Part shown: positions 1 through 64,000 of the stretch, in pieces
Position numbering within the stretch: position 1 is the stretch's first letter
Layout of the letters: each line of letters opens with the position of its first letter
NCBI GenBank assembly: GCA_944323115.1
Contig: CALURG010000002.1
Span: 1-64,000, forward strand
Reading direction: 5' to 3'
Length of the DNA: 64,000 nucleotides
DNA from: Candidatus Gastranaerophilales bacterium
Lineage (GTDB): Bacteria; Cyanobacteriota; Vampirovibrionia; Gastranaerophilales; Gastranaerophilaceae
The notes under the pieces: generated by a model
Databases searched by the model: none
What the model was told of the DNA's origin: nothing
What the model saw: the letters and a program-made list of their open reading frames with translations, nothing else
Made by a program: the position numbers and the translations under genes

Positions 1-54
1 GTCACAACCTCGTCGGCAGAGAGCCACAGGCCCGTGGCGATTAATATTCAATTG
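1..54. repeat. Direct repeat copy 1 (54 bp)
   Basis: This 54-bp segment recurs at 111-164 with a single difference (G at 37, T at 147), giving a 110-bp period. It is much richer in G+C than the surrounding DNA. Inside it GCCAC (23-27) can pair with GTGGC (34-38) as a short hairpin; the base change in copy 2 breaks one pair. The window starts at the repeat edge, so more copies may lie to the left. Function is unknown. Confidence 0.85.
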
Positions 55-97
55 TTACGGGACTGCTTGCGGTAGCTGCACTACCTACCTCTCCTCT

Positions 98-118
98 GTT
101 GTGACATTTAGTCACAAC
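98..118. repeat. Perfect 8-bp inverted repeat at the repeat junction
   Basis: GTTGTGAC (98-105) and GTCACAAC (111-118) are perfect reverse complements around the 5-nt loop ATTTA. The right arm is the first 8 bases of repeat copy 2. If transcribed this would be a stable hairpin. There is no U tract after it, so it is not an obvious terminator. Confidence 0.7.
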
Positions 119-164
119 CTCGTCGGCAGAGAGCCACAGGCCCGTGTCGATTAATATTCAATTG
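111..164. repeat. Direct repeat copy 2 (54 bp)
   Basis: Second copy of the 54-bp segment at 1-54, 53 of 54 bases identical. The 56 bp between the copies (55-110) are also fairly GC-rich and contain a small GGTAG/CTACC inverted repeat. The sequence becomes AT-rich right after this copy, so the repeat block looks like a discrete unit with a sharp right edge. Confidence 0.85.
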
Positions 165-402
165 CAATAGTTGATACTATGTGCCTTTTATATTTTAAGC
201 AAATACTTTTAATCAGATTTTGCTTCTTTTAAACAAAGTTAATAATAACTTTTTACAGGCAGTGTATACAACCCTTCTGCGTATGTATAAAATACCATTA
301 ACACGCATTGTGGTCAAGTAATTATTTTAATGCTTTACGTTTTTGAATTTAATAAAACGAATTAGAAAAGGAACTAATTCAATAAACAGTTTTTGCGTAA
401 AA
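165..402. other. Non-coding AT-rich stretch
   Basis: This is the 238 bp between the repeat block and the first gene, which ends at 403 on the minus strand. I see no gene, tRNA or convincing terminator here. With the repeats it makes a 402-bp region without coding sequence. Confidence 0.6.
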
Positions 403-1176
403 TTAATCTTGCTTTACAGAATCGTTATTGTCAGCTTTTTCATTATTGTTGACCATTGCTTCAATGATTTTTAAATGCATATAATTGTTTTGAGTTTTAT
501 CTGCTGCACTTTTGGCTTCATTTCCCAACCTGACTAGTGCTGCTATCGCCATTGCAGGTACAGTGAGCAGTGCAAGTGTTTTACCGGCAGAATTGTAATG
601 AGGATGTTTTGAAAAATAATCATTTGCAGATTTTGTAATTTTTTGGTTTATAACAGATTTGTTTATTTTTTCAGCTGTTGCTGATTTTAGTTTTGAAGCT
701 TTTTCAAATACAGCCGGAGCCAAATTTTGCATTTTATCAAATGTCTTTTGACCAAAATCTTTAAGCAAAGAAACTAATGTATACAATGCGGTGAAATCAA
801 CACCAAAGGCAAGTAATGCATGATTTTTGTTAAATTTATCAAGCGGTTCAACATTTTTGTTGACAACTTTTTTTACACCAAATATAACAAAACCTGCCGC
901 AAAAACAGTACCCCACCTGCCCAGAGTCTTTGCTGATTTGTACAGTTTTGATGAAAGTTGTCCTTCATGAACCGCACCTGCAAGAATTGAGTCAACGACA
1001 GGTGCTGCTATCAACAAAGTTCGTGCTGTCTTTTTGGCAACTTTTGAATATCTGTTTTCCGGTTCCCAAGCAGCTAGCCTAATCAAGTCTTCATCCGTGT
1101 ATTTTTTTATCTGATTTTGTTCTGTATCCTGTGATGACTTGAAATTTACTTGGCTGTTAATTTTATTAATATGCAT
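403..1176 (-). CDS. Unknown alpha-helical membrane-associated protein
   Basis: This 257-aa protein has no family I recognise. The N-terminus is polar and contains the short stretch QVNFKSSQ. The middle has three hydrophobic segments (about residues 50-70, 88-103 and 118-140), and a fourth lies near 200-215 (KTLALLTVPAMAIAALVRLG), separated by lysine-rich helices. No Sec signal peptide is evident. It is transcribed away from mtaB across a 90-bp gap that holds an ATATATGT box in its orientation (complement of 1215-1222). The final residues are polar and charged. Proteins of this style, with a short NF/FG-containing polar leader, are common in Gastranaerophilales as far as I know, but no function is assigned. 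Confidence 0.75.
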   Translation of the reverse strand: MHINKINSQVNFKSSQDTEQNQIKKYTDEDLIRLAAWEPENRYSKVAKKTARTLLIAAPVVDSILAGAVHEGQLSSKLYKSAKTLGRWGTVFAAGFVIFGVKKVVNKNVEPLDKFNKNHALLAFGVDFTALYTLVSLLKDFGQKTFDKMQNLAPAVFEKASKLKSATAEKINKSVINQKITKSANDYFSKHPHYNSAGKTLALLTVPAMAIAALVRLGNEAKSAADKTQNNYMHLKIIEAMVNNNEKADNNDSVKQD

Positions 1177-1266
1177 ATTTTTACACCGCTTATGACTTGC
1201 ATGGTTATTATACTACATATATGAATTTTTGTTTATATTTTTATTTTGTGTTAAGTAATATTTACT

Positions 1267-2556
1267 ATGACTAAATTTTTTTTAAAGACACATGGCTGTA
1301 AGTCAAATCAATTAGAGTCAGTAATCATCAGAGAAAAGCTGATAGAAGCAGGTCTTCAAGAATGTGAATACGTTGAAGATGCGGATGTTTTTATATTAAA
1401 CTCCTGTTCTGTTACCGAAAATGCTGACAATGAGTCAATCAGAACAATACGTAATGCCAAGAAAAAAAACAATGATATTTTGACAATTTTGACGGGGTGC
1501 AGTGCACAACTGAATTTTGAAAAGCTTTCGATGTTGTCTTGTGTAGATATTGTGCTTGGCAACGATGACAAGTTTAATATTGTTGAGGCCATAAACTCAA
1601 AGTTAAGTCATGTGACTGACATTTTTAATATACACGAATTTAATAATCAAATTATCCACAAATATTCTAAAACAAGAGGATATTTAAAAATACAAGACGG
1701 CTGTGACAATTATTGCAGTTATTGTACGATTCCGTTGGCGAGGGGTCGCAGCAGAAGCAACAGTATTGATAATATTATTGAGCAAGTTAAGATTTATACG
1801 GATATAGGAATAAAAGAAGTTGTTTTGACAGGTATTCACATTGGCCAGTGGGGGAAGGATTTTGTTCCGGAATCTTCACTTTATTCATTGCTTGAAGAAA
1901 TCGAAAAAACCGGCATTGAACGCTATAGACTCGGGTCATTAAATACTTTGGAGGTGGATGAAAATTTACTCGATTTCCTTTCAAAATCTTCCAAGTTTTG
2001 TCCTCATTTTCATTTGTCTTTGCAGTCTCTAAATGACAAAATACTTGCGGATATGAACAGAAAATATACCGCTAAATCTTGTTTGGACTTGATTGAAAAG
2101 ATTAATAACACATTTAATCTTCCTTTTATGGGATGTGATGTCATAACAGGTTTTCCCGGTGAAACTGATGAGGATTTTCAAATTACTTTTGACAATCTAA
2201 AAAAAGCTGGTCTTTCTAATATTCATGTATTTCCTTATTCCGTAAGAAAGAATACAAAAGCTGCCGTGATGTGCAATCAAGTTCCTGAAAGCGTGAAGCA
2301 TGTGCGAGCAAACATTTTACACAAATTGGCTAAGGAAAAATTTATTAACTTTGTTAAAAATAATGTTGGTACTGTTCAGTCAGTTTTGATAGAAAAGAAA
2401 CCTGACAAAACTACCGGAAAACTTAAAGGTGTAACAAAAAACTATTTGAATGTACTGCTTGATATTTCTGATAGAAACTTTTGCAACACAATTCAAAATG
2501 TTAATATAATAAACTTGAACCGTGACACGGGTATTTTGGAAGCAGTGTTGCTTTAG
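1267..2556 (+). CDS. mtaB: tRNA t6A37 methylthiotransferase MtaB
   Basis: MtaB converts N6-threonylcarbamoyladenosine at tRNA position 37 to its 2-methylthio form, using radical SAM chemistry and a second 4Fe-4S cluster. The 429-aa length is normal. The N-terminal UPF0004 domain carries C11, C47 and C78, the ligands of the auxiliary cluster. The radical SAM motif CxxxCxxC is C146, C150, C153 (DGCDNYCSYC). The final ~65 residues fit the TRAM-like RNA-binding tail. The related families MiaB and RimO share this layout; the THGCKSNQ start is closer to MtaB. There is no strong Shine-Dalgarno. The next gene begins 46 bp downstream on the same strand. Confidence 0.9.
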   Translation: MTKFFLKTHGCKSNQLESVIIREKLIEAGLQECEYVEDADVFILNSCSVTENADNESIRTIRNAKKKNNDILTILTGCSAQLNFEKLSMLSCVDIVLGNDDKFNIVEAINSKLSHVTDIFNIHEFNNQIIHKYSKTRGYLKIQDGCDNYCSYCTIPLARGRSRSNSIDNIIEQVKIYTDIGIKEVVLTGIHIGQWGKDFVPESSLYSLLEEIEKTGIERYRLGSLNTLEVDENLLDFLSKSSKFCPHFHLSLQSLNDKILADMNRKYTAKSCLDLIEKINNTFNLPFMGCDVITGFPGETDEDFQITFDNLKKAGLSNIHVFPYSVRKNTKAAVMCNQVPESVKHVRANILHKLAKEKFINFVKNNVGTVQSVLIEKKPDKTTGKLKGVTKNYLNVLLDISDRNFCNTIQNVNIINLNRDTGILEAVLL

Positions 2557-2602
2557 TGTTAATTTTTGTTCTCTTTTTGGGGTTTGTAATATAATAACTA
2601 AT

Positions 2603-3433
2603 ATGAAATTAAGAATACTTGTTGTACAAAATAGTGCAATTTTAGAAAATAAAAGCCAAACTTTTAAAAATGTCGACAGGCTTTTGAGTGAGTATAAAAA
2701 TGAAAAACCAAATTTGATTGTATTTCCTGAAGTATGGTCATCCGGATGGTGTTGTCGTAATTTTCAAAATGATGCAGAAGAAGTTTCAGATAGTGAAACA
2801 ATTGATTATCTTAAAAACATTGCAAAAGAATTTAACTCACCGGTTATTGGCGGGTCTTTTATACAAAAGGTCTCGGGGGGATTTAAAAATTCCTGTCCGA
2901 TAATTTCTAAAAAAGGTGTTCTTGTTGATATGTATGACAAAATACATCTGTTTTCTCATAAAGGTTCTGAAGAAAACAAATATATAACACCTGGAAATGA
3001 TTTACTTTTATTGGATTTAGGTTATACAAAAATAGGTGTGACTATTTGTTACGATATTAGATTTCCCGAAATTTACAGACAGTATTCCAAACTTGGTGCT
3101 GAAATATTTGTAAATGTTGCAGCATGGTCAAGCAAAAAACCTGAACACTGGAATATTATGCACAGAGCTCGTGCAATTGAAAACCAGTGTTTTATTATAG
3201 TTGCTGATCAATCCGGTAAAATAAGTGAAAATGAATATAATCTCGGGCATTCTATGGTAATAGACGGATGGGGTGATGTAATTGACGAGCTTGGTTCTGA
3301 AGAAGGTTGTATAATAACGGATATAGATTTAGATAAGATACGAAACCTCAGAAAGAATTTTCCTTTGATTTCGGATAGAAAAGATGATAATGTTTACTAT
3401 TTTAAGTGTAGGGAGATTAAGTTGTATGAATAA
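2603..3433 (+). CDS. Carbon-nitrogen hydrolase (Nit2/omega-amidase type)
   Basis: This 276-aa protein belongs to the nitrilase superfamily. The catalytic triad is visible as E43 (FPEVWSSG), K113 (DKIHLF) and C149 (GVTICYDIRFPE). The CYDIRFPE signature is typical of omega-amidase/Nit2-like enzymes, which hydrolyse small amides such as 2-oxoglutaramate; the actual substrate cannot be read from sequence. I chose the ATG at 2603 because the longer frame adds 27 residues that overlap mtaB and do not match the family. No clear ribosome binding site precedes it. The 3' end overlaps dacB by 8 bp, suggesting one transcript from mtaB through dacB. Confidence 0.88.
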   Translation: MKLRILVVQNSAILENKSQTFKNVDRLLSEYKNEKPNLIVFPEVWSSGWCCRNFQNDAEEVSDSETIDYLKNIAKEFNSPVIGGSFIQKVSGGFKNSCPIISKKGVLVDMYDKIHLFSHKGSEENKYITPGNDLLLLDLGYTKIGVTICYDIRFPEIYRQYSKLGAEIFVNVAAWSSKKPEHWNIMHRARAIENQCFIIVADQSGKISENEYNLGHSMVIDGWGDVIDELGSEEGCIITDIDLDKIRNLRKNFPLISDRKDDNVYYFKCREIKLYE

Positions 3434-4775
3434 ATTGAAAACATTGTTTGTTGTTTTATCGGTATTCACTTTTTGTGTTTCTGCTGCATATGCATCAGGC
3501 ATGGACGGTTTGATTAAAAAATCAAATTTGAATAAAACATCAACAATAGCTGTATCAGTAAAAGACGCAAAATCAGGCAGGGTTGTCTACCAATACAACG
3601 AAAACAAACTTATGAATCCTGCATCGGTCCAAAAAATATTTACTATGAAAAGTGCATATGAAGAACTTGGCAGCGGGTATACTTTTAAAACGACAGCCTA
3701 TCTTGATAAAAAAGGTAATTTGTATATAAAACTCGGTGCAGACCCTACATTGACCAGAAATTCTTTGATAACATTATTGAAATCCGTCAAAGAAAAATAC
3801 AATAAACCGGTAAATGATATTGTTCTTGATTCTTCAATTATTGATAACAGACAATGGGGAACAGGCTGGATGTGGGATGACGATACGAATGAGCTTTTGC
3901 CTAAATTTTCTCCATTTTCAATAAATGAAAACAAGATTGAAATTACACTTTCACCAGGCAAAAACGGTTCTAATCCTGAAATCAGAAATAAAAGTTCTTA
4001 TACAATGCATATTGTAAACAGGTTGAAAAACGGTAAGGATAACAATATTTCTTTAGAAAGAATGCCGTGGATTTCATCTGATTTAACGTATGTTACAGGT
4101 GATATCAATTCACCGCTAAAAATTAAACTTCCCGTTGATTCAGTAGAAAGATATTTTACCGGAGAACTCAACGCCGCTCTTGCCGGTGCCGGTATCAAGC
4201 ATAACGGTGCTCTTAAATTTGCTCCACTTCCGTCGGGTGTAAATAAGGTTGCTGAGATTTCAAGTGCACCGCTTAATGAAATCGTAAATTTAACCTTGAA
4301 AGACAGTAATAATTTTTATGCGGAGATGATTTTTAAAACAGCAGGAGGGCATTTTGCAAAAGATACAGGTACTGCTGAAAGTGCCGTAAAGATGTTTGAT
4401 AATTATTATTCCGACTTAAAAAATTATTCCTACGAAATTGTTGATGGATGTGGAATTTCCCGAAATAATTTGTTAACGGCTGATTGGATTACTGATGCTC
4501 TAAATAAAATTTATAATGAAAAAAATTCGCAAAATTTCATTAATTTGTTGGCGAAACCCATGCAAGGTACAATGTCTGACAGGTTGTTAAATATAAGCTT
4601 AAAACTTAGGGCAAAAACAGGTACAGCAAGCGGTATCAGTTCTATTGCAGGTTATATTGATACAAAATCGGGTAAGAAATACAGTTTTGCAATATTGATA
4701 CAAAATCATAATATGGACACAATCGATGTTAAAAAATTTGAAGATTCTTTAATCAATGAAATATATAAAATGTAG
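3426..4775 (+). CDS. dacB: D-alanyl-D-alanine carboxypeptidase/endopeptidase (PBP4 family)
   Basis: This is a periplasmic peptidoglycan hydrolase of peptidase family S13, 449 aa. A Sec signal peptide covers residues 1 to about 24 (hydrophobic core LFVVLSVFTFCVSAAYA). All three active-site motifs are present: SVQK at 67-70, SNN near 295 and KTG near 397 (RAKTGTASG). The enzyme trims pentapeptide stems or cuts D-Ala-mDAP crosslinks. The ATG at 3426 has GGGAG upstream, inside the end of the preceding amidase gene. The length is close to PBP4 proteins that keep the inserted domains between SxxK and SxN. Confidence 0.9.
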   Translation: MNKLKTLFVVLSVFTFCVSAAYASGMDGLIKKSNLNKTSTIAVSVKDAKSGRVVYQYNENKLMNPASVQKIFTMKSAYEELGSGYTFKTTAYLDKKGNLYIKLGADPTLTRNSLITLLKSVKEKYNKPVNDIVLDSSIIDNRQWGTGWMWDDDTNELLPKFSPFSINENKIEITLSPGKNGSNPEIRNKSSYTMHIVNRLKNGKDNNISLERMPWISSDLTYVTGDINSPLKIKLPVDSVERYFTGELNAALAGAGIKHNGALKFAPLPSGVNKVAEISSAPLNEIVNLTLKDSNNFYAEMIFKTAGGHFAKDTGTAESAVKMFDNYYSDLKNYSYEIVDGCGISRNNLLTADWITDALNKIYNEKNSQNFINLLAKPMQGTMSDRLLNISLKLRAKTGTASGISSIAGYIDTKSGKKYSFAILIQNHNMDTIDVKKFEDSLINEIYKM

Positions 4776-4898
4776 TACAAATTTATGATTTTAGGTTAAA
4801 TATATTAGGCAAATTTTTTTAATCTATTATATAATCTTATATAGAGTTGACATTTTATATATGTTCATTAAGAAATAATTAGTAAAGGATATAGTAGT

Positions 4899-5660
4899 AT
4901 GGATTTAAAGAAATTAGTATTAGGTATTGTTTTGGTAGCTTTTGTTTCAATTCAATCTGTGTGTTTGGCACAGAATGTTTCTGATGCAACATTAAAATCT
5001 ATGATAGCAAAATATAAATCTAAAAATTATACAGGATGTCTACAGGCAACAGAAAAAATTCTGAAAACAAATCCTTCTAATATTTATGCACATTATTATC
5101 AAGGTTTGTCTTACATGCAGCTTGGTAAAAAAGATGAAGCTATAAAATCATTTGAAAATGCAAAATCATTAAACAGCAACAAAACAATAGTAGGTTATGC
5201 TGAAAGAGGAATTGCTTGTTTGAGCAATCCGGAAGATTGTGAAAAGTTTGCAGAAAACGAAAACGATCTTGAAACATTTATAAAATCAAAGAAATTTTAT
5301 GACAATTCCGTCCAAGCTGAAATAAATAAAAAGAAACTTGAAAGAATAAAAGACAATATAAATGACGAGCTTGGTACAAATAAGAAGTCTGAAATGCCTT
5401 CAAATGACGAAATTGCACAGGCCGTTAAAACTCTTGCTAAAGTGGGCCTTAATCCTTTAAACGGAATGAACAATAATGCTATGTATTCAAATCCTGAATA
5501 TATGCAAATGAACATGTTATTAGGCAATAATGGTTCATATAACAATATGAATATGCTGCCTTTTCTTTTGATGAGTCAAAATCCTAAAGATTCTGCAAAT
5601 AACGGAATGTCTCCGGAGTTGATTCAGACTATGATGATGTCACAAATGCCAATGTATTAA
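4899..5660 (+). CDS. Secreted TPR protein with Met/Asn-rich C-terminus
   Basis: This 253-aa protein has a signal peptide (about residues 1-24, ending near CLAQ). TPR-like helices follow at about 30-110; the clearest unit contains NIYAHYYQGLSYMQLGKK. A charged helical linker leads to a C-terminal tail from about 185 that is unusually rich in methionine and asparagine (NNAMYSNPEYMQMNMLLG and similar). The start has AAGGAT upstream. TTGACA (4847-4852) and an ATATATGT box (4857-4864) lie 35-52 bp before the ATG, although their spacing is not that of a standard promoter. It is probably a periplasmic scaffold; the partner is unknown. Confidence 0.75.
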   Translation: MDLKKLVLGIVLVAFVSIQSVCLAQNVSDATLKSMIAKYKSKNYTGCLQATEKILKTNPSNIYAHYYQGLSYMQLGKKDEAIKSFENAKSLNSNKTIVGYAERGIACLSNPEDCEKFAENENDLETFIKSKKFYDNSVQAEINKKKLERIKDNINDELGTNKKSEMPSNDEIAQAVKTLAKVGLNPLNGMNNNAMYSNPEYMQMNMLLGNNGSYNNMNMLPFLLMSQNPKDSANNGMSPELIQTMMMSQMPMY

Positions 5661-5719
5661 TTCGTTGACTGTGTTTTTATAATGTTTATTAGAAATTTTA
5701 TTAGACTTGCTGAGGAAAG

Positions 5720-6148
5720 ATGAATATTAATACAACAAAATTTGGTGAAATCCAAATTGATGAAAATTTAGTTTTTAATTTTGTTGAGCCTATTATTGGC
5801 TTTGAACATTTAAAAAAATATGTACTGGTTGAACATTCGGAAAGTTCCGCTTTTAAATGGCTTCAATCAGTTGAAGATCCGGCACTTGCTTTTCCGGTTA
5901 CATCTCCGGCCTTTTTTGATATTGACTATCAATTTGAAATTCCAACTGATAAGGCGGAAAAAATAGGTTTGAGCAATGTTGAATCTCTTATATCTTTAAA
6001 CATAGTTACAATCCCTGCCGGCAATCCCAGATTGTCTACAATAAATTTGCTTGCACCTATTATAATTAATGCGACAAACAGAGAAGGCATGCAGATAATT
6101 TTGTCAAATTCCAATTATCCTGTAAAAGAAAGATTAATCAAAGACTAA
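5720..6148 (+). CDS. fliW: Flagellar assembly factor FliW
   Basis: FliW binds CsrA and also flagellin. When flagellin accumulates FliW is titrated away and CsrA then represses flagellin translation. The 142-aa length is typical and the family pattern is clear: an opening beta-strand TKFGEIQIDE, then IIGFEHLKKYVLVEH, then FKWLQSVEDPALAFPV. A good Shine-Dalgarno (GAGGAAAG) precedes the ATG. The gene lies 42 bp upstream of csrA on the same strand, the arrangement known from Bacillus and other bacteria, so the pair is functionally linked. Confidence 0.93.
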   Translation: MNINTTKFGEIQIDENLVFNFVEPIIGFEHLKKYVLVEHSESSAFKWLQSVEDPALAFPVTSPAFFDIDYQFEIPTDKAEKIGLSNVESLISLNIVTIPAGNPRLSTINLLAPIIINATNREGMQIILSNSNYPVKERLIKD

Positions 6149-6190
6149 TTCAAACTAGCAGTATTTTAAATAATTCAATGGGAGAATATA

Positions 6191-6481
6191 ATGCTTGTAT
6201 TAGCAAGAAAAGTTGGTGAAAAAATAATTTTAAATGATGATATAGAAATAATTGTATTGGATGCAAACCAAAATACTGTCAGAATTGGTATTAATGCACC
6301 AAAAAATGTTTCTGTTTACAGAGAAGAACTCTATAAAGAAATAAAATCTGCAAATAAAGACAGTAAAGATGTTTCTACAAATTCGATTTGTGCTTTAAGT
6401 GAACTTATTAAAGACAAAAATCAATCATTTAACATTTCTAACTTTGATACTCTGACTAATAAACTCGGTAAAAATCATTAA
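6191..6481 (+). CDS. csrA: Translational regulator CsrA with extended C-terminus
   Basis: CsrA is a dimeric RNA-binding protein that blocks ribosome access at GGA-containing leader sequences. The core (residues 1-55) shows MLVLARKVGEKI, the IRIGINAPK-type strand (here VRIGINAPKNVSVYREELY) and the key residue R44. The protein is 96 aa, whereas most CsrA proteins are about 60-75 aa. The extra 30 or so residues (about 60-96) are polar with a helical stretch ICALSELIKD. The start has GGGAG upstream. fliW lies just upstream and a TPR gene begins 5 bp after the stop, so the three probably form one operon. Confidence 0.93.
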   Translation: MLVLARKVGEKIILNDDIEIIVLDANQNTVRIGINAPKNVSVYREELYKEIKSANKDSKDVSTNSICALSELIKDKNQSFNISNFDTLTNKLGKNH

Positions 6482-6486
6482 TTTCT

Positions 6487-7179
6487 ATGCATAAAAATGA
6501 ATTGTTATCAGAATTTTTTTTGAAGAAAAATTATGATATTTTAAAAAATATTTTGAAAAATTCTGTAGATAAATATGAGCTTGATTATCTTGCTAAAGTA
6601 TTTGTTGCACAAGGTGATTATGCTTCTGCGGCCGTAGTATATAAAAATATCGGATTTATGTATGAATATGGCAGATGTGAATTATTGCAAGGTAATTTGG
6701 ATTCAGCAAAAGATATTTGGTGCACAATAAAGACTGATACACCTGCAACACTGTGGGGAAAGTCACTTTTAGAGTTTATCGATTTGTATGTTAAGCATAT
6801 TCCGACTTTTTTTCAAATACGTGCTTTTTTGGAGGTTGATTTAGATGCTTTGCTAAATGCAAATTTAATTACATATTGTGAAAATATCGTAAACGGTGCC
6901 CATCTATTTGAACAAAATAACCAAGAGAGCTATAAGTTTATCGGAAGAGTATTTATTAATAACAGCTATTTTGATTTAGCCGAATTGTTTCTGCAAAAGG
7001 CAAAAGAAATTTGTTATGTTGACCCTGAAGTTCATTTGATGCTTGCAAAATGCTGGTTAAATAAGAATGATATTCAAAGAGCAAGAGAGTCTTTGTTATT
7101 GAGTGTGGAGAAGGGTTATGGATACTATCCGGCGAGAAAAATGCTTGAATCTTTAGACAATACATTAAATAAAAAATAA
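6487..7179 (+). CDS. TPR-like helical protein in the fliW-csrA operon
   Basis: This 230-aa protein has no signal peptide and is built of tetratricopeptide-like helical pairs: residues about 30-65 (AKVFVAQGDYASAAVVYKNI) and about 150-220 (FINNSYFDLAELFLQKAKEI, then LMLAKCWLNKNDIQRARESL). It begins 5 bp after csrA, so it is almost certainly cotranscribed and perhaps translationally coupled. No specific family was recognised. A cytoplasmic scaffold role in flagellar control is an inference from position only. Confidence 0.75.
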   Translation: MHKNELLSEFFLKKNYDILKNILKNSVDKYELDYLAKVFVAQGDYASAAVVYKNIGFMYEYGRCELLQGNLDSAKDIWCTIKTDTPATLWGKSLLEFIDLYVKHIPTFFQIRAFLEVDLDALLNANLITYCENIVNGAHLFEQNNQESYKFIGRVFINNSYFDLAELFLQKAKEICYVDPEVHLMLAKCWLNKNDIQRARESLLLSVEKGYGYYPARKMLESLDNTLNKK

Positions 7180-7275
7180 TAAGTTGAAACATTTGTATGT
7201 TATGAGGTAAAATAATTACAATAGGTCAATCTGGTTTATAACTGACTGACTTTGATATACGGACAGGAGTTAATT

Positions 7276-9738
7276 ATGTTTGAACGTTTTACAGAAAAAG
7301 CGATAAAAGTAATTATGCTTGCTCAAGAAGAGGCAAGACGTTTGGGGCATAATTTTGTCGGTACTGAGCAGGTATTGCTTGGTCTTATCGGCGAAGGTAC
7401 AGGTGTTGCTTCAAAAACATTGAAATCTATGGGCATTACACTTAAAGATGCAAGGGCTGAAGTGGAAAAAATTATAGGCAGAGGTTCCGGATTTGTTGCA
7501 GTTGAGATTCCTTTTACGCCCAGAGCAAAAAGAGTGCTGGAACTTTCATGGGATGAAGCAAGACAATTAGGCCACAGTTATATTGGTACTGAACACCTGC
7601 TTTTAGGTTTGATACGAGAAGGAGAAGGTGTTGCTGCCAGAGTTCTTGAAAATTTAGGTGTTGATTTAAACAAACTTAGAAGCAATGTTATAAAAATGCT
7701 TGGCGAGTCAAAACCTACTGCTCAAACAGCTACAGCAGGCACTGCTTCCGGCGGAAAAACCAAAACACCGTCTCTTGACGAGTTTGGTACTGATTTGACA
7801 CTTGCTGCTCAAGAACAGAGACTTGACCCTGTTGTTGGCAGAGAAAAGGAAATTGAAAGACTCATTCAGATTCTTGCTAGAAGAACGAAGAACAATCCTG
7901 TATTAATCGGTGAACCCGGTGTGGGTAAAACAGCTGTTGCAGAAGGTTTGGCTATAAGAATTGTAAATTCCGATGTTCCTGATATTCTCGAAGGCAAGAA
8001 GATTATACAACTTGATATGGGGCTTCTGGTCGCAGGTACAAAATACAGAGGTGAGTTTGAGGAAAGACTCAAAAAAATCATGGATGAAATCCGACAGGCA
8101 GGAAATATAATCCTTGTTATTGATGAAATGCATACACTTATCGGTGCAGGTGCTGCCGAAGGTGCAATCGATGCTGCGAATATTCTAAAACCCGCATTAT
8201 CAAGAGGAGAAATTCAAGTTATTGGTGCAACAACTCTTGATGAATACAGAAAATATGTTGAAAAAGATGCGGCTCTTGAAAGGAGATTCCAGCCTGTAAT
8301 CATTGAACAACCTTCTATTGATGAATCTATAGAGATTATTAGAGGTTTGAAGTCAAAATATGAAGAACACCACAGGCTAAAAATTTCTGATGAAGCAATT
8401 ATTGCAGCAGTTTCATTGTCTGACAAATATATCACAGACAGATTTTTGCCGGACAAAGCTATAGATATTATTGATGAAGCAAGTTCAAAAGTGCGTTTGA
8501 ATGTAAGCTCTTTGCCTCCCGAAGGTAAAGAAATAGAAAAAGAGCTTAAAAATATAATTAAGCAAAAAGAAGATGCAATCAGAAACCAAGAATTTGAACA
8601 TGCATCCAATTTGCGTGATAAAGAAGCTGATTTAAAAGAAAAAATCAGAGAAATGTCGCAGCAATGGAAAGAAGAGCATGATGCAAATAAACCTGTTGTT
8701 ACACCTGAGCATGTTGCTGAAGTTGTCAGTACAATGACAGGTATTCCGACAACAAAAATCACTGAAAAAGAATCTGAAAGACTGCTGAAGCTTGAAGAAA
8801 CTCTTCACCAAAGAGTAATCGGTCAGGATCAGGCAGTTGTTTCTCTGGCTAAAGCTATAAGACGTGCAAGAGTAGGTTTGAAATCACCGAATAGACCTAT
8901 CGGCAGTTTCATATTTGCCGGACCTACCGGTGTCGGTAAAACTGAACTTGCAAAAGCTCTTGCAGAAGCTGTATTTGGCTCGGAAGACAATATGATAAGA
9001 GTTGATATGTCCGAGTTTATGGAAAAACACTCTACTTCAAAACTTATCGGTTCTCCTCCGGGTTATGTAGGATACGATGACGGCGGACACCTTACCGAAA
9101 CAATCAGAAAGAAACCTTATTCTGTTATTCTTTTTGATGAAATCGAAAAGGCACATCCTGATGTATTTAACATCATGCTTCAAATCCTTGATGATGGCCG
9201 TCTTACGGATGCAAAAGGCAGACACGTTAACTTTAAAAATACTATCATAATCATGACAAGTAACGTAGGTGCCAGCATGATTACCACTACATCCAAGCTC
9301 GGTTTCTCTGTTGCTGATGATGAGTCTAAAGATAAATATGAACACCTCAAAGATACTGTTATGGAAGAAATGAAAAAAGCATTTAGACCCGAGTTTCTTA
9401 ACAGAATTGATGATATTATTGTATTCTCACATCTCAGCAAACCTGAAATCAGAGAAATTGTCGATCTTATGTTTAAAGACCTTGTTAAACGTATTCAGTC
9501 ACACGATTTTGCGATTGAAGTTTCTGATGAGGTTAAAGATTATCTGGCTGATGAAGGATACTCTGAAGCTTATGGTGCAAGACCTCTAAGAAGAGTAATT
9601 CAAAAGAAAATAGAAGATACTCTGGCTGAAGAAATACTTAATGGTAAATATGTTGCAGGTGACAAAATTATTGCAAGGTTAGAAGACAAAAAAATTGTCT
9701 TTGAAAAAGTGGAAGCAAAAGCAGAAGCTGCGAAGTAA
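7276..9738 (+). CDS. clpC: ATP-dependent Clp protease ATP-binding subunit ClpC
   Basis: ClpC is an AAA+ unfoldase that feeds proteins to ClpP, here encoded at 16292-16897. The 820 residues contain two N-terminal Clp repeat motifs (1-145), AAA domain 1 with Walker A GEPGVGKT near 212, a UVR/middle segment near 428-460, and AAA domain 2 with Walker A GPTGVGKT near 548, ending in the C-terminal D2-small domain. The UVR region and the N-domain identify ClpC rather than ClpB or ClpA. The ATG at 7276 is preceded by AGGAG at 5-8 nt; an upstream in-frame start at 7252 is less likely. No clear CtsR operator was seen upstream. A strong terminator follows. Confidence 0.96.
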
Positions 9739-9747
9739 GAATTTTGG

Positions 9748-9781
9748 AAAAAGAGACAATCAGGAGAATTGTCTCTTTTTT
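9748..9781 (+). terminator. Rho-independent terminator of clpC
   Basis: AAAAAGAGACAAT (9748-9760) pairs with ATTGTCTCTTTTT (9768-9780), a perfect 13-bp stem with a 7-nt loop and a T run. It begins 10 bp after the clpC stop and sits 14 bp before the next gene, which must therefore be expressed by readthrough or from a promoter overlapping it. Confidence 0.88.
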
Positions 9782-9794
9782 GTATTGAGGAAGT

Positions 9795-10529
9795 ATGATA
9801 AAATTTCTTGGCAACAGAATTATTATTAGTTTTTCAAATTTTAAGCTAAATCTTAAAAATTTTTTTTATTTTTCTCATCCAGAAAAGAATAAAATTATTC
9901 CTTTAGGTACAAATTGTTATGTAAGGTTTAAGCCTACACAGTACGGCATTAAACCTAAAAAGAAGCAAGGCGAATTGAGTTTTCCTTTTGACCTGTCTCA
10001 TACCCCTGTAGAGTCTGTTGCACGGATTTTAGATAATGATTTTGAAGATTTTTTTGATGATATCTTTTATGATGACGTGCAAAAAATATGGATTAATAAA
10101 AAGTATAATATAAGATTTATTCATGACAAAATTAATGATAAAAATTGGTTTATTGACCGGTATAACAGACGGATAAAAAATTTACACGATACACTGAGTC
10201 ATGGCAATTGTTTGTATTCGACAATGGTGATAAACTTAAAAGATTCGGATACTATAAATACGATTTATGACTATTTAAAAACCAAAAGCGGCAATAATAA
10301 TTTTATTTATACTGTTTTTAATTTTAAGTACAATAAAGATTTGACAAACTCTGCTGTTTCTATTGACTCTTCTTCAATAAATCAAAACATAAAGTATTTT
10401 AAACTTGATGCTGATGAGAGGTATTGTCAGCGTTGGTGGACTGCTGATACAGAATATAATGAAAACTATTTTGAATTGACTAAGTTTTTTATCGATACTA
10501 TTTGTGGTGAACTAAAAAATCTACATTAA
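9795..10529 (+). CDS. DUF1796-type putative papain-like cysteine peptidase
   Basis: This 244-aa protein matches the DUF1796 pattern: a beta-strand then G-T-N-C (IIPLGTNCYVRF, C41 as putative nucleophile), followed by FPFDL near 63-67 and ARILDNDFEDFFDD. Such proteins are annotated as putative papain-like cysteine peptidases and often occur near glycan or surface-polysaccharide genes; activity has not been shown as far as I know. The first 30 residues are basic and hydrophobic. Unlike most neighbours it is rich in N, K, Y and F. It starts just after the clpC terminator. It may be an accessory gene. Confidence 0.65.
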   Translation: MIKFLGNRIIISFSNFKLNLKNFFYFSHPEKNKIIPLGTNCYVRFKPTQYGIKPKKKQGELSFPFDLSHTPVESVARILDNDFEDFFDDIFYDDVQKIWINKKYNIRFIHDKINDKNWFIDRYNRRIKNLHDTLSHGNCLYSTMVINLKDSDTINTIYDYLKTKSGNNNFIYTVFNFKYNKDLTNSAVSIDSSSINQNIKYFKLDADERYCQRWWTADTEYNENYFELTKFFIDTICGELKNLH

Positions 10530-10557
10530 TATAAAACAAGTGTTGTGATAATATTTA

Positions 10558-11115
10558 TTAAACTAATTTTAAAGCCATCAGAAGCCCTGCCGGAAGGTCT
10601 AAAACCTGTGACTGGTATCTAGTGTCATTTTTTATTTCATTAAGAAAATCGGCGACTTTGGCTGCGTGAGATACAACATTGTCCGCAAGTATGATTGCAC
10701 CTTGAGGCAGTTTGTCTTTTAAAAGATTAAAATATTGAATGTACTCAGACTTATTTGCATCAATAAATACCATATCCGGTGCAAAATCCAAATTTTCAAT
10801 TATTTCTAAAGCTCTTCCCTGCCTAAATGTAATATATTTTGAAAGTCCGCATTTTTCTGCATTTTCTTTGGCAATACACTGGCGTTTTTCATAAAATTCT
10901 ATAGTTGTAAGATGTCCGTCTTTGTTTGCATTTTTCAAAGCATCAGCAATCCATAGTGTGGAGTATCCGTTCGATGTACCGATTTCCAATATGTTTTTTA
11001 CACCTGAGATTTTTATAAGCATACTTATGAATTCTGCTGTCTGATGAGAAATGTTCCAAAATTCATGTTGTGTTTTTTCTAGTTCTTTGAGAATTTCCAA
11101 TGTAAAATTGTCCAT
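10558..11115 (-). CDS. SAM-dependent O-methyltransferase (family 3 type)
   Basis: This 185-aa class I methyltransferase resembles the caffeoyl-CoA/catechol O-methyltransferase family. Motif I is EIGTSNGYSTLWIADAL, the acidic post-I residue is in TTIEFYEK, and the catalytic/metal site lies in PDMVFIDANKSEY and ILADNVVSH. Bacterial members methylate small catechols or tRNA hydroxyuridine (TrmR type); the substrate is not readable here. It is the last gene of the minus-strand run grpE-dnaJ-propeller-methyltransferase and starts 6 bp after the propeller stop codon. Confidence 0.85.
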   Translation of the reverse strand: MDNFTLEILKELEKTQHEFWNISHQTAEFISMLIKISGVKNILEIGTSNGYSTLWIADALKNANKDGHLTTIEFYEKRQCIAKENAEKCGLSKYITFRQGRALEIIENLDFAPDMVFIDANKSEYIQYFNLLKDKLPQGAIILADNVVSHAAKVADFLNEIKNDTRYQSQVLDLPAGLLMALKLV

Positions 11116-11121
11116 AATAAA

Positions 11122-12573
11122 TTATTTTAACTTTTTGTTAATCAACTGCAAGTCATTGATGTAAACGGGTGTATTTACTGATTGCAAAACGGTATTTTTT
11201 TCTGTATCGTATACAAAATATTTTTTATCTGAGACATTTGTAATTAAAAATAGGTTTGAATCAGGTACGTTCACTATTTTTTTTGAAAATCCTTTTTCAG
11301 TAAATTTTATGGCTTTTTCAAAACTGAAATCTTCCAGATTGAAAATATCAAGTTCATTTGAAGCACACAATATGTATAGTTTGTTTCCGATAAGGGTCAT
11401 GTCAACAGGCTTTTCGCCGACAGTCTGTTTGTATATTAAGTCTTTTATTTCTGTATCAACTATCTGCAATTCATTTTGGGTTCTTGATAAAATATAAACA
11501 TTGTTGTCTTTTAATAACAATTTGGAAACATTTGAAGCGTTAAATACATATTTGTTCAGGTACATGTTATCAAGGGCCAGTGTATATATGTCTCCGGTAT
11601 TTTTGTCTTGATAAACAATTGTTTTTCCGTCCGGAGACAGCGAAATATTTTTTGGATATCCTTTTATTTTTATTTTTTCAACAAGCGACATTGTTTTTAG
11701 GTCTATCAAAAATATAGACTGGTCATTGCTCACGGCAACAAAAGCTTTTGTTTTGTCGGGAGAGAGAATAATTTCTGACGGTTGATAAGACAAGTCAATT
11801 TTTTTTGCAAGTACTTCTTGTTTTACATCTGCAACATCAATATACGTTTTGCCGGCGGCTGCAACGAGTATATAATCATCATTACAAACAGGTTGTACAA
11901 ATTTGGGAAGGTTCTCTAATTTTAGTGTGAATTTTGGTACTGTAGAATCCGAAGGAATTACACTTATGTATTTTGAGTCCAAAGTTGTAATCAAAAGAGT
12001 TTTGCCTGCCATATACGGTACTGGAATAAACTTTGTTTCTTGCATACCTTTCGGTTTTTGTACGGGATTGTTGAAAATATCGTTTACTCTTGATGATGTT
12101 GTTGCGATTTTTAAGTCACCCATCATTATTTGTAAGTCATCAGGAATTACGAGACCTGGCGGAACCAGCATATCTTGAGGGAACAATCCTGTTTTTATTA
12201 CAAACGGTATGTCTTTCGGAGAAGGAACTGTAACTTTTCCGTCTTTTGTTTTAATAACTTTTAACAGTGCAAAATTGGAATCGAACAAAACAACATCCGG
12301 CTTTTGTGACAGTTTTTTGTTTGATGGAACTGTAGACAAAACTTTACCTTTTGCATTTCTTTTCGGGTTAGAAGGCAAAACCGGCAGGTATATAGTCCCG
12401 TCCGGAAGAGATATCAACCCATCAAAACGAATATTTGCATTGGGCAGTTCGGCTTTTATTGTTTCCATTATATTTGCAGGCAAAGTTGTTGCAACTGTAG
12501 GCATTACACTCAAACAAATTAAAAATAATGATGTTAAAAAAGTCTTAAGAGTTTTGATTAATGTTTTTTTCAT
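11122..12573 (-). CDS. Secreted beta-propeller protein
   Basis: This 483-aa protein has a signal peptide (about 1-28, LTSLFLICLSVMPTVATT). A proline-rich region to about residue 190 includes a repeated P-x-D/P loop and is followed by a seven- or eight-bladed propeller of the YVTN/cytochrome-cd1-like class. Blades show patterns such as SEIILSPDKTKAFVAVSND and PKNISLSPDGKTIVYQD. It is probably periplasmic or surface-exposed. It lies 17 bp downstream of dnaJ in the same direction, but its topic differs from chaperones, so cotranscription may be incidental. The substrate or partner is unknown. Confidence 0.8.
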   Translation of the reverse strand: MKKTLIKTLKTFLTSLFLICLSVMPTVATTLPANIMETIKAELPNANIRFDGLISLPDGTIYLPVLPSNPKRNAKGKVLSTVPSNKKLSQKPDVVLFDSNFALLKVIKTKDGKVTVPSPKDIPFVIKTGLFPQDMLVPPGLVIPDDLQIMMGDLKIATTSSRVNDIFNNPVQKPKGMQETKFIPVPYMAGKTLLITTLDSKYISVIPSDSTVPKFTLKLENLPKFVQPVCNDDYILVAAAGKTYIDVADVKQEVLAKKIDLSYQPSEIILSPDKTKAFVAVSNDQSIFLIDLKTMSLVEKIKIKGYPKNISLSPDGKTIVYQDKNTGDIYTLALDNMYLNKYVFNASNVSKLLLKDNNVYILSRTQNELQIVDTEIKDLIYKQTVGEKPVDMTLIGNKLYILCASNELDIFNLEDFSFEKAIKFTEKGFSKKIVNVPDSNLFLITNVSDKKYFVYDTEKNTVLQSVNTPVYINDLQLINKKLK

Positions 12574-12590
12574 ATAATAATCTCAAAATA

Positions 12591-13721
12591 TCAGTTGTGA
12601 ATTGCGTTTTTGAATTTGTCTATAAATTTTTCGTTTGGTTTTTTGTTTTCGGAAATTTCAAAAAGCTTTTTATAAAGTCTTTTTTCTTCATCATTGAGTG
12701 ATTTTGGAGAATTATACCTTATTTTTACCAGGTGATCTCCTCTTTTTTCCGGATGACCCAAAAACGGTATACCCGCATTCTTTATTGTAAGTATTTTACC
12801 ATATTCTACACCGGAAGGAATAATTAGTTCTTTTTTCCCATGTATAGTATTTAGAGTAACCGTATCTCCCAGCACTGCTTGAGGAATGCTTATATTAATT
12901 TCCGAGTAAACATTGAATCCGTCTCTTTTAAATTCTTTGTGAGGTTTAACATATAAGACAATGTATAAATCTCCGCTGGAACCGCCGTTTATGCCGGCAT
13001 CACCTTCTTTTGCAACTCTGATTTTTGCATTGTTGTCTACACCGGCGGGTATTTTTACTTTTATTGCTTTTTCGACTTCGATTCGTCCTTCGCCATGACA
13101 TTTTTTGCAAGGAGAGCCGATTATCTGTCCTGTACCTTTGCATTTTGGACAAGTTGTAACTTGTTGTATACTGCCGAGTATTGTTTTTGTTAAATGAACG
13201 ACTCTTCCTTGACCGTTACATTCAGGACAAACGGTAGGCTTTGTTCCGGGTTCTGCACCTGTCCCGTAACAGTCTTTGCACATTTCTAAGTGGTCGATTT
13301 TTATTTCTTTTTCAATACCAAATGCTGCTTCTTCAAATTCAAGTTCAATATCAAGTCTTAAATCATGCCCTCTTTGCGGAGCATTCGGGTCAACAGTCCT
13401 TCCAGAAGAAAAACCGCCCATGCCTCCAAAAAATGATTCAAATATGTCGTTGATATCGCCAAAACCGAAATCAAAAGGGCCTGATGTGCTGTATCCGGCA
13501 TTTGTAAGACCTTCTTCTCCATATCTGTCGTACAAAGAACGTTTTTCATCGTTAGATAAAGTTTCATACGCTTTACCCAACTCTTTAAATCTCTCTTCTG
13601 CATCCGGAGCTTTATTTACATCAGGGTGTAATTCTCTGGCTTTTTTTCTGAATGCAATTTTAATTTCAGCTTGTGTTGCTTCTTTGCTTACACCCAGTAT
13701 CTCATAATAATTGTTTGACAT
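12591..13721 (-). CDS. dnaJ: Chaperone DnaJ (Hsp40)
   Basis: DnaJ stimulates the ATPase of DnaK and delivers unfolded substrates. The 376 residues show a J-domain (1-70) with HPD at 32-34, a Gly/Phe-rich linker (about 72-125), four zinc-finger repeats of the CxxCxGxG type (CKDCYGTG, CPECNGQG, CPKCKGTG, CKKCHGEG, from about 147 to 212) and the C-terminal substrate-binding beta domains. It is a full type I DnaJ. It starts 8 bp after grpE with an AGGA site and ends in TGA, the only TGA stop I noted in the window. Confidence 0.96.
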   Translation of the reverse strand: MSNNYYEILGVSKEATQAEIKIAFRKKARELHPDVNKAPDAEERFKELGKAYETLSNDEKRSLYDRYGEEGLTNAGYSTSGPFDFGFGDINDIFESFFGGMGGFSSGRTVDPNAPQRGHDLRLDIELEFEEAAFGIEKEIKIDHLEMCKDCYGTGAEPGTKPTVCPECNGQGRVVHLTKTILGSIQQVTTCPKCKGTGQIIGSPCKKCHGEGRIEVEKAIKVKIPAGVDNNAKIRVAKEGDAGINGGSSGDLYIVLYVKPHKEFKRDGFNVYSEINISIPQAVLGDTVTLNTIHGKKELIIPSGVEYGKILTIKNAGIPFLGHPEKRGDHLVKIRYNSPKSLNDEEKRLYKKLFEISENKKPNEKFIDKFKNAIHN

Positions 13722-13729
13722 AATTCCTA

Positions 13730-14335
13730 CTATTCACTGACGGCTACATTTACCAATGATGGTCTCAAAACTTTATCGCCTAGTTTGTATCCTTTTTGTA
13801 ATTCCGCAATTATTGTATTTTCAGGTTGTTCAGTTGTCGGCGTTTGCATAACCGCTTCATGCAGGTTCGGGTCAAATTCTTTACCAACTGTATCTATTGT
13901 TTCAAGTCCCATTTTGTTTAAAATATCAAAAATCTGTTTAAAAACAATGTCATAGCTTTCTTTCACTGTATTAACATCATCTATATTTTCAACTGATTTT
14001 TTTGCTCTGTCTATATTATCAAGAGCTTCAATCATTTTTTTCAACGTCTCTTCAGCACCGTATTTTAATAATGCTTCTCTTTCTTGCATTTGTCTTTTTC
14101 TGTAATTGTCAAAATCCGCTGCAAGTCTAATATATTGATTGTTAATTTTATCGATTTCTTCTTTCAATTCTGATATTGCATCTTTGCATTCGTTTTCTTC
14201 AATATCATCTTTTGAAGAACTTTCTTCCTTTTCCTGTTCGGTGTTTATTGAATTTTCCGAAGCGAAGGGATTGTTTTTTCTGTCAATTTCATCTTTATTT
14301 TCTTGTATATTGTTTTCGTTGTTTTCTTTCCCCAT
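13730..14335 (-). CDS. grpE: Nucleotide exchange factor GrpE
   Basis: GrpE releases ADP from DnaK. An acidic, disordered N-terminus (residues 1-55) is followed by a long coiled coil (about 50-110, ISELKEEIDKINNQYIRLAA then DFDNYRKRQ) and the C-terminal beta domain (EFDPNLHEAVMQ, then EVQKGYKL-type sequence here LQKGYKLGDKVLRPSLVNVA). I chose the ATG at 14335 since AAGGA sits 7 nt upstream; an in-frame ATG at 14350 is possible. dnaJ follows. Neither dnaK nor hrcA is adjacent and no CIRCE element was found upstream. Confidence 0.93.
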   Translation of the reverse strand: MGKENNENNIQENKDEIDRKNNPFASENSINTEQEKEESSSKDDIEENECKDAISELKEEIDKINNQYIRLAADFDNYRKRQMQEREALLKYGAEETLKKMIEALDNIDRAKKSVENIDDVNTVKESYDIVFKQIFDILNKMGLETIDTVGKEFDPNLHEAVMQTPTTEQPENTIIAELQKGYKLGDKVLRPSLVNVAVSE

Positions 14336-14525
14336 AATCAAATCCTTCATAAATTTTTAATACTATAATTATAATTTATGAAAACTTATTCTCAAGGAAT
14401 TTTAATTATTTCTTAATTATTTATTTCTTCCGTTCTCTTTATTTTTTGACGTTTTATAGAAATTAATGTTTCTAATGTTAAGAAATGTAATGAAAAATAA
14501 TAAAATTGAAATTCAAGTTTTGAAA

Positions 14526-14555
14526 TTGTTTTTATATATGTACGAGGTATATAAA
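14526..14555 (+). promoter_or_regulatory. Putative promoter of the ETAG-repeat peptide gene
   Basis: TTGTTT (14526-14531) and TATAAA (14550-14555) are separated by 18 bp. A TATATATGTA box (14533-14542) lies between them, similar to boxes upstream of several other lineage-specific genes. The start codon is 40 bp beyond the -10. Assignment is by pattern only. Confidence 0.4.
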
Positions 14556-14594
14556 AGATATTTACAGAGTAGATAAGTATATGAAGGAGTAATT

Positions 14595-14759
14595 ATGAAC
14601 GTATCAGCAATCGGAAATTTATTTACAGCTCAAGTTGAAACAGCAGGAACTCTGGCAAGCAGACCGGTAGAAACAGCAGGTGCATTGGCATTTGGCGGTG
14701 CAGAAACAGCAGGTTCTCTTGCAAATAATTCTGGCGGTTCATTCTGTGCAATGGCTTAA
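14595..14759 (+). CDS. 54-aa ETAG-repeat peptide
   Basis: This short gene encodes 54 residues and starts at an ATG with an excellent Shine-Dalgarno (GAAGGAG, 5 nt spacing). The peptide contains three imperfect 11-residue repeats: VETAGTLASRP, VETAGALAFGG and AETAGSLANNS, followed by a Gly/Ser/Cys tail (GGSFCAMA). There is no signal peptide and few charges except one Glu per repeat. I do not recognise a family. It is divergent from grpE and followed 75 bp later by a 47-aa membrane peptide. A peptide precursor, a self-assembling small protein or a secretion substrate are all possible. The RBS, repeat structure and promoter argue that it is real. Confidence 0.7.
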   Translation: MNVSAIGNLFTAQVETAGTLASRPVETAGALAFGGAETAGSLANNSGGSFCAMA

Positions 14760-14834
14760 TCGGCAAAGTTTTTATTAAAGAGAAAAGTATAGAAAAAGTA
14801 TCTGTGACGGCGGACTACTAAAATCGGGGTGGAA

Positions 14835-14978
14835 ATGACAGAAATTAAAATTGCAAATTATACATTAACAACTGTTTTATTGCTTGTAATGATTTCATTT
14901 TGTATTTCATTATGCAACCTAAACGAAACCAAGATCAACAACTCGCATTCTACATTTCTGGCAGGATATATTAAATAG
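14835..14978 (+). CDS. 47-aa single-pass membrane peptide
   Basis: This small frame (47 aa) starts at an ATG with GGGGTGG just upstream. The sequence has a short polar start, one hydrophobic segment (about residues 9-29, TLTTVLLLVMISFCISL) and a polar tail with Asn, Lys and Ser. It lies between the ETAG-repeat gene and a strong bidirectional terminator, so it would be the second gene of a two-gene transcript. No family was recognised. A membrane partner or immunity-like function for the ETAG peptide is speculation. Confidence 0.5.
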   Translation: MTEIKIANYTLTTVLLLVMISFCISLCNLNETKINNSHSTFLAGYIK

Positions 14979-14990
14979 ATTCATTATTAA

Positions 14991-15021
14991 AAAAAGCACT
15001 GTATTTTATACAGTGCTTTTT
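14991..15021. terminator. Bidirectional Rho-independent terminator
   Basis: AAAAAGCACTGTA (14991-15003) pairs with TACAGTGCTTTTT (15009-15021), a perfect 13-bp stem. The A run on one side and the T run on the other let it work for the small plus-strand genes and for the convergent zinc-ribbon gene that ends at 15030. Confidence 0.88.
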
Positions 15022-15029
15022 GGTTGTAC

Positions 15030-15311
15030 TCAATTATTATTATTTGATTCTTGCATTACTTTATAACAGTCTCTGCAATATACTTCTTTTCCCATTACAG
15101 GTTTGAAAGGAACTTTTGTGTTTGCTCCGCATTTTGAGCAAACAACATCATACATTTTTTTTCTGTTGTTTTGTCTTCTTTTTTTTCTGCAATCCGGACA
15201 TCTTTTTGGTTTATTTACCAATCCTTTTTCAGCGTAAAATTCTTGCTCACCTGCTGTAAAAATAAATTCTGCACCACAATCCTCGCAGATGAGTTTTTCA
15301 TCTTGATACAT
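15030..15311 (-). CDS. Small zinc-ribbon protein
   Basis: This 93-aa protein has two zinc-binding units. The first (residues about 9-42, CEDCGAEF...KRCPDCRKKRR) matches the probable zinc-ribbon domain zf-trcl. The second (about 58-83, VCSKCGANTKVPFKP then YCRDC) is a CxxC...CxxC ribbon. The lysine/arginine-rich segment between them (KKRRQNNRKKMYD) suggests nucleic-acid contact. The start has AAGGAG 8 nt upstream. Small proteins of this type are widespread in bacteria, often uncharacterised. Termination is at the hairpin 14991-15021. Confidence 0.85.
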   Translation of the reverse strand: MYQDEKLICEDCGAEFIFTAGEQEFYAEKGLVNKPKRCPDCRKKRRQNNRKKMYDVVCSKCGANTKVPFKPVMGKEVYCRDCYKVMQESNNNN

Positions 15312-15420
15312 TTTGTTTCTCCTTGTTTTATTGGTAAATAATTACCCGTCACATATATAGAATTTTATTTTATAACTTTTTTTCCAATTAATCAAGCGAA
15401 TAATACTATCTAAATAAGCA

Positions 15421-15446
15421 AAACCCTCTTATTTCTAAGAGGGTTT
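15421..15446. terminator. Terminator hairpin downstream of the 181-aa gene
   Basis: AAACCCTCTTA (15421-15431) pairs with TAAGAGGGTTT (15436-15446) around a 4-nt loop, a perfect 11-bp stem. It lies 48 bp past the stop of the minus-strand gene that ends at 15494 and before the promoter region of the zinc-ribbon gene. The T tract on the minus strand is short. Confidence 0.75.
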
Positions 15447-15493
15447 AATCTTTTTCACACACACGAGGAATTATACTATCATTTACTTATAAA

Positions 15494-16039
15494 TTATGCA
15501 TATTTAGGTGCTGCGTTTTTAATACCTTCTTCTTCAGCCTTTTCAGCAGATTTAAGTTCTTCTTGTGCAGCTTGAAGTTGAGTTGTAAGCATTTTTTCTT
15601 GCATTTCAATTTCTGTTTCAAGTTTCTTGATTTTAGCAGCTTCAGCTTTTCCTGCAGCATCGAGTGCTTGTTTAAAGAATGCATTGAATACGAAGAACTG
15701 GTTAGCATAGACAGAGTTAGGGTTAGAAGGATCAACAGCCATACCGTATTGACCGTTAGAAGCCATATTCATATTCGCAATATTCATATTGTAAACTTGT
15801 GAAGCTCTTGATGCCTCGAAAAGTGCTTTCGGAACACTGTTATTGAAGAAGTTCAAATTTACTCCGAAAATACTTGCCGGCGAGTTCATAAATTCACCAG
15901 GTGAAATAATTCCATCAGCTACATTGCCTGCATAAACAGCTAGGTCCATTTTTCTTTGAGACAACTGCATCAATCTGTATTGTATTTGATTGATACGTTG
16001 GGTCAATTGTAGCTTTCGCATTGTGAAAATTGCGTACAC
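15494..16039 (-). CDS. Unknown Ala/Met-rich helical protein with GTG start
   Basis: This 181-aa protein begins with GTG; GGAG lies 9 nt upstream, so the GTG is better supported than the ATG seven codons further in. The N-terminal ~45 residues form a helix rich in Q, R and L (RKLQLTQRINQIQYRLMQLS). The middle is rich in N, M, A and S (SQVYNMNIANMNMASNGQYG). The C-terminal 60 residues are a likely coiled coil (AAKIKKLETEIEMQEKMLTT). There is no signal peptide. The N-terminal helix plus coiled-coil end resembles secreted flagellar-type or injected substrates, but I cannot place it in a family. Confidence 0.75.
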   Translation of the reverse strand: MYAIFTMRKLQLTQRINQIQYRLMQLSQRKMDLAVYAGNVADGIISPGEFMNSPASIFGVNLNFFNNSVPKALFEASRASQVYNMNIANMNMASNGQYGMAVDPSNPNSVYANQFFVFNAFFKQALDAAGKAEAAKIKKLETEIEMQEKMLTTQLQAAQEELKSAEKAEEEGIKNAAPKYA

Positions 16040-16215
16040 TGTTCTAATCTCCTACCATAACCAATTTTTCTAACCTTACATATATATAAAAACAATTTCT
16101 TTTTCAAAATTGCCTTATCTTTTTAAATTGCTATTGTAAAACCCGATTTTCTTGAAAAACCTTGATATCATTGTATTTATGCTGCTATAAGTGCAAGCCT
16201 TTTATCTAATAAATA

Positions 16216-16261
16216 AATAAATAATAGCTACTAAATATATATTCAGTAGCTATTATTTATT
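16216..16261 (-). terminator. Terminator of the clpP transcript
   Basis: AATAAATAATAGCTACT (16216-16232) pairs perfectly with AGTAGCTATTATTTATT (16245-16261), a 17-bp stem with a 12-nt AT-rich loop. On the minus strand it follows the clpP stop (16292) by about 30 bp and is followed by a T-rich run. Confidence 0.75.
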
Positions 16262-16291
16262 AACAAATATTTTTTTTAATGTTAAGTTTTG

Positions 16292-16897
16292 TTAACCTAC
16301 TCTTGTTATTACTTTGTCGATAAGCCCGTATTCTACTGCTTCTTGGGCTGACATATAATAATCTCTTTCTGTATCTTTTTTTATTTTTTCAATAGGCTGA
16401 GAGCAATTTTTTGCAAGAATTTCATTCAGCATAGATTTCATACGCAAAATCTCTTTGGCTTCTATTTCGATGTCGGTTGCCTGACCTTGAGCACCGCCTA
16501 AAGGCTGGTGTATCATTATTCTTGAACTTGGTAGAGACAATCTTTTTCCTTTTGCTCCTGATGAAAGCAAAAATGAACCCATACTTGCCGCTTCTCCAAG
16601 ACAAATGGTGCTGACATCCGCTCTTATGTGCTGCATTGTATCGTAAATTGCCATACCGGCTGTAATAACACCTCCGGGACTGTTTATATAGAGCATGATG
16701 TCTTTTTCTGGATTTTCTGAATCTAACAACAGAAGTTGTGCGATTATGATATTTGCCATTTCGTCATCTATTTCTTCACCCAGAAATATTATTCTTTCTC
16801 TGAGTAATCTTGAAAAAATATCAAAAGATTTTTCACCTCTGGAAGAAGATTCTATTACCATAGGTACGTAGCTTAGTATTTTGTTTATATCTGACAT
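16292..16897 (-). CDS. clpP: ATP-dependent Clp protease proteolytic subunit ClpP
   Basis: ClpP forms the barrel-shaped serine peptidase that works with ClpC or ClpX. The catalytic triad is visible: S105 in [12 protein letters not shown]130 in [10 protein letters not shown] and D179 in DTERDYYMS. The 201-residue length is normal. The ATG at 16897 has AAAGGAG upstream and gives the usual N-terminus; an extended frame to 16939 is unlikely. It is the only clpP in the window. The gene ends before a strong hairpin. Confidence 0.96.
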
Positions 16898-16955
16898 ATT
16901 GTCTCCTTTAAATATTTTATAAAAATTATAGGTGTTCAAGACAACTTTTCAACTG

Positions 16956-17636
16956 CTACCAGGGGTATTTTTTATCTATTCTCCACCCTTTTCTGGCAAT
17001 TAAAGCACAACAATTCATTGCAACATCTGCATTTTCATTGCATCCGAATTTCGCATTGTTGCTTAATTCATCTGTGCTTAATGAGTTGTTGTATGGCAAA
17101 ACTGCAACCGATTGATGATTAATCATCAAAAATACAAACATATCTTTTCCGAATGCATTTGGTTCTTCAGGCCCGTTTAAATCAGTGTATATAAGAGCAC
17201 AGGGTTCATTTTCTTTTTTGCATTTTCCTATTGTTTCAACTGCAATTGATATACCGTTTTGGAGACTTACGGAAGGAAAGTTGTAAAGATTTATGTTTGT
17301 TTGTTTTTCTTTTATAGATTTATATTTTGTGTCAGGCATACACGTGCCGGGTTTTTGTGCACAATTTTCTTTAACTTTCAGATAATGGAAAAGATTGTTG
17401 TTCAATATTTCGACATTTTTATAGCCAGGCTTCAGTCCCCACTCACCTGCAACACTGTTGTAATTTTTTGAAATCAGGAACGCTTGAACAATATCTGAGT
17501 AGAAAATTTTAAGTTTAATAGCAGTATCTTTTTTTTCTCTGTATTGTACAAACAAAAGGACAATAAAGAATATTGCCAATACAAGTACTGTTACTGCTCC
17601 AACTGCTCTAAATCTACTCTGTAAAAATTCATCCAT
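16956..17636 (-). CDS. Membrane-anchored pilin-like protein
   Basis: This 226-aa protein has one N-terminal transmembrane helix (about residues 10-32, AVGAVTVLVLAIFFIVLLFV) after a short cytoplasmic start, then an extracytoplasmic domain with several cysteines. The layout, the phrase YTDLNGPEEPNAFGKDMFVFLM and the ending CCALIARKGWRIDKKYPW resemble pseudopilin-like proteins of this lineage, where a hydrophobic helix is followed by a Gly/Pro-rich globular head. The usual prepilin cleavage motif (G-F/M-T-L-x-E) is absent. It ends 59 bp before clpP begins on the same strand. Function remains unknown. Confidence 0.6.
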   Translation of the reverse strand: MDEFLQSRFRAVGAVTVLVLAIFFIVLLFVQYREKKDTAIKLKIFYSDIVQAFLISKNYNSVAGEWGLKPGYKNVEILNNNLFHYLKVKENCAQKPGTCMPDTKYKSIKEKQTNINLYNFPSVSLQNGISIAVETIGKCKKENEPCALIYTDLNGPEEPNAFGKDMFVFLMINHQSVAVLPYNNSLSTDELSNNAKFGCNENADVAMNCCALIARKGWRIDKKYPW

Positions 17637-17704
17637 ATGTTTTATAATAGCATATTTATTTTTTTTATGACAATCATATATATTATTAAATTTAATTATT
17701 AAAA

Positions 17705-17732
17705 TTGCATGAATTTTTTATTTAAATATAAT
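17705..17732 (+). promoter_or_regulatory. Putative promoter of ybaB-recR
   Basis: TTGCAT (17705-17710) and TATAAT (17727-17732) are separated by 16 bp, close to the vegetative sigma-70 consensus. The ybaB start codon is 44 bp beyond. Confidence 0.6.
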
Positions 17733-17775
17733 TAATATTAGTTGTACTAAAGATTAATAAACGAGGATGACTTTT

Positions 17776-18108
17776 ATGAATATAGCTCAAATGATGAAAC
17801 AGGCTCAGCAGATGCAAAAAAAATTGCAGGATGCACAAACTGAACTTGCAAATACAGAGTTTACGGCAATTACCGGCAATGGTGCAGTTACTGTAATATG
17901 TGACGGACAGGGAAAATTCAAATCAATCAAACTTACACCGTCAGCACTAAATGCTGAAAATCCTGAGTCAGTTGATAATGATACGGTTGAAATGCTTGAA
18001 GATTTGATTACTACAGCTATGAATCAAGCTACTTCACAAGCTTCTGCCGAAATGCAGTCAAAAATGAAATCATTGACAGGCGGTATAAATATTCCCGGAT
18101 TGTTCTAA
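17776..18108 (+). CDS. ybaB: Nucleoid-associated protein YbaB/EbfC
   Basis: This is a small dimeric DNA-binding protein of 110 aa. It shows the typical N-terminal helix MNIAQMMKQAQQMQKKLQ, the TEFTAITGNGAVTVICDGQG strand region and the C-terminal helix rich in Ala/Gln/Met. I chose the ATG at 17776 because GAGG lies 10 nt upstream; an ATG three codons earlier overlaps that Shine-Dalgarno. The stop codon overlaps the recR start (TAATG), the classic ybaB-recR pairing. Confidence 0.93.
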   Translation: MNIAQMMKQAQQMQKKLQDAQTELANTEFTAITGNGAVTVICDGQGKFKSIKLTPSALNAENPESVDNDTVEMLEDLITTAMNQATSQASAEMQSKMKSLTGGINIPGLF

Positions 18109-18704
18109 TGCAGTATACAAGACCTTTGGCAAATTTAATAGACTATTTTCAACGTCTTCCCGGTATTGGGCCAAAATCCGCTCAAAGAATTGCTTTTCAT
18201 CTTTTGAAAATGCCTTTGAGTGAAGTGCAGAAGTTTGCTCAGTCTATGGTTACTGCTAAAGAGACTATACATTACTGCGATATTTGTTTTAATATGTCTG
18301 CGAGTAATCCTTGCGAAATTTGTTCTTCAAACAACAGGGATGATTCAACAATTTGTGTTGTTGCTGAGACAAAAGACCTTGTTGCTATTGAAAATACAAA
18401 TGAATACAAAGGCAAATACCATGTGCTGCAAGGGTTGATTTCGCCAATGGACGGTATTGGTGCTGAAGACATCAGAATCAAAGAATTGCTTCACAGAATA
18501 GCAAATACGGATGTAAAAGAAGTTATCATTGCTCTCAATCCTTCTGTTGAAGGTGAAGCAACTAGCCTTTATCTTACAAAGCTTATTAAACCTTTCAATA
18601 TAAAAATTACAAGAATTGCTTTTGGCATACCGATAGGTTCAGATATCGAATACGCAGACGAAATTACCCTTGCAAAAGCAATCGAATGCAGAAGAGAAAT
18701 TTAA
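18108..18704 (+). CDS. recR: Recombination mediator RecR
   Basis: RecR, with RecO and RecF, loads RecA at gaps during recombinational repair. The 198 residues show a helix-hairpin-helix near 15-25 (RLPGIGPKSAQR), a C4 zinc finger with C57, C60, C69 and C72, and a Toprim domain from about 80 onward (VVAETKDLVAIE, then ALNPSVEGEATSLYL). Translation is coupled to ybaB by the 1-nt overlap. It converges on fliD, whose stop is only 28 bp away, with no clear terminator between. Confidence 0.95.
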   Translation: MQYTRPLANLIDYFQRLPGIGPKSAQRIAFHLLKMPLSEVQKFAQSMVTAKETIHYCDICFNMSASNPCEICSSNNRDDSTICVVAETKDLVAIENTNEYKGKYHVLQGLISPMDGIGAEDIRIKELLHRIANTDVKEVIIALNPSVEGEATSLYLTKLIKPFNIKITRIAFGIPIGSDIEYADEITLAKAIECRREI

Positions 18705-18732
18705 AATTAAGAAGCTTACAAACTATTCTGTA

Positions 18733-20193
18733 TTATGATGAACTACCTACATTTACACCGATAGAGGCAAGTTGCTGTTGCATCAGTGAGAATTGGTTGT
18801 TCAAATCGGCAATAACTTGGTCCATATATTGGAATTGTTTTGTCAATTTTGCTTCATATGATTCTATATATTCCTGCTTGTCTGCTATTTTTTCATTCAT
18901 CCTGCTGATTTCTTCATTCAAAGAATCGGCTCTTGTTGTAAAATAGCCGCCTGTAGAAGACAATGCCGGTTTTAACGATGTTTTTACAACCTGCATTACA
19001 CCGTCACATTCCATGCCGGATGTATTGTCACCGACAAGAAGAGCTTTAACGGATGAAGGATCTTTTTCAAATGCTTGAATAAATTTTTCCTCATCAATAA
19101 CGAGCTGATTTGTATTGGCATCTACACTGGTACCTATTGCACCTGTTGTGATACCGATATCGGCAAGAGAACGATAAATGCCGTTAGTTTCAACAGTTGA
19201 TGTAACTTTTGATCTTAAGTCATTTCTGATGTTTATCAATGAGCTTTCGCCTGTGAATGCACCGCCGTTTTCGGCATCTGTACCGGCATCTGTATCAGCA
19301 ATAACTTTATTGAATGCAGCTACAAACTCTTGAAGAGCAGTAAGAACTGTTTCAGAATCCGGTTCACTGTCGATTATAATTTCAACAGGTATATCTACAC
19401 CTGAATCAGGGTCTTTGTCCGTAGTTGTTAAAATATCTATTGAAAGGCCCAAAATACCTGTGTCGTCACTTGTTAATGTATTTGAATCAGCATACCTTGT
19501 CGGCCCGCCGTCAATTCTAAAAGCGGCTCTTTCACCCATTTCAAAATTTGAACTTTTGTTGAATCCGAGAAGTTCTGCAAATGTGTGGGTTCCGTCTACA
19601 GTCTGGTCACCTGTAATTTCAATATCTTTTTGTCCGTATTCTTTGCTTTCAAGAACAATCTGTCCGTTTTGCAAATAAGCTTTTACACCTGCTGTAGATG
19701 AGTTATTTATTTTATAAATTAAAGTATCAACAGTGTTGTTTGGGTCTACACTAATTGTTGCACCGTTAATTTCAAATGTTGCATTTTGTGTAATTCCCAG
19801 TTCTGACAATTTTGTTGATGAATTTCTCAACAAATCATTTGTATCAGACTTTCTTACAGATTGAGTTGCAAGACTGTCAATTGCCAGTTCAAACTTGGAA
19901 GGTGTTGCGTATTGAGTTACCGTTGCTGTAACAATACTTGTTTCGGATGTGGATACGGATACTTTTGAAAATATATCCATGCCTGCACCGAGAAGTGAAT
20001 CTGTCAACTTGGTTGCGGTTGATTCCAAAGAACTGTATTCAGATTTCAGGGTATTAAGTGCTTGTTGTTTTTTGGTAAGCACTTCTTTTTCTTTTTCAAG
20101 AGTTTCAACCTTAGCCTCTTCTACGCCGACAAAAGCTTTTATCCATTCATCGATTGGTAATCCTGAACCTAGACCTGAAAATGATATTGACAT
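18733..20193 (-). CDS. fliD: Flagellar filament cap protein FliD (normal size)
   Basis: FliD (HAP2) forms the cap at the filament tip that folds incoming flagellin. The 486 residues show the N-terminal FliD domain (SISFSGLGSGLPIDEWIKAF, then a coiled coil to about 75), a central region with flagellin-IN-like motifs (about 130-190, DTLIYKINNSSTAGVKAYLQ) and the FliD C-terminal domain with its final coiled coil (RADSLNEEISRMNEKIADKQ). It lies 120 bp downstream of the giant fliD-like gene on the same strand. A good Shine-Dalgarno (AGAGGTG) precedes the start. It is probably the structural cap. No sigma-28-type promoter was recognised. Confidence 0.93.
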   Translation of the reverse strand: MSISFSGLGSGLPIDEWIKAFVGVEEAKVETLEKEKEVLTKKQQALNTLKSEYSSLESTATKLTDSLLGAGMDIFSKVSVSTSETSIVTATVTQYATPSKFELAIDSLATQSVRKSDTNDLLRNSSTKLSELGITQNATFEINGATISVDPNNTVDTLIYKINNSSTAGVKAYLQNGQIVLESKEYGQKDIEITGDQTVDGTHTFAELLGFNKSSNFEMGERAAFRIDGGPTRYADSNTLTSDDTGILGLSIDILTTTDKDPDSGVDIPVEIIIDSEPDSETVLTALQEFVAAFNKVIADTDAGTDAENGGAFTGESSLINIRNDLRSKVTSTVETNGIYRSLADIGITTGAIGTSVDANTNQLVIDEEKFIQAFEKDPSSVKALLVGDNTSGMECDGVMQVVKTSLKPALSSTGGYFTTRADSLNEEISRMNEKIADKQEYIESYEAKLTKQFQYMDQVIADLNNQFSLMQQQLASIGVNVGSSS

Positions 20194-20313
20194 AATCTTT
20201 CACCTCTAATTATATCCAATTATATTTTAAGGAATGATTTTGAAAATGAAATCGTTTATACACATTATTTCTATATAATTATAATGCCCTTTTAATTCCT
20301 TTTTCAATCACTG

Positions 20314-23300
20314 TTACTGAACGATGGGATTGAAACCCGGATTGTTTTGATTAAGTATCAATCTTGTTACAGATGTTGCATATTGACTGTTTAGATTTGC
20401 AATGGCTTCATTGATAAATCTGTATTGTTCTTCTAGTTTTGCCAGATATTCGCTCAAACCGTCTGTTGCCGGAGTGCCTGACACAGCGAGCCTCAATTCA
20501 TTCAATTCAAATGTCGTACGGGTAATTTCACGTTTAAGTTCTTTTTGAACGGCGGAAAGTACTCTAGGTGTACTGTTGAAGTATCCGTTGTTGTTGTTTA
20601 CTTCCGGATAGAGTACATTGTTGAGTCTTGTTAATACACCGTCTTCTACACCGACAACAGTTTCTTTACCGATTAAAAGATCCATGACATGCTGTGAGTC
20701 AGCATAGAATGCATCAGTATATTTCTGTTTGTCGAGATAGATTCTGACAGTACCCATATTTGAGTTTTCGCCGCCTTTGATATCGACTGTAATACCGATA
20801 TCTGCAAGCTGCTGCTGAATTTTTCTCATATCTGCAACATCATCCGTGAGTGCTGCTTTTACATTATTAATTATTTTTGCAAAATCAGCATCATCGGACA
20901 AAATGGCATTTTCTGAAGAAATCATTGCTTTGTTGAAGTTGGCAACAAATTTATTCAATTCAACCAAGCTTGCGTCAAGCAAGTTTTGACCTATCTTGAT
21001 AGTTGTTTCACCTGTTTTCTTGATTTCAATAGTAATTGCTGCCTGGTTTTCATTTGCAACTACTTTGCCGTTTTTATCAAGGTAAATCAAGTTGTTGCCG
21101 TTGTAGATGTTGTCATTTGTAATATCTTTTAAATCGAGAGCTATATCGTAATCAGTTCCTACTGTATCATTTCCGATTTTGATATTAAAGTTAGCATTCT
21201 GACCCATATCAACTACATTGTTTCTTGATGAGTAATCAGTGAAGCCTACGACTTCCGTAAAGTTTGTGGAGCCGGCTTCGATTTCGATTCTTGCATTTGA
21301 AGAAGCATTTTTTGTTGTCAAAACAATCTGGTTGTTTTTAAACTCTGCTGTAACTGCAATGTCATCATATATCGCACTGTTGAATACGGAATTTATTCTT
21401 CCTATGACATCTTCAATTGTATCGGTTTCTTTGATAGTAATATCAACACCGTTAATCCTGAAAGTACCGCCGTTGATACCCATAGAAGCCATAGTTGCTT
21501 TGCTTGAAACGGAAAGTTTGTCACTTGTCAAAACTGTGTGAGATGCAGCGACACCTGACTCATGCGTACCGTTGTATACACCGCCTGTAGTGAAACCAAG
21601 TACAGTAGTAAAATCAGATGAACCTTTGCTTATTGAAATGCTTCCTTCACCGGTGTCAGCATCTTTTGTAAGCACCAGCTTGTTGTTTGAGTTTAATGAA
21701 GCTGTAACACCTGTGTTTGCTGCATTTATTTTGTCTATAACATCGTATATAGAATCAGTGGATTCGATATCAATAGTGTAATCTTTGACTGTTCCGTTGT
21801 CTTCAACTGAAATTATGAAATCACCTTCGGTAAATCGTTTTGATGTGCTGACAGAGTTTGGAGCAACAATAGATGTTTGAGAACCGTATTGAGTTGTTGC
21901 AGACTGATATCCGCCGGATGTAAAGCCGATTTTGTTTGTAAAATCGGATGAACCTTTGGTTACAAGCACACCGCCGGCTGTTTCAGAAGAATTTCTTGTG
22001 ATAACCATCTTACCGGAATCATTAATTGAAGCAGTTACGCCGAGACCGGAGTTGTTGATTTTTTCTATAATAGAATCAATTTTTTCATTTTTGCCGATGG
22101 TGATTTTGACCGTGTCGGTAATATTTCCGTTGGTATCAGTAAGGTGTACAAAGAAATCACCTGCTGAAATACCGGAGTTTTGAGCGGATTGGGCAGTGTT
22201 TGCTGAGGTGTAAGTGGATAATACACCTTTGTCTACACCGACGAGCTGTATTCCTCCGCCGTTTATAAATCCTGCAATTTCTGCAAAGTTGCTTGTTCCG
22301 TCTTTAAGTGAGATATCGACAGCACCCGGATTTTGGGCAGTAAGAACAAGTTTTCCGTCTTGTATGCTTGCACTGACACCAAGACCTGATGCATTTATTT
22401 TATTTATTACAGATGTAAGTGATTCTCCTTCAAGTACATCGAAATTAACGGTGTTTCCGTCGACAGTGATTGAGAAATCTCCGGCAGAGAAGCTTACATT
22501 ACCTGTTATATTGTTTGTACCGGTGAGCGTGCTGTATTCGTCTGCGGTACCGGTAGTGCTTGAGATTTCATCTTCACCGAGCACTTCTTCTTGTGCAAGT
22601 CCGAGATATTTGTCAAGGCCGCTTGTGCCGCCAAATTCCATGTCCATAATGCCGCCTTGAACTGTAGTTACGACAAATCGTCCGTTTTCATCAAAACTTG
22701 CAATGTAGTCGCCATCCGCATTTATTGCCTCTATCAAATCACCCAGAGTCATTCCTTGAGTGATATTTACGCTGACTTCTATACCGTTGCCGGAAGATAT
22801 CGTAAATGTCTTGCCCGAGCCTGCATATTGAGGCGGAATTTCTGTTTTGTACAGAGAATTTCCGGCTGCCGGTCTTGTGTGGTTGTCGAATATACTGTTG
22901 TAATCGAGTTTGGGCGTAGTGCCTGAGATATTCCAGATGTTTTGATTCCAGCTCGAGAATACACTGTTGTTTCCATTGTATGTTTTGACTGTGTCTGTAT
23001 CAATTATTGCATAGTTTTCATATGATACGGAACTTGGGAAAGTTGATGTTATTCCTGACGAACTGCTGTAGTATATATCAGAAATAAATGCATATCCATA
23101 AGTATTTTCACCTATGCCGCCGATTAAGGCTTCGGAGAATTGGCCATCGTAGAATATATGATCAATGTGTCCGCCGGAAATTGCACCAACTAAAGCACCT
23201 GAGGCGACAGCTCCACTTGTAATATTGCTGTTTACATATACATTGGATATTTCAGATTCATAAACGGCACCAGCAATATTTCCAGAAACATAACCTATAC

Positions 23301-26300
23301 TAATATTCATATCGCTATTTGTTATTATTGAATTTGTTATTTTAACGGAAGTTCCAAAACCAATAATGACACCTGCTCCAGCAACACCATTATTGCTACC
23401 GATTGTGACATTCTCAACATTTACTTTGTTTATTATTGTGCCATCTCCTGCACTTCCTGCGATTGCTCCAACGAAGGTAGCGTCAGCTTGCATTGTTGAG
23501 TTTACAATGGTGACATCTTCAATTATGCTGCCGCTTCCGGCGTTTCCAGTCAATATACCGACATAGTTATCAGTACCAGTCTCTGATGCTGTAACACTGG
23601 CATTTTCAATTTTGACATTTTTGATTGTTGCACCTGAAATATTTCCGAATAATCCGACACCAGAATCGATAGTTGTTTCATTTATTGTCAGATTTGATAT
23701 AGTGAATCCATTACCGTTGAGTTCACCCGTGAACGGATTATCTTTGCTTCCGCCAATAGCTGTCCAATCGACACCGGATAGGTCGATGTTGTTCATCAAT
23801 ATATATTTTCCGGAGAGATTGTTGTTTATGTTCTGCAAATCAGCAGATGTTTTAATAACAGTGTATCCGAGTGCAATTGCTTCTTCTTCCGTGAGTTTGT
23901 ATATAGGATCAAGATCTGTCGGATCATATCCTTTGACGCCTTGTGTTTTTTCATAGTTTTCTTTTGTTGTTCCAGAGAAAGCAAGGAGTTCCGGTTTTCC
24001 ATTTTCAAATGTCCATATAGATGAGCTCCATCCCGTAAAGTTTGATGCATCACCTGCTTGTGATGTTGTCAGACCTTTGACGTTTGTACCTGTTTGACCG
24101 GCACTTGTTTTGCCTGAAATTTGAGTATTCCAATAGCTATTCCTTATTGTAGAGCCTGTTCTAAATGAACCGACAAGACCATTACCTACGTTTGTAAATG
24201 TTGTTTCTGCATACGAATATTCAATGGTACCGTTGTTGGAATTTTCACTGCTGACACCGTTATATCCGGCAATACCACCTACAGACCCTTGTCCGCTTAG
24301 CTTACCTTTAGCAAATGCATTGGATATTATACCGCCTGCGTTGTTGAAGCCGACAATTCCGCCGACACCTGTTCCGCCATCCGCAGTACCTGTGACGTCA
24401 GTATCTGAGTATGCATATTTTATAGTACCTGAGTTTCCTCCAGATACACCGCCGTCATTGTTGTATCCTTGTACAGTACCTTCAACGTATATGTATTCAG
24501 CTTTTCCGCCGCTGCCGACTGCACCGAATGCACCGCCTGTCTGTGTCCAGCCTGTTACGTTAACACCTGTAACTTTTATGTTGTAGGCATTGCCATACAA
24601 GGTACCTGCAACTACACCTGTATTGTTGCCGCCTTTTACTGTAGCACCTTCTATTGTCAGGTTCTTTATCATAGAACCGTTTTCTGTTCTTGCGAACAAA
24701 CCTACAGTGGAATTTGCCTCTTGGTCGTTTACGGTTTTGCTTATTTTGAGGTTTTTGATTGTGTATCCGTTACCGTCTAAAGTTCCTTTGAATCCTGAAG
24801 TTCTGCTGCCGATAGGTGTCCATGTCGTGCCTGACAGGTCTATATCTGCCATCAATATGTATTTGCCCCTCAGATTGTTTTTAATATTTTTCAAATCTGA
24901 AACAGAATCAATGATTGTGTATCCTTGAGCTTCTGCTTCTTCTCTTGTTAGAGGTGTGAACAGAGGTGCTGTTGCTTTGTATTCTTTGAGGCCGGTGATT
25001 TTGCCAAAGTTCCCTGTTGCATCTGATATAACGAGATCTGAATATATTGGCTCTGCGGTGCCGCTGACTCTGGACATAACGAATTTTCCGTCAATGATTT
25101 CAGCAAAAATTCCGGATTCTGCTGTTTTTTGGTTGATTAAATCAACCAGATCATTGATTGTTGCATCGCTTGATGTAGTGGAAACAGTAAATTCATTACC
25201 TATTTTTCCGAATTTTATTGTTGTTTCACCGACAATAGTGTCTCCGGTCAGTGTGTTTCCGCCTTTTAGTATAGTCGGAGCATCAGAAGTACCGCCGCCT
25301 CCTTGTTCGTTTTTGGTTGCAGTGCCCGTGATTTCAACAAAGTTGCTGGAACCGGCACCTATTCTCAATGTTTCCGTGCTGCCGCTTAAATATTCAAATA
25401 CAACTCTGCCTTGACTGTTTATAGAGGCAACAACACCGGTGTGGGCGGATTCGTTATTTATCTGTTCAATTACATCGTTAATATAACCGCCTTCTAAGTA
25501 TATTGTCTGGTCATTTATAACTATAGTACCGCTGCTGATTTTTGTTGCACCGACATCTCTGTTTAAAACAGGCATGCCGTTTGATGTAGTTGTTGAAAAA
25601 TCCCATGCTGATTGATCCCATCCGGCAAAGATAGATTTGAGATCATTTGATGACAGCATAGACTGTGTTAAATGCGTAATACCTGTTACATCTGTAGTTG
25701 TAACACTTCCAACAGCTTTGTCGCTTGAACTATTTTGATAATAGTAGTTACCAACATATCTACCTGCTAGGTCGCTAAAACCGATGAAACTTCCTTTGTA
25801 GGTTTTAGCTGATGTTGATGTATTAGAGCTATTTAACGTTATACTACCATTATTGGTATAGTTGTTATAGTAATAACCGCCATAGTCATATCCTGCAAGA
25901 CCTCCAGCATACGTGGTTTTTGTTGCAGTATTCATGGTTATTTTTCCATCAGCATAGTTGTTTACGACCCTTGCACCGGAGTTTCCTCCAACCAATCCAC
26001 CTATAGAGGATAAGGATGTCGCTCCATTTATTTCTGTATAATTTATATTTACTGATGCTGATGACTGTTGGATACCTGAAGCATTTGTTGTTGAACTGAT
26101 GCTACCTACCAACCCTCCGGCAAACATATTGCCTGACAGTTCCATATTGCCGCTTGCTGCGACATTTCTGATAACAAAACTGCCGCCTTCTTCATCAGCT
26201 AGTGCACTACCTGCGAGGACACCAACTGACGATGGTATTGTTTGGTTTCCGTTTACCGTAACGCTTGCGTTTTCAAATGTGATATCAGTAACCAGAGATC

Positions 26301-29300
26301 CATCTCCGAGTTTTGAGAAGAAACCGATATAGCTGTTGTCAGTACTTGTAACAGTTTTGTTTATAGTCAGATTTTCGATTGCAAATCCGTTACCGTTCAA
26401 TTCTCCTGTAAATTCACCGAGCGGATTCCAATCTATACCGGACAAATCAATGTCGTTCATTAATATATATTTGCCGGAAAGATTGTTTGCAATATTTTGC
26501 AAATCCTGCGCTGTTTTTAAGACAGTATATCCTTCAGCAATAGCTTCTTCTTCTGTTAATTTGCTTGTCAATACAGGACTTGAGCCTATTTGTTGTCCGG
26601 AATTTGAGAAAATGTCTGACGCAACTGTCGGTTTGATGCCTGTTACTTTGAGAATGTTGCTGGAGCCTCTTTGAATTTCGATACTTGTTGAGCTGCCATC
26701 AGCATTTTGCAGCATAAATTTGTTTTCGCTGTTCAAAGAAGCTACTACACCGGTAGTTGATGATTCTGCGTTTATCTGATCAATGACATCTTCTATCGAG
26801 CCTCCGGAAATGCTGATGTTGTGTCCGTTTATTATTATGCTTCCTGCCGAGACTTGGGTTCCTTCGTTTGTAACTTTTGTCGGGTCTGTGTATCCGACAT
26901 CTTTTAAAGTCGGAAGTGTACCTGTTGTATCCCAGTATTCCGGATTTTCAGGATTGAATTCTGAAATGTCTTTGAATGTTACAGGTCCATAATTGCTTCC
27001 TACTGCATTAAGACCGCTGTTCAGTGAAGAATCCCAGTATCCGCTTGTTTCATCACCATTGTCATTACGGTTTATGCCGATTACTGCACCCATATAACTT
27101 CCAGATGATGATATAGCTATTGAGGATGTAGTATAAATATTATTTACATCTGTAGAATCTGCATTTTCTCCAATGAAACCGCCTACTATTGAATCGGAAT
27201 TTAAGTATCCTATCGTATTTGATGCAGCATAAGAGTGGGAGATATCACCGGCGTTGTAACCGATAAATCCTCCTACAGCTGCACCTGCTTCGGTAAATAG
27301 TGAAATAACAGTTGAATTTGCGGAATATGAACGTGTGATTGTATCTCCACTTTCAATTTGGCCTATAAATCCACCTACTGTTGTCAAGCCCATTACAGAA
27401 ACATTGTTTGTATTTGAATTTGATATTACGGAAGAACCTGTTGAACTGTCTGTATCTACTGTTGATATACCTACAAGGCCGCCTGCGATATCTGCACTGA
27501 CTGTTGTATTTTGTACGGAACTGTTTGTTATTGTGGAATCAATTATTGCTGCAGCAATACCTCCTGCTGCATGTCCAATTGCATCACCTCCAGATACGTA
27601 TGAATTGTCAACCAAAACATTTGAAATCTCGGTATTTTTTGCAAGTCCGACAAGAGCACCGCCTGATCCAGAAAAATATAGAGTTGCATTGTCTATTTTT
27701 ACATTTTTAAATACGGCACCGTCCGATTCTCTGAACAAGCCGACAGCTTTGCCGCCTTCTGTTGTTTCGCTTCCTGCGGCTTTGTTGTCACTGGTACCAA
27801 TGCTTAATCCTGATATTGTATAGCCGTTGCCGTTGAATTCACCTGTAAAGACTCCGTTAATCAGCGAGTCGGAAAGTGTACCAAGTGAGCTCAAATCAAT
27901 ATCATTCATCAAAATATATTTGCCAGAAAGATTGTTCTGGATGTTTTGCAAGTCACTTACTGATTCAATCAAAGTGTAGCCTTGAGCAAGTGCTTCACTT
28001 TCTGTAATCATAGTGTTTTCACCTATGAGAATACCATTATTTGAGCCAGAAGCCGGCAAGTTTGCTTCTGTTTTTATTGTCATACCGCCTGTTTCTTCTG
28101 TCCAGGCATTGGATAGGGAAATTTGAGACAGTCCGTAGAAGCTGTCAAAATCACCTGTGGATCTGACTGTGATATCTGATACATTTGAAGCACCTTCTAC
28201 AACAAGCTTGCCGTCTTTTACAGACAAAGTGACGGCTCCGTTGGCAGCTGCATTGATTTTTTCTATTGCGGTAGTGAGTGATTCACCGCTGTTTATTGTG
28301 ACTTCAAAGCTTGATTCGACACCGTTTCTATTGAATGAAATTTTTACTGTTTCTGTTTCCGATGCGTTTTGTGAGATGTAGCCTGAGTTTAACATAGATT
28401 CAGTGACAGTCGTACCGCCTCTCAAAGCTTCGGAGGCAGAAATAACCACAGTACCGGGACTGAATACAGGATAAATACTTATCGGGCAGGCTTGAGTAGC
28501 TCCACTTGCAATATACCATTCACCTGTTTCAAGTAAACTTGCAAAACTTTCTTGCGGGTTTGCCTGCAATTCAGTTATTGTTTTTAATACAAAATTTGTA
28601 AATGTACTGGAATTGAGATCATTTCCGGTGGGATCTGTCAAGTTATAAGTGGTTGTAGTGGTTGATGTTGTAAGTCCGATTATCACATTGTCCGCTGTCG
28701 AGTTTGATGATTGCCCGAATATTGCACCTTTGTATCTTACATAACTGGGATTTATTGTACCGTCTTCTGCTATAGGGTTGAAAGATCCTGCTACTAAAGA
28801 ATCAGTAACTGTTGTATTGATGCCGAATCCTACTATGCCTCCTGCAATTTCACCGGTAAGTCTTGTAGCGTAAGACATTACATTATCAACAACAGCTTCG
28901 CTTCCGTCTGTGCCGCCTAAAATACCTCCAACACAAGAAGATGGCGTGTTTGCGTTTACTAAAATTGTTGTAGATGTTGAAACGACATTTGATATTGTTA
29001 GCTGCGGACCGCTGGTATCAGGTGAAGAAACCACGAGACCGACCAATCCGCCGACATAAACATTGTCAGTGTCAGTTAAACTTATTGATGTTTGCGATGT
29101 GATTACATTGTCAATAACAGTTCCCCCCATTGCTATACCTGCTATGGCACCTGCTGCACTATTTACTGAGCCTGTAATTCTTGTATTGGACATATAGAGA
29201 TTTTTGACTGTTGCTCCGTCAAGTGCAGCAAACAAGCCGGAGGCATCGTATGAACCGGAACTTCTAAGTCCTACTATTCTATGTCCGTTACCGTTCAATT

Positions 29301-32300
29301 CTCCGGTAAAAGCATTGTATGTAGAGCCTATTCTTGCCCAAGATTGACCTGAGAGATTTATGTCGGCCATAAGTATATACTTGCCGTCCATATCGTTTTT
29401 GATATTTTTAAGATCATTGGCTGTTTTTATGACAGTGTAGCCTTGAGCAATTGCTTCTGCCTCTGTCAGTACACCTGTTTCAGGAGCAGCAGTTGTTTGT
29501 GACACTGTAGAAGTGTTTGATGTGTAGTCGCCAAGACCGATAACTCTGGCAAAATCGCCTTCGGCTGTGACTTCAAATTTTGAGCCCATTTCTGTAGAAG
29601 CAGTGTGTTCGAGTTTCAGGGTATGGTAGTCTCTGCCTTCTTCGTCAACCGCAGCAACGAGTGAGGCTGTGACGCCGATACCGCTTGTGTTGATTTCGTT
29701 GACAATCTGCTGTAGAGTTTTGCCTTCAGCGTTGAATTTTGTATCTTTAATGGTAATGCTGCCGGATGTGAAGGTGTTTGACTCGTTTTCTGCATAATCG
29801 TAAACACGCAGATTGGACTGGATAGTCGTTGTAAATTCCGGAGCTTCGCCTTCAAACTCTGTTGAACCTGTGACCTGGAGCTTGCTATCTGTTCCCATGA
29901 CAATAGTCCAGTTTCCGGAAGTTGTACCTGTAGCGGTAGAACTACCTGATCCTTTTGATACCTGCCACAACAAGACAGGTTCTTCACCATCACCTTTATA
30001 CCATATAGTATCATCAAATTCAGTCGGTAAAGAACTTGAATAAGCAAGGCTACTGGAGGTAGTGTTTGCAGCTACAGATTCTATTTCGGGTATAGCATCA
30101 TAGCTGCCGTTGTTTACGTATTTGCCTTGAATTGAATCGATATTTTTGTCAATAGTATATGCAAATTGATTATAATTACTGTTTGTATCACCACTGTACG
30201 CAGTATTGCTATATCCATTATAAATACGTGTTCCTGAATCTATATATGATATAAATCCGCCAACATCTTGTAGCTCTTTTGCACTTATGTTGCCATCAAC
30301 GTAGCAGTTATTTATGTTTGTATCTTCTGCACTTGCTATAAACCCTCCAATATCCCCGCTATTATATTCATATATGTTATTACTGTTGATTGTTCCTTGA
30401 TAGAATGATTTGCTAATTGTTGAGTGTGAAGCTGTACGTACAAAACCGCCTGCATTCCTAAAACCTGATAATGTACCTGTTGCATAAGAATTTGATATAC
30501 TTCCACTAGTAGAAATACTATCCACCAATCCACCAGCACTAGTATTTGCTCCCGAACTAGTTGTAATAGCAGTTATGTTTACTGAAGACCAGCAAGAATC
30601 TATTTCTGTGTCAGTACCTTCATGTATTAATCCGCCAGCACTGTATGCAGTAATGTTACCAGTAGTATAACAATTGGTTATTTTGGCATGATCCATACTT
30701 GTTGCCAAAACGCCTGCATCACCATCGATAGTAATATTTGCATCTGTTATACCCAGATTTCGAATTTCTGCTTTAGCATTAGTTTCGCTATATCCAGATG
30801 TGCTAAACAAGGCATTGTTTATATTTTTTATTTCATATCCGTTTCCATCAAAAATGCCTATAAAATCTTCAATAGTTACCCAATCATAACCTGACAAATC
30901 AATATCATTCATAAGAATGTATTTTCCTGTTATGGACAGACAAGGTATAACTTCTGAATCTTTATTTTCTCTTATTCTATCTAAATCATCTGCTGTTTTT
31001 ATTATTGTATAGCCTTGTGCAATAGCTTCTTCTTCTGTCAGTCTGGTTACGGCATTTATAAAAGTACCCGTTTGAGCAGGTCCAATACTGTTTGTTTTGT
31101 TCTGAAATTCTGATTCTGATGCAAACTCATCTATACTTATGTCAACTGGATTACCCACAGCATTTTCTTGCTGAGTTTTATCCGTTATGTTTATTATGTT
31201 GTTATATGAGTTAATACCGCTTTCATTATACGTATAGCCGACAAAAGCACCTGTATATGAACTTCCTGTGACTTTTCCTGCTGCAATACTTTCATCAAAG
31301 TGATTCATTTTAGTATTGCCAACAAATCCGCCTACATAGTAATTGCCTGTGACATTTACTTCTGAACGGATATTTTCAAATAATGATCTTTTTGATGAAC
31401 CTATTATGCCGCCAATAGAATTTTGACCATTAACATTTCCGGAAAAATAAGAATTAGTAATTTCGCTCCAGCTGTCAGATTCTTCATCTCTGCCGGCAAG
31501 GACACCGACATTGTTTCCACCTGTAATGTTTGCGTTTTCTATGCCTAAATTTTTTATTGTTGCTTTGTTTAATTTTGAAAACAGGCCAACGTAATCTTCA
31601 TCAGGTGTATTAATAGTCAAATTTTTGATTGAATATCCGTTACCATCTAAAGTACCTTTAAATTCGCCAAGAGGTGTCCAATCTACTCCGGATAGGTTGA
31701 TATCATTCATGAGAATGTATTTTCCGGATAGATTATCATTTATTTTTTGCAAGTCACTTACACTCTCAATAACAGTGTAGCCTGCATTAATTGCTTCATC
31801 TTTAGTCATACGGATATATTCCGGTGCATCAATAGGTGTAGTTGTATCGGATGTACCTATCTGGGCTGTTGTTGTGTCTCCGCCAATCACTGTTGAAAAG
31901 TTACCTGATTCCGATGTAAAGTTTATTGCTTTTGCACCTGTCTGGGTATTTGCCAGCACAAATTTTCCGTCGCTGTTCAGGTAGGCTTCTACGCCTGTGA
32001 AGCTTGAATATCCGTTTATTGTGTTCATTGCAGAACCCAACGTTCCGGAAAGCTGCATTTTTTGTCCGTTTATATAAATAACTGAACTTTCAATTGCAGT
32101 GCTTGTTGACAGGCCGGTTTTTGATGCGGTCATTGTTGTTTTTGTACCGCCCAGAATTTCTCTTATTCCGCCTTCTGTCTGGAATGCGGCCGTACCGGTA
32201 ACTTGTGTAAAGTTTGATGAGCCGGCTTCAATATTTATTGAGTGTGAACCGGTTTTTGTATTTGTAAATACAAGTTTACCGTCTTTTATTGCAGCTGTTA

Positions 32301-34671
32301 CGCCTGTTTCTGCACTATATTCATTGATTTTGTTTACTGCTTCGGAGAGTGTTCCGTCTTCCAGTGTAATCTGGTAGCCGTTTATTTTGATTGTACCGCC
32401 TGTGATTGCGTCTCCTGCCGAAACATTGTACGCACCGGTCAATGTCGATTTGTCGCCGACTTTTCCCACTGTCGCCGTTGCTGCACTTTGTGCTTTTGAA
32501 ATAAATCCAGCAACCGATGCAAAATCTGATGTACCGGATTCTATATATATTGTGTAATCTGGGCCGGTTTTGTTTGCCTGTAAAACAACATTTCCGTCTT
32601 TCAGGTATGCGTTTACGCCTGTCTGGTCTGTATATGAGTTTATTTTTTGTATAGCGGAATTTATGTTTCCTGCGTCAATCTGAATGGTTACGCCGTTAAT
32701 CATAAACGAGCCGGCACTCACTGCTGTGCTTCCGCTTACGTTTGTTGAGCCTGTCATAGAAGTGAACTGATTTACGTCAGAACCAGGAGAAAGCACGCCT
32801 GTGTTCATTACATTTGATGTAAGGCCTGCTTTTTCAGTAAAGTTGGTTGCACCTGCCTGTATTGTTATATCAAAATCAGCACCTGCGTTATTTTGTTCAA
32901 TTTTAAAATAGCCGTCAGCTGTAATACTTGCAGTCAGTCCTATACCTGCATCTGTAATCTTTTGTGCGATACTTTCTTTTGTATCGCTTGCTGTTACGTC
33001 AATTGTTGCCGAAATTGTTTCAAACAGTGCTGTTTTTCCGTCGTCTGATACTTTATTTGTTGAAATTGTGAACGAGCCTTCAGTGAATCCGCTGTTTGGC
33101 ACTACAGTTGTTCCGAGCAAGTATGAATTTTCTGCATCTTTTGATGTGGTGTTGCTTACGTTCGATGTCATTCCGACGTAATTTGTAAAGTTTGATGAGC
33201 CTGCTTCAACTGAAATATCAAACTCTGCACCTTTTTGTGTTTGTCTGATAACCAGATGGCCATTTACAATTTCTGCTGTAAGGCCTGTTTGGACTGTATT
33301 GCCTTCTTCATCAATATAAGAACCTTTTGTCTGGTTTTTGATTTTTTCGATGATTGAATTTACCGTATCTGAGCTTGTGACTTCAATAGTTACGGTTTGC
33401 ATTTCGTGAGAGACATTGCCGTGTTCATCGATTTTGTTAAATGAAATATTGAAGTTTCCTGCTGTGAATTTGCCTGAGGATACAGAATCGGTACCTTTTA
33501 CAGAACCGTTTTGGCCCGTAAGTGTTACGTATGAGCCGTCAGAACCCATTACAAGATTCGAGGTGTTCATTACACCGCCTACCGTAAAGCCTATGGCATT
33601 TGTGAAGTTTGATGTACCTTTTTCAACTAGTATATCAACTTCTCCGGTTTGTGATGCAACAAATACAAGTTTTCCGTCCTCAAGTTTTGCGCCCACATTG
33701 TCTGCTGAGGCGGAGTTTATATCCGCCATCAGTGAGCCGATTGTTGTAGTGTCCGTGATTTCAAATGATGCACCGTTTATATAGAAGTTTCCTTCTGTAA
33801 CGGTCAATCCCATCAATGAGGTAAAGTTTGATGTTTGTGATGTAATAGCAATTGATTTTCCTGCATCTCCCGAAATAACAAGTCTGCCGACTGCTTCTCC
33901 GTTGCTGTCATATTCCGCAGTTTCGATAGATGCGTTGTATCCTGCATTTTTGATTTTTTGTATCAATGTACCGATTGTATCATTTTCGGCATCTACTGTG
34001 ATTGTTGCTGAGCCAAGATTGAATGAGCCGCTTGTTACACCCAATTCGGAAAGTTTCAGGCTCTCTTTTATATCCTGGCGGTTTGTTTTGATTGCATTAT
34101 TTGCAACGTCGTATATGCCTGCAAACAGGTCTGTGACTTTTGTATTCTTTGTTACATTGCCGCCTACCAGCACTTCACTTTTCAGTACTGATGTCGTTGC
34201 TATCTGCGTAACATCAAGTGTTATTTCCTGAATGTTTGTGTTTTTGTCGTTTACTGTAACATTGACCTTGTCATTGGATGTGCCTTTGTTTCCGTCAAGG
34301 TAGATGTCCGGATCTTTGTTTGCGGAATTCGGGTTCTTTAGGCTTTCTATGTATTTGTCCAGTGATGAAACTGTGCTGCTGTAGCTTTTTTTAAGGCTGT
34401 TTATTGTAGTGATTTTGTTTGCGTTGAAAGCGTACTGTTCATTCAGTCTGTCAATTGTATCTTGAAGACTGGCAATTTGTGAGCTGTAAGAGCTGTTTAT
34501 TGAACCTGTGTTGAGCATTCCTCCCTGTAAAGCCGCAAGTGTATTTTCGATAGAAGATTTTTGCTCCAAAAGAGTATTCAAAGATTGTGTCCTTTTGGAC
34601 ACCAGCTGCGAAATTAATGCACTTACAGAGGTATTTGTAGAACCTCCGAGATTTCCTATTGAAATGTTCAT
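20314..34671 (-). CDS. Giant FliD-like protein with flagellin-IN and GLUG modules
   Basis: One uninterrupted frame of 4,785 codons encodes a protein of roughly 0.5 MDa. The N-terminus (1 to about 165) is FliD-like: SIGNLGGSTNTSVSALISQL, then a coiled coil and a T-rich strand region. Then come many repeats ending in GTSNFT-x-x-x-GF that match the flagellin-IN motif; seven or so lie between about 200 and 960. Seven GLUG blocks, with their linker YILMNDIDLSG centred near residues 985, 1252, 1765, 2253, 2735, 3272 and 3624, alternate with further IN units. More IN units lie at about 3945-4480. The C-terminus (about 4487-4785) is FliD_C-like with a final coiled coil (LAKLEEQYRFINEAIANLNS). No Sec signal is present, consistent with flagellar type III export. 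The Shine-Dalgarno is weak. It is the upstream neighbour of fliD. Confidence 0.93.
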   Translation of the reverse strand: MNISIGNLGGSTNTSVSALISQLVSKRTQSLNTLLEQKSSIENTLAALQGGMLNTGSINSSYSSQIASLQDTIDRLNEQYAFNANKITTINSLKKSYSSTVSSLDKYIESLKNPNSANKDPDIYLDGNKGTSNDKVNVTVNDKNTNIQEITLDVTQIATTSVLKSEVLVGGNVTKNTKVTDLFAGIYDVANNAIKTNRQDIKESLKLSELGVTSGSFNLGSATITVDAENDTIGTLIQKIKNAGYNASIETAEYDSNGEAVGRLVISGDAGKSIAITSQTSNFTSLMGLTVTEGNFYINGASFEITDTTTIGSLMADINSASADNVGAKLEDGKLVFVASQTGEVDILVEKGTSNFTNAIGFTVGGVMNTSNLVMGSDGSYVTLTGQNGSVKGTDSVSSGKFTAGNFNISFNKIDEHGNVSHEMQTVTIEVTSSDTVNSIIEKIKNQTKGSYIDEEGNTVQTGLTAEIVNGHLVIRQTQKGAEFDISVEAGSSNFTNYVGMTSNVSNTTSKDAENSYLLGTTVVPNSGFTEGSFTISTNKVSDDGKTALFETISATIDVTASDTKESIAQKITDAGIGLTASITADGYFKIEQNNAGADFDITIQAGATNFTEKAGLTSNVMNTGVLSPGSDVNQFTSMTGSTNVSGSTAVSAGSFMINGVTIQIDAGNINSAIQKINSYTDQTGVNAYLKDGNVVLQANKTGPDYTIYIESGTSDFASVAGFISKAQSAATATVGKVGDKSTLTGAYNVSAGDAITGGTIKINGYQITLEDGTLSEAVNKINEYSAETGVTAAIKDGKLVFTNTKTGSHSINIEAGSSNFTQVTGTAAFQTEGGIREILGGTKTTMTASKTGLSTSTAIESSVIYINGQKMQLSGTLGSAMNTINGYSSFTGVEAYLNSDGKFVLANTQTGAKAINFTSESGNFSTVIGGDTTTAQIGTSDTTTPIDAPEYIRMTKDEAINAGYTVIESVSDLQKINDNLSGKYILMNDINLSGVDWTPLGEFKGTLDGNGYSIKNLTINTPDEDYVGLFSKLNKATIKNLGIENANITGGNNVGVLAGRDEESDSWSEITNSYFSGNVNGQNSIGGIIGSSKRSLFENIRSEVNVTGNYYVGGFVGNTKMNHFDESIAAGKVTGSSYTGAFVGYTYNESGINSYNNIINITDKTQQENAVGNPVDISIDEFASESEFQNKTNSIGPAQTGTFINAVTRLTEEEAIAQGYTIIKTADDLDRIRENKDSEVIPCLSITGKYILMNDIDLSGYDWVTIEDFIGIFDGNGYEIKNINNALFSTSGYSETNAKAEIRNLGITDANITIDGDAGVLATSMDHAKITNCYTTGNITAYSAGGLIHEGTDTEIDSCWSSVNITAITTSSGANTSAGGLVDSISTSGSISNSYATGTLSGFRNAGGFVRTASHSTISKSFYQGTINSNNIYEYNSGDIGGFIASAEDTNINNCYVDGNISAKELQDVGGFISYIDSGTRIYNGYSNTAYSGDTNSNYNQFAYTIDKNIDSIQGKYVNNGSYDAIPEIESVAANTTSSSLAYSSSLPTEFDDTIWYKGDGEEPVLLWQVSKGSGSSTATGTTSGNWTIVMGTDSKLQVTGSTEFEGEAPEFTTTIQSNLRVYDYAENESNTFTSGSITIKDTKFNAEGKTLQQIVNEINTSGIGVTASLVAAVDEEGRDYHTLKLEHTASTEMGSKFEVTAEGDFARVIGLGDYTSNTSTVSQTTAAPETGVLTEAEAIAQGYTVIKTANDLKNIKNDMDGKYILMADINLSGQSWARIGSTYNAFTGELNGNGHRIVGLRSSGSYDASGLFAALDGATVKNLYMSNTRITGSVNSAAGAIAGIAMGGTVIDNVITSQTSISLTDTDNVYVGGLVGLVVSSPDTSGPQLTISNVVSTSTTILVNANTPSSCVGGILGGTDGSEAVVDNVMSYATRLTGEIAGGIVGFGINTTVTDSLVAGSFNPIAEDGTINPSYVRYKGAIFGQSSNSTADNVIIGLTTSTTTTTYNLTDPTGNDLNSSTFTNFVLKTITELQANPQESFASLLETGEWYIASGATQACPISIYPVFSPGTVVISASEALRGGTTVTESMLNSGYISQNASETETVKISFNRNGVESSFEVTINSGESLTTAIEKINAAANGAVTLSVKDGKLVVEGASNVSDITVRSTGDFDSFYGLSQISLSNAWTEETGGMTIKTEANLPASGSNNGILIGENTMITESEALAQGYTLIESVSDLQNIQNNLSGKYILMNDIDLSSLGTLSDSLINGVFTGEFNGNGYTISGLSIGTSDNKAAGSETTEGGKAVGLFRESDGAVFKNVKIDNATLYFSGSGGALVGLAKNTEISNVLVDNSYVSGGDAIGHAAGGIAAAIIDSTITNSSVQNTTVSADIAGGLVGISTVDTDSSTGSSVISNSNTNNVSVMGLTTVGGFIGQIESGDTITRSYSANSTVISLFTEAGAAVGGFIGYNAGDISHSYAASNTIGYLNSDSIVGGFIGENADSTDVNNIYTTSSIAISSSGSYMGAVIGINRNDNGDETSGYWDSSLNSGLNAVGSNYGPVTFKDISEFNPENPEYWDTTGTLPTLKDVGYTDPTKVTNEGTQVSAGSIIINGHNISISGGSIEDVIDQINAESSTTGVVASLNSENKFMLQNADGSSTSIEIQRGSSNILKVTGIKPTVASDIFSNSGQQIGSSPVLTSKLTEEEAIAEGYTVLKTAQDLQNIANNLSGKYILMNDIDLSGIDWNPLGEFTGELNGNGFAIENLTINKTVTSTDNSYIGFFSKLGDGSLVTDITFENASVTVNGNQTIPSSVGVLAGSALADEEGGSFVIRNVAASGNMELSGNMFAGGLVGSISSTTNASGIQQSSASVNINYTEINGATSLSSIGGLVGGNSGARVVNNYADGKITMNTATKTTYAGGLAGYDYGGYYYNNYTNNGSITLNSSNTSTSAKTYKGSFIGFSDLAGRYVGNYYYQNSSSDKAVGSVTTTDVTGITHLTQSMLSSNDLKSIFAGWDQSAWDFSTTTSNGMPVLNRDVGATKISSGTIVINDQTIYLEGGYINDVIEQINNESAHTGVVASINSQGRVVFEYLSGSTETLRIGAGSSNFVEITGTATKNEQGGGGTSDAPTILKGGNTLTGDTIVGETTIKFGKIGNEFTVSTTSSDATINDLVDLINQKTAESGIFAEIIDGKFVMSRVSGTAEPIYSDLVISDATGNFGKITGLKEYKATAPLFTPLTREEAEAQGYTIIDSVSDLKNIKNNLRGKYILMADIDLSGTTWTPIGSRTSGFKGTLDGNGYTIKNLKISKTVNDQEANSTVGLFARTENGSMIKNLTIEGATVKGGNNTGVVAGTLYGNAYNIKVTGVNVTGWTQTGGAFGAVGSGGKAEYIYVEGTVQGYNNDGGVSGGNSGTIKYAYSDTDVTGTADGGTGVGGIVGFNNAGGIISNAFAKGKLSGQGSVGGIAGYNGVSSENSNNGTIEYSYAETTFTNVGNGLVGSFRTGSTIRNSYWNTQISGKTSAGQTGTNVKGLTTSQAGDASNFTGWSSSIWTFENGKPELLAFSGTTKENYEKTQGVKGYDPTDLDPIYKLTEEEAIALGYTVIKTSADLQNINNNLSGKYILMNNIDLSGVDWTAIGGSKDNPFTGELNGNGFTISNLTINETTIDSGVGLFGNISGATIKNVKIENASVTASETGTDNYVGILTGNAGSGSIIEDVTIVNSTMQADATFVGAIAGSAGDGTIINKVNVENVTIGSNNGVAGAGVIIGFGTSVKITNSIITNSDMNISIGYVSGNIAGAVYESEISNVYVNSNITSGAVASGALVGAISGGHIDHIFYDGQFSEALIGGIGENTYGYAFISDIYYSSSSGITSTFPSSVSYENYAIIDTDTVKTYNGNNSVFSSWNQNIWNISGTTPKLDYNSIFDNHTRPAAGNSLYKTEIPPQYAGSGKTFTISSGNGIEVSVNITQGMTLGDLIEAINADGDYIASFDENGRFVVTTVQGGIMDMEFGGTSGLDKYLGLAQEEVLGEDEISSTTGTADEYSTLTGTNNITGNVSFSAGDFSITVDGNTVNFDVLEGESLTSVINKINASGLGVSASIQDGKLVLTAQNPGAVDISLKDGTSNFAEIAGFINGGGIQLVGVDKGVLSTYTSANTAQSAQNSGISAGDFFVHLTDTNGNITDTVKITIGKNEKIDSIIEKINNSGLGVTASINDSGKMVITRNSSETAGGVLVTKGSSDFTNKIGFTSGGYQSATTQYGSQTSIVAPNSVSTSKRFTEGDFIISVEDNGTVKDYTIDIESTDSIYDVIDKINAANTGVTASLNSNNKLVLTKDADTGEGSISISKGSSDFTTVLGFTTGGVYNGTHESGVAASHTVLTSDKLSVSSKATMASMGINGGTFRINGVDITIKETDTIEDVIGRINSVFNSAIYDDIAVTAEFKNNQIVLTTKNASSNARIEIEAGSTNFTEVVGFTDYSSRNNVVDMGQNANFNIKIGNDTVGTDYDIALDLKDITNDNIYNGNNLIYLDKNGKVVANENQAAITIEIKKTGETTIKIGQNLLDASLVELNKFVANFNKAMISSENAILSDDADFAKIINNVKAALTDDVADMRKIQQQLADIGITVDIKGGENSNMGTVRIYLDKQKYTDAFYADSQHVMDLLIGKETVVGVEDGVLTRLNNVLYPEVNNNNGYFNSTPRVLSAVQKELKREITRTTFELNELRLAVSGTPATDGLSEYLAKLEEQYRFINEAIANLNSQYATSVTRLILNQNNPGFNPIVQ
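22870..31810 (-). repeat. Seven GLUG-repeat blocks within the giant FliD-like gene
   Basis: Each block opens with almost the same linker, for example LTEEEAIAQGYTVIKT, then DLQNIxNNLSGKYILMNDIDLSG, then a G-x-L-N/D-G-N-G-Y/F stretch. A run of GLUG-type units follows (for instance VGLFSKLNKATIKNLGIENA and GGNNVGVLAG). Between blocks are flagellin-IN-like modules such as AGSIIINGHNISISGG with a GSSN-containing end. GLUG units are known from bacterial surface adhesins and IgA-type peptidases and are predicted to form beta-solenoids. The regular alternation points to duplication of a combined unit. Confidence 0.85.
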
Positions 34672-34972
34672 TTCGGCTCACAAAATCTTTTATCTACTAC
34701 AACACATACATAGTATATCATATTGATATCTATATTGCAAGGTCTTACTATATAAATGCCCTATATTTTTAAATTATAACAATAGTGTTAATTCCTGACA
34801 ATTGCTTAAAATGCTTTTGTGATGTGTTTTTACGTTGATTTTAAATGTAAAAATGACACTAAAATTTTTACAAAAATTAAAGTTTATTTTATAGATTTTG
34901 TCAGAGCCACCTCTGACATCTTTTTGTGACTTAAAATCAACAAATAAATTTGTGTAAGAAAAAATTTACATT
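34672..34972. other. Divergent intergenic region, giant fliD-like gene / bamA
   Basis: This 301-bp AT-rich spacer separates two divergent genes and must hold both promoters. It contains a perfect 9-bp inverted repeat, TGTAAAAAT (34846-34854) and ATTTTTACA (34864-34872), which could be an operator, and a terminator-like hairpin listed separately. I could not assign -10/-35 boxes with confidence, and no sigma-28-like box was recognised. Confidence 0.5.
34899..34918 (+). terminator. Terminator-like hairpin upstream of bamA
   Basis: TGTCAGAG (34899-34906) and CTCTGACA (34911-34918) form a perfect 8-bp stem with a 4-nt loop, followed by TCTTTTT. In form it is a Rho-independent terminator reading toward bamA, yet no plus-strand gene precedes it. 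It may be a leader attenuator of the bamA transcript or mark the end of an unseen small RNA. Confidence 0.55.
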
Positions 34973-37048
34973 TTGAACATTTTTATATTTAGAGGTTATA
35001 ATTTTTATAAGGAAGTATTAGAGATAGGAATTCCAACAATTTCTGTTGTTAAGTATAAACTAGCGGTTATATCTTTTATTGCACTCGGAGTAATGTTTGT
35101 TCAAACATATCCTGCGAGTGCTGCTTGGGATGTTGGCGGTTTTTGGAACAAAAATGTAAAATCAAGGTTCAAAAAAGACAAACAACCTGAGCCTGAAAAT
35201 ACTACTGTGCCTGCACAAGAAGATACTCTCTGGGACAAAATAGCTCCCGATGAAAATACGCAAAATCTCGAAGTTGAAAAAACTCAGGTTCAAGATACAG
35301 ATATTAAAATTAAGTCAATTGAAATATCAGGAAATAATCTTGTTACTGACGAAGAAATTTTGCAGGCTATGACTCTTCATGAGGGTGATCCGTACAGTGT
35401 TGAAGCTGTTCAGCAGAATCTTAAGGCTATTTATGAAATCGGTTATTTTACCGAAAAAATGAGAGCTATTCCTAAAAAAATTGATGACAAAAATATCAGT
35501 CTGAAAATTATTGTTGAAGAAAACGTTCCTATTACTGATTTTACAATAACCGGCAATAATTCCATTGCCACAGGTGATTTGCTTCAAATTTTGGATTCTC
35601 TTGTCAATAAACCGCAAAATATCATTAAAATAAACGCTGCAATTGAGGAGATACAAGATTATTACGCAAGTCAAGGGTATATACTTGCAAGAGTCACAAG
35701 TATAACCGATGACCCTGATGGTGTTGTCAATGTTACTATTGACGAAGGTAAAATCGGTTCTATTATTATTGAAGGCAACAAAAAGACTAAGGAGTTTGTT
35801 GTCAGGAGAAACATACTTACACAACCCGGAACAATATATAATGAGAACCTTATAAAACAAGATTTGATGCGTCTTTATGGCACTCAGGCTTTTAAAGATG
35901 TTAAAAGAACAATTGAACGGGATGAAGAGAACCCCGATGTTTATGATGTAACTATACATCTGGAAGAACAAAGAACCGGTACTATTTCTATAGGCGGCGG
36001 TCTTGATACGGCTACAGGTTTGTTTGGTACAGGCGGATTTACTGAAAACAACTTCAGAGGAATGGGGCAGAGAATTTCTTTGAGTGTATTGGCTGGTACC
36101 GGTATTGTTATGGCTGACAGTTCAATGTTAAACAGAGCGAACTTGCAGGCTGAAATCAGCTGGTTTGAGCCTAAGCTCAAAGGGACTGACAATTCTTTAA
36201 TGGTTAAAGCTTTCGGACGTGACTTTGCCAGCTATCAGATTCCTCTTGCTGTTGAACAAAGATTTGGTGTCGAAGCTACAATATCACGTGCTTTTATCAA
36301 TTTCCCTCATCTTACGGGTGCTTTTAGTGTAGGCTTGGAAAATGTCCATGTTAAAGAAGGCGACGGAAATCAAATTGCAAATCTTTATGCCGCTCACAAT
36401 ATTCCTATCTCTGAACGTGCAAAACAACTGCAAGGCGGTTTATTCCTGTCTCTTTCTCCAAGTTTGATTTATGATACAAGAAACAGTTCTACTTTGCCGA
36501 GAGAAGGTGTTTTTGCAAATGTAAGATTTGACGAAATGCTTGCTTTGGACGGATTTGAAAATACCTTCGGAAAACTCAGCGGCGGCATTAAGAGATACTA
36601 TCCTGTAGGTAAAAAATCTTCTGTCTCTCTTGCTTTCAGAGCCGGCGGTAAAATTCACGGCGATATGCCTGAAGTAATGGCTTACCGCTTGGGTGGTCCT
36701 TATACTGTTAGAGGTTTTAGAATGAGCGGTATTGGTACCGGTTCAGGATTTATGATGGGACAGGCTGAATTCCAAACACCGATTCCATTTATTGACAGAC
36801 TTACGGATGCTAAATTCTTAGACAACATAAGAATTGCTGCATTTGTTGATGCCGGTGAAATATACGGATCTACTGTTACCAATGTTATTTACAACAGGCC
36901 TATTCACGCAATTACGGCAGGTGTTGGTGTAAGAGTTTTTGTACCGGGTGTCGGACCTTTGAGTATAGACTGGGGCTATCCGCTTACAGGTGTTCCTGAC
37001 GGCACTTCAAAAGGTGCGTTTACTTTCGGTGTAGGCGAATTTTATTAG
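34973..37048 (+). CDS. bamA: Outer-membrane assembly protein BamA/Omp85
   Basis: BamA-type proteins insert beta-barrel proteins into the outer membrane. The protein has a signal peptide (hydrophobic stretch about 28-50, ending ASAAWD), a linker, three POTRA-like domains (about 105-330; for example IKSIEISGNNLVTDEEIL, FTITGNNSIATGDLLQ and IGSIIIEGNKKTKEFVVRRN) and a C-terminal 16-stranded barrel (about 345-691) with the conserved GGPYTVRGFR motif. Three POTRAs fit cyanobacterial-type Omp85 rather than five-POTRA proteobacterial BamA. The start is uncertain: the frame opens at TTG 34973, and AAGGAAG near 35010 may direct a start further in, just before the signal peptide. Confidence 0.9.
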   Translation: MNIFIFRGYNFYKEVLEIGIPTISVVKYKLAVISFIALGVMFVQTYPASAAWDVGGFWNKNVKSRFKKDKQPEPENTTVPAQEDTLWDKIAPDENTQNLEVEKTQVQDTDIKIKSIEISGNNLVTDEEILQAMTLHEGDPYSVEAVQQNLKAIYEIGYFTEKMRAIPKKIDDKNISLKIIVEENVPITDFTITGNNSIATGDLLQILDSLVNKPQNIIKINAAIEEIQDYYASQGYILARVTSITDDPDGVVNVTIDEGKIGSIIIEGNKKTKEFVVRRNILTQPGTIYNENLIKQDLMRLYGTQAFKDVKRTIERDEENPDVYDVTIHLEEQRTGTISIGGGLDTATGLFGTGGFTENNFRGMGQRISLSVLAGTGIVMADSSMLNRANLQAEISWFEPKLKGTDNSLMVKAFGRDFASYQIPLAVEQRFGVEATISRAFINFPHLTGAFSVGLENVHVKEGDGNQIANLYAAHNIPISERAKQLQGGLFLSLSPSLIYDTRNSSTLPREGVFANVRFDEMLALDGFENTFGKLSGGIKRYYPVGKKSSVSLAFRAGGKIHGDMPEVMAYRLGGPYTVRGFRMSGIGTGSGFMMGQAEFQTPIPFIDRLTDAKFLDNIRIAAFVDAGEIYGSTVTNVIYNRPIHAITAGVGVRVFVPGVGPLSIDWGYPLTGVPDGTSKGAFTFGVGEFY

Positions 37049-37135
37049 TATGAATTAGTACATTCCGATATAACAAATGAACTTTATTTCTATTAAAATC
37101 GTTTAACAGTTATGAAAACTACGGAGGATATAATA

Positions 37136-37849
37136 ATGACTAAGGTTAAATTTAATAAGACGGTTTCATCTTTGCTTGTTGCTACTATGATAGTATTTGG
37201 TACGGGTGTCAGTATGTGCGGAAATTCATTTAAAACCTTTGCCGCTTCTCAGGCAGCTCCTCTTCAAGGCAGAGTAGTTACTGTACCTGCTGGTACTGCT
37301 ATTCCAGTAACAGCTAATATGGAATTGTCGTCAGAAAATCTTGCACTAGGACAAAGTGTTTGTGTAGTGCTGTCAAATAATTTTTATTACAATAATTCAC
37401 TTGTGGCTCCCGTCGGCAGTTCTGTGAACGGTACTGTTATACAGGTAAAGAAAGCAGGAAGAGCAGGTATTAACGGCCAGTTAATGGTGAAATTTACGAA
37501 TATTGTTACTCCGTACGGACAGATGATTCCGATTTCAGGTAAAATACAGACTGACGATGGTACAGGTTTGTTAAAAGGCGGAACTAAAATGGAGTCCGCA
37601 ACGGAATATGCAAAAGACATTGCAATCGGTACAGCGGCAGGTGCTGTTGCCGGTGTAATAATGGGCCCGCTTTCCGGTGGTGAAGTTGGTAAAGGTGCTG
37701 CGTACGGTACTGCTGTCGGTGCAGGTGCGGGTCTTGCAAAATCGCTGTGGGACAAAGGTGAACCCGCAGTTGTTCCTGCTGGAACGGTTATAAATATTGT
37801 ACTTGAGCAGCAAGCTACATTTACCCCGCAGCAAGGTTACCAATACTAA
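37136..37849 (+). CDS. Secreted glycine-zipper protein with TrbI/VirB10-like end
   Basis: This 237-aa protein starts at an ATG with GGAGG upstream (an in-frame ATG 24 bp earlier is less likely). A signal peptide spans about 1-35. The mature part begins with a beta-rich section around GRVVTVPAGTAIPVT and the related PAGTVINIVLEQ near the end, patterns seen in TrbI/VirB10-type beta domains. Between them is a glycine-zipper hydrophobic segment (AIGTAAGAVAGVIMGPLSGG to about KGAAYGTAVGAGAGLAK), which may insert in the outer membrane. It sits between bamA and the TonB-like gene, 87 bp from the former, so an envelope role is likely. No exact family was assigned. Confidence 0.7.
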   Translation: MTKVKFNKTVSSLLVATMIVFGTGVSMCGNSFKTFAASQAAPLQGRVVTVPAGTAIPVTANMELSSENLALGQSVCVVLSNNFYYNNSLVAPVGSSVNGTVIQVKKAGRAGINGQLMVKFTNIVTPYGQMIPISGKIQTDDGTGLLKGGTKMESATEYAKDIAIGTAAGAVAGVIMGPLSGGEVGKGAAYGTAVGAGAGLAKSLWDKGEPAVVPAGTVINIVLEQQATFTPQQGYQY

Positions 37850-37922
37850 TTATCGACTCGGGTGATTTGTTTTATCGTTTCGCTTTTGCTAAACTATATG
37901 ACAAAAGAAATTTGGGGACAAA

Positions 37923-39101
37923 ATGACTTTACTAGGCGACATAAATATATACGAAGAAGAAGAGCAAGAAGATACAAAATACACTTACGGTATTTACAAA
38001 AAAGAGGATCGAAACGATATTCCGCTTCCGAAGTGTTTATTGTTCTCCGCAGCTTTACATCCTTTGACTGCTGCTTTGGTTTGGTTAAGTATAGTTATTC
38101 TTGCATTTTTAGGTGTAAATTTAGCTATATTTGAAAAACCGCAGCAAAAGCCGAAAGATATTGAATTTGTCCTTGTAAACAAAGAAGCAACTCCTATAAA
38201 TAAAAATACAAAATACAGAGCTGACAGAAATTCCAGAGCAGGAGGGAAACATGACCCTACCCGTGCTGTATCACAGCCGACAGCTTCGTCACCGGCAAGC
38301 AAGCCGCAGAATGCTGCACCTGCTCAAAAAACACAGCCCAAAAAACAGTCACAACCAAAGCAAAATCCCGTGCAGCCCAAAAAACAACAGCCTAAGGCAC
38401 AGCCAAAACAAATGCAAATGCCGTGGGCTCCCAAGCCTGCACAAAAACCCTCTGTACCACAAGGTGTTCCTAAAGCTCCGTCAACTGCACCGAGACCTGC
38501 ATTAAAACCCAGTGCTCCTATGGCTAAAAAGCCAAGCGGTAGTTTTAATATTCCTATACCTAAAGCAGCAGCTCCAAAGGTTGCAGGACCGTCAGCCGGA
38601 CCTGTTGCAGGTTCAAAAACCGGTTCCGGTTCTCGCAGCGGCTCAGGTTCTTCTGGAAAATCGTCACCTTCTCCGAGTTTTTCTCCCAGCGGGGGAAGCT
38701 CTGCCGGAGGAAGATTCTCCCCGAGTAGTGCTGGTAGAGGCGGTAACGTAGGAAATCCGGGTCCCGGAAATCCAAAAGGTGCTCCGGGTATTGATGCCCT
38801 GAAAGAGCCTGATTTTGGCCCGTATATGAGAGAGCTTCAAAGAAGAATTAAAATGAACTGGGAGCCTCCAAAAGGTAACGAAAGTAAAAGAGTAGTTCTT
38901 TTGTTCAAAATTGCCAGAGACGGCAGGCTTATTTCCCACAGAGTATACAAATCATCAGGACTGCCTGCTGCTGACAGAGCAGCAATGCATGCGGTAGAAC
39001 TCACAGCACCGTTTAAACCGCTGCCTCCGGAATACAGAGGTGACAGTGTTGATATTCAATTTACATTCGATTACAACGTATTTGGTGCAACTTCTTATTA
39101 G
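37923..39101 (+). CDS. TonB/TolA-like energy transducer
   Basis: This 392-aa protein has an acidic cytoplasmic N-terminus (1-38), one transmembrane helix (about 40-69, FSAALHPLTAALVWLSIVIL), a long Pro/Lys/Gln/Ala-rich then Gly/Ser-rich periplasmic spacer (about 75-285) and a TonB-family C-terminal domain (about 290-392; YMRELQRRIKMNWEPPKG, LLFKIARDGRLISHRVYKSS). The C-domain contacts outer-membrane or Pal-like partners. exbB and two exbD genes follow within 40-60 bp of each other, so this is one energy-transduction operon. The large N-terminal cytoplasmic part is longer than in classic TonB. Confidence 0.88.
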   Translation: MTLLGDINIYEEEEQEDTKYTYGIYKKEDRNDIPLPKCLLFSAALHPLTAALVWLSIVILAFLGVNLAIFEKPQQKPKDIEFVLVNKEATPINKNTKYRADRNSRAGGKHDPTRAVSQPTASSPASKPQNAAPAQKTQPKKQSQPKQNPVQPKKQQPKAQPKQMQMPWAPKPAQKPSVPQGVPKAPSTAPRPALKPSAPMAKKPSGSFNIPIPKAAAPKVAGPSAGPVAGSKTGSGSRSGSGSSGKSSPSPSFSPSGGSSAGGRFSPSSAGRGGNVGNPGPGNPKGAPGIDALKEPDFGPYMRELQRRIKMNWEPPKGNESKRVVLLFKIARDGRLISHRVYKSSGLPAADRAAMHAVELTAPFKPLPPEYRGDSVDIQFTFDYNVFGATSY

Positions 39102-39138
39102 TAAACTAGCAAAATTAACATAGAAAGAGGACTTACAA

Positions 39139-39786
39139 ATGGAATTATTACTCAATGCAATGATAGAAGATCTTTGGATCGTGGCTCCGATTCTTTTTTG
39201 TTCATTCTTGACAGTTGCGGTTGCAATTAACAGATTTTACTATTACAGCAAAAACAAGCGTGATGTTGTGCAGTTTATTCCAAAATTGCAGAAAGAGCTG
39301 GTAAGGAACAATCTTGATTCTGCACAAAATTTAAGCGTACAACTGGGCGGAATTATTGGTGAAGTTTCAGAAGAGGCTGTCAGAATTTTTTCAGAGCAAA
39401 AAAACGGTTTTTCACGTTCTTTTGATATAGCTTCAAGTCTGGCAACCAGAAAACTTGAATCTCATCTTACAATATTAGGTACAATAGGCGGTGTTTGCCC
39501 GTTTTTAGGTTTGTTTGGTACTGTTGTTAGAATTTTGTATACATTCCAAGATTTGGCAGTTCAAGGCAACCAGTCTGCTGCTGTAGCTTCAGGTATTGCT
39601 TCCGCTTTGATAGCTACTGCATTAGGTTTGGGTGTTGCTATTGTTGCAGTTGTTTTATACAACTATTTTCAGTCTATGGTAAAAAGATTTGAAGATGATT
39701 TTCAGTTGATAAAACTCTTGTTCCTGAGTTTTGTTGACAGTAATGACGAAGTTGTTGTTAATCAACCGACAAATATCGCATTATAG
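39139..39786 (+). CDS. exbB: ExbB/TolQ-type proton channel protein
   Basis: This 215-aa member of the MotA/TolQ/ExbB family has three transmembrane helices: about 10-30, about 112-137 (LGTIGGVCPFLGLFGTVVRI) and about 150-178 (ASGIASALIATALGLGVAIV), with a cytoplasmic loop between the first and second. The GLFGTV signature and the small-residue-rich third helix are characteristic. It forms the stator channel with ExbD to power the TonB-like protein. AAAGAGGA precedes the start. It could equally be called TolQ. Confidence 0.92.
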   Translation: MELLLNAMIEDLWIVAPILFCSFLTVAVAINRFYYYSKNKRDVVQFIPKLQKELVRNNLDSAQNLSVQLGGIIGEVSEEAVRIFSEQKNGFSRSFDIASSLATRKLESHLTILGTIGGVCPFLGLFGTVVRILYTFQDLAVQGNQSAAVASGIASALIATALGLGVAIVAVVLYNYFQSMVKRFEDDFQLIKLLFLSFVDSNDEVVVNQPTNIAL

Positions 39787-39839
39787 TAATATGTATGAGT
39801 ACTAAATGTTTAAAGATAACCTTTTAAAGGATTTTTCAT

Positions 39840-40379
39840 ATGGCTTTTAAAACGACAAAAGGTAAAGACGCTTTATTTACTGAAATAAATATTACACCGT
39901 TAACTGACATCTTTCTTGTGCTGCTGATTATTATGATGGTCATTGCACCGACTTTTCAGTCCAATGACAGCAGTATAAAGATGCCTGAAATTAACAGTGG
40001 TCTTACTGTTGAGCAAAAAAATGCAACCATATCAGTTACAAAAGACGGTAAGTTCTATATAAACGGTTCCCAAATACAAGAAGATGACATTTACGGGCAG
40101 TTGATTGCGTTAAAACCGAAATTAGAAAAAAAAGAAGTCGTTGTAAAAGCAGATGAAAGCGTAAAAAGCAGAGAAATAATGAAAATTATGAAAGCTGCAC
40201 AGGATGCTGATTTTGAAAAGCTTGTTGTTGCCGGTGAACCTCTTTCTAAAAAAGAACAAAAAAAATTGCAAAGTAAACAGGCAAAAACAATGTCAAAAAA
40301 ACTTCAAAACACGCAATCTCAATCTACAAATTATGATGAATACAGAAGAACAGTAGGTGAAATACCTTCTGAAGAATAA
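39840..40379 (+). CDS. exbD: ExbD/TolR-type protein 1
   Basis: This 179-aa protein has one N-terminal transmembrane helix with the essential proton-handling aspartate, D23 in ITPLTDIFLVLLIIMMV, and a periplasmic ExbD/TolR domain (about 45-135). The C-terminal ~45 residues (KKEQKKLQSKQ and following) are unusually lysine/glutamine-rich and may be disordered. AAAGG sits before the ATG. It is followed 11 bp later by a second exbD. Confidence 0.92.
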   Translation: MAFKTTKGKDALFTEINITPLTDIFLVLLIIMMVIAPTFQSNDSSIKMPEINSGLTVEQKNATISVTKDGKFYINGSQIQEDDIYGQLIALKPKLEKKEVVVKADESVKSREIMKIMKAAQDADFEKLVVAGEPLSKKEQKKLQSKQAKTMSKKLQNTQSQSTNYDEYRRTVGEIPSEE

Positions 40380-40390
40380 GGATAAAATTT

Positions 40391-40783
40391 ATGTCCAGAC
40401 GAGAAAGAGACAGTTTTAACGAAATAAATATTACTCCATTAACAGATATTTTTCTTGTTTTGTTAATCATTATGATGGTGATTGCTCCTTTGCTGGATCA
40501 ACAGGGATTGAATCTTGCTGTACCAAACAATGTTGAGGTGCAGGACATAAAAAATGAAAACAAATTGGTTTCAGTTGTTGTTACTGATGACGACAGGTAC
40601 TATATCGATGATACTGAGGTTAAATCTTCCGAATTGGAAAACACAATAAGACAAAAAAGCAAAGATTTACCCGAAGGCGTTTTGATATTGGCACAGCCTG
40701 ATGCATCTCACGGTGCTGTTGTAAAACTAATGGACAAAGCAAGAGATGCGGGTGTGACAAATATCTCTGTTTCTGAAACATAA
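40391..40783 (+). CDS. exbD: ExbD/TolR-type protein 2
   Basis: A second ExbD/TolR paralogue of 130 aa with the conserved aspartate D19 (ITPLTDIFLVLLIIMMV) and a compact periplasmic domain. The transmembrane stretch is nearly identical to that of the upstream copy while the periplasmic domains differ, so the stator may contain two different ExbD subunits. It starts 11 bp after exbD 1, with AAGGAT upstream. The operon appears to end here, though no terminator hairpin was recognised. Confidence 0.92.
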   Translation: MSRRERDSFNEINITPLTDIFLVLLIIMMVIAPLLDQQGLNLAVPNNVEVQDIKNENKLVSVVVTDDDRYYIDDTEVKSSELENTIRQKSKDLPEGVLILAQPDASHGAVVKLMDKARDAGVTNISVSET

Positions 40784-40891
40784 TATTAATAAAATACATA
40801 CTATGCAGTAAATTTGTGTAAAATTCTTTACCTTAAGTGAAATTAACAATATAATAAATATCTGGGAAAAGTTTTTGAGTAAAGATAATAA

Positions 40892-42754
40892 ATGAGTGAA
40901 GAATTAACTACAAAATTTTTGAAACAAGCATTTCAACTACAGGAAGAAAAACATTATAAACAGGCTATTGAAGCTTTGTATAAGGCACTTTGTATTGAAA
41001 GCGACAATGTAGAAATACTTTTTCAGATTTCTCATTTATATTATCTTATGAACAATTTTGAGCGTTCTTTAGAGTATGCGGAAAAAATTTTGGAAATAGA
41101 TCCCGACCATGTTGATACTCTCAAAATTGTTGTTAAAATTAATAAATTAAGTAAAAAATATGCAAAAGCATTAAGTTATGCGGAAAAATTGTATAAACTT
41201 GCCCCTGAAATAGACAATTTTGTATTGTATCTTGAAATACTGCTTGAGTGTAATCAGTATAATACTATTCTTGCAGAAATTGAAAGTGCAAGATTTAATT
41301 ATGAACAGAAGAAGAATGAAAAGCTGATGCTCATTGAGGGATACGCACAGCTCAAATTGAATCAAATTTTTAAAGCTATAGGAACTTTTCAGGAAATTAT
41401 TAAGCTATATCCTCAGAATACTGATGCGAGATTCTATCTCGGTGTTATTTATTATCAAAAACACCAAGAAAGTGACGCAGAGAAGTTGTTTCTCAGTATT
41501 TTGGATGAAGTTCAGTGTGACAGAACGTACAATTATTTGGGGATTATAAAGCTTGATCAGCATAAAATAGCTGATGCTATAAATTATTTTCAGTTTGCTA
41601 TAAAAATTGAGCCGAATATAGCTTTTTATCACTATAATCTTGGTACAGCATATTCATTAAACGGCTGGCTTGCAGAGGCTGAAAATTCTTTTAAAACAGC
41701 TGTTTATCTTGAACCTGAAAATATAGTTTATAACTATGCATTGGCGTATTTATACTATGAAAGAGCCGATTTTTCAAAAGCTCTGGAAAGTATAGAAAAT
41801 ATACTGAAAATTGATTCAAATTATGTTGATGCAATAATTTTGAAAGCATTGATTCAGGCCCAAAAAGGCGGTATTGTTGATGCAAAAAATGAATTGCAAA
41901 AGCTGTGCGAAACACAAAAAGATAATGATTTTCTTTATTATGCAATGGCAAAAGTATACAAAGAAATACCAATGTACAATGAGGCTGTTGAGTCTCTTCA
42001 ACAGGCTTTGTTTATAAAACCTGATTCACTGGAGTATTTGAGTGAACTTGCGGATTGTTATTGCGAAATCGGAAAGTTTCAAATAGCACAAGATATTGCA
42101 ACAAAGGTTCTTTATTTGAACAATAAATTTATATATGCTCATTTACTTATGGCAAAGATTTTTATAAAACAAAAAAAATACGATGCCGCACAAAAAGTTG
42201 TTGAAAATATAATAAAACTTGATAATAGCTGTGCTGAAGCATATATGTATAAATCAAAAATATTTGCTGCACAGGGCTTGAAGTATCGTTCAATTGAAAG
42301 TGCAAAAATTGCTGTTTCATTGCAGCCGTCAAATCACAAATATTATGCATTTCTTGCAAAGCTGTATTTTGACGCACAGGAATATTCAAACGCTTTTCTT
42401 TATTACAAAGAAGCATCTATGCTTGATGAATTGAATGTCGATTATCTCTACAATGCAGCACAGTCGGCAGATAAGGATAATGATTATCAAAATGCAGCAA
42501 ACTATTATTCATACGCACTAAGGCTCGATCCTTATAATAATTTAATTATTTATGAATATGTTGATTTGTTGAAAAGAAACGGAAAGTTGAAACAAGCATT
42601 AAACCTGCTAAGGTCAAAAATTGAATCCGTTGATTCGGAAAATGTGGCAAAAATATTGGAACAAAAATATAAAGAATTAAAAGATGAAGCAGATTTGCCA
42701 TTTGGTACAAAAGTAAAAAACTTCTTTAAAAGAATCAATACAAAGAAAAAATAA
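40892..42754 (+). CDS. Large TPR-repeat protein
   Basis: This 620-aa protein is an almost continuous array of tetratricopeptide repeats, with at least twelve recognisable units such as YHYNLGTAYSLNGWLAEAEN and SLEYLSELADCYCEIGKFQI. No signal peptide or transmembrane helix is evident, and the C-terminus ends in a basic tail (KVKNFFKRINTKKK). It is a cytoplasmic scaffold of unknown partner. It converges on the cysteine-cluster gene, whose stop is 3 bp away. Preceding genes are the exbD pair. Confidence 0.85.
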   Translation: MSEELTTKFLKQAFQLQEEKHYKQAIEALYKALCIESDNVEILFQISHLYYLMNNFERSLEYAEKILEIDPDHVDTLKIVVKINKLSKKYAKALSYAEKLYKLAPEIDNFVLYLEILLECNQYNTILAEIESARFNYEQKKNEKLMLIEGYAQLKLNQIFKAIGTFQEIIKLYPQNTDARFYLGVIYYQKHQESDAEKLFLSILDEVQCDRTYNYLGIIKLDQHKIADAINYFQFAIKIEPNIAFYHYNLGTAYSLNGWLAEAENSFKTAVYLEPENIVYNYALAYLYYERADFSKALESIENILKIDSNYVDAIILKALIQAQKGGIVDAKNELQKLCETQKDNDFLYYAMAKVYKEIPMYNEAVESLQQALFIKPDSLEYLSELADCYCEIGKFQIAQDIATKVLYLNNKFIYAHLLMAKIFIKQKKYDAAQKVVENIIKLDNSCAEAYMYKSKIFAAQGLKYRSIESAKIAVSLQPSNHKYYAFLAKLYFDAQEYSNAFLYYKEASMLDELNVDYLYNAAQSADKDNDYQNAANYYSYALRLDPYNNLIIYEYVDLLKRNGKLKQALNLLRSKIESVDSENVAKILEQKYKELKDEADLPFGTKVKNFFKRINTKKK

Positions 42755-42757
42755 TAT

Positions 42758-43354
42758 TTACCAAAGTTCGGCTCCGTATTTGTTCCAAGGTTTAATTTTT
42801 TCTTTTATGTAATCGATAAGCTCTTTTGCTGTCATATTTCTTGCTGGTATGTAGGTATTTTGCGGCAGGAGTTCAAGCTCCATAATATATTCCTTTAGTT
42901 TTCTGACAGTAGATTTTACTCGTTCTTTTTGCTGAAATTGCCATCCTTTAAAACCGCAGTTTTCCGGAAATAGTGACCAGCCGTTTCTGGGTGCTCTTCT
43001 ACAGCAGTCAGGTCGAATAGAGTGTATAGAGCATTTATTGTCTTCTGTCAAATGCGGGCAGTAATAGAATACAACTTTTGATTCATTGAGGTTTGGATTG
43101 TTCTTCTTTAACTGTTTTAAGATATTTGAAACGTGATCCGGCACAGCTTTTTTTGCTTCTTCTGTTGAAGGATATCTTTTAAAAATATCAACAAACACTT
43201 TTGCTTCTTCTTGACCTTCTTTAGCAAGTTTTTGCAATTCTTCATATGTGTAAGGAGTTGTAATTGCCTTGCAGCATTTTCCGCACATGTTGCAGAGGTG
43301 TTGAGGAAAGTCGTGTGAATATTCCGGCGTTTCTTTAGAAATCTCAATATCCAT
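42758..43354 (-). CDS. YkgJ-family cysteine-cluster protein
   Basis: This 198-aa protein belongs to the zinc- or iron-chelating CxxCxxCC family. The first motif is C21, C24, C27, C28 (CNMCGKCC); the second set follows in YYCPHLTEDNKCSIHSIRPD and CCR near 105-125. These cysteines probably hold an Fe-S or zinc cluster. It is cytoplasmic and contains no signal peptide. The start ATG at 43354 lacks a strong Shine-Dalgarno. Function is unknown beyond metal binding. Confidence 0.82.
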   Translation of the reverse strand: MDIEISKETPEYSHDFPQHLCNMCGKCCKAITTPYTYEELQKLAKEGQEEAKVFVDIFKRYPSTEEAKKAVPDHVSNILKQLKKNNPNLNESKVVFYYCPHLTEDNKCSIHSIRPDCCRRAPRNGWSLFPENCGFKGWQFQQKERVKSTVRKLKEYIMELELLPQNTYIPARNMTAKELIDYIKEKIKPWNKYGAELW

Positions 43355-43427
43355 ACGACAATTATAGTTAAATTTATATTTTTTTACAAATATTCAACTG
43401 CATCGAATATTCAAAAATCTGTAAAAC

Positions 43428-43470
43428 AAAAACATCATCTAAATATTGTTTTAATCCAGATGATGTTTTT
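43428..43470. terminator. Terminator of the 69-aa gene
   Basis: AAAAACATCATCT (43428-43440) pairs with AGATGATGTTTTT (43458-43470), a perfect 13-bp stem with a 17-nt loop and flanking A and T runs. It lies 29 bp past the stop of the minus-strand gene ending at 43499. Confidence 0.8.
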
Positions 43471-43498
43471 ATTATTCTTCAACTTGTATAATATTCAA

Positions 43499-43708
43499 TT
43501 ACTGTTTTGGTAATTCTTTTTTCATATTTAAGTCGAAATTTTCTAAATTTACAATACCTTCTTCATCTTGTCCCGGATTCATGCTCACTTGCATTTTAGA
43601 CAAATCGGTATCTTGATTTTGCACATCTTTGTTTTTATTTTCTGCTTTTTCCGTTTGTTGTACATTGTTTACACCAAGAAACGGGTTAAATTTTATTGGT
43701 CCTGTCAT
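43499..43708 (-). CDS. Small acidic unknown protein (69 aa)
   Basis: This 69-aa polar protein has an AGGAG site before its ATG and its own terminator, so it is very likely real. The sequence is rich in N, Q, D, E and K, with no hydrophobic core. The start PIKFNPFLGVNN contains a short aromatic-Asn-Pro motif, similar in style to N-termini of other lineage-specific proteins here. It is probably disordered. The function is unknown. It is divergent from the HEAT-like gene at 43870. Confidence 0.75.
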   Translation of the reverse strand: MTGPIKFNPFLGVNNVQQTEKAENKNKDVQNQDTDLSKMQVSMNPGQDEEGIVNLENFDLNMKKELPKQ

Positions 43709-43869
43709 AGCTGCTCCTTTTTTCTCTATTAAATTTATTCGTCAGTTTTGCATTTTAACTTTAAAAATATGCATTAATTGTTAAAATATTGTTACAAATG
43801 CTCCTTCAACTGGCATTTAATTCCGGCATATTGCGTTTATATATGTAAGAAGTAGTGTAAGGTGATTTT

Positions 43870-44613
43870 ATGCAGAATTATCCGACAGGTTATTCAAACA
43901 TACAAACACAAAACATAACAAATCCTGTTGTACCGGCAAATGCCAGTGGTGCAACTTTTAATATTGCTCCCGGTTTTGTTCCGAATAATTCAAGTGCCAG
44001 TGGTGTGACTATCAATATCATAGGTGCTTCGGTAAATCCTAACGGTGCTAATATCTACAATGCGGCAACTACTTCCGGTGCACCGGGTCAAGCATATGAC
44101 AAGAGCTATTACTTGAATAATATGGCATCACAGCCTGCTCAAAATCAACCATCTGTGGCAATAGGTTCGCAAACATTACAAAATACGCAGCAAAACGATA
44201 AAAACAAACCGACAAAGGACATTGTTCTTTTAACGGACGATTATATAAGAACACTCGAAAATTATATAAGAAATGATAATCCTGACATCAAATTGATGGG
44301 TGCAAAAGAATTAATGAAAAGATTCAGAGAAGATGAGTCGAGAAAAAATGATCCTGCATTGACGAATCTTTTAAATCTTGTTTTGCAAAGCAGATACTCA
44401 CCGGTTAAGATGGTCGGACTTGGCATATTGCAGGGTGGATGGGCACAAGGTGATGCATTAACCCAACAATTGCTTGCCCAAATACAACAATCTAACAGCG
44501 GATATGGCTTAGATGCTCTGGATGCAGCAAATGCAGCATTGAAAACAGCAGGTAAGACTGTGAAAGTTGTAGACAACAATCCGCCTAAATCAAAAACTGA
44601 AAATAAAAAATAA
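43870..44613 (+). CDS. Low-complexity/HEAT-like helical protein
   Basis: This 247-aa protein has two halves. Residues 1 to about 115 are rich in N, G, A, P, T and Q (for example NPVVPANASGATFNIAPGF) with two similar SGxTFNI/SGVTINI segments. Residues about 117-240 form a helical HEAT/armadillo-like domain (DDYIRTLENYIRNDNPDIKL, KELMKRF and later helices). No signal peptide. The start is preceded by AAGGTG and by an ATATATGT box (43839-43846). A small membrane-type gene starts 18 bp after the stop. Function unknown. Confidence 0.75.
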   Translation: MQNYPTGYSNIQTQNITNPVVPANASGATFNIAPGFVPNNSSASGVTINIIGASVNPNGANIYNAATTSGAPGQAYDKSYYLNNMASQPAQNQPSVAIGSQTLQNTQQNDKNKPTKDIVLLTDDYIRTLENYIRNDNPDIKLMGAKELMKRFREDESRKNDPALTNLLNLVLQSRYSPVKMVGLGILQGGWAQGDALTQQLLAQIQQSNSGYGLDALDAANAALKTAGKTVKVVDNNPPKSKTENKK

Positions 44614-44631
44614 ATAGGAATTTAAAAAGTT

Positions 44632-45075
44632 ATGAACTGGAATGTAGCATCAAAAATAGCAGGTGGTTTGACTGCCGTATATGTACTTCACAATGCACAT
44701 GATACAGGTGTTAAAATGTCGGAAGAACATGTCAAAGAAAAAGCTGCACACAGATTGTCACATTTTTATCTTCCGTCCAGAAGAATGGAAGACCGAAATA
44801 TAACTACGTCAAAGCTTAAAGATTGGTATTTCAGAACAAATGCGGACTGGAATTTCCCTGACAAGGTTAATGCATTCACAGGTTATATCAAAGGTGCCTT
44901 CAAACAAATGACATACGATGTTGTGCCTGCTTTTTTGGCAACAGGTGCTTTATTATCGAAAAAGTATTCCAAATATTTTGGTTTGGGCTTACTTGCTTAT
45001 GCTGTTAAGTATTTTATCTGTGATGTTATGGATGTAGGCAGACCAAATTATTTAGAAACTACTGAAGTTGAATAA
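44632..45075 (+). CDS. Unknown protein with two hydrophobic segments (147 aa)
   Basis: I recognise no family. The protein starts with a short hydrophobic region (KIAGGLTAVYVLHNA), continues with a charged central portion containing many His and Arg residues, and ends with two likely membrane or amphipathic helices (about 95-131, VVPAFLATGALLSKKYSKYF, LGLLAYAVKYFICDV). It starts 18 bp after the HEAT-like gene. Its 3' end overlaps the convergent 5-FCL gene by 28 bp. A short GGAAT sequence lies before the ATG but there is no strong Shine-Dalgarno. Confidence 0.7.
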   Translation: MNWNVASKIAGGLTAVYVLHNAHDTGVKMSEEHVKEKAAHRLSHFYLPSRRMEDRNITTSKLKDWYFRTNADWNFPDKVNAFTGYIKGAFKQMTYDVVPAFLATGALLSKKYSKYFGLGLLAYAVKYFICDVMDVGRPNYLETTEVE

Positions 45076-45611
45076 ATTTGCTTTTCAGTAATAACGTAGT
45101 CTACAGGTATATCATTTTTGTCATGCGGCAGAGCATCTGTAAAAAATTTTGAATCAACTATCGCAGCTTTTATTACATTTTTGTTAATTTGACTAAAATA
45201 GCGATCATAATATCCTTTGCCATACCCGAGTCTGTTGCCTTCTTTGTCAACAGAAAGAGCCGGTGTTAAAATCAGGTTAATTTCAGAAAAATCCGTAATC
45301 TTTTTGCCTTTCGGCTCTTTTATATTAAATGCACCTTCCGTAAAACCAAGATTTTTGTCATATAATACCGGAAAAATCATATCTCTTTCCACTTTCGGAA
45401 AATAAAAAGATTTTGATGAGTCATTTAGCAATTCTAAAAGCGAAATTTCTGAGTTTATCGGATAATATATTAAAATATTTTTTGAATGAGTATATATATC
45501 CCATTGTAGAATATTAGACACTATAGAATTTGATATTTTAAAAATGTAATCAGAATTAAGGCCATTTCTGATTAATTTAAATTTTTTTCTAATTTCGATT
45601 TTATTTTGCAT
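45048..45611 (-). CDS. 5-formyltetrahydrofolate cyclo-ligase
   Basis: This 187-aa enzyme converts 5-formyl-THF to 5,10-methenyl-THF with ATP. Family signatures are present: RKKFKLIRN near the start (basic, substrate contact) and GYGKGYYDRYF (about 130-140) for phosphate binding, preceded by LILTPALSVDKEGNRLG. The length is normal. It is divergent from the XRE regulator gene, sharing the 90-bp region with the operator-like palindrome at 45651. It overlaps the preceding convergent gene by 28 bp. Confidence 0.9.
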   Translation of the reverse strand: MQNKIEIRKKFKLIRNGLNSDYIFKISNSIVSNILQWDIYTHSKNILIYYPINSEISLLELLNDSSKSFYFPKVERDMIFPVLYDKNLGFTEGAFNIKEPKGKKITDFSEINLILTPALSVDKEGNRLGYGKGYYDRYFSQINKNVIKAAIVDSKFFTDALPHDKNDIPVDYVITEKQIYSTSVVSK

Positions 45612-45650
45612 ACCAGATTATACCAACAAATTTATTAATTTTGGAATGTC

Positions 45651-45679
45651 TTTACATATATGTAAAACCGAATTATAAT
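45651..45679 (+). promoter_or_regulatory. Promoter with overlapping palindromic operator (XRE gene)
   Basis: TTTACA (45651-45656) and TATAAT (45674-45679) are separated by 17 bp, a near-ideal promoter for the XRE gene 22 bp beyond. The -35 box lies inside a perfect 16-bp palindrome, TTTACATATATGTAAA (45651-45666). A palindrome over the -35 of a regulator gene is the usual sign of autoregulation. Confidence 0.7.
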
Positions 45680-45701
45680 ACATTCACGGTAAAACTATCA
45701 C

Positions 45702-46052
45702 ATGAACAAATTGGATTTAAGTAAAAAATTAAAAAAAGCCAGAATTGATTCAGGTCTAAAACAAGAAGAAATTGCGAAATTAATGTCTTTGCCGATTTCT
45801 GCTATTTCTGTTATTGAAAAAGGAACAAGAAAAGTTGATGTAATAGAGCTTACAAAGTTTGCTCAATATTACGCAAAACCTATTGAATGGTTTTTTTATG
45901 GTGACAGCCATGAAAATTGCAGAAGATGGTACGATAAAAATAAAAAATTAGCTGAAGCCTTAAAACTCTTAAAAAAAGCTCCCGTTAAATATCAAAAAAG
46001 TTGTGCTTGTGCTATAATTGGTTTCTTAAAAGAAAGTGGACTCGTTAAATAA
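45702..46052 (+). CDS. XRE-family transcriptional regulator
   Basis: This 116-aa DNA-binding protein has a Cro/CI helix-turn-helix at about residues 18-45 (GLKQEEIAKLMSLPISAISV), where the recognition helix is SAISVIEKGTRK. The remaining C-terminal ~60 residues are Lys-rich with two cysteines (SCACAIIGFL) but lack a sensor or peptidase domain. A near-ideal promoter and a perfect palindrome precede it. The stop overlaps the cobO ATG (TAATG), so the two genes are translationally coupled. It may regulate cobO as well as itself. The effector, perhaps a corrinoid, is only a guess. Confidence 0.88.
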   Translation: MNKLDLSKKLKKARIDSGLKQEEIAKLMSLPISAISVIEKGTRKVDVIELTKFAQYYAKPIEWFFYGDSHENCRRWYDKNKKLAEALKLLKKAPVKYQKSCACAIIGFLKESGLVK

Positions 46053-46630
46053 TGAACTTTTTTGATAACAATAAATTGTATAATCCGGAATTTGCAAATC
46101 ATGGATATATACAAGTTTATACCGGTGACGGCAAGGGTAAAACCACTGCATCTTTGGGACTTGCTGTTAGAGCTTTGGGTAGAGGGTGGAAAGTTTTAAT
46201 TGTTATGTTTACCAAAGGCGGGAATGATTACGGTGAACTTATATTTTTTGCTCAGCTATGTCCGGAGCTAAAAGATAAAGTAAAGATTGTTCAAGCAGGT
46301 TTGGATAGAATAGTTTATTCATCTAATATTTCTGATAATGATAAGAAACAAATTCAGGAAGGTTGGGAAATCGCAAAAACTGCCATAAAAAATGATGAAT
46401 ATCAGCTTATTATATTGGATGAAGCTAATATTGCCATTGATTTAAATTTTATTGATATAAATGAAATGGTTGATGTTTTGAAAAATAAGCCAGAGGATAT
46501 GGAAATCGTTCTCACAGGCAGAAATGCAAAAAAAGAAATTATTGATATTGCACATTTGGTATCAGAGATAAAACCGGTTAAACATTATTGGGATATCGGG
46601 ATTGGTGCAAGAAAAGGGATTGAATTTTAA
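46052..46630 (+). CDS. cobO: Corrinoid adenosyltransferase (CobO/BtuR type)
   Basis: This 192-aa enzyme transfers the 5'-deoxyadenosyl group of ATP to the cobalt of corrinoids to form adenosylcobalamin or its precursor. Walker A is GDGKGKTT (25-32), followed by ASLGLAVRALGRGWKV and FTKGG. The later DEANIAID is the typical conserved acidic segment, and the ending RKGIEF is characteristic. The gene is coupled to the XRE regulator. It may support scavenged B12 rather than full synthesis, as no other cob genes are in view. Confidence 0.93.
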   Translation: MNFFDNNKLYNPEFANHGYIQVYTGDGKGKTTASLGLAVRALGRGWKVLIVMFTKGGNDYGELIFFAQLCPELKDKVKIVQAGLDRIVYSSNISDNDKKQIQEGWEIAKTAIKNDEYQLIILDEANIAIDLNFIDINEMVDVLKNKPEDMEIVLTGRNAKKEIIDIAHLVSEIKPVKHYWDIGIGARKGIEF

Positions 46631-46704
46631 AATACGGATTGATATTTTATAATTTTTGACATAAATTAATAATATTAAATAGAGGATTTAAGGAGAATTT
46701 AGCT

Positions 46705-46959
46705 ATGTCACAGCAATTTCCGCCACAGCAATTTAAAACCAGATTAGCGTTACTCGTCTTTTTAAAAGGTGCTTCAGCTCCTATGGTTTTGTATTTTGAT
46801 GATCCGAAAGAAGTTTTTGATGAGATACTTCCTTTGATAAGAACTCAATCAAGTGTCGGCAAATTAATAGAAAAAGAGCCGACAGGTCCTATTAAAAAAG
46901 TGGCCATTATGTCAAATCAAATCGCTTCTATCGCATTACAGGAAGAAGTTTGTCAGTAG
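46705..46959 (+). CDS. Small conserved-type unknown protein (84 aa)
   Basis: This 84-aa protein has a good Shine-Dalgarno (AAGGAG) and a well-defined length. The sequence has a strand-helix look: RLALLVFLKGASAPMVLYFD, then DDPKEVFDEILPLI, then VAIMSNQIASIALQ. It lacks a signal peptide and is not a membrane protein. No family was recognised. It lies 28 bp upstream of the UvrD-tail protein and may be cotranscribed with it. Confidence 0.75.
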   Translation: MSQQFPPQQFKTRLALLVFLKGASAPMVLYFDDPKEVFDEILPLIRTQSSVGKLIEKEPTGPIKKVAIMSNQIASIALQEEVCQ

Positions 46960-46987
46960 TTAAAACAATTTGGGTTATAGTAGATTA

Positions 46988-49054
46988 ATGAAATTAGTTG
47001 AAATAAAGAACAGTTTAGCAAAATTGTATTATGAACCTGTGGATTTTTCACTGGCGTTGTCTGATTTTTTGACAATTGATGACGGAAATCAAAAAATTAT
47101 TGCTCAAGTTATATCTATTGAATCTACTAACTCAGATACTACAAATTGTGCAGTTTTAAAATTTGCACTTAATCTTAATGCTGACAATACTCACTCTTTA
47201 TACAGCGGCTATGTGCCGCCGTTGGATGCATTGGTTTCAAAGACACAGCCCAAAATTATTTATTCTGTTTTTTCTGATAGCAAAAGCGGAATTAATTTAG
47301 GCAACCTTGTCGGAAGTTTTGGTATCCATATAGATTTAAAATCTGATTTAATGGATAATTTTTTATACATTCAATCTGACAGACAAGACGAAGTAAATCT
47401 TTTTTCTGAAAAAATTCTGAATTTTAATTCTAAATATTCCAGAAAAACTCTTGTGGTTGATTTTGATGGGTTAAACAATTTTTCTGATTATAATACACTG
47501 CGATTGGGTGATGATTTCAAATTACCTATTAATAATGAAACTATCAATTATATTTATGAAAACGATTTAACAGGTTTGACGATTGAGCAAAAATCTATTG
47601 TTCAGGATATACTGCTCGAAATTCAAGAGTACATAAATTCAATTGAGGACAAATTTATACCGTTTGATACTCTTTTATCGGTTGTTAACGATATTTATGA
47701 GTCAGACAAGTCAGTCGGTGTTATTTTGCTGCGAAACAAGCTTTTAAAATATAAACAGTTAAATATTTTTGCATCTGATATTGATGAAATACTTTCTTTG
47801 GAAAAATCTGTTGATTCCAATTTGGTTACTGTTTTGGATGTAAAAAATGTTTTGTCTAACTGGCAGAAAGAAGCATTGAATTTTGTATTAAATAACATAC
47901 AATCAAGCTATTATTTAATGTTAAATATAAAAGACGATTCTATTGAACAGGATTCGATTAACCTTATTTATAAGTTAGACAATATTAGACCGATAATTTT
48001 TTCAAAGTATGATTCTTTATTTGCACAACAGCTCAAATCTTTTGCTAAGAATTTGGTTTTGTTCAGGCCACAGGCTTATCAAAAAGTTTTTGCCACTTAC
48101 AATTCATTTTTAAATAAAATTTCTCAAAATGAATTTATTGTGTCAGGTGATGCCACTTATTATACACCATTGATTATTGAAAAACTTTCAGAAAATATTG
48201 AACTTGTTGAAGCTGACAATCACGAAACTGAAAAAGTAATTCAAACGGAAGAATCTGAGCAAATTCTTCTTCAGGCAGATAATACAGGCATGGCCGATAA
48301 TATAGAAACTTTACAAGATATTGAAACTTTTGATTCAATTGATGATTTACCTGATTTGGTTTCTGATTCACAAGAAGAAATTTCTGTTGACAATTTTGAT
48401 AACAATGATCAAAGTGAACTAAAAAATATTTTTGAAGACTCTTTAGAACAAGAAATTGCAAAAGACGTTGATAAAATGTTTTATGCAGAGGCTGCTATAC
48501 CTGAAAATGACCTGTCTGAACAAGACAACCAAGATTTAATTTCCGATAATCAGAATGATAGTGACAATTCTTCCTCATCTGAAGTAAATTATGACAGTCT
48601 GTTTTCAGATGAAGACTTAGATACTCTTGATGATTACAATTCCGAACAAAAGACTGATTATCAAAGCGATTTAATTGATATAGATACTGCTGCTGGTTCT
48701 ACTGATTTTGAAAATCTTGACGATTTACCCGATATAGAGTCTATAGCGTCTGAATCGGAAGAAAATAATGATGTTCAACAAAGTATTAATTCAAATAAAG
48801 AAGAAGAGAATACATTTATTAAAAAAGATAATAACGAATCTTCTGTTGTGCCTGTTTATTCTGCTGATATACCGGAAAATAGCCATAATAATGTAAAAAT
48901 TTCAGAAGGTAATATTGTTTATCATGAAAAATACGGCAAAGGTATTGTTGAACAACTTATAAATTATGGTAATAAAACCCTTTGTTCCATCCAATTCGAT
49001 AATATTGGAAGAAGATTATTAGATCCAAATCTTGCGGATTTAAGGCAAATGTAA
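46988..49054 (+). CDS. Unknown 688-aa protein with acidic middle and UvrD-like tail
   Basis: I chose the ATG at 46988; a TTG six codons earlier is less likely. Residues 1 to about 160 form a beta-rich domain (FLTIDDGNQKIIAQVISIES) somewhat like the HAS-barrel of HerA-type ATPases, but no Walker A motif is seen. Residues about 200-390 are helical. From about 410 to 640 the protein is extremely acidic, Asp/Glu/Ser/Asn-rich and probably disordered. The last ~50 residues (VYHEKYGKGIVEQLINYG, then KTLCSIQFDNIGRRLLD) match the Tudor-like C-terminal domain of UvrD/PcrA helicases, known to contact RNA polymerase. There is no helicase domain. It may be an RNA polymerase- or DNA-repair-linked factor; the function is unknown. 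Confidence 0.72.
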   Translation: MKLVEIKNSLAKLYYEPVDFSLALSDFLTIDDGNQKIIAQVISIESTNSDTTNCAVLKFALNLNADNTHSLYSGYVPPLDALVSKTQPKIIYSVFSDSKSGINLGNLVGSFGIHIDLKSDLMDNFLYIQSDRQDEVNLFSEKILNFNSKYSRKTLVVDFDGLNNFSDYNTLRLGDDFKLPINNETINYIYENDLTGLTIEQKSIVQDILLEIQEYINSIEDKFIPFDTLLSVVNDIYESDKSVGVILLRNKLLKYKQLNIFASDIDEILSLEKSVDSNLVTVLDVKNVLSNWQKEALNFVLNNIQSSYYLMLNIKDDSIEQDSINLIYKLDNIRPIIFSKYDSLFAQQLKSFAKNLVLFRPQAYQKVFATYNSFLNKISQNEFIVSGDATYYTPLIIEKLSENIELVEADNHETEKVIQTEESEQILLQADNTGMADNIETLQDIETFDSIDDLPDLVSDSQEEISVDNFDNNDQSELKNIFEDSLEQEIAKDVDKMFYAEAAIPENDLSEQDNQDLISDNQNDSDNSSSSEVNYDSLFSDEDLDTLDDYNSEQKTDYQSDLIDIDTAAGSTDFENLDDLPDIESIASESEENNDVQQSINSNKEEENTFIKKDNNESSVVPVYSADIPENSHNNVKISEGNIVYHEKYGKGIVEQLINYGNKTLCSIQFDNIGRRLLDPNLADLRQM

Positions 49055-49112
49055 TATTTTTAGTTTATAGACGTATAAAATTTTATATGATAAATTTATA
49101 TTGAGAGTTGCT

Positions 49113-49610
49113 ATGAATCCTTATCTTAAACAATACCGACAAACACAAATAAACACTGCATCAAAAGAGCAAATACTTTTGATGTTGTATGACGGTGCGG
49201 TTAGATTTCTGCATCAGGCAAAAGCGGGCTTTGCTGAAAAAAATATAGAAAAAATTCATAATAATATTGTAAAAGTTCAAAATATTATTACTGAATTTGA
49301 ATCTTCACTTGATATGGAAAATGGCGGTGAATTTGCAAGAAGATTATTTGGTTTGTATGAATTTATGAGCCAGCAGCTTTCTAATGCAAATATAAAAAAG
49401 AACGAAGCCAGTCTTGATATTGTTATAAAACATATGACAGAGCTAAGGGATACTTGGAGAGAGGCTGTTAGAAAATTCAAAGCCGAAGGTAATTCTTTAA
49501 TGGATAATGATATTGATAAGTATTCTATATCCGGTGCTAATGTTGAAGAATCTGACGTGGCTGAAGATGAAGAAGAAGATGAAGAAGACAATATGGGAGA
49601 GTACATATAA
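49113..49610 (+). CDS. fliS: Flagellin chaperone FliS
   Basis: FliS binds the C-terminal helix of flagellin and prevents premature polymerisation. The 166-aa protein has the family pattern from the start (MNPYLKQYRQTQINTASKEQ, then ILLMLYDGAVRFLHQAK) followed by the four-helix bundle to about 125. The ATG at 49113 is supported by the canonical NPYLKQYR start; an in-frame TTG 12 bp upstream is unlikely. The C-terminal ~35 residues form a highly acidic tail (DVAEDEEEDEEDNMGEY) that is longer than usual for FliS. The next gene begins directly after its stop. Confidence 0.94.
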   Translation: MNPYLKQYRQTQINTASKEQILLMLYDGAVRFLHQAKAGFAEKNIEKIHNNIVKVQNIITEFESSLDMENGGEFARRLFGLYEFMSQQLSNANIKKNEASLDIVIKHMTELRDTWREAVRKFKAEGNSLMDNDIDKYSISGANVEESDVAEDEEEDEEDNMGEYI

Positions 49611-49985
49611 GTGAGCACTGTTGATTTGGAAAATCTTGAAATGACTTATAACAGATTGTATGAACTTTCTGTACAAATCGGACAGCTTATTGACCGAAAA
49701 TTGTATTCTGAGTTAATAACTTTCATGAAGAAGAAAGATAAGCTTCTAAAAGATGCTGAAAAAATTGTAACAAAACTTGCCAACAAGGAATTTAATAATG
49801 CCAAACTTGTTGAAATTTGTACTAAATATGAACAGCAGGAAATTGCTAATATTGAGGCATTGAAGTTGGTTAGAGATGAAGTAAAAAAAGAATTGTCTAA
49901 AGCGTCAAAAGATTCAAAACTTCTTAGAGCGTATTCTCCAAATAATGAACTAAAACAAGGAAATATTTTAGATTACAGGCAGTAG
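49611..49985 (+). CDS. FliT-like flagellar chaperone (probable)
   Basis: This 124-aa all-helical protein begins with GTG immediately after the fliS TAA stop, with no gap. It looks like the small chaperones that commonly follow fliS, such as FliT, which binds FliD and FlhC-type regulators. Visible features are amphipathic helices LYELSVQIGQLIDRKLYSEL and a lysine-rich coiled coil. The assignment rests mainly on position and size, since FliT sequence is poorly conserved. It is 2 bp upstream of a cation transporter gene. Confidence 0.65.
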   Translation: MSTVDLENLEMTYNRLYELSVQIGQLIDRKLYSELITFMKKKDKLLKDAEKIVTKLANKEFNNAKLVEICTKYEQQEIANIEALKLVRDEVKKELSKASKDSKLLRAYSPNNELKQGNILDYRQ

Positions 49986-49987
49986 TT

Positions 49988-50887
49988 ATGTCCTTTTTCA
50001 TAAACAAAAAATTTGCAGCATTTGCGTCAGTAGCGTCAAACCTGTTTTTAATTATATTAAAACTTGCTGTTGGTTTTATTTCAGGCAGTGTAAGTATAAT
50101 TTCAGAAGCAATTCATTCAGGCAGTGATTTTTTTGCTTCTGTTATTGCCTGTGTAGCCGTACACAAATCTGAAAAACCCGCCGACAGCGATCATCAGTTT
50201 GGACATGGAAAATATGAAGATGTTGCAGGATTTGTTGAAGGTACATTAATAATTTTGGCATCTTTCTTTATTGTGTATGAAGCCGTAAAAAGACTTTCCG
50301 GCATAGTGGAACCTTTGAACAATTCAGCACTTGGCATATTTGTTATGTCATTTTCTGTTGTTGTTAATATTCTTGTCAGCCAATATTTGTTTTTTATTGC
50401 TAAAAAAACCGATTCAATTGCTTTGTATTCTGATGCACAACATCTTAGGACTGATATTTATTCTTCTTTGACTGTTTTGATTGGACTTTTGATTATTAAA
50501 TTCACGGGACTTCATTTTTTGGATTCTGTTTTTGCAATAATAGTTTCTATTATTATCGTGCAAACAGGATACAGAATATGTAAAAGTACTTTAAATGACC
50601 TTTTGGACGGTTCATTGCCTCAAAAAGATATTGATACAATAAAAAGTATTGTAAACAGTTGTGCTGATAAAGGTATAATCAAAATTAAAGAGGTAAGAAC
50701 AAGAAAATCCGGCAAAGATAAAGATATAGTAATCGTCCTTGTTGTTGACGGAAACCTCACTGTGTATAGTGCACATAAATTGTGCGATAATTTGGAAAAC
50801 CAAATAGAAGATGCTATCGGAAATACAAAAATTATTATACACACCGAACCGGATTCTTGCGTTTCTTGCCAAAATGTCCATAATTAA
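49988..50887 (+). CDS. Cation diffusion facilitator transporter
   Basis: This 299-aa inner-membrane transporter exports divalent cations, usually zinc, iron or manganese, against the proton gradient. Six transmembrane helices cover about residues 10-200, with the metal-site motif HSGSD (helix 2) and DAQHLRTD (helix 5), and a loop with FGHGKYEDVAGFVEG. The C-terminal cytoplasmic domain spans about 205-299. It begins 2 bp after the FliT-like gene, but the functions appear unrelated. Metal specificity is unknown. Confidence 0.9.
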   Translation: MSFFINKKFAAFASVASNLFLIILKLAVGFISGSVSIISEAIHSGSDFFASVIACVAVHKSEKPADSDHQFGHGKYEDVAGFVEGTLIILASFFIVYEAVKRLSGIVEPLNNSALGIFVMSFSVVVNILVSQYLFFIAKKTDSIALYSDAQHLRTDIYSSLTVLIGLLIIKFTGLHFLDSVFAIIVSIIIVQTGYRICKSTLNDLLDGSLPQKDIDTIKSIVNSCADKGIIKIKEVRTRKSGKDKDIVIVLVVDGNLTVYSAHKLCDNLENQIEDAIGNTKIIIHTEPDSCVSCQNVHN

Positions 50888-50901
50888 AGTAAAATTTGTA
50901 T

Positions 50902-51984
50902 ATGAATAAGAAATTATTATTGCTTTTTATTTTATCTTTTTTATGTGTAATATACACATTTAACAGTTTTTCTTTTAAATATATTGATAACAAAATAGAT
51001 ACACTTGTTGTCGAAACCTGTATCAGCAAACAGCGGGGTAATTTAAAATCTTATTTTAATAATTCTAAAATTAAAATTATTAAAGAAGAATATAGGTTAT
51101 TGGTATCACTTGCTGTAGGTTGTTTATTCTTTTTTGTTTTTGTTTGTTTCTCTGATATTTATGCTGCTGTTATAATCTTTTTATTTATTATTGCTTATTT
51201 TATTTCTTACAAACTGTTATTAAATTATTCTATTTTCATAAGCATTGCATCTCCTGTATTTTCTATAGCTATAGCAAAATTGTATGCAAAGGGTTATATT
51301 GTAAATTTTAAGGATAGTGTTGATAAAAAAATTGAAAATGTACTTGGCAAATACATATCAAAGGATATCAAAAATAAAATACTTAAAAATAGTACCGATG
51401 TTGAACTTGGGGGTAAAAAGGCTGAAATTACAGTTATGTTCGCTGATATAAGAGGTTTTACTTCTCTTTCTGAAACCAGAAAAGCGGAAGACGTATCTAT
51501 GCTTCTAAACGAATATTTTTCTGAACTTGAGCCGATTATAAATAAATACAACGGTGTTATTAACAAGTTTATCGGAGATGCAGTACTTGTTGTGTTTGGG
51601 GATCCTGTCAGTGATAAAGCTCATGCCAAAAATGCCGTAAAATGTGCATATGAATTGAGAAATAAAGTTAAAAGCATAAGAGAAAAATGGATTCAAGACG
51701 GTAAACCCAAAATTGATATCGGTATAGGTATAAATACGGGCGAGGCTTTCATAGGCAATGTAGGTACCGCAAACAGGTTTGAATATACCGTTATCGGTGA
51801 TACTGTAAATATTGCCAGCAGGATTGAGGATTACAACAAAATATACAAAACTCATATATTGATAAGCGAAAATACCTATTCAAAAATTTCTCAAATAGTT
51901 GATGTAATCAAAATAAGAGAAGTTTCTATAAAAGGTAAAATTAAAAAAATAAATATATATGAAGTTTTGAGAATTACAGAATAA
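50902..51984 (+). CDS. Membrane-anchored class III adenylate/guanylate cyclase
   Basis: This 360-aa protein starts with a transmembrane helix and two or three more hydrophobic helices (to about residue 130), with no recognised sensor domain. The catalytic domain runs from about 170 to 350. It has FADIRGFTSLS (metal Asp), then NKFIGDAVLVVFG (second metal Asp and base-contact Lys), then FEYTVIGDTVNIASRIE (transition-state Arg). The Lys plus Thr/Asp-type pattern fits adenylate cyclase. I used the ATG at 50902 rather than a TTG two codons earlier. It overlaps recG start (TAATG). The trigger is unknown. Confidence 0.88.
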   Translation: MNKKLLLLFILSFLCVIYTFNSFSFKYIDNKIDTLVVETCISKQRGNLKSYFNNSKIKIIKEEYRLLVSLAVGCLFFFVFVCFSDIYAAVIIFLFIIAYFISYKLLLNYSIFISIASPVFSIAIAKLYAKGYIVNFKDSVDKKIENVLGKYISKDIKNKILKNSTDVELGGKKAEITVMFADIRGFTSLSETRKAEDVSMLLNEYFSELEPIINKYNGVINKFIGDAVLVVFGDPVSDKAHAKNAVKCAYELRNKVKSIREKWIQDGKPKIDIGIGINTGEAFIGNVGTANRFEYTVIGDTVNIASRIEDYNKIYKTHILISENTYSKISQIVDVIKIREVSIKGKIKKINIYEVLRITE

Positions 51985-54401
51985 TGATAGAAAATATTGA
52001 TCAAATAAGACAAGCTGTTGAAATAGAGCAAAAACACCAATATATAAATATCAGAGGGAATAAGACAACTTTTTCTGAATTTATTCTTAAACAGCTCCGT
52101 ATCTTGTATAAAAAGTCTAATAAAAATCCAAAATGGCTGCTTTTGTCGAAAGAATTTGAAACATATGACATTTCTTCAATGCCGGTAAGAAGAAAAGCTA
52201 TACAGCGTTTTGTAAAAGTGTTGCATGATGAAATTAATACGGCAGGAGAGGTAAAAAAGCTTGATTCGTCAAAGATTTTAAAAAGTCCGGAAGATACTGA
52301 TGTTGTATATGTAAAAGGTGTTGGTCCCAAAGTAGGAAATTTGTTAAACAAACTTGGTATATATACGGCAAAAGATTTATTGTTTTATTTTCCCAAAAGG
52401 CATATAGACTATTCTTCAAGAACACATATATGCGATTTAAAAGAAGGTCTTTATTCTACTATTATCGGTACAATAAAGTCTGTTACAGCTTTTAACCCGA
52501 AAAACAAATTGGGTATAGTTTCTGTCAGTGTAAGCGACGGTACAGGTCTAATAAAATTAAATTTTTTCTTTGCAAAATCAAGTAAATTTATGCTTGAGAG
52601 GTATAAGGCTCAGTTTGTAAAAGGAGCAAACATTATAGTTTCAGGAAAAGCAAAAGTAGACAAATATTCAGGTATTTATACTATTGATAAACCTGAATAC
52701 CAAGTTTTAACTGGGGAATTTGAGTCAGAAAAAAATTTAAACCTTGCAAGAATAGTGCCTGTTTATCAGCTTGTTGAGGGTTTGAATATAAAAACACTTA
52801 GAAAAGCAATATATAATGCTATAGAACAGTTTCAGCCATATATCAAAAACATAATACCCAAAGATATTGCTGACAAGCACAATATTTTAGACAGAGCATT
52901 TTCTATAAAACAAATTCATTTTCCTGAAAATGAACAGCTCTATGAAAAAGCACGCTTTTCAATTGTGTTTGAAGAGTTTTTTGTTTTACAATTAAAACTT
53001 GCATTGTTAAGAGAAACAAATTCAAAAAAATATAAATCTATACCTCTTAAAATTAAAAAAAGCGGTCTGGTTGATAAGTTTTTAAAAAGTTTACCGTTTA
53101 CGCTGACAAAAGCCCAAGATAAAGTTTTGAAAGAAATATTGCATGATATTTCATCTGACATTCCGATGCAAAGACTTCTACAAGGTGATGTAGGAAGCGG
53201 AAAGACAGTTGTGGCTTGTGCAATGCTTTTATCTGCGGTTGAAAACGGTTATCAGGCTGCGTTGATGGCACCTACAGAAATCCTTGCACAGCAGCATTTT
53301 AACAATTTTATAAATTGGCTGACTCCTCTGGGTATCAGCGTTGCATTGTTTACCGGAAACAATAATGCCAAAATCAGGAGAAAAATTGAGACGGATTTAA
53401 AAAATGGTCAAATAAGCATCGCAATAGGCACACACGCACTTATTCAAAGCAATATTCAGTTTAAAAATCTAGGTGCAATTGTAATAGACGAGCAGCACAG
53501 ATTTGGCGTTAAACAAAGAGCTGCTTTGATGACAAAAGGCAGCAATCCCCAAGTTTTGACAATGACCGCAACACCAATCCCAAGAACGCTCGCTTTGTCT
53601 ACACACGGCGATCTTGATTTTTCTGTCATTGACGAAATGCCCAAAAACAGAAAACCCATTAAAACCTATATTGTTAAACCCGCTCAGCGAAAACAAATGT
53701 ATAAACTCATTTTGTCAGAAGTGTCTGAAGGGCATCAGGCATATATTGTTTATCCATTGATAGACGAAAGTGAAACATTGTCGGCAAAGGCGGCTTCCAA
53801 AGAGGCTGAAAGGCTTAAAAATGAAGTTTTTCCTGATCTGAGCATAGGTCTTTTGCACGGAAAATTGTCTAATGCTGAAAAAGACGAAGTTATGGAAAAA
53901 TTTAAGAATAAGGAATATGATATCTTGGTTAGTACGACTGTTGTTGAAGTTGGCGTTGACGTACCAAATGCAACAGTAATGGTTATAGAAAATGCAGAAA
54001 GATTCGGGCTTTCTCAATTACACCAGCTAAGAGGAAGAGTAGGCCGTTCATCTCTTCAATCATATTGTCTTTTGGCCCCCGCAAATTCGTCACAAGCCAC
54101 AAATGACCGGCTTAAAATAATGGAGCAAACAAACAACGGATTTATTATTTCGGAAAAGGATTTGGAATTAAGAGGACCAGGAGAGTTTTTGGGTACCAGA
54201 CAAAGCGGGATGTTAAGTTTTGCGTTGGCTGATCTTGTTAAGGATACAAAGATACTTGAAATCGCTCGCAAAGAAGCGTTCGAGCTTGTTAACTTGATTA
54301 GTGATAATTCATTAAACTTTGATGAAGCTATAAACCGTGATTTGTTAAAAGAACTTGACTATAAATTTAGAACAGTCCAAGATCTCTCATCACTTGATTA
54401 G
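51984..54401 (+). CDS. recG: ATP-dependent DNA helicase RecG
   Basis: RecG remodels stalled replication forks and branched DNA. The 805 aa include an N-terminal extension (about 1-110), the wedge/OB domain (about 110-250) and SF2 helicase domains with Walker A GDVGSGKT near 401-408, the DEQH box (VIDEQHRFGV, near 501) and the C-terminal helicase half with LRGRVGRS and the TRG-like segment. The length is typical for cyanobacterial-type RecG with extra N-terminus. Its ATG overlaps the cyclase stop. The 3' end overlaps the convergent 62-aa gene by 35 bp. Confidence 0.95.
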   Translation: MIENIDQIRQAVEIEQKHQYINIRGNKTTFSEFILKQLRILYKKSNKNPKWLLLSKEFETYDISSMPVRRKAIQRFVKVLHDEINTAGEVKKLDSSKILKSPEDTDVVYVKGVGPKVGNLLNKLGIYTAKDLLFYFPKRHIDYSSRTHICDLKEGLYSTIIGTIKSVTAFNPKNKLGIVSVSVSDGTGLIKLNFFFAKSSKFMLERYKAQFVKGANIIVSGKAKVDKYSGIYTIDKPEYQVLTGEFESEKNLNLARIVPVYQLVEGLNIKTLRKAIYNAIEQFQPYIKNIIPKDIADKHNILDRAFSIKQIHFPENEQLYEKARFSIVFEEFFVLQLKLALLRETNSKKYKSIPLKIKKSGLVDKFLKSLPFTLTKAQDKVLKEILHDISSDIPMQRLLQGDVGSGKTVVACAMLLSAVENGYQAALMAPTEILAQQHFNNFINWLTPLGISVALFTGNNNAKIRRKIETDLKNGQISIAIGTHALIQSNIQFKNLGAIVIDEQHRFGVKQRAALMTKGSNPQVLTMTATPIPRTLALSTHGDLDFSVIDEMPKNRKPIKTYIVKPAQRKQMYKLILSEVSEGHQAYIVYPLIDESETLSAKAASKEAERLKNEVFPDLSIGLLHGKLSNAEKDEVMEKFKNKEYDILVSTTVVEVGVDVPNATVMVIENAERFGLSQLHQLRGRVGRSSLQSYCLLAPANSSQATNDRLKIMEQTNNGFIISEKDLELRGPGEFLGTRQSGMLSFALADLVKDTKILEIARKEAFELVNLISDNSLNFDEAINRDLLKELDYKFRTVQDLSSLD

Positions 54402-54555
54402 AGCGAGATGCAGATGTACTGTTGATAGAGTCTTTCATTTGTACTATGTATTCGGCATCTGCATATTTTTGCTTTGCTCTAACATAGTTTTCAGCATTGC
54501 TTCGGGGTAGTAAGCTGCGTAAGCGGAAACTTACGTCGATTTTGTTAACTTTCAT
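54367..54555 (-). CDS. Small basic unknown protein (62 aa)
   Basis: This 62-aa frame has a TGGAG site with 7-nt spacing before its ATG and a distinct N-terminus (VNKIDVSFRLRSLLPRS), so it is likely real. It is basic in the middle, with a short acidic helix. No signal peptide or family was recognised. It overlaps the 3' end of recG by 35 bp in antisense, so the recG and this gene's transcripts would interfere if both are made. Upstream, a CCCCCC-like stretch separates it from the kinase gene. Confidence 0.6.
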   Translation of the reverse strand: MKVNKIDVSFRLRSLLPRSNAENYVRAKQKYADAEYIVQMKDSINSTSASRSNQVMRDLGLF

Positions 54556-54663
54556 TCCAATTTCTCCAGGGGGGAACCCAATCTAGATTTATTAGTTGTA
54601 TAATTCTGGTGTATAATAATATACATCATAAATAACTTTTTTCAAGTGGGAGATTAAATTTTA

Positions 54664-55200
54664 ATGGCAGAAAAAATTATTATTTTATCCGGAAAGCAAT
54701 ATAGCGGCAAAGATACAGTTGCAAAAATTTTGTTAGAAAACTTAACAAATTTCCACAGAATTGGTCTTGGTGATGCAATAAAACTTGAATACTCAGAAAA
54801 AACAGGTTTACCTTTTGAAGAAATTGAAAAAAACAAACATTTGTACAGACAGGATTTGATAAATCTTGGTAACAAAAGAAGAAGTGAAGATAAAGATTAT
54901 TGGATAAAAAAAGTAATAGCTCAAGAAGGAAACATTATTGTTCCTGATGTCAGGGTAAAAAGAGAATTAGAATTTTTTAAGGCAGAAAATGCATTCAAAA
55001 TAAGAGTTGATGCATCGCGAGAAACAAGAGCATTGAGAGGGAAGCTTGTCGGCGAAAATGATGTAACTGAAATTGATTTAGATGATGTCAGTGATTGGGA
55101 TTATGTAATTTCAAATAATTCTACATATGAAAATTTGCAAGCGGAGTCAGTCAACCTTGCAAATATTATCAAGGATGTTATGAGTTTGGGTAATATTTAA
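54664..55200 (+). CDS. P-loop nucleoside/phosphometabolite kinase
   Basis: This 178-aa protein has a P-loop GKQYSGKDT (10-18) with a GxxxSGKDT pattern, as in deoxynucleoside monophosphate kinases and animal-type phosphomevalonate kinases. Later features are the DxR segment (VPDVRVKRELEFF) and an arginine-rich lid region (ASRETRALRGK). The closing segment (DWDYVISNN) fits this P-loop superfamily. The exact substrate cannot be set: a dNMP kinase is most likely given the phage-type family resemblance, while a coaE-like fold is less likely. It converges on a small gene with overlapping stop codons (TTAA). Confidence 0.72.
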   Translation: MAEKIIILSGKQYSGKDTVAKILLENLTNFHRIGLGDAIKLEYSEKTGLPFEEIEKNKHLYRQDLINLGNKRRSEDKDYWIKKVIAQEGNIIVPDVRVKRELEFFKAENAFKIRVDASRETRALRGKLVGENDVTEIDLDDVSDWDYVISNNSTYENLQAESVNLANIIKDVMSLGNI

Positions 55201-55403
55201 ACGTATTGCTTTATGTAATCACTTATTGAATAGTCTCCGTACTTAAATGTGTACGGTTGGTGGTTGTATTCAGGCGTTTTATATATGTAATTGCTGGTTA
55301 TCATATACATTTTATTGTGTGTAAACAAAAATGAATTCATTTCTGAATATTCACACATTAGTTCTTCAAGTTCATTCACGCCGTCAATAATTTTTTCTAA
55401 CAC
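55197..55403 (-). CDS. Small unknown protein (68 aa)
   Basis: The frame extends to a TTG at 55436, but the best Shine-Dalgarno (AAGG) suits the GTG at 55403, which gives about 68 aa. Its ending is distinctive: YKTPEYNHQPYTFKYGDYSI, then SDYIKQYV, rich in Tyr. An N-terminal helix (LEKIIDGVNELEELMCEYSE) precedes two strands. No known family. It overlaps the kinase gene stop by 4 bp in convergent orientation. Confidence 0.55.
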   Translation of the reverse strand: MLEKIIDGVNELEELMCEYSEMNSFLFTHNKMYMITSNYIYKTPEYNHQPYTFKYGDYSISDYIKQYV

Positions 55404-55543
55404 TTTTAACACCTTACCTAAAAATATCATCCGCAATATATTAATCGGTAAAAATTTATGTTTGCTTTAACAATAATGATTAATATTTAACATTTATTTA
55501 CAAATCAATGTTGTATAATGTAATTGATAATTGTGGAGTTGTT

Positions 55544-55981
55544 ATGTCAAATCAAAAAATTGTAATCGGTTCTGATCATGCCGGAATAAATTTAAAAAAT
55601 AAACTTATTGCTCATCTGAAAGATCTGGACGTATCTGTTTTTGATGCAGGTACATATAGCAGTGAGCCTTGTGATTACCCTGTTATTGCAAAGGAAGTTG
55701 CTAATCTGATTGTGCAAAATGAGTATGACAAAGGTATTCTCATATGCGGTACCGGTGTAGGTATGTCTATTGCTGCAAACAAAGTCAAAGGTGTTAGAGC
55801 TGCTGTTGTTTCTGATACTTGTTCCGCCAAGATGTCACGTTTGCATAACAACGCCAATATTCTTTGTCTGGGTGAAAGAATTGTTGGTGAAGAGCTTGCA
55901 AAAGACATTACAGATATCTGGCTTTCAACAGAATTCCTTGAAGGCAGACATTTAAAAAGAGTAAATATGCTTGAAAATTAA
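55544..55981 (+). CDS. rpiB: Ribose-5-phosphate isomerase B
   Basis: This enzyme interconverts ribose 5-phosphate and ribulose 5-phosphate in the pentose phosphate pathway. The 145 aa show DHAG (11-14), the phosphate-binding region and the catalytic C68 within ILICGTGVGMSIAANK. The ATG at 55544 has GGAG upstream; an in-frame start 36 bp earlier would add residues absent from the family. Its stop overlaps that of the convergent REC-STAS gene by 3 bp. Confidence 0.95.
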   Translation: MSNQKIVIGSDHAGINLKNKLIAHLKDLDVSVFDAGTYSSEPCDYPVIAKEVANLIVQNEYDKGILICGTGVGMSIAANKVKGVRAAVVSDTCSAKMSRLHNNANILCLGERIVGEELAKDITDIWLSTEFLEGRHLKRVNMLEN

Positions 55982-56856
55982 TCTGAAATTTTGCTTACGG
56001 CTGCATCTACAGTAGAATAAATCGGTATCAGTGTATCTAAAAATGCATCAGAAAGAGCCGATTTTACAGAGTCAGATATTTTAACCAACATAAACTGACC
56101 GTTTTTGTCTTTGCACATTTTGTACAGTTCCGTAAATACACCTGTAAACTCGTCATCAAATATTTTTACGTTTTCCATATTAAAAATTATATTTACGCAA
56201 CCTGTATACAAACTTGTATTTACATCTTTTATCAAATTGTCTATATGGCGTTTGCTGTTAAATTTATTAATTGTATAACAGCATATATTTTCATTTATTG
56301 AATATTTAAAGAAATCTTCATGGTCTTTAGTTGTTAATGAACTTGTTATAAATTTCAATATCTGGTCATGCCAATTGCTGCTTTTGGGTACAAATTCATC
56401 TATACCCAGTTTGTAGCACTTTTCAATCAAATCTTTGTCATCTGTACCGGACATAACAATGATTTTATTAGTTTTCTTTGCTTCTCTAAGCTCAATACAC
56501 TCTTTTATCAGTTCCAAGCCATCTTCAGCATCAGGCAAAAATAAATCTACGACGATATAATCAAATTTCTTTTTCTTAAGTTCAGCAAGTGCTTCTATTT
56601 TGTTTCTTGCAACTGTAGGCACTATGCCTACTTTTTTAAGTAACTGATTGAACTGATAAATCGATAATTCTAAATCATCAACTATAAGAATGTTAAATTC
56701 TGCCGGAATATTTGCTGTTTCAGGCGAGAATGAAAGTATTTTTCTTTCTAAAAGTATAAGTGCTTTGGTGATATCATCCGGAACAGCTTCATCTACATTT
56801 GTATTTGCACCTGATAAATCGAATAATTTTTTCAATTGTTCATTATTTATTTCCAT
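55978..56856 (-). CDS. Response regulator with REC and STAS domains
   Basis: This 292-aa protein has a short N-terminal helix region (1-50), a REC domain (about 54-170) with D60, D61 and phospho-acceptor D104 (IVVDLFLPD), S136 (MSGTD) and K158 (FVPKSS), and a C-terminal STAS domain (about 190-292; CVNIIFNMENVKIFDDEFTG, MLVKISDSV). STAS domains are typical of anti-sigma factor antagonists, so the phosphorylated REC may control a partner-switching module. It has no DNA-binding or enzymatic output. No kinase or anti-sigma gene is adjacent. It starts 34 bp after trmD on the same strand. Confidence 0.85.
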   Translation of the reverse strand: MEINNEQLKKLFDLSGANTNVDEAVPDDITKALILLERKILSFSPETANIPAEFNILIVDDLELSIYQFNQLLKKVGIVPTVARNKIEALAELKKKKFDYIVVDLFLPDAEDGLELIKECIELREAKKTNKIIVMSGTDDKDLIEKCYKLGIDEFVPKSSNWHDQILKFITSSLTTKDHEDFFKYSINENICCYTINKFNSKRHIDNLIKDVNTSLYTGCVNIIFNMENVKIFDDEFTGVFTELYKMCKDKNGQFMLVKISDSVKSALSDAFLDTLIPIYSTVDAAVSKISD

Positions 56857-56890
56857 TGTAAAATTCCTGCATTATTATACTTTAAATATT

Positions 56891-57637
56891 TTAATATTCT
56901 TGCTTATTTATAACCTCATTCAAAAGTTTTAAATCTTCTTTATTTTTACAGTTTTTTATAAATTTTTCCAGTAAATCAGGACGCTTTTTTTGGGTTATTT
57001 CAAATTGCTTTTTTCTCCGCCATTTTGCTATGTCTTTGTGATTTCCGTTGAGTAACACGTCAGGAACACATAAATTCATATATTCTCTTGGTTTGGTATA
57101 TTGCGGGTGTTCAAGCAAGCCGTCAGAAAACGAGTCGTTATTTGCAGATTCGATTTTACCTAAAAAACCGTTCAAGTTACGTGAAACAGCATCTATAATG
57201 CATAATGCGGGTAATTCTCCGCCGGTCAGAACGTAATCTCCTATTGATATTTCTCTTGCTCTTGTATAATCTTTGATTCTTTCGTCAAAACCTTCATAAT
57301 GACCGCATATTAATATAATTTGAGCCTTTTTTGAAAGATCTTTTGCTATGCTTTGATTAAATAATTTACCCTGCGGTGAAAGTATGATTGTTTCTGTATT
57401 TTCGTTTTTCTTGATAGAATCAAATGCGTCAAAATAGGGCTGGCACATCAAAACCATGCCTGCACCGCCGCCAAATGGTGTATCATCTACTTTTTTATGT
57501 TTGTCTTTTGTAAAATCTCTGGGGTTGACGGTATTAATACTTATGACACCGGATTCAATACCTCTGGCAATAATACTGTGAGAACACGCTTGGTTAATCA
57601 TTTCCGGAAATAATGTTAAGACATCAAATTTCAGCAT
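56891..57637 (-). CDS. trmD: tRNA (guanine37-N1)-methyltransferase TrmD
   Basis: TrmD methylates G37 in tRNAs that read CUN, CCN and CGG codons, preventing frameshifts. The 248-aa protein has the start LKFDVLTLFPEMI and the SPOUT knot pattern: ILICGHYEGFDERIKDY and SIGDYVLTGGELPALCIID. The C-terminal helix (WRRKKQFEITQKKRPDLLEK) is typical. The ATG at 57637 with GGAG upstream is 1 bp past the rimM stop; an upstream frame start is not needed. The operon order is unknown-353aa, rimM, trmD. Confidence 0.95.
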   Translation of the reverse strand: MLKFDVLTLFPEMINQACSHSIIARGIESGVISINTVNPRDFTKDKHKKVDDTPFGGGAGMVLMCQPYFDAFDSIKKNENTETIILSPQGKLFNQSIAKDLSKKAQIILICGHYEGFDERIKDYTRAREISIGDYVLTGGELPALCIIDAVSRNLNGFLGKIESANNDSFSDGLLEHPQYTKPREYMNLCVPDVLLNGNHKDIAKWRRKKQFEITQKKRPDLLEKFIKNCKNKEDLKLLNEVINKQEY

Positions 57638-57638
57638 T

Positions 57639-58166
57639 TTAGAAATTCTCCTGCGTTGTATCAATACCGTCTGTGGTTTTTATTACTATTAATTTTTTCT
57701 TTATGTCCACGACAGGCACCCACTCTTTTACAAACGGTACCATGAATTTTAAACCGTTTGTTTTTTCAATTTCCAGTATATTTGAGGCTTTGTTTTCTCC
57801 TACATCCGAAACTTTGCCGATTTTTTCATTTTGAGCGTTATAAACATCTAGGCCAATTAAATCACTGATTAAATACTCATTTTGCATGAGTTTCGCTTTG
57901 AAAGCATCTTCAGTGATATGTACGAGTTGACCTTTAATTGTCTCAACATCGTTAATTGAATTGATTTGTTTGAATTTTATTATTGCAAAATTTTTGTGAA
58001 ATCTAACAGATTCAACATCATACGAACATTTTAAATTATTGCGGAAAATATAAACCGTTTTCAGGCTTTTCATTAAGCTTTCATTACCGGCAGTAAATCC
58101 AATTTTGGCTTCGCCTTTAATTCCGTGAAAATTTAAAACTTTTCCGATAGAGATTAACTTACTCAT
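57639..58166 (-). CDS. rimM: Ribosome maturation factor RimM
   Basis: RimM assists maturation of the 30S head by binding ribosomal protein uS19. The 175 aa include the N-terminal beta-barrel (SIGKVLNFHGIKGEAKIGF) and the PRC barrel (about 95-170; LIGLDVYNAQNEKIGKVSDV, then MVPFVKEWVPVVDI). The start overlaps the 3' end of the preceding gene by 8 bp and its stop is 1 bp before trmD, so translation is coupled in the operon. rpsP, which usually opens this operon, is not seen here. Confidence 0.93.
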   Translation of the reverse strand: MSKLISIGKVLNFHGIKGEAKIGFTAGNESLMKSLKTVYIFRNNLKCSYDVESVRFHKNFAIIKFKQINSINDVETIKGQLVHITEDAFKAKLMQNEYLISDLIGLDVYNAQNEKIGKVSDVGENKASNILEIEKTNGLKFMVPFVKEWVPVVDIKKKLIVIKTTDGIDTTQENF

Positions 58167-59220
58167 CTTCTTTTTCAGTATTGGATGCTTCTTCAGATTC
58201 AGAAGCCTTTTTTCTGCCTCTTGTTTTCTTTACCGGCTTTTCTTCAGAATCTTCTGATTTCTTATCATCAGCATCACTTTTTTGCGGCTTTACTTTGAAT
58301 TCTTCAGGAGCATCATCTCTTTGTGGATTCCATCTATCCAGCCCCATTTGCTTTCTGATTAAGCCAATACCTACGTGAACTCTCCATTCATCAATCTTTA
58401 GCTGTGCTGCAATAATTTTGTGGCAGCCAATAGGAGGCAGCGGAAGAAGCGGTTCATACAACATTTTTATTGCCGTAAGTTGATCCGGTGACACAGCAAG
58501 TTTTCTTTTTGGAAAAGTCAATTTTGGCAGCATCATTTTTTGTCTGATTAAATTTATACCAAAAAATACTTTTCTTGCTTCAAGGCCAATTTGTTCTCCG
58601 ATTACCTCATGTGCATCAGGGTTTGGCAACGGAAGCATCTTTTTGTACAGCTCTTCAATCTGTAAGAGTTGTTCTTTATTTACCAACAACTGTTTAGCAG
58701 GTTTTTGCGGACGATTTTGCGGTCTTCTGTTTTGAGGCCTGTTATTGAAATTAGGTCTTCTGTTTGGCTGCTGTCTATAGTTGCCGCTCTGTGGTCTTTG
58801 ATATCCGCCGTGTTGAGGTCTTTGGTATCCACCTTGTTGTGGTCTTTGATAACTTTGTCTTTGATAACCCTCGTTTCTGTCATAAGGACGGGGTGGTCTT
58901 TGTCTGTCATTATAATTGTTCGGTCTTTGGTAATTGCCGTAGCTGTAACTTCTTTGATAGTCATTACGTGGTCTGTCCTGAGGATATTGACGCTCATCTC
59001 TTTTTGGATAGTCATCACTTGAGTATCCTCCGGAACTGTACGAATTTTGTCTTTCGTAAGAAGAACCTTCATGTTGTTGATTCTGAGAATTTTCATTAAA
59101 ATCAGAATCACTGTCTGATGAATTTTTTTTATCAGGATACAAGCAATTTGGACAAATTACCCTTTTGGGATTTTTAGTTTCGAATTCCGCTCCACATTTG
59201 GTACACTTATTTACATACAT
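58159..59220 (-). CDS. Zinc-ribbon and Arg/Gln/Tyr-rich protein with tandem C-domain
   Basis: This 353-aa protein begins with a zinc ribbon (CTKCGAEFETKNPKRVICPN with CxxC...CxxC, residues about 6-27). A long disordered region follows (about 30-180), rich in R, G, Y, Q, P and S, with repeats such as GGYQRPQ. Two similar ~55-residue domains come next (about 185-240 and 245-300; LYKKMLPLPNPDAHEVIGEQ and LYEPLLPLPPIGCHKIIAAQ), each with GI-x-L-I-R-x-x-M. The ending is acidic and lysine-rich. The content suggests RNA binding and condensate formation. It is translationally coupled to rimM. No known family was identified. Confidence 0.75.
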   Translation of the reverse strand: MYVNKCTKCGAEFETKNPKRVICPNCLYPDKKNSSDSDSDFNENSQNQQHEGSSYERQNSYSSGGYSSDDYPKRDERQYPQDRPRNDYQRSYSYGNYQRPNNYNDRQRPPRPYDRNEGYQRQSYQRPQQGGYQRPQHGGYQRPQSGNYRQQPNRRPNFNNRPQNRRPQNRPQKPAKQLLVNKEQLLQIEELYKKMLPLPNPDAHEVIGEQIGLEARKVFFGINLIRQKMMLPKLTFPKRKLAVSPDQLTAIKMLYEPLLPLPPIGCHKIIAAQLKIDEWRVHVGIGLIRKQMGLDRWNPQRDDAPEEFKVKPQKSDADDKKSEDSEEKPVKKTRGRKKASESEEASNTEKEDE

Positions 59221-59367
59221 TTTTTACAACCCTTTTAAAGTAAAAGGCGAAAGGCTATTTAGTTTTTAGCTCCTCGACATCTTAATAATCAAATAAAATT
59301 TCTAATATCATTTAATATTTTAAATGCAAATATAATATATGGCAAGCTTTTTTACAAAATTCTTTTT

Positions 59368-59805
59368 TTATTTTTGCAAAACAAATGTTACAGGGCCGTC
59401 ATTACATAGTGATACTTGCATCATTGCGGCAAAGACACCTGTTTTGACAGTTAACTTTGAATCTGAAAGCAATTTTACAAACTTTTCATACATTTCGTTG
59501 GCTTTTTGAGGAAATTCTGCGTTATCAAAACTTGGTCTTGTCCCTTTTTGACAGTTTGCAGCTAGTGTAAACTGCGAGACAACGAGTAATTCGCCTTTTA
59601 TGTCCATAATGGATTTATTCATCTTCTCAGACTCGTCTTCAAACATTCGTAATGACAATATTTTTTTTGCCATCCAGTCTAATTTGTCATCAGTGTCACC
59701 TTTTTCGACACAGAACAATACAAGCATGCCTTTTTCTATTGAAGAATGTATTTCATTGTTAATTGTTACCGTTGCATTGTTAACTCTTTGTATTACTGCT
59801 TTCAT
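59368..59805 (-). CDS. dtd: D-aminoacyl-tRNA deacylase Dtd
   Basis: Dtd removes D-amino acids wrongly attached to tRNA and also edits glycyl-tRNA-Ala. The 145 aa have the two hallmark motifs, SQFTL (77-81, in VVSQFTLAANCQKGTRPSF) and NDGPVT (135-140), where the Gly-cisPro pair forms the chiral gate. Its start overlaps the end of the Maf-like gene by 26 bp on the same strand, so it is probably translated from the same message. No terminator was recognised downstream. Confidence 0.95.
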   Translation of the reverse strand: MKAVIQRVNNATVTINNEIHSSIEKGMLVLFCVEKGDTDDKLDWMAKKILSLRMFEDESEKMNKSIMDIKGELLVVSQFTLAANCQKGTRPSFDNAEFPQKANEMYEKFVKLLSDSKLTVKTGVFAAMMQVSLCNDGPVTFVLQK

Positions 59806-61753
59806 TTTGAGAACTTTCTAAATTTTTTATAGTAATTTCCAGGTAGCATGTTATCCAAGTAAACTTGTCATGACAATAAAAGAAAAATTCTTTAAAAGCT
59901 TCATAAAAAGCTTTCGCAGATTTTAAATCAAGATTTTCTCCAAGTGTATTTGTCTTCATTAAATATGTTATATCGCAATGTTCTTTCATTGTAACCATTC
60001 TGAGTATTCGTTTATGTGCCGTAAAATTATTTGTCACGTTTACATATAAAGCTGAGGCTTTTTGCATGTTTAATGCAGCTTTTTTTGTATATTTATTGTG
60101 TTTTTCAAGCTCTTTTCCTACTATATCGATATATTCTTTCCCTTTTATGAAAAACGGAGTAATTTCTTGTATAGATTCAATTTCTTTTTTTAGTTTTTTT
60201 ATTATTGATTTTAAGTCACGATTGACAGTAAACTTGTCCTTTGCTATTTCACTTTTGTCAATAAGAGTTTGGGCATATTGATTTAGAGCGGTCTTTAGGC
60301 TTGTATTTTCGAACCCGTCAATTTGTGCACCGCCTTGAGAAGAATTTATAAGTTTATAATCTTTATTAAATTTTAATCCGAATTCTTTTATGTATTCTAT
60401 GAAAAGCGAATATGCAGCAGATGTAGGCAGCATCTCTCCATTTTGGCCTCTTACTGTGACTAATTCAGAGTTAAATTTTTCAAGTGCTGCATTTAATTTT
60501 TCGGTTTTTTCTTCATCTGATATGTTCAATGGGGAATAATAAGCATTTTTGTAGCCTTCAAAATCTTTTGGCACAATTTTGTATTTCTGTATAGATTCAT
60601 CAAAAACACATTCAAGGTCTTCGAATGCAGAACCTTTGGCGTAGCAATGCCCATCCGAGTATGCAAGATCTTGTCCTATAAGAATTATAGGATTACAGCC
60701 CAGAAATTTTGCAGTATAAAGTGCATGATATGACACTGTTCCTTTTGTTTCAAAGTTAATCAGTTTTTCGCCTAGTATATCTAAAAACCATCTGGATGAA
60801 TCAGTTTCTTCGGCTGCTGTCATTATTATATTTTTAAACGGATAATCAAATACCGTATAATGTGTATATGGTTCACACACCAGAATCATATCTTTGGTCT
60901 CCGGGACATTAAAATGCACGGTTGTGTTTGATTTTTCTATTACGTGCAAGAAATCAGGTGTTATTCCGTTTTTTAACAAAGTTTTTAGTGCTGTACCCAC
61001 ACAAAAGATATATGCATTGTCTTTATATTTTTTTAAAACGTCTATGTTCTTAGATAATGATGGGCCTGCGGAAACTATTATTGCCGGCTTATTTTTCAAA
61101 TAATTTTCATAACTGTTTATGAGTGGTGATTTGACTTTTGTATAGAGTTTAAGAATAGTAAATTTTAAAAATGCGTATATTTGATTTACTTGAAAAGCGT
61201 AATTGTGATCCAGCATAACAAAAAGACGCTTCACTTCTTTTGAAAAATTTTCATATTTTTCTTTTTTTTGAAAATAGTAATAGTCAAGTGTAGAAACTGA
61301 TAATTTTGCACGATATCTGAATGATTTGTCTAATGCTTCTCTGAATTCTTTGTAATCACTTGTAATATAAATGTTCTTTCTTTTAAATATTTCCGAAAAG
61401 TCTACAATTTCAAGCACAATACGCAACAACTCGATATCGTCTTCAAAAATAATTATTGTGCCCGAAGCATTTTGGGAAAATTCATCCAACAAATATCCTA
61501 AGCCGAGTCCATATATTACATGTATAGAAATATTTGAGTTATGCGGTAAGTTTTTCAAAATTTCATTTGCTTCTTTTTGAGCATTTGAAATCGAATGAAC
61601 TGCTATACCATCAATGTACAGGTTATATTCGCCGGCAAGATTTGTTTTTAGTTCAATTGTTCTTGCGGATTCTTTTACATTAAGAATTTTTTTAACAAGA
61701 TTCGGGTTATCTTTTTTTATTAAATCAAGATTATTTTTTAAAATGTCTGACAT
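59780..61753 (-). CDS. Motility accessory factor (Maf/DUF115) glycosyltransferase
   Basis: This 657-aa protein belongs to the Maf/DUF115 family, enzymes thought to transfer nonulosonic acids (such as pseudaminic acid) to flagellins. The core (about residues 200-370) contains KPAIIVSAGPSLSKNIDVL, TPDFLHVIEK, MTAAEETDSS and IILIGQDLAYSDGHCYA, all typical of this family. An N-terminal region (about 1-150) contains a Rossmann-like segment, and the C-terminal ~200 residues are helical. It overlaps dtd by 26 bp. Given the flagellar genes in the window, glycosylation of flagellin is plausible. Confidence 0.82.
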   Translation of the reverse strand: MSDILKNNLDLIKKDNPNLVKKILNVKESARTIELKTNLAGEYNLYIDGIAVHSISNAQKEANEILKNLPHNSNISIHVIYGLGLGYLLDEFSQNASGTIIIFEDDIELLRIVLEIVDFSEIFKRKNIYITSDYKEFREALDKSFRYRAKLSVSTLDYYYFQKKEKYENFSKEVKRLFVMLDHNYAFQVNQIYAFLKFTILKLYTKVKSPLINSYENYLKNKPAIIVSAGPSLSKNIDVLKKYKDNAYIFCVGTALKTLLKNGITPDFLHVIEKSNTTVHFNVPETKDMILVCEPYTHYTVFDYPFKNIIMTAAEETDSSRWFLDILGEKLINFETKGTVSYHALYTAKFLGCNPIILIGQDLAYSDGHCYAKGSAFEDLECVFDESIQKYKIVPKDFEGYKNAYYSPLNISDEEKTEKLNAALEKFNSELVTVRGQNGEMLPTSAAYSLFIEYIKEFGLKFNKDYKLINSSQGGAQIDGFENTSLKTALNQYAQTLIDKSEIAKDKFTVNRDLKSIIKKLKKEIESIQEITPFFIKGKEYIDIVGKELEKHNKYTKKAALNMQKASALYVNVTNNFTAHKRILRMVTMKEHCDITYLMKTNTLGENLDLKSAKAFYEAFKEFFFYCHDKFTWITCYLEITIKNLESSQNESSNTKS

Positions 61754-61918
61754 GTTTTACTCCGTAATACTTATTATTATATAACCCCTTATGTCCGATG
61801 ATAATTTTTTTACAAAAATTATCCACATGGACAATTTTTTTAAATCATATGATTGATAACATTTGTCAGAAATATTTTTAAAATATAAAAGTGATTATTT
61901 AAGTTTATTGGAGAGATT

Positions 61919-62698
61919 TTGGGGATAAAATACAAAAGCGTAGTTCACGGATTGGACAGTTTTGTTGTAAAACCGACAAATTACACTGTCTCACCTGCTT
62001 ATAAATTTTTTGTAAAAGCAGATGCTCTTCGCTTGGCTAATCACTTTAGAGAATCTATAAAAAATTATTTAAAGTCTATATTTATTGACAGAAAAAATTA
62101 TAAAGCATTCATGGGGCTTGGTATTTCTTACAAGGCTGAAGAAAATTACGATAAAGCAATAAAAGCTCTTGAATCTGCACGTAAATTGTCATATTTTACT
62201 TCAGAAATACATTATGAATTAGGATTGTGTTATCTTCTAACCGGTAGATTTTGCGAGGCAATAAAATCTTTTCACAATACTATTTTGCTTGACAGAGATA
62301 ATTTGAATGCCCAAATACAACTTGCAGTTGCACATGAGTTTATTGAAGAATATGACATGGCAATATTGATTTACCATACAATAATTGAGAACAATCCAAA
62401 ATTCTTAACTGCCTACAACCACCTTTCGGCTCTATATATGAATTTAGGGGAGTTTAAGTCCGCAGGTTCTGTTTTTTCGCAAATTTTAAAAGTTAATCCT
62501 GATTTTAATAAAGCGTATCTGGGGCTTGCTATATGTTATGATAAGATGTCCAATAAACAAAGGGCATTGCACTATTACAAGGCTTTCTTAGATAAAAAAC
62601 CTCACTCTCATCACCGCATAAAAATCCAGAAAAGGATTGATAAGCTTAAAAATCAAACATCAGCAACTACAAATGAAATAGTGCTTTCTGTTGTATAA
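61919..62698 (+). CDS. TPR-repeat protein (259 aa, TTG start)
   Basis: This protein consists mostly of TPR units from about residue 35 to 240 (AFMGLGISYKAEENYDKAIK, EIHYELGLCYLLTGRFCEAI, NHLSALYMNLGEFKSAGSVF). The N-terminal 30 residues (VHGLDSFVVKPTNYTVSPAY) are not TPR. The frame starts with TTG at 61919; GGAGAG sits only 3 nt upstream and there is no closer ATG, so the exact start is uncertain. It lacks a signal peptide. It converges on the coiled-coil gene with 5 bp between stops. Function is unknown. Confidence 0.78.
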   Translation: MGIKYKSVVHGLDSFVVKPTNYTVSPAYKFFVKADALRLANHFRESIKNYLKSIFIDRKNYKAFMGLGISYKAEENYDKAIKALESARKLSYFTSEIHYELGLCYLLTGRFCEAIKSFHNTILLDRDNLNAQIQLAVAHEFIEEYDMAILIYHTIIENNPKFLTAYNHLSALYMNLGEFKSAGSVFSQILKVNPDFNKAYLGLAICYDKMSNKQRALHYYKAFLDKKPHSHHRIKIQKRIDKLKNQTSATTNEIVLSVV

Positions 62699-62703
62699 GA
62701 AGT

Positions 62704-63849
62704 TTAAAATTTTTCGCTTTCAAATTCTCTTTTTCTGAAATTTTCGTTTTGTTGTGCGATATATTCCATTTTTATTCTGTTTATTATTTTGTCAAGCTGT
62801 TGATTTGCGGTTCTTTGTTTTTTCAAAATTGAAACAACAGCTTCTCTGTCAAGATTTTCTAAGTCATTTCTGAAGGTTGTTTCATACACATTGTTAAATG
62901 ATTCGTAACTTTCATCCGCAATTTTGTCAATTTTTTCATACAGACCTGAAAAAATATTATCAATAGTATTTTGAGATGGTATATTTTCTTTTATTGATTC
63001 ATTTTCTGAAATGAAATTTTTTATTTCATCTTTATTGTTATTAAAATTTTCTATTTCCTTTGTAATTTTATCTGCAATTTTGTTTAAATAATCAACTTTT
63101 TTCATTTTTTCAATATAATTTTGAGGTTCTGAAATTTTTTCTTCAAGTGAATTTATCTCTTTTTGAAGATTTTTGGATTCAGCGTATGGTGTGGTCATTG
63201 CATAAAATTTAGCAGCGGAGAGTTTATCGTATAAGATTTTTATATTTTCAGATAATTCTTTGTCGGTGTTTTCCAAAGTAGTTTCGTATAACTTTTGGTC
63301 AAGTTCATTGTATGCTTTTTCATATGCTTCATCGAAAGATTTTATAACATTCAAATCCTTTGTGGGGATGAATAATTCTTCTGATTCTGCAATTTTTTCT
63401 TTTATTTCCGGTTTATTATATAGTTCAAGATTAGACATTTGTTTTATTCTGTCAAAATTCTTTAAATTGTTTTTATATACATCGGCACCGGATAAATAAA
63501 TTCTGTAATTTTTAAAGTACGGATTGTTTATTTGAACAAGTTTTTTAAGTTTATAATTGTACAACTTTGTTTGATTTTTGTTTATATTTTCAGTTGCATC
63601 TTGAAGAAACAAGCCAATGCCGCAAGTTTTTATGTATAAATCTTTATTGTCCAGCATAAAAGGTTCAATATCCTCATTGAAGCTGTTTTTTAAATTTTCA
63701 AAATTTATACTCAAAACATCTTTTGTTTGACCAAAAGAAAATATATCTTTTTGTATATTATTACTAATATATGCTCTATTTTTTTGCTGGGGGATTTTAT
63801 TTTGATTTAAAATTCTCAAAGAAACAGGCAATATTCTCATTATAGCCAT
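62704..63849 (-). CDS. Unknown coiled-coil protein (381 aa)
   Basis: The ATG at 63849 has AAGGAG 8 nt upstream; a GTG three codons earlier is less likely. The N-terminus is basic and carries a short motif (QKDIFSFGQTKDVLS) like other lineage-specific proteins of this region. From about 95 to 370 the protein is almost continuous helix and coiled coil, rich in E, K, N and Q (for example LEEKISEPQNYIEKMKKVDY). A Tyr-containing linker IYLSGADVYKN occurs near 120-130. There is no signal peptide. I recognise no family. It may be a structural or secreted protein. Confidence 0.75.
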   Translation of the reverse strand: MAIMRILPVSLRILNQNKIPQQKNRAYISNNIQKDIFSFGQTKDVLSINFENLKNSFNEDIEPFMLDNKDLYIKTCGIGLFLQDATENINKNQTKLYNYKLKKLVQINNPYFKNYRIYLSGADVYKNNLKNFDRIKQMSNLELYNKPEIKEKIAESEELFIPTKDLNVIKSFDEAYEKAYNELDQKLYETTLENTDKELSENIKILYDKLSAAKFYAMTTPYAESKNLQKEINSLEEKISEPQNYIEKMKKVDYLNKIADKITKEIENFNNNKDEIKNFISENESIKENIPSQNTIDNIFSGLYEKIDKIADESYESFNNVYETTFRNDLENLDREAVVSILKKQRTANQQLDKIINRIKMEYIAQQNENFRKREFESEKF

Positions 63850-64000
63850 TTTTACCACTCCTTAAATATTGTTTTATACAGTTAACTGATTTAACTATTT
63901 GTTTTTATTTTACTCTTTATTAATGTATGAAATGCAGTCAATGGGTACATAGTGTCATATTTGAAAAATGATTAGATACCGTTTGTCTTTAGCATCTTGC

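Follow-up and report, generated by a model that had tools for sequence, protein, structure and literature searches.

A two-gene operon for an ETAG-motif peptide and a predicted bitopic membrane peptide in Gastranaerophilales

The gene pair and its signals

The 64,000-nt stretch of DNA from a Candidatus Gastranaerophilales bacterium that we analyzed (the window) carries two small neighboring genes, ORF1 and ORF2, together with a set of regulatory elements that lie on the same strand and are laid out as follows.

14476 to 14496, + strand: upstream box TGTTAAGAAATGTAATGAAAA, with half-sites TGTTAAGAAA and TGTAATGAAA 10 bp apart, near-invariant in 20 aligned loci of the genus
14529 to 14550, + strand: putative core promoter or transcript start element TTTTTATATATGTACGAGGTAT, nearly invariant in the genus and recurring in genomes
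14584 to 14589, + strand: ribosome binding site AAGGAG, of which AGGAG is kept in all aligned relatives
14595 to 14759, + strand: ORF1, the ETAG-motif peptide of 54 aa, supported by conservation, family matches, and purifying selection
14637 to 14657, + strand: ETAG copy 1, ETAGTLA, residues 15 to 21, read from the sequence and replaced in part of the genus
14670 to 14690, + strand: ETAG copy 2, ETAGALA, residues 26 to 32, with ETAG invariant in an 11-row genus alignment
14703 to 14723, + strand: ETAG copy 3, ETAGSLA, residues 37 to 43, in which E37, T38, A39, and G40 are the only invariant columns of a 16-sequence family alignment
14733 to 14756, + strand: C-terminal tail GGSFCAMA, family motif [FL][SCN]x[VMI][AC] from a 66-member comparison
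14813 to 14832, + strand: intercistronic element GACTACT...CGGGGTGG, conserved in the DNA alignment and including the likely ribosome binding site of ORF2
14835 to 14978, + strand: ORF2, a bitopic membrane peptide of 47 aa by its predicted helix, N-in/C-out with a short conserved C-terminal end, following ORF1 at the loci of the genus
14991 to 15021, + strand: Rho-independent terminator closing the two-gene unit (-16.9 kcal/mol, z = -7.3)

AAGGAG ends 5 nt before the ATG of ORF1. We place the start of ORF2 at the ATG at 14835 rather than at the GTG at 14829, since the GTG is missing from several relatives that retain CGGGG(T/C)GG followed by the ATG. A structured RNA in the intercistronic element was rejected (fold z = 0.36), and a search of Rfam returned no antisense RNA family, with one sub-threshold chance match elsewhere. 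The DNA alignment places a hairpin at the terminator site in relatives as well, with changed sequence.

ORF1 and ORF2 form a genuine, co-directional two-gene operon that has a promoter and a terminator of its own. Of 23 genomes of the same genus, 20 carry ORF1 and the other three are 80 to 86% complete; in every one of the 20 carriers, ORF2 lies about 40 to 75 nt downstream of ORF1. Both frames are under purifying selection, with pN below pS in 276/276 sequence pairs for ORF1 (median dN/dS of 0.23) and in 271/276 for ORF2 (median of 0.36), in sets made up of same-genus sequences plus a few from other genera. An earlier, sequence-only reading of this DNA had proposed a tiny gene pair here, with a ribosome binding site, an upstream promoter-like region, and a strong terminator. 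The pair is real and the three signals lie where it placed them; the reading had also held that the pair would fall if the frame were not conserved in relatives, and it survived that check. ORF1 shows less synonymous divergence than ORF2, a difference that may reflect a codon preference such as that of highly expressed genes.

A search of six genomes of the genus for the TGTTAAGAAATGTAATGAAAA pattern found it at this locus in each, against no match for the reversed control. Its half-site layout resembles, as a likeness only, that of operators of the OmpR/PhoB family, among them the RpaB site HLR1 of cyanobacteria. Relatives of TTTTTATATATGTACGAGGTAT at ≤3 mismatches number 1 to 5 per genome, against three reversed-control matches in total over 10 genomes, and precede genes for a ribbon-helix-helix (RHH) protein, ribonucleotide reductase, MotA, valyl-tRNA synthetase, and lineage-specific coiled-coil proteins, names that are readings of the translations, with only the RHH protein tested in Pfam. 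A relaxed form of the element precedes 37 of 65 family members (see below) and occurs in 26 of 1,300 control windows (2%). As judged from these patterns, the gene pair sits behind a promoter class that is common to housekeeping-like operons.

We note a lineage promoter class of the form TTTATATAnRTACGAGRDAT with an upstream TGTTAAG-type box (G000:C33, C46, and C86; relatives L187 to L216), which housekeeping genes, motility genes, and genes specific to the lineage have in common. The window also encodes, at 15494 to 16039 on the - strand, a member of a lineage-specific coiled-coil family with the start M(G)YAIFT.RKL.LT.R; others are at L069, L082, L083, L096, L100, and L105. Some copies lie behind the same promoter class, and the window copy has no Pfam family above cutoff.

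An order-wide family in two forms

The ORF1 protein, MNVSAIGNLFTAQVETAGTLASRPVETAGALAFGGAETAGSLANNSGGSFCAMA, carries ETAG at residues 15, 26, and 37; none of 200,000 composition-preserving shuffles of it contained three copies. Across 163 copies in the family, the consensus is the 7-mer E[TS]AG[ST][LIV]A: A7 is present in 162 and position 2 is T or S in 161, while S or T is usual at position 5 and L, V, or I at position 6, with E1 and G4 constant since they define the pattern. The spacing between copies ranges from 8 to 54 residues over 66 members, with a mode of 11, so the repeat unit is the 7-residue motif and not an 11-residue repeat. Of the three 11-residue repeats described in the sequence-only reading, then, the three copies and their spacing of 11 hold for ORF1, but the period is a local one. 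Linkers vary in length and sequence while the motif stays constant, a conservation pattern that is as expected for what would be a short linear motif rather than a periodic fold, and AlphaFold2 gave no confident structure for ORF1 (pLDDT of 51.5). The C-terminal end is also recognizable, with F or L at residue -5 in 54 of the 66 members, S, C, or N at residue -4 in 56, and A or C as the last residue in 60.

We built a family profile from 16 members and searched it against 286 Gastranaerophilales genomes; 75 of them matched, representing 20 of 50 genera in four families. The bare 7-mer was then searched for genome by genome as a DNA pattern, with a reversed-pattern control. It matched 0 to 7 times per genome and was almost confined to this gene; the control gave 0 matches in all but one genome. 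The pattern also found the motif in most of the genera that the profile missed, where it lies in one or two copies in a homologue of 112 to 130 aa that also has a segment resembling SSNPFAVDYSQY and a Gly/Ser/Cys tail, often behind the same promoter element as ORF1. The search for ETAG across Gastranaerophilales-like genomes and for copies with variable repeat number, both suggested by the sequence-only reading, thus bore fruit: a member is present in 32 of the 34 genomes of the order that were tested (a count that includes G057, G039, and G065, seen by protein), with none found in G028 and G030, and motif number varies from 1 to 7. A single-sequence query of 17 genomes from other orders of the class found no member, and a single-protein scan returned close relatives only; the relatives found are metagenome assembled. 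A predicted membrane protein with no other resemblance to the family (L156, G200:C5) has a lone ETAGSLAN at its N terminus.

Members fall into a short and a long form. The 44 short members are 52 to 107 aa long, mostly have 2 or 3 motifs, often lack Cys, and, apart from a few, end in [FL][SCN]x[VMI]A. An N-in/C-out membrane peptide of 46 to 50 aa follows 38 of them. The 21 long members (112 to 173 aa, 1 to 7 motifs) have a Gly/Ser/Cys tail whose last residue is mostly C, and the membrane partner is found with 0 of the 21; other ORFs downstream of long forms were judged to be chance frames, and the member set is 65 to 66. ORF1 is thus the short form of an order-wide small-protein family not described before, and the membrane peptide accompanies the short form only. 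Six short members, three of them from one genus, have no recognizable partner, and ORF2 is therefore dispensable in some lineages.

The partner peptides share one predicted transmembrane helix, and Lys and Arg lie mainly on its N-terminal side (0.15 per residue before the helix versus 0.04 after it, n = 29). In ORF2 itself, AlphaFold2 predicts a helix over residues 2 to 38, with block pLDDT values of 86 to 96 over residues 1 to 20, giving a confident predicted N-terminal and transmembrane helix. With a single such helix and a positive-inside N terminus, ORF2 has the predicted features of a bitopic membrane peptide. The C-terminal end of the partners is kept across genera, for example, as ISAFNA or LSGYNK.

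Neighboring genes and known families

Genes that recur beside the family encode a treble-clef zinc protein (PF13451), GrpE-DnaJ, GroESL, and a PDZ-less trypsin-like protease, mostly in convergent or divergent orientation, and GIY-YIG genes adjoin most long single-motif forms; these neighborhoods look like inherited synteny more than operons. In three families, the protease gene (PF13365) and the ETAG gene keep a convergent arrangement (L066, L068, L072, L073, L077, L137, and L148). Elsewhere in the window, a 4,785-aa ORF (20314 to 34671, - strand) has, by eye, a FliD-cap-like start and end with long repeat-rich insertions and adjoins an ordinary FliD gene (18733 to 20193; Pfam FliD_N and FliD_C).

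Searches of Pfam, NCBIfam, PHROGs, PADLOC, and PDB gave no match to the family, and the motif string is absent from the open literature searched. Viral contigs and plasmids contained no relatives, and phage proteins gave one low-identity match, to a long form; with no convincing match, a phage, viral-contig, or plasmid origin was rejected.

Proteins built on 11-residue amphipathic repeats are known from group 3 LEA proteins and the alpha-synuclein type. The window's copy has the same spacing locally, but the 66 members have no constant 11-residue period (spacing 8 to 54), linkers contain Gly and Pro, and no helix is confidently predicted, and we rejected this class. MelA, the precursor of a ribosomally synthesized and modified peptide (RiPP) of the MNIO class, comes from a Melainabacteria genome (PMC12636315). 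The ETAG family shares with it the broad lineage and a Gly/Cys-containing C-terminal end, but MelA-type precursors exceed 30 kDa, carry TPR repeats, and end in CPACGMG (PMC12636315), whereas ETAG proteins of 52 to 173 aa lack CPACGMG and are set apart by this description.

Candidate functions of the ETAG peptide and its partner

The Gly/Ser/Cys tails of the long forms, which by eye resemble azole-type cores, raise the question of a RiPP precursor with an unlinked maturase, in which ETAG would supply recognition or core units and the tail would be the modified core. Linear azol(in)e precursors such as microcin B17 are likewise short with a Gly/Ser/Cys-rich C-terminal tail, and variation in motif number is seen in multicore precursors. 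The cyclodehydratase YcaO (PF02624), however, occurs in 1 of 35 genomes and is missing from the window's genome, which is 93% complete, and the short-form tail (GGSFCAMA or GGSFSAMA) holds at most one Cys. A YcaO-class precursor is ruled out by the absence of YcaO from 34 of the 35 genomes, and SPASM-class maturation is not required, since the window's genome (G000), G021, G022, and G054 all carry the pair and have no SPASM radical-SAM protein. The RiPP-like precursor and partner idea of the sequence-only reading is therefore not supported for these two classes. Its remark that no modification or export gene is adjacent extends to the genera examined, where no maturase or transporter is consistently adjacent, and the loci read have no adjacent MNIO, lanthipeptide synthetase, ATP-grasp, or non-SPASM radical-SAM gene. 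We regard a RiPP precursor as unlikely. Export to the surface or medium, a reading that we hold to be doubtful but rather better than unlikely, would take ORF1 and the longer forms out of the cell independently of a Sec signal, for instance by way of a flagellar or type III gate, with ORF2 assisting at the membrane. Both forms are rich in Ser, Asn, Gly, and Ala, with few charged residues at the N terminus and, by inspection, no signal peptide. At least one FHIPEP export-gate protein is present in all 286 genomes of the order, and a gate that is present everywhere offers no contrast for this reading. The profile-detectable ETAG form is found in about 60 of 115 genomes with a high-scoring FlhA-like FHIPEP and in 15 of 171 without one (hand count). 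Shared ancestry confounds this association, and clear multi-motif members are also kept in several genera that lack the high-scoring form. When 354 N termini were ranked, the window's FliD proteins were not among the best matches, and an N-terminal export signal common to ORF1 and the FliD-like proteins (MNISIGNL and MNVSAIGNL by eye) was not supported. A lower-scoring FHIPEP form (about 730 bits) is present even in genomes that lack the FlhA-like form (about 870 bits), and a non-flagellar or reduced gate therefore seems to be kept in flagella-less lineages.

The recurrence of grpE-dnaJ, clpP, groESL, and trypsin-like protease genes as neighbors, in four families between them, could instead point to [FL][SCN]x[VMI][AC] as a protease or chaperone signal and to ORF1 as a proteostasis adaptor or substrate. 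This is quite unlikely, as these neighbors are mostly convergent or divergent and not co-transcribed, the protease has no PDZ domain, and other genera have unrelated neighbors; the 64-kb window holds no tmRNA. Phr-type precursors are secreted peptide precursors that ORF2 and its counterparts resemble in length (46 to 50 aa), N-in/C-out layout, and a C-terminal end kept across genera, so that ORF2 might be the active member, releasing an (I/V)SAF(N/D)(A/G)-type end, with ORF1 as its intracellular partner. By inspection, however, the set has no AxA-type cleavage site in common, the near-constant end does not suit a strain-specific pheromone, and no receptor gene lies nearby, which makes such a signal improbable. 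A small hydrophobic peptide beside a small soluble one also recalls type I or II toxin-antitoxin systems with ORF2 as the membrane toxin, as the sequence-only reading had suggested. The pair is mostly single copy and order-wide, has a conserved, housekeeping-like promoter, keeps its synteny inside genera, and has neither a viral, plasmid, or PADLOC relative nor an antisense RNA family, and we give this idea hardly any credence.

We hypothesize that the short-form operon encodes a docking peptide, ORF1, that acts with its membrane partner, ORF2, an explanation that we consider the best at hand, with a probability of roughly 0.35. ORF1 would be an abundant, intrinsically disordered peptide in which every E[TS]AG[ST][LIV]A copy serves as a short linear motif that one conserved protein of the order recognizes. 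ORF2, in the cytoplasmic membrane with its N terminus inside, may be the membrane subunit that localizes or stabilizes ORF1 and may fill the role in the short form that the Gly/Ser/Cys tail has in the long form. Additional motif copies could tune avidity, which is our proposal for why motif number varies; many long members have a single motif, and multivalency is therefore not essential. In favor of this docking model are the conservation, adjacency, and purifying selection of the pair, the near-confinement of the motif to one gene family, the constant motif between variable linkers, the lack of a confident structure for ORF1, the confidently predicted transmembrane helix of ORF2, the restriction of the partner to the short form, and the promoter class. 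Peptide processing at the motif, or export, would predict the same conservation pattern, and the link between ORF1 and ORF2 is their operon structure and co-occurrence, nothing beyond.

Gastranaerophilales, relatives of cyanobacteria that do not photosynthesize, are common in the gut. The presence of the family in 32 of 34 genomes, together with its absence from family libraries and the open literature searched, makes the family a strong candidate for a function that defines the lineage. The family is new in the sense that its sequences have no detectable relative, a term that does not cover mechanism. E[TS]AG[ST][LIV]A may, tentatively, be the docking code of an order-specific cellular machine, carried by a near-universal family that in its short form has a bitopic partner, and the ETAG motif is a clear handle for naming the binding partner.

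Follow-up and report, generated by a model that had tools for sequence, protein, structure and literature searches.

The closest described relative of the protein considered here is FliD (HAP2), the flagellar filament cap. In FliD the head (D2-D3) is an insertion between the two halves of D1 (PMC8533109), and in studied FliD it is dispensable for capping. Pseudomonas aeruginosa FliD works without D2/D3, and a head from a FliD twice its size was tolerated, size not being the limiting factor, although 8- and 10-histidine inserts impaired motility; the tolerated heads had a pI below five (PMC8533109). Recent structures show FliD caps as pentamers (PMC7316729, PMC12221982), while other oligomers have also been reported (PMC7316729). 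P. aeruginosa FliD is reported as a mucin adhesin (work cited in PMC8533109). Flagellar gene sets in some Gastranaerophilales and in a termite-gut relative are in print (PMC5877343, PMC4040986).

The window analyzed here is a 64,000-nucleotide stretch of contig CALURG010000002.1 (positions 1 to 64,000, GenBank assembly GCA_944323115.1) from a Candidatus Gastranaerophilales bacterium, a gut bacterium related to cyanobacteria. One uninterrupted ORF occupies positions 20314-34671 on the minus strand (ATG start, 4785 aa plus stop), whereas the same stretch read in the first frame of the plus strand is full of stops. The predicted protein weighs about 500 kDa, has a pI of 4.37 and contains six cysteines (0.13%, against 1.08% in 32 other ORFs of the window). 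A normal-sized FliD of 486 aa (18733-20193, minus strand; FliD_N 2.8e-15 and FliD_C 3.8e-38) is encoded 120 nt downstream on the same strand, and FliS (49101-49610) and FliW (5720-6148) also lie in the window. The sequence-only reading had proposed a giant FliD-like cap protein with FliD-type ends, an interior expanded about tenfold with flagellin-IN-type modules and adhesin-type GLUG blocks. These proposals are supported, with some refinements. The gene is on the minus strand, the normal FliD next to it indicates that the giant is an additional cap paralogue rather than the only cap, the giant belongs to a family, and the GLUG zone lies in the middle between two IN ladders.

Pfam finds Flagellin_IN (PF07196; 13 stretches, E 2.3e-57) and the GLUG-bearing Peptidase_M26_N region (PF05342; five stretches, E 1e-30) in the protein, but neither FliD_N (PF02465) nor FliD_C (PF07195) is matched at E<=1. 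However, several other observations indicate that both ends are FliD-related. The last 328 residues hit the neighboring FliD at E 5.3e-13 with 28% identity. Profile-profile comparison (hhalign) of 12 giants with 16 normal FliD sequences of the family gave 99.9% over 257 columns for the C-terminal region (20317-21234, minus strand, residues 4480-4785), which would correspond to the second half of D1 and the final coiled coil. The N-terminal region (34051-34671, minus strand, residues 1-207), which would contain the N-terminal helix, a coiled coil and the first half of D1, gave 97.4% over 101 columns against whole FliD and 98.1% over 118 columns against the FliD N-half. This N-end match starts at about residue 70, and the first helix resembles FliD by eye only. 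The controls were low: reversed profiles gave 7.9% (C) and 0.4% (N), and 20 column shuffles each gave at most 0.9% and 1.7%, respectively. A direct N-end hit to FliD covers residues 168-277, mostly the first IN module, and so it is not used as evidence for the N-end.

The orthologues are also informative. FliD_C passes its cut-off in window-type giants such as those of the family genomes G033, G064, G092, G112 and G137 (for example, in frames of 6214, 3022, 11061, 7277, 8905 and 3837 aa), but it is not matched in the window's own giant or in that of genome G005, and FliD_N is not matched in the G137 giant. Two giants from a second clade, of 4700 and 6589 aa, carry both FliD_N and FliD_C over cut-off (only the two 500-aa ends of the longer one were scanned). 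A structural model of residues 4030-4785 (11-row alignment) has FliD or cap-filament-complex entries as its ten best Foldseek matches, the best being Helicobacter pylori FliD at E 3.5e-7. VIA-align gives Z 11.1 to Escherichia coli FliD D1-D3 over 256 residues at 15.1 A rmsd, so the domains match but not their mutual orientation, and the overall confidence of the model is low (pLDDT 66, pTM 0.28). In contrast, a sequence search of the PDB with the C-end profile found no FliD; the 13 matches were mainly coiled coils (best E 0.004). NCBIfam names the giant only weakly (31.9 bits against a cut-off of 444), best over the last IN module.

Iterated HMMs place 15 IN modules and seven GLUG blocks between the two ends. 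An N-side ladder of six IN modules (31882-34050, minus strand, residues 208-930) is followed by a central GLUG zone (22819-31809, minus strand, residues 955-3951) with seven GLUG blocks and four IN modules between them. The headers of GLUG blocks 1 to 7, all on the minus strand, are at 31486-31809, 30694-31041, 29131-29469, 27637-28008, 26203-26559, 24595-24951 and 23539-23895, respectively. PF07581 (Glug) has four matches over its cut-off inside the frame and six weaker ones. A C-side ladder of five IN modules (21235-22818, minus strand, residues 3952-4479) completes the interior; its last module fits FliD D2 in the model, but the IN modules fit flagellin D2 as well (Z 11.2 over 99 residues). 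One IN+GLUG unit (residues 3120-3592, seven-row alignment) was modelled as a parallel beta-helix like those of IgA1 proteases (Foldseek E 2.1e-4; VIA Z 21.7 to 7uvk over 261 residues, 3.4 A), above lyases, tailspikes and the adhesin PfbA at Z 13-16. The confidence of this model is also low (pLDDT 57, better in its first half), and its IN part matches FliD weakly (Foldseek E 0.05 and above).

The giant is not an isolated oddity. Of 146 genomes drawn from the window's family (Gastranaerophilales), 59 have a Flagellin_N match and 55 have a FliD_C over cut-off. At least 14 of the 146 encode a FliD-like frame over 2000 aa; all 14 are among those with flagellin, and 13 also have a normal FliD frame of 475-605 aa (genome G135 shows only a 279-aa piece). 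A class-wide search of 382 genomes gave at least 39 genomes with such frames. The longest giant, in G064, reads 11,051 aa from its first start codon. Beyond the window's phylum only one pattern-limited scan of genome contigs was made; its ten confirmed loci are nine titled Candidatus Gastranaerophilales and one uncultured bacterium. In nine genomes (the window's, G005, G284, G292, G322, G335, G336, G374 and G396) the giant lies 110-120 nt upstream of the normal fliD, and in the eight read that far a gene recognized by eye as recR follows on the other strand. The giant runs off the contig in G284, G322, G335 and G336.

A tree of the last 300 residues with 55 rows (30 giants, of which one has only 1295 aa and five are cut by contig ends, and 25 normal FliDs) places 19 giants in one clade (100/100) apart from all normal FliDs in the tree and 11 in another (100/98) nested within normal FliDs. 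The giant label needs two changes, and starred branches force two. However, the root is a midpoint for drawing and some branches are long, so two origins is the simplest reading rather than a proof. In the window's genus, the giant and FliD parts of the tree both group the window with G335, G322 and G336, with G322 and G336 as sisters, which fits vertical inheritance, although the order of the window and G335 differs between them.

The giants evolve under purifying selection. Twelve pairwise comparisons give dN/dS values of 0.026-0.228, although synonymous sites are near saturation in most, and so the ratios are rough. Cysteine is depleted about eightfold (0.14% in pooled giants against 1.15% in small ORFs). 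Between G005 and three relatives the FliD-like ends are 80-94% identical and the IN ladders 57-89%, but the GLUG zone is only 35-69% identical; the GLUG zone is also lowest (33-39%) when the window is compared with G005, G335 and G322. Between the 11,051-aa giant of G064 and those of G112 and G092, only 3825 and 2610 of 6425 GLUG-zone residues align, while the ends stay 77-92% identical; a comparison of the G064 and G033 long-class giants is not considered because of an alignment artefact at the N-side.

A second class of giants has IN modules only and displays a different pattern. It keeps 28 modules and 3980, 3980, 3981 and 3980 aa in four genomes, which is unusually rigid for a repeat protein, and it has 27 modules in G137. 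These proteins are 83-92% identical in the four pairs computed and evenly so along their length. In G033, G064 and G112 an IN-only giant and a giant of the other class are divergent neighbors (in G033 that neighbor, of 3012 aa, has no GLUG block).

The number of IN modules in the two ladders covaries. Spearman correlations of the N-side and C-side counts are 0.93 over 13 full-length GLUG giants and 0.94 over six clade means (exact one-sided p 0.008), but the correlation is weaker when measured in residues (0.66, p 0.013). The 13 proteins are related, the clade-mean version has only six points, and the IN model was seeded on the window's protein, so modules of the second clade may be undercounted. 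Because the FliD head is inserted between the two halves of D1, a chain that goes out and returns should have ladders of matched length with the GLUG zone farthest away, and that is what the counts suggest.

A sigma70-like promoter candidate, TTGCAA-17-TATACT (34712-34740, minus strand), precedes the giant, and TTGAAG-17-TATACT is found at the same place in the four same-genus giants aligned, as read by eye from the alignment. The sequence just before the giant's start (34672-34740, minus strand) is strongly conserved in the five genus members aligned (TTGTGAGCCGAA or close to it directly before ATG), with no obvious Shine-Dalgarno sequence. Before the nine giants tested, no sigma28-like site was better than most shuffles (in the best case, G092, 35 of 200 shuffles were as good), and likewise for fliD and fliS; of five flagellin upstream regions, one looked suggestive (10 of 200). 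No FliT-type chaperone was recognized: a 124-aa ORF after fliS (49611-49985) and a 122-aa ORF between the giant and fliD in G137 hit no Pfam or NCBIfam model. An ORF at 37923-39101 (TonB-like by eye) has a tandem repeat of about 54 bases (38325-38425) coding for a Lys/Pro/Gln-rich stretch.

The number of Flagellin_N matches is higher in giant-bearing genomes (14 genomes, median 9.5) than in the 45 others (median 5), but giants cluster by genus, and so we do not lean on this difference; four genomes with FliD-like frames of 1088-1666 aa were counted as non-giant. An 837-aa flagellin running off another contig of the window's genome (contig C39, 3-2513, minus strand) carries RTX calcium-binding repeats (HemolysinCabind, E 3.7e-11) after Flagellin_N, i.e., a flagellin with an RTX-type outer part. 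In G092 a 1435-aa flagellin (contig C6, 99789-104096, minus strand) stands next to the 7267-aa giant. An FHIPEP/FlhA homologue is present in 145 of the 146 genomes, flagellated or not, and 58 of the 59 genomes with flagellin (not G084) show a clearly higher-scoring one (848-885 bits), which suggests a second, widespread type III-like export component in the family.

Taken together, we think it somewhat more likely than not that the gene encodes a second cap protein, a giant paralogue of FliD, that is probably exported by the flagellum and probably serves as a flagellar-tip adhesin. Its two ends would keep the FliD core (coiled coils and split D1), which could dock into a filament tip or mix with the neighboring normal FliD. 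The chain would leave the cap as a ladder of IN (D2-like) modules, form a distal zone of GLUG beta-helices and return as a second IN ladder of similar length. About five such arms per cap, exported unfolded through the flagellar channel, would put glycan-binding-type beta-helices tens of nanometers beyond the filament tip. The homology of the ends, the modular architecture, the conservation of the ends and ladders, the variability of the GLUG zone and the presence of giants only in genomes with flagellin among those sampled are established, and the pI is in the range of the heads tolerated by P. aeruginosa FliD. However, export, location at the tip, which the sequence-only reading had also conjectured, hairpin geometry, arm number and reach, and adhesion are inferred; the low cysteine content and the absence of a Sec-type signal, as judged by eye, are merely consistent with flagellar export. 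Furthermore, the IN-only class offers no variable tip, and so adhesion cannot be the whole story.

An alternative, which we consider unlikely but possible, is that the FliD-like ends are only an export and folding framework, and that the protein leaves through the flagellar apparatus but works elsewhere, i.e., secreted, at the hook-filament junction or attached to the cell surface, and never caps a filament. The giants of the window's clade lie on a long branch (0.96 on the midpoint-rooted drawing) away from all normal FliDs in the tree, their C-terminal tail differs from that of normal FliDs, and a normal FliD frame is present in 13 of the 14 giant-bearing genomes. However, both ends stay conserved between G005 and three relatives while the middle diverges, whereas an export signal alone would presumably need only the N-terminus, and the two second-clade giants scanned keep both FliD Pfam domains.

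A more doubtful possibility is that the protein is a tip cap in which the beta-helix blocks act as glycan-cleaving or mucus-penetrating devices, or in which the arms act mechanically, rather than as adhesins. The GLUG block model also matches many polysaccharide lyases and phage tailspikes (Z 13-16), and the IN-only class has no GLUG blocks at all. These lower matches, however, share a common beta-helix fold at about 6-14% identity, adhesins such as PfbA score alike (Z 14.4), and Pfam found no catalytic domain in the protein at E<=1. Neutral or runaway module expansion is very unlikely; although lengths at one locus differ (4785-6553 aa among the five genus members read at full length), it is disfavored by the dN/dS values over thousands of codons, the constant IN-only class and the matched ladder counts. 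An assembly or gene-fusion artefact is refuted, even though the source is a draft genome in 100 contigs, because the same locus, gene order and module types occur in nine genomes and the 14-kb frame is intact inside a 155-kb contig.

Caps are small in the flagella that have been studied. A lineage with FliD relatives of 2400 to 11,051 aa (by length roughly 0.25 to 1.15 MDa) shows how far the head can be exchanged, offers a natural test of the length limits of flagellar protein export and suggests that flagella of little-known gut Melainabacteria double as long-reach adhesins. More tentatively, the giants would perhaps be the longest substrates of the flagellar export channel, and gigantism of the cap would have arisen twice in one bacterial family.

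FliD proteins with extra head domains and giant flagellins are already known, but a FliD-like protein of thousands of residues with IN ladders and GLUG beta-helices was not described in the titles or abstract openings we examined, among which most subscription papers were not represented. Compared with FliD itself, the window protein has related ends, a last IN module that fits D2 in a low-confidence model and a normal fliD beside it, but its head is expanded to 15 IN modules plus seven GLUG blocks, it has 4785 aa against 474-678 aa in the 16 normal FliDs compared, and it falls below the FliD Pfam cut-offs. The FliDs of Campylobacter (D4; PMC7316729) and Helicobacter (a D2-D5 head; PMC8533109) also have extra globular domains inserted, but only one to a few, and we saw no description of GLUG beta-helices or long tandem ladders in them. 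The giant flagellins (PMC6248924) are likewise axial flagellar proteins enlarged in the exposed region, to over 1000 aa, but they are filament subunits and not cap-like, and we found no mention of FliD in that paper. Finally, the GLUG-bearing N-terminal region of the M26 IgA1 proteases shares sequence matches and a predicted beta-helix fold with the window protein; however, no peptidase domain other than M26_N was found here among Pfam families at E<=1, and the blocks are repeated inside a FliD-like frame.
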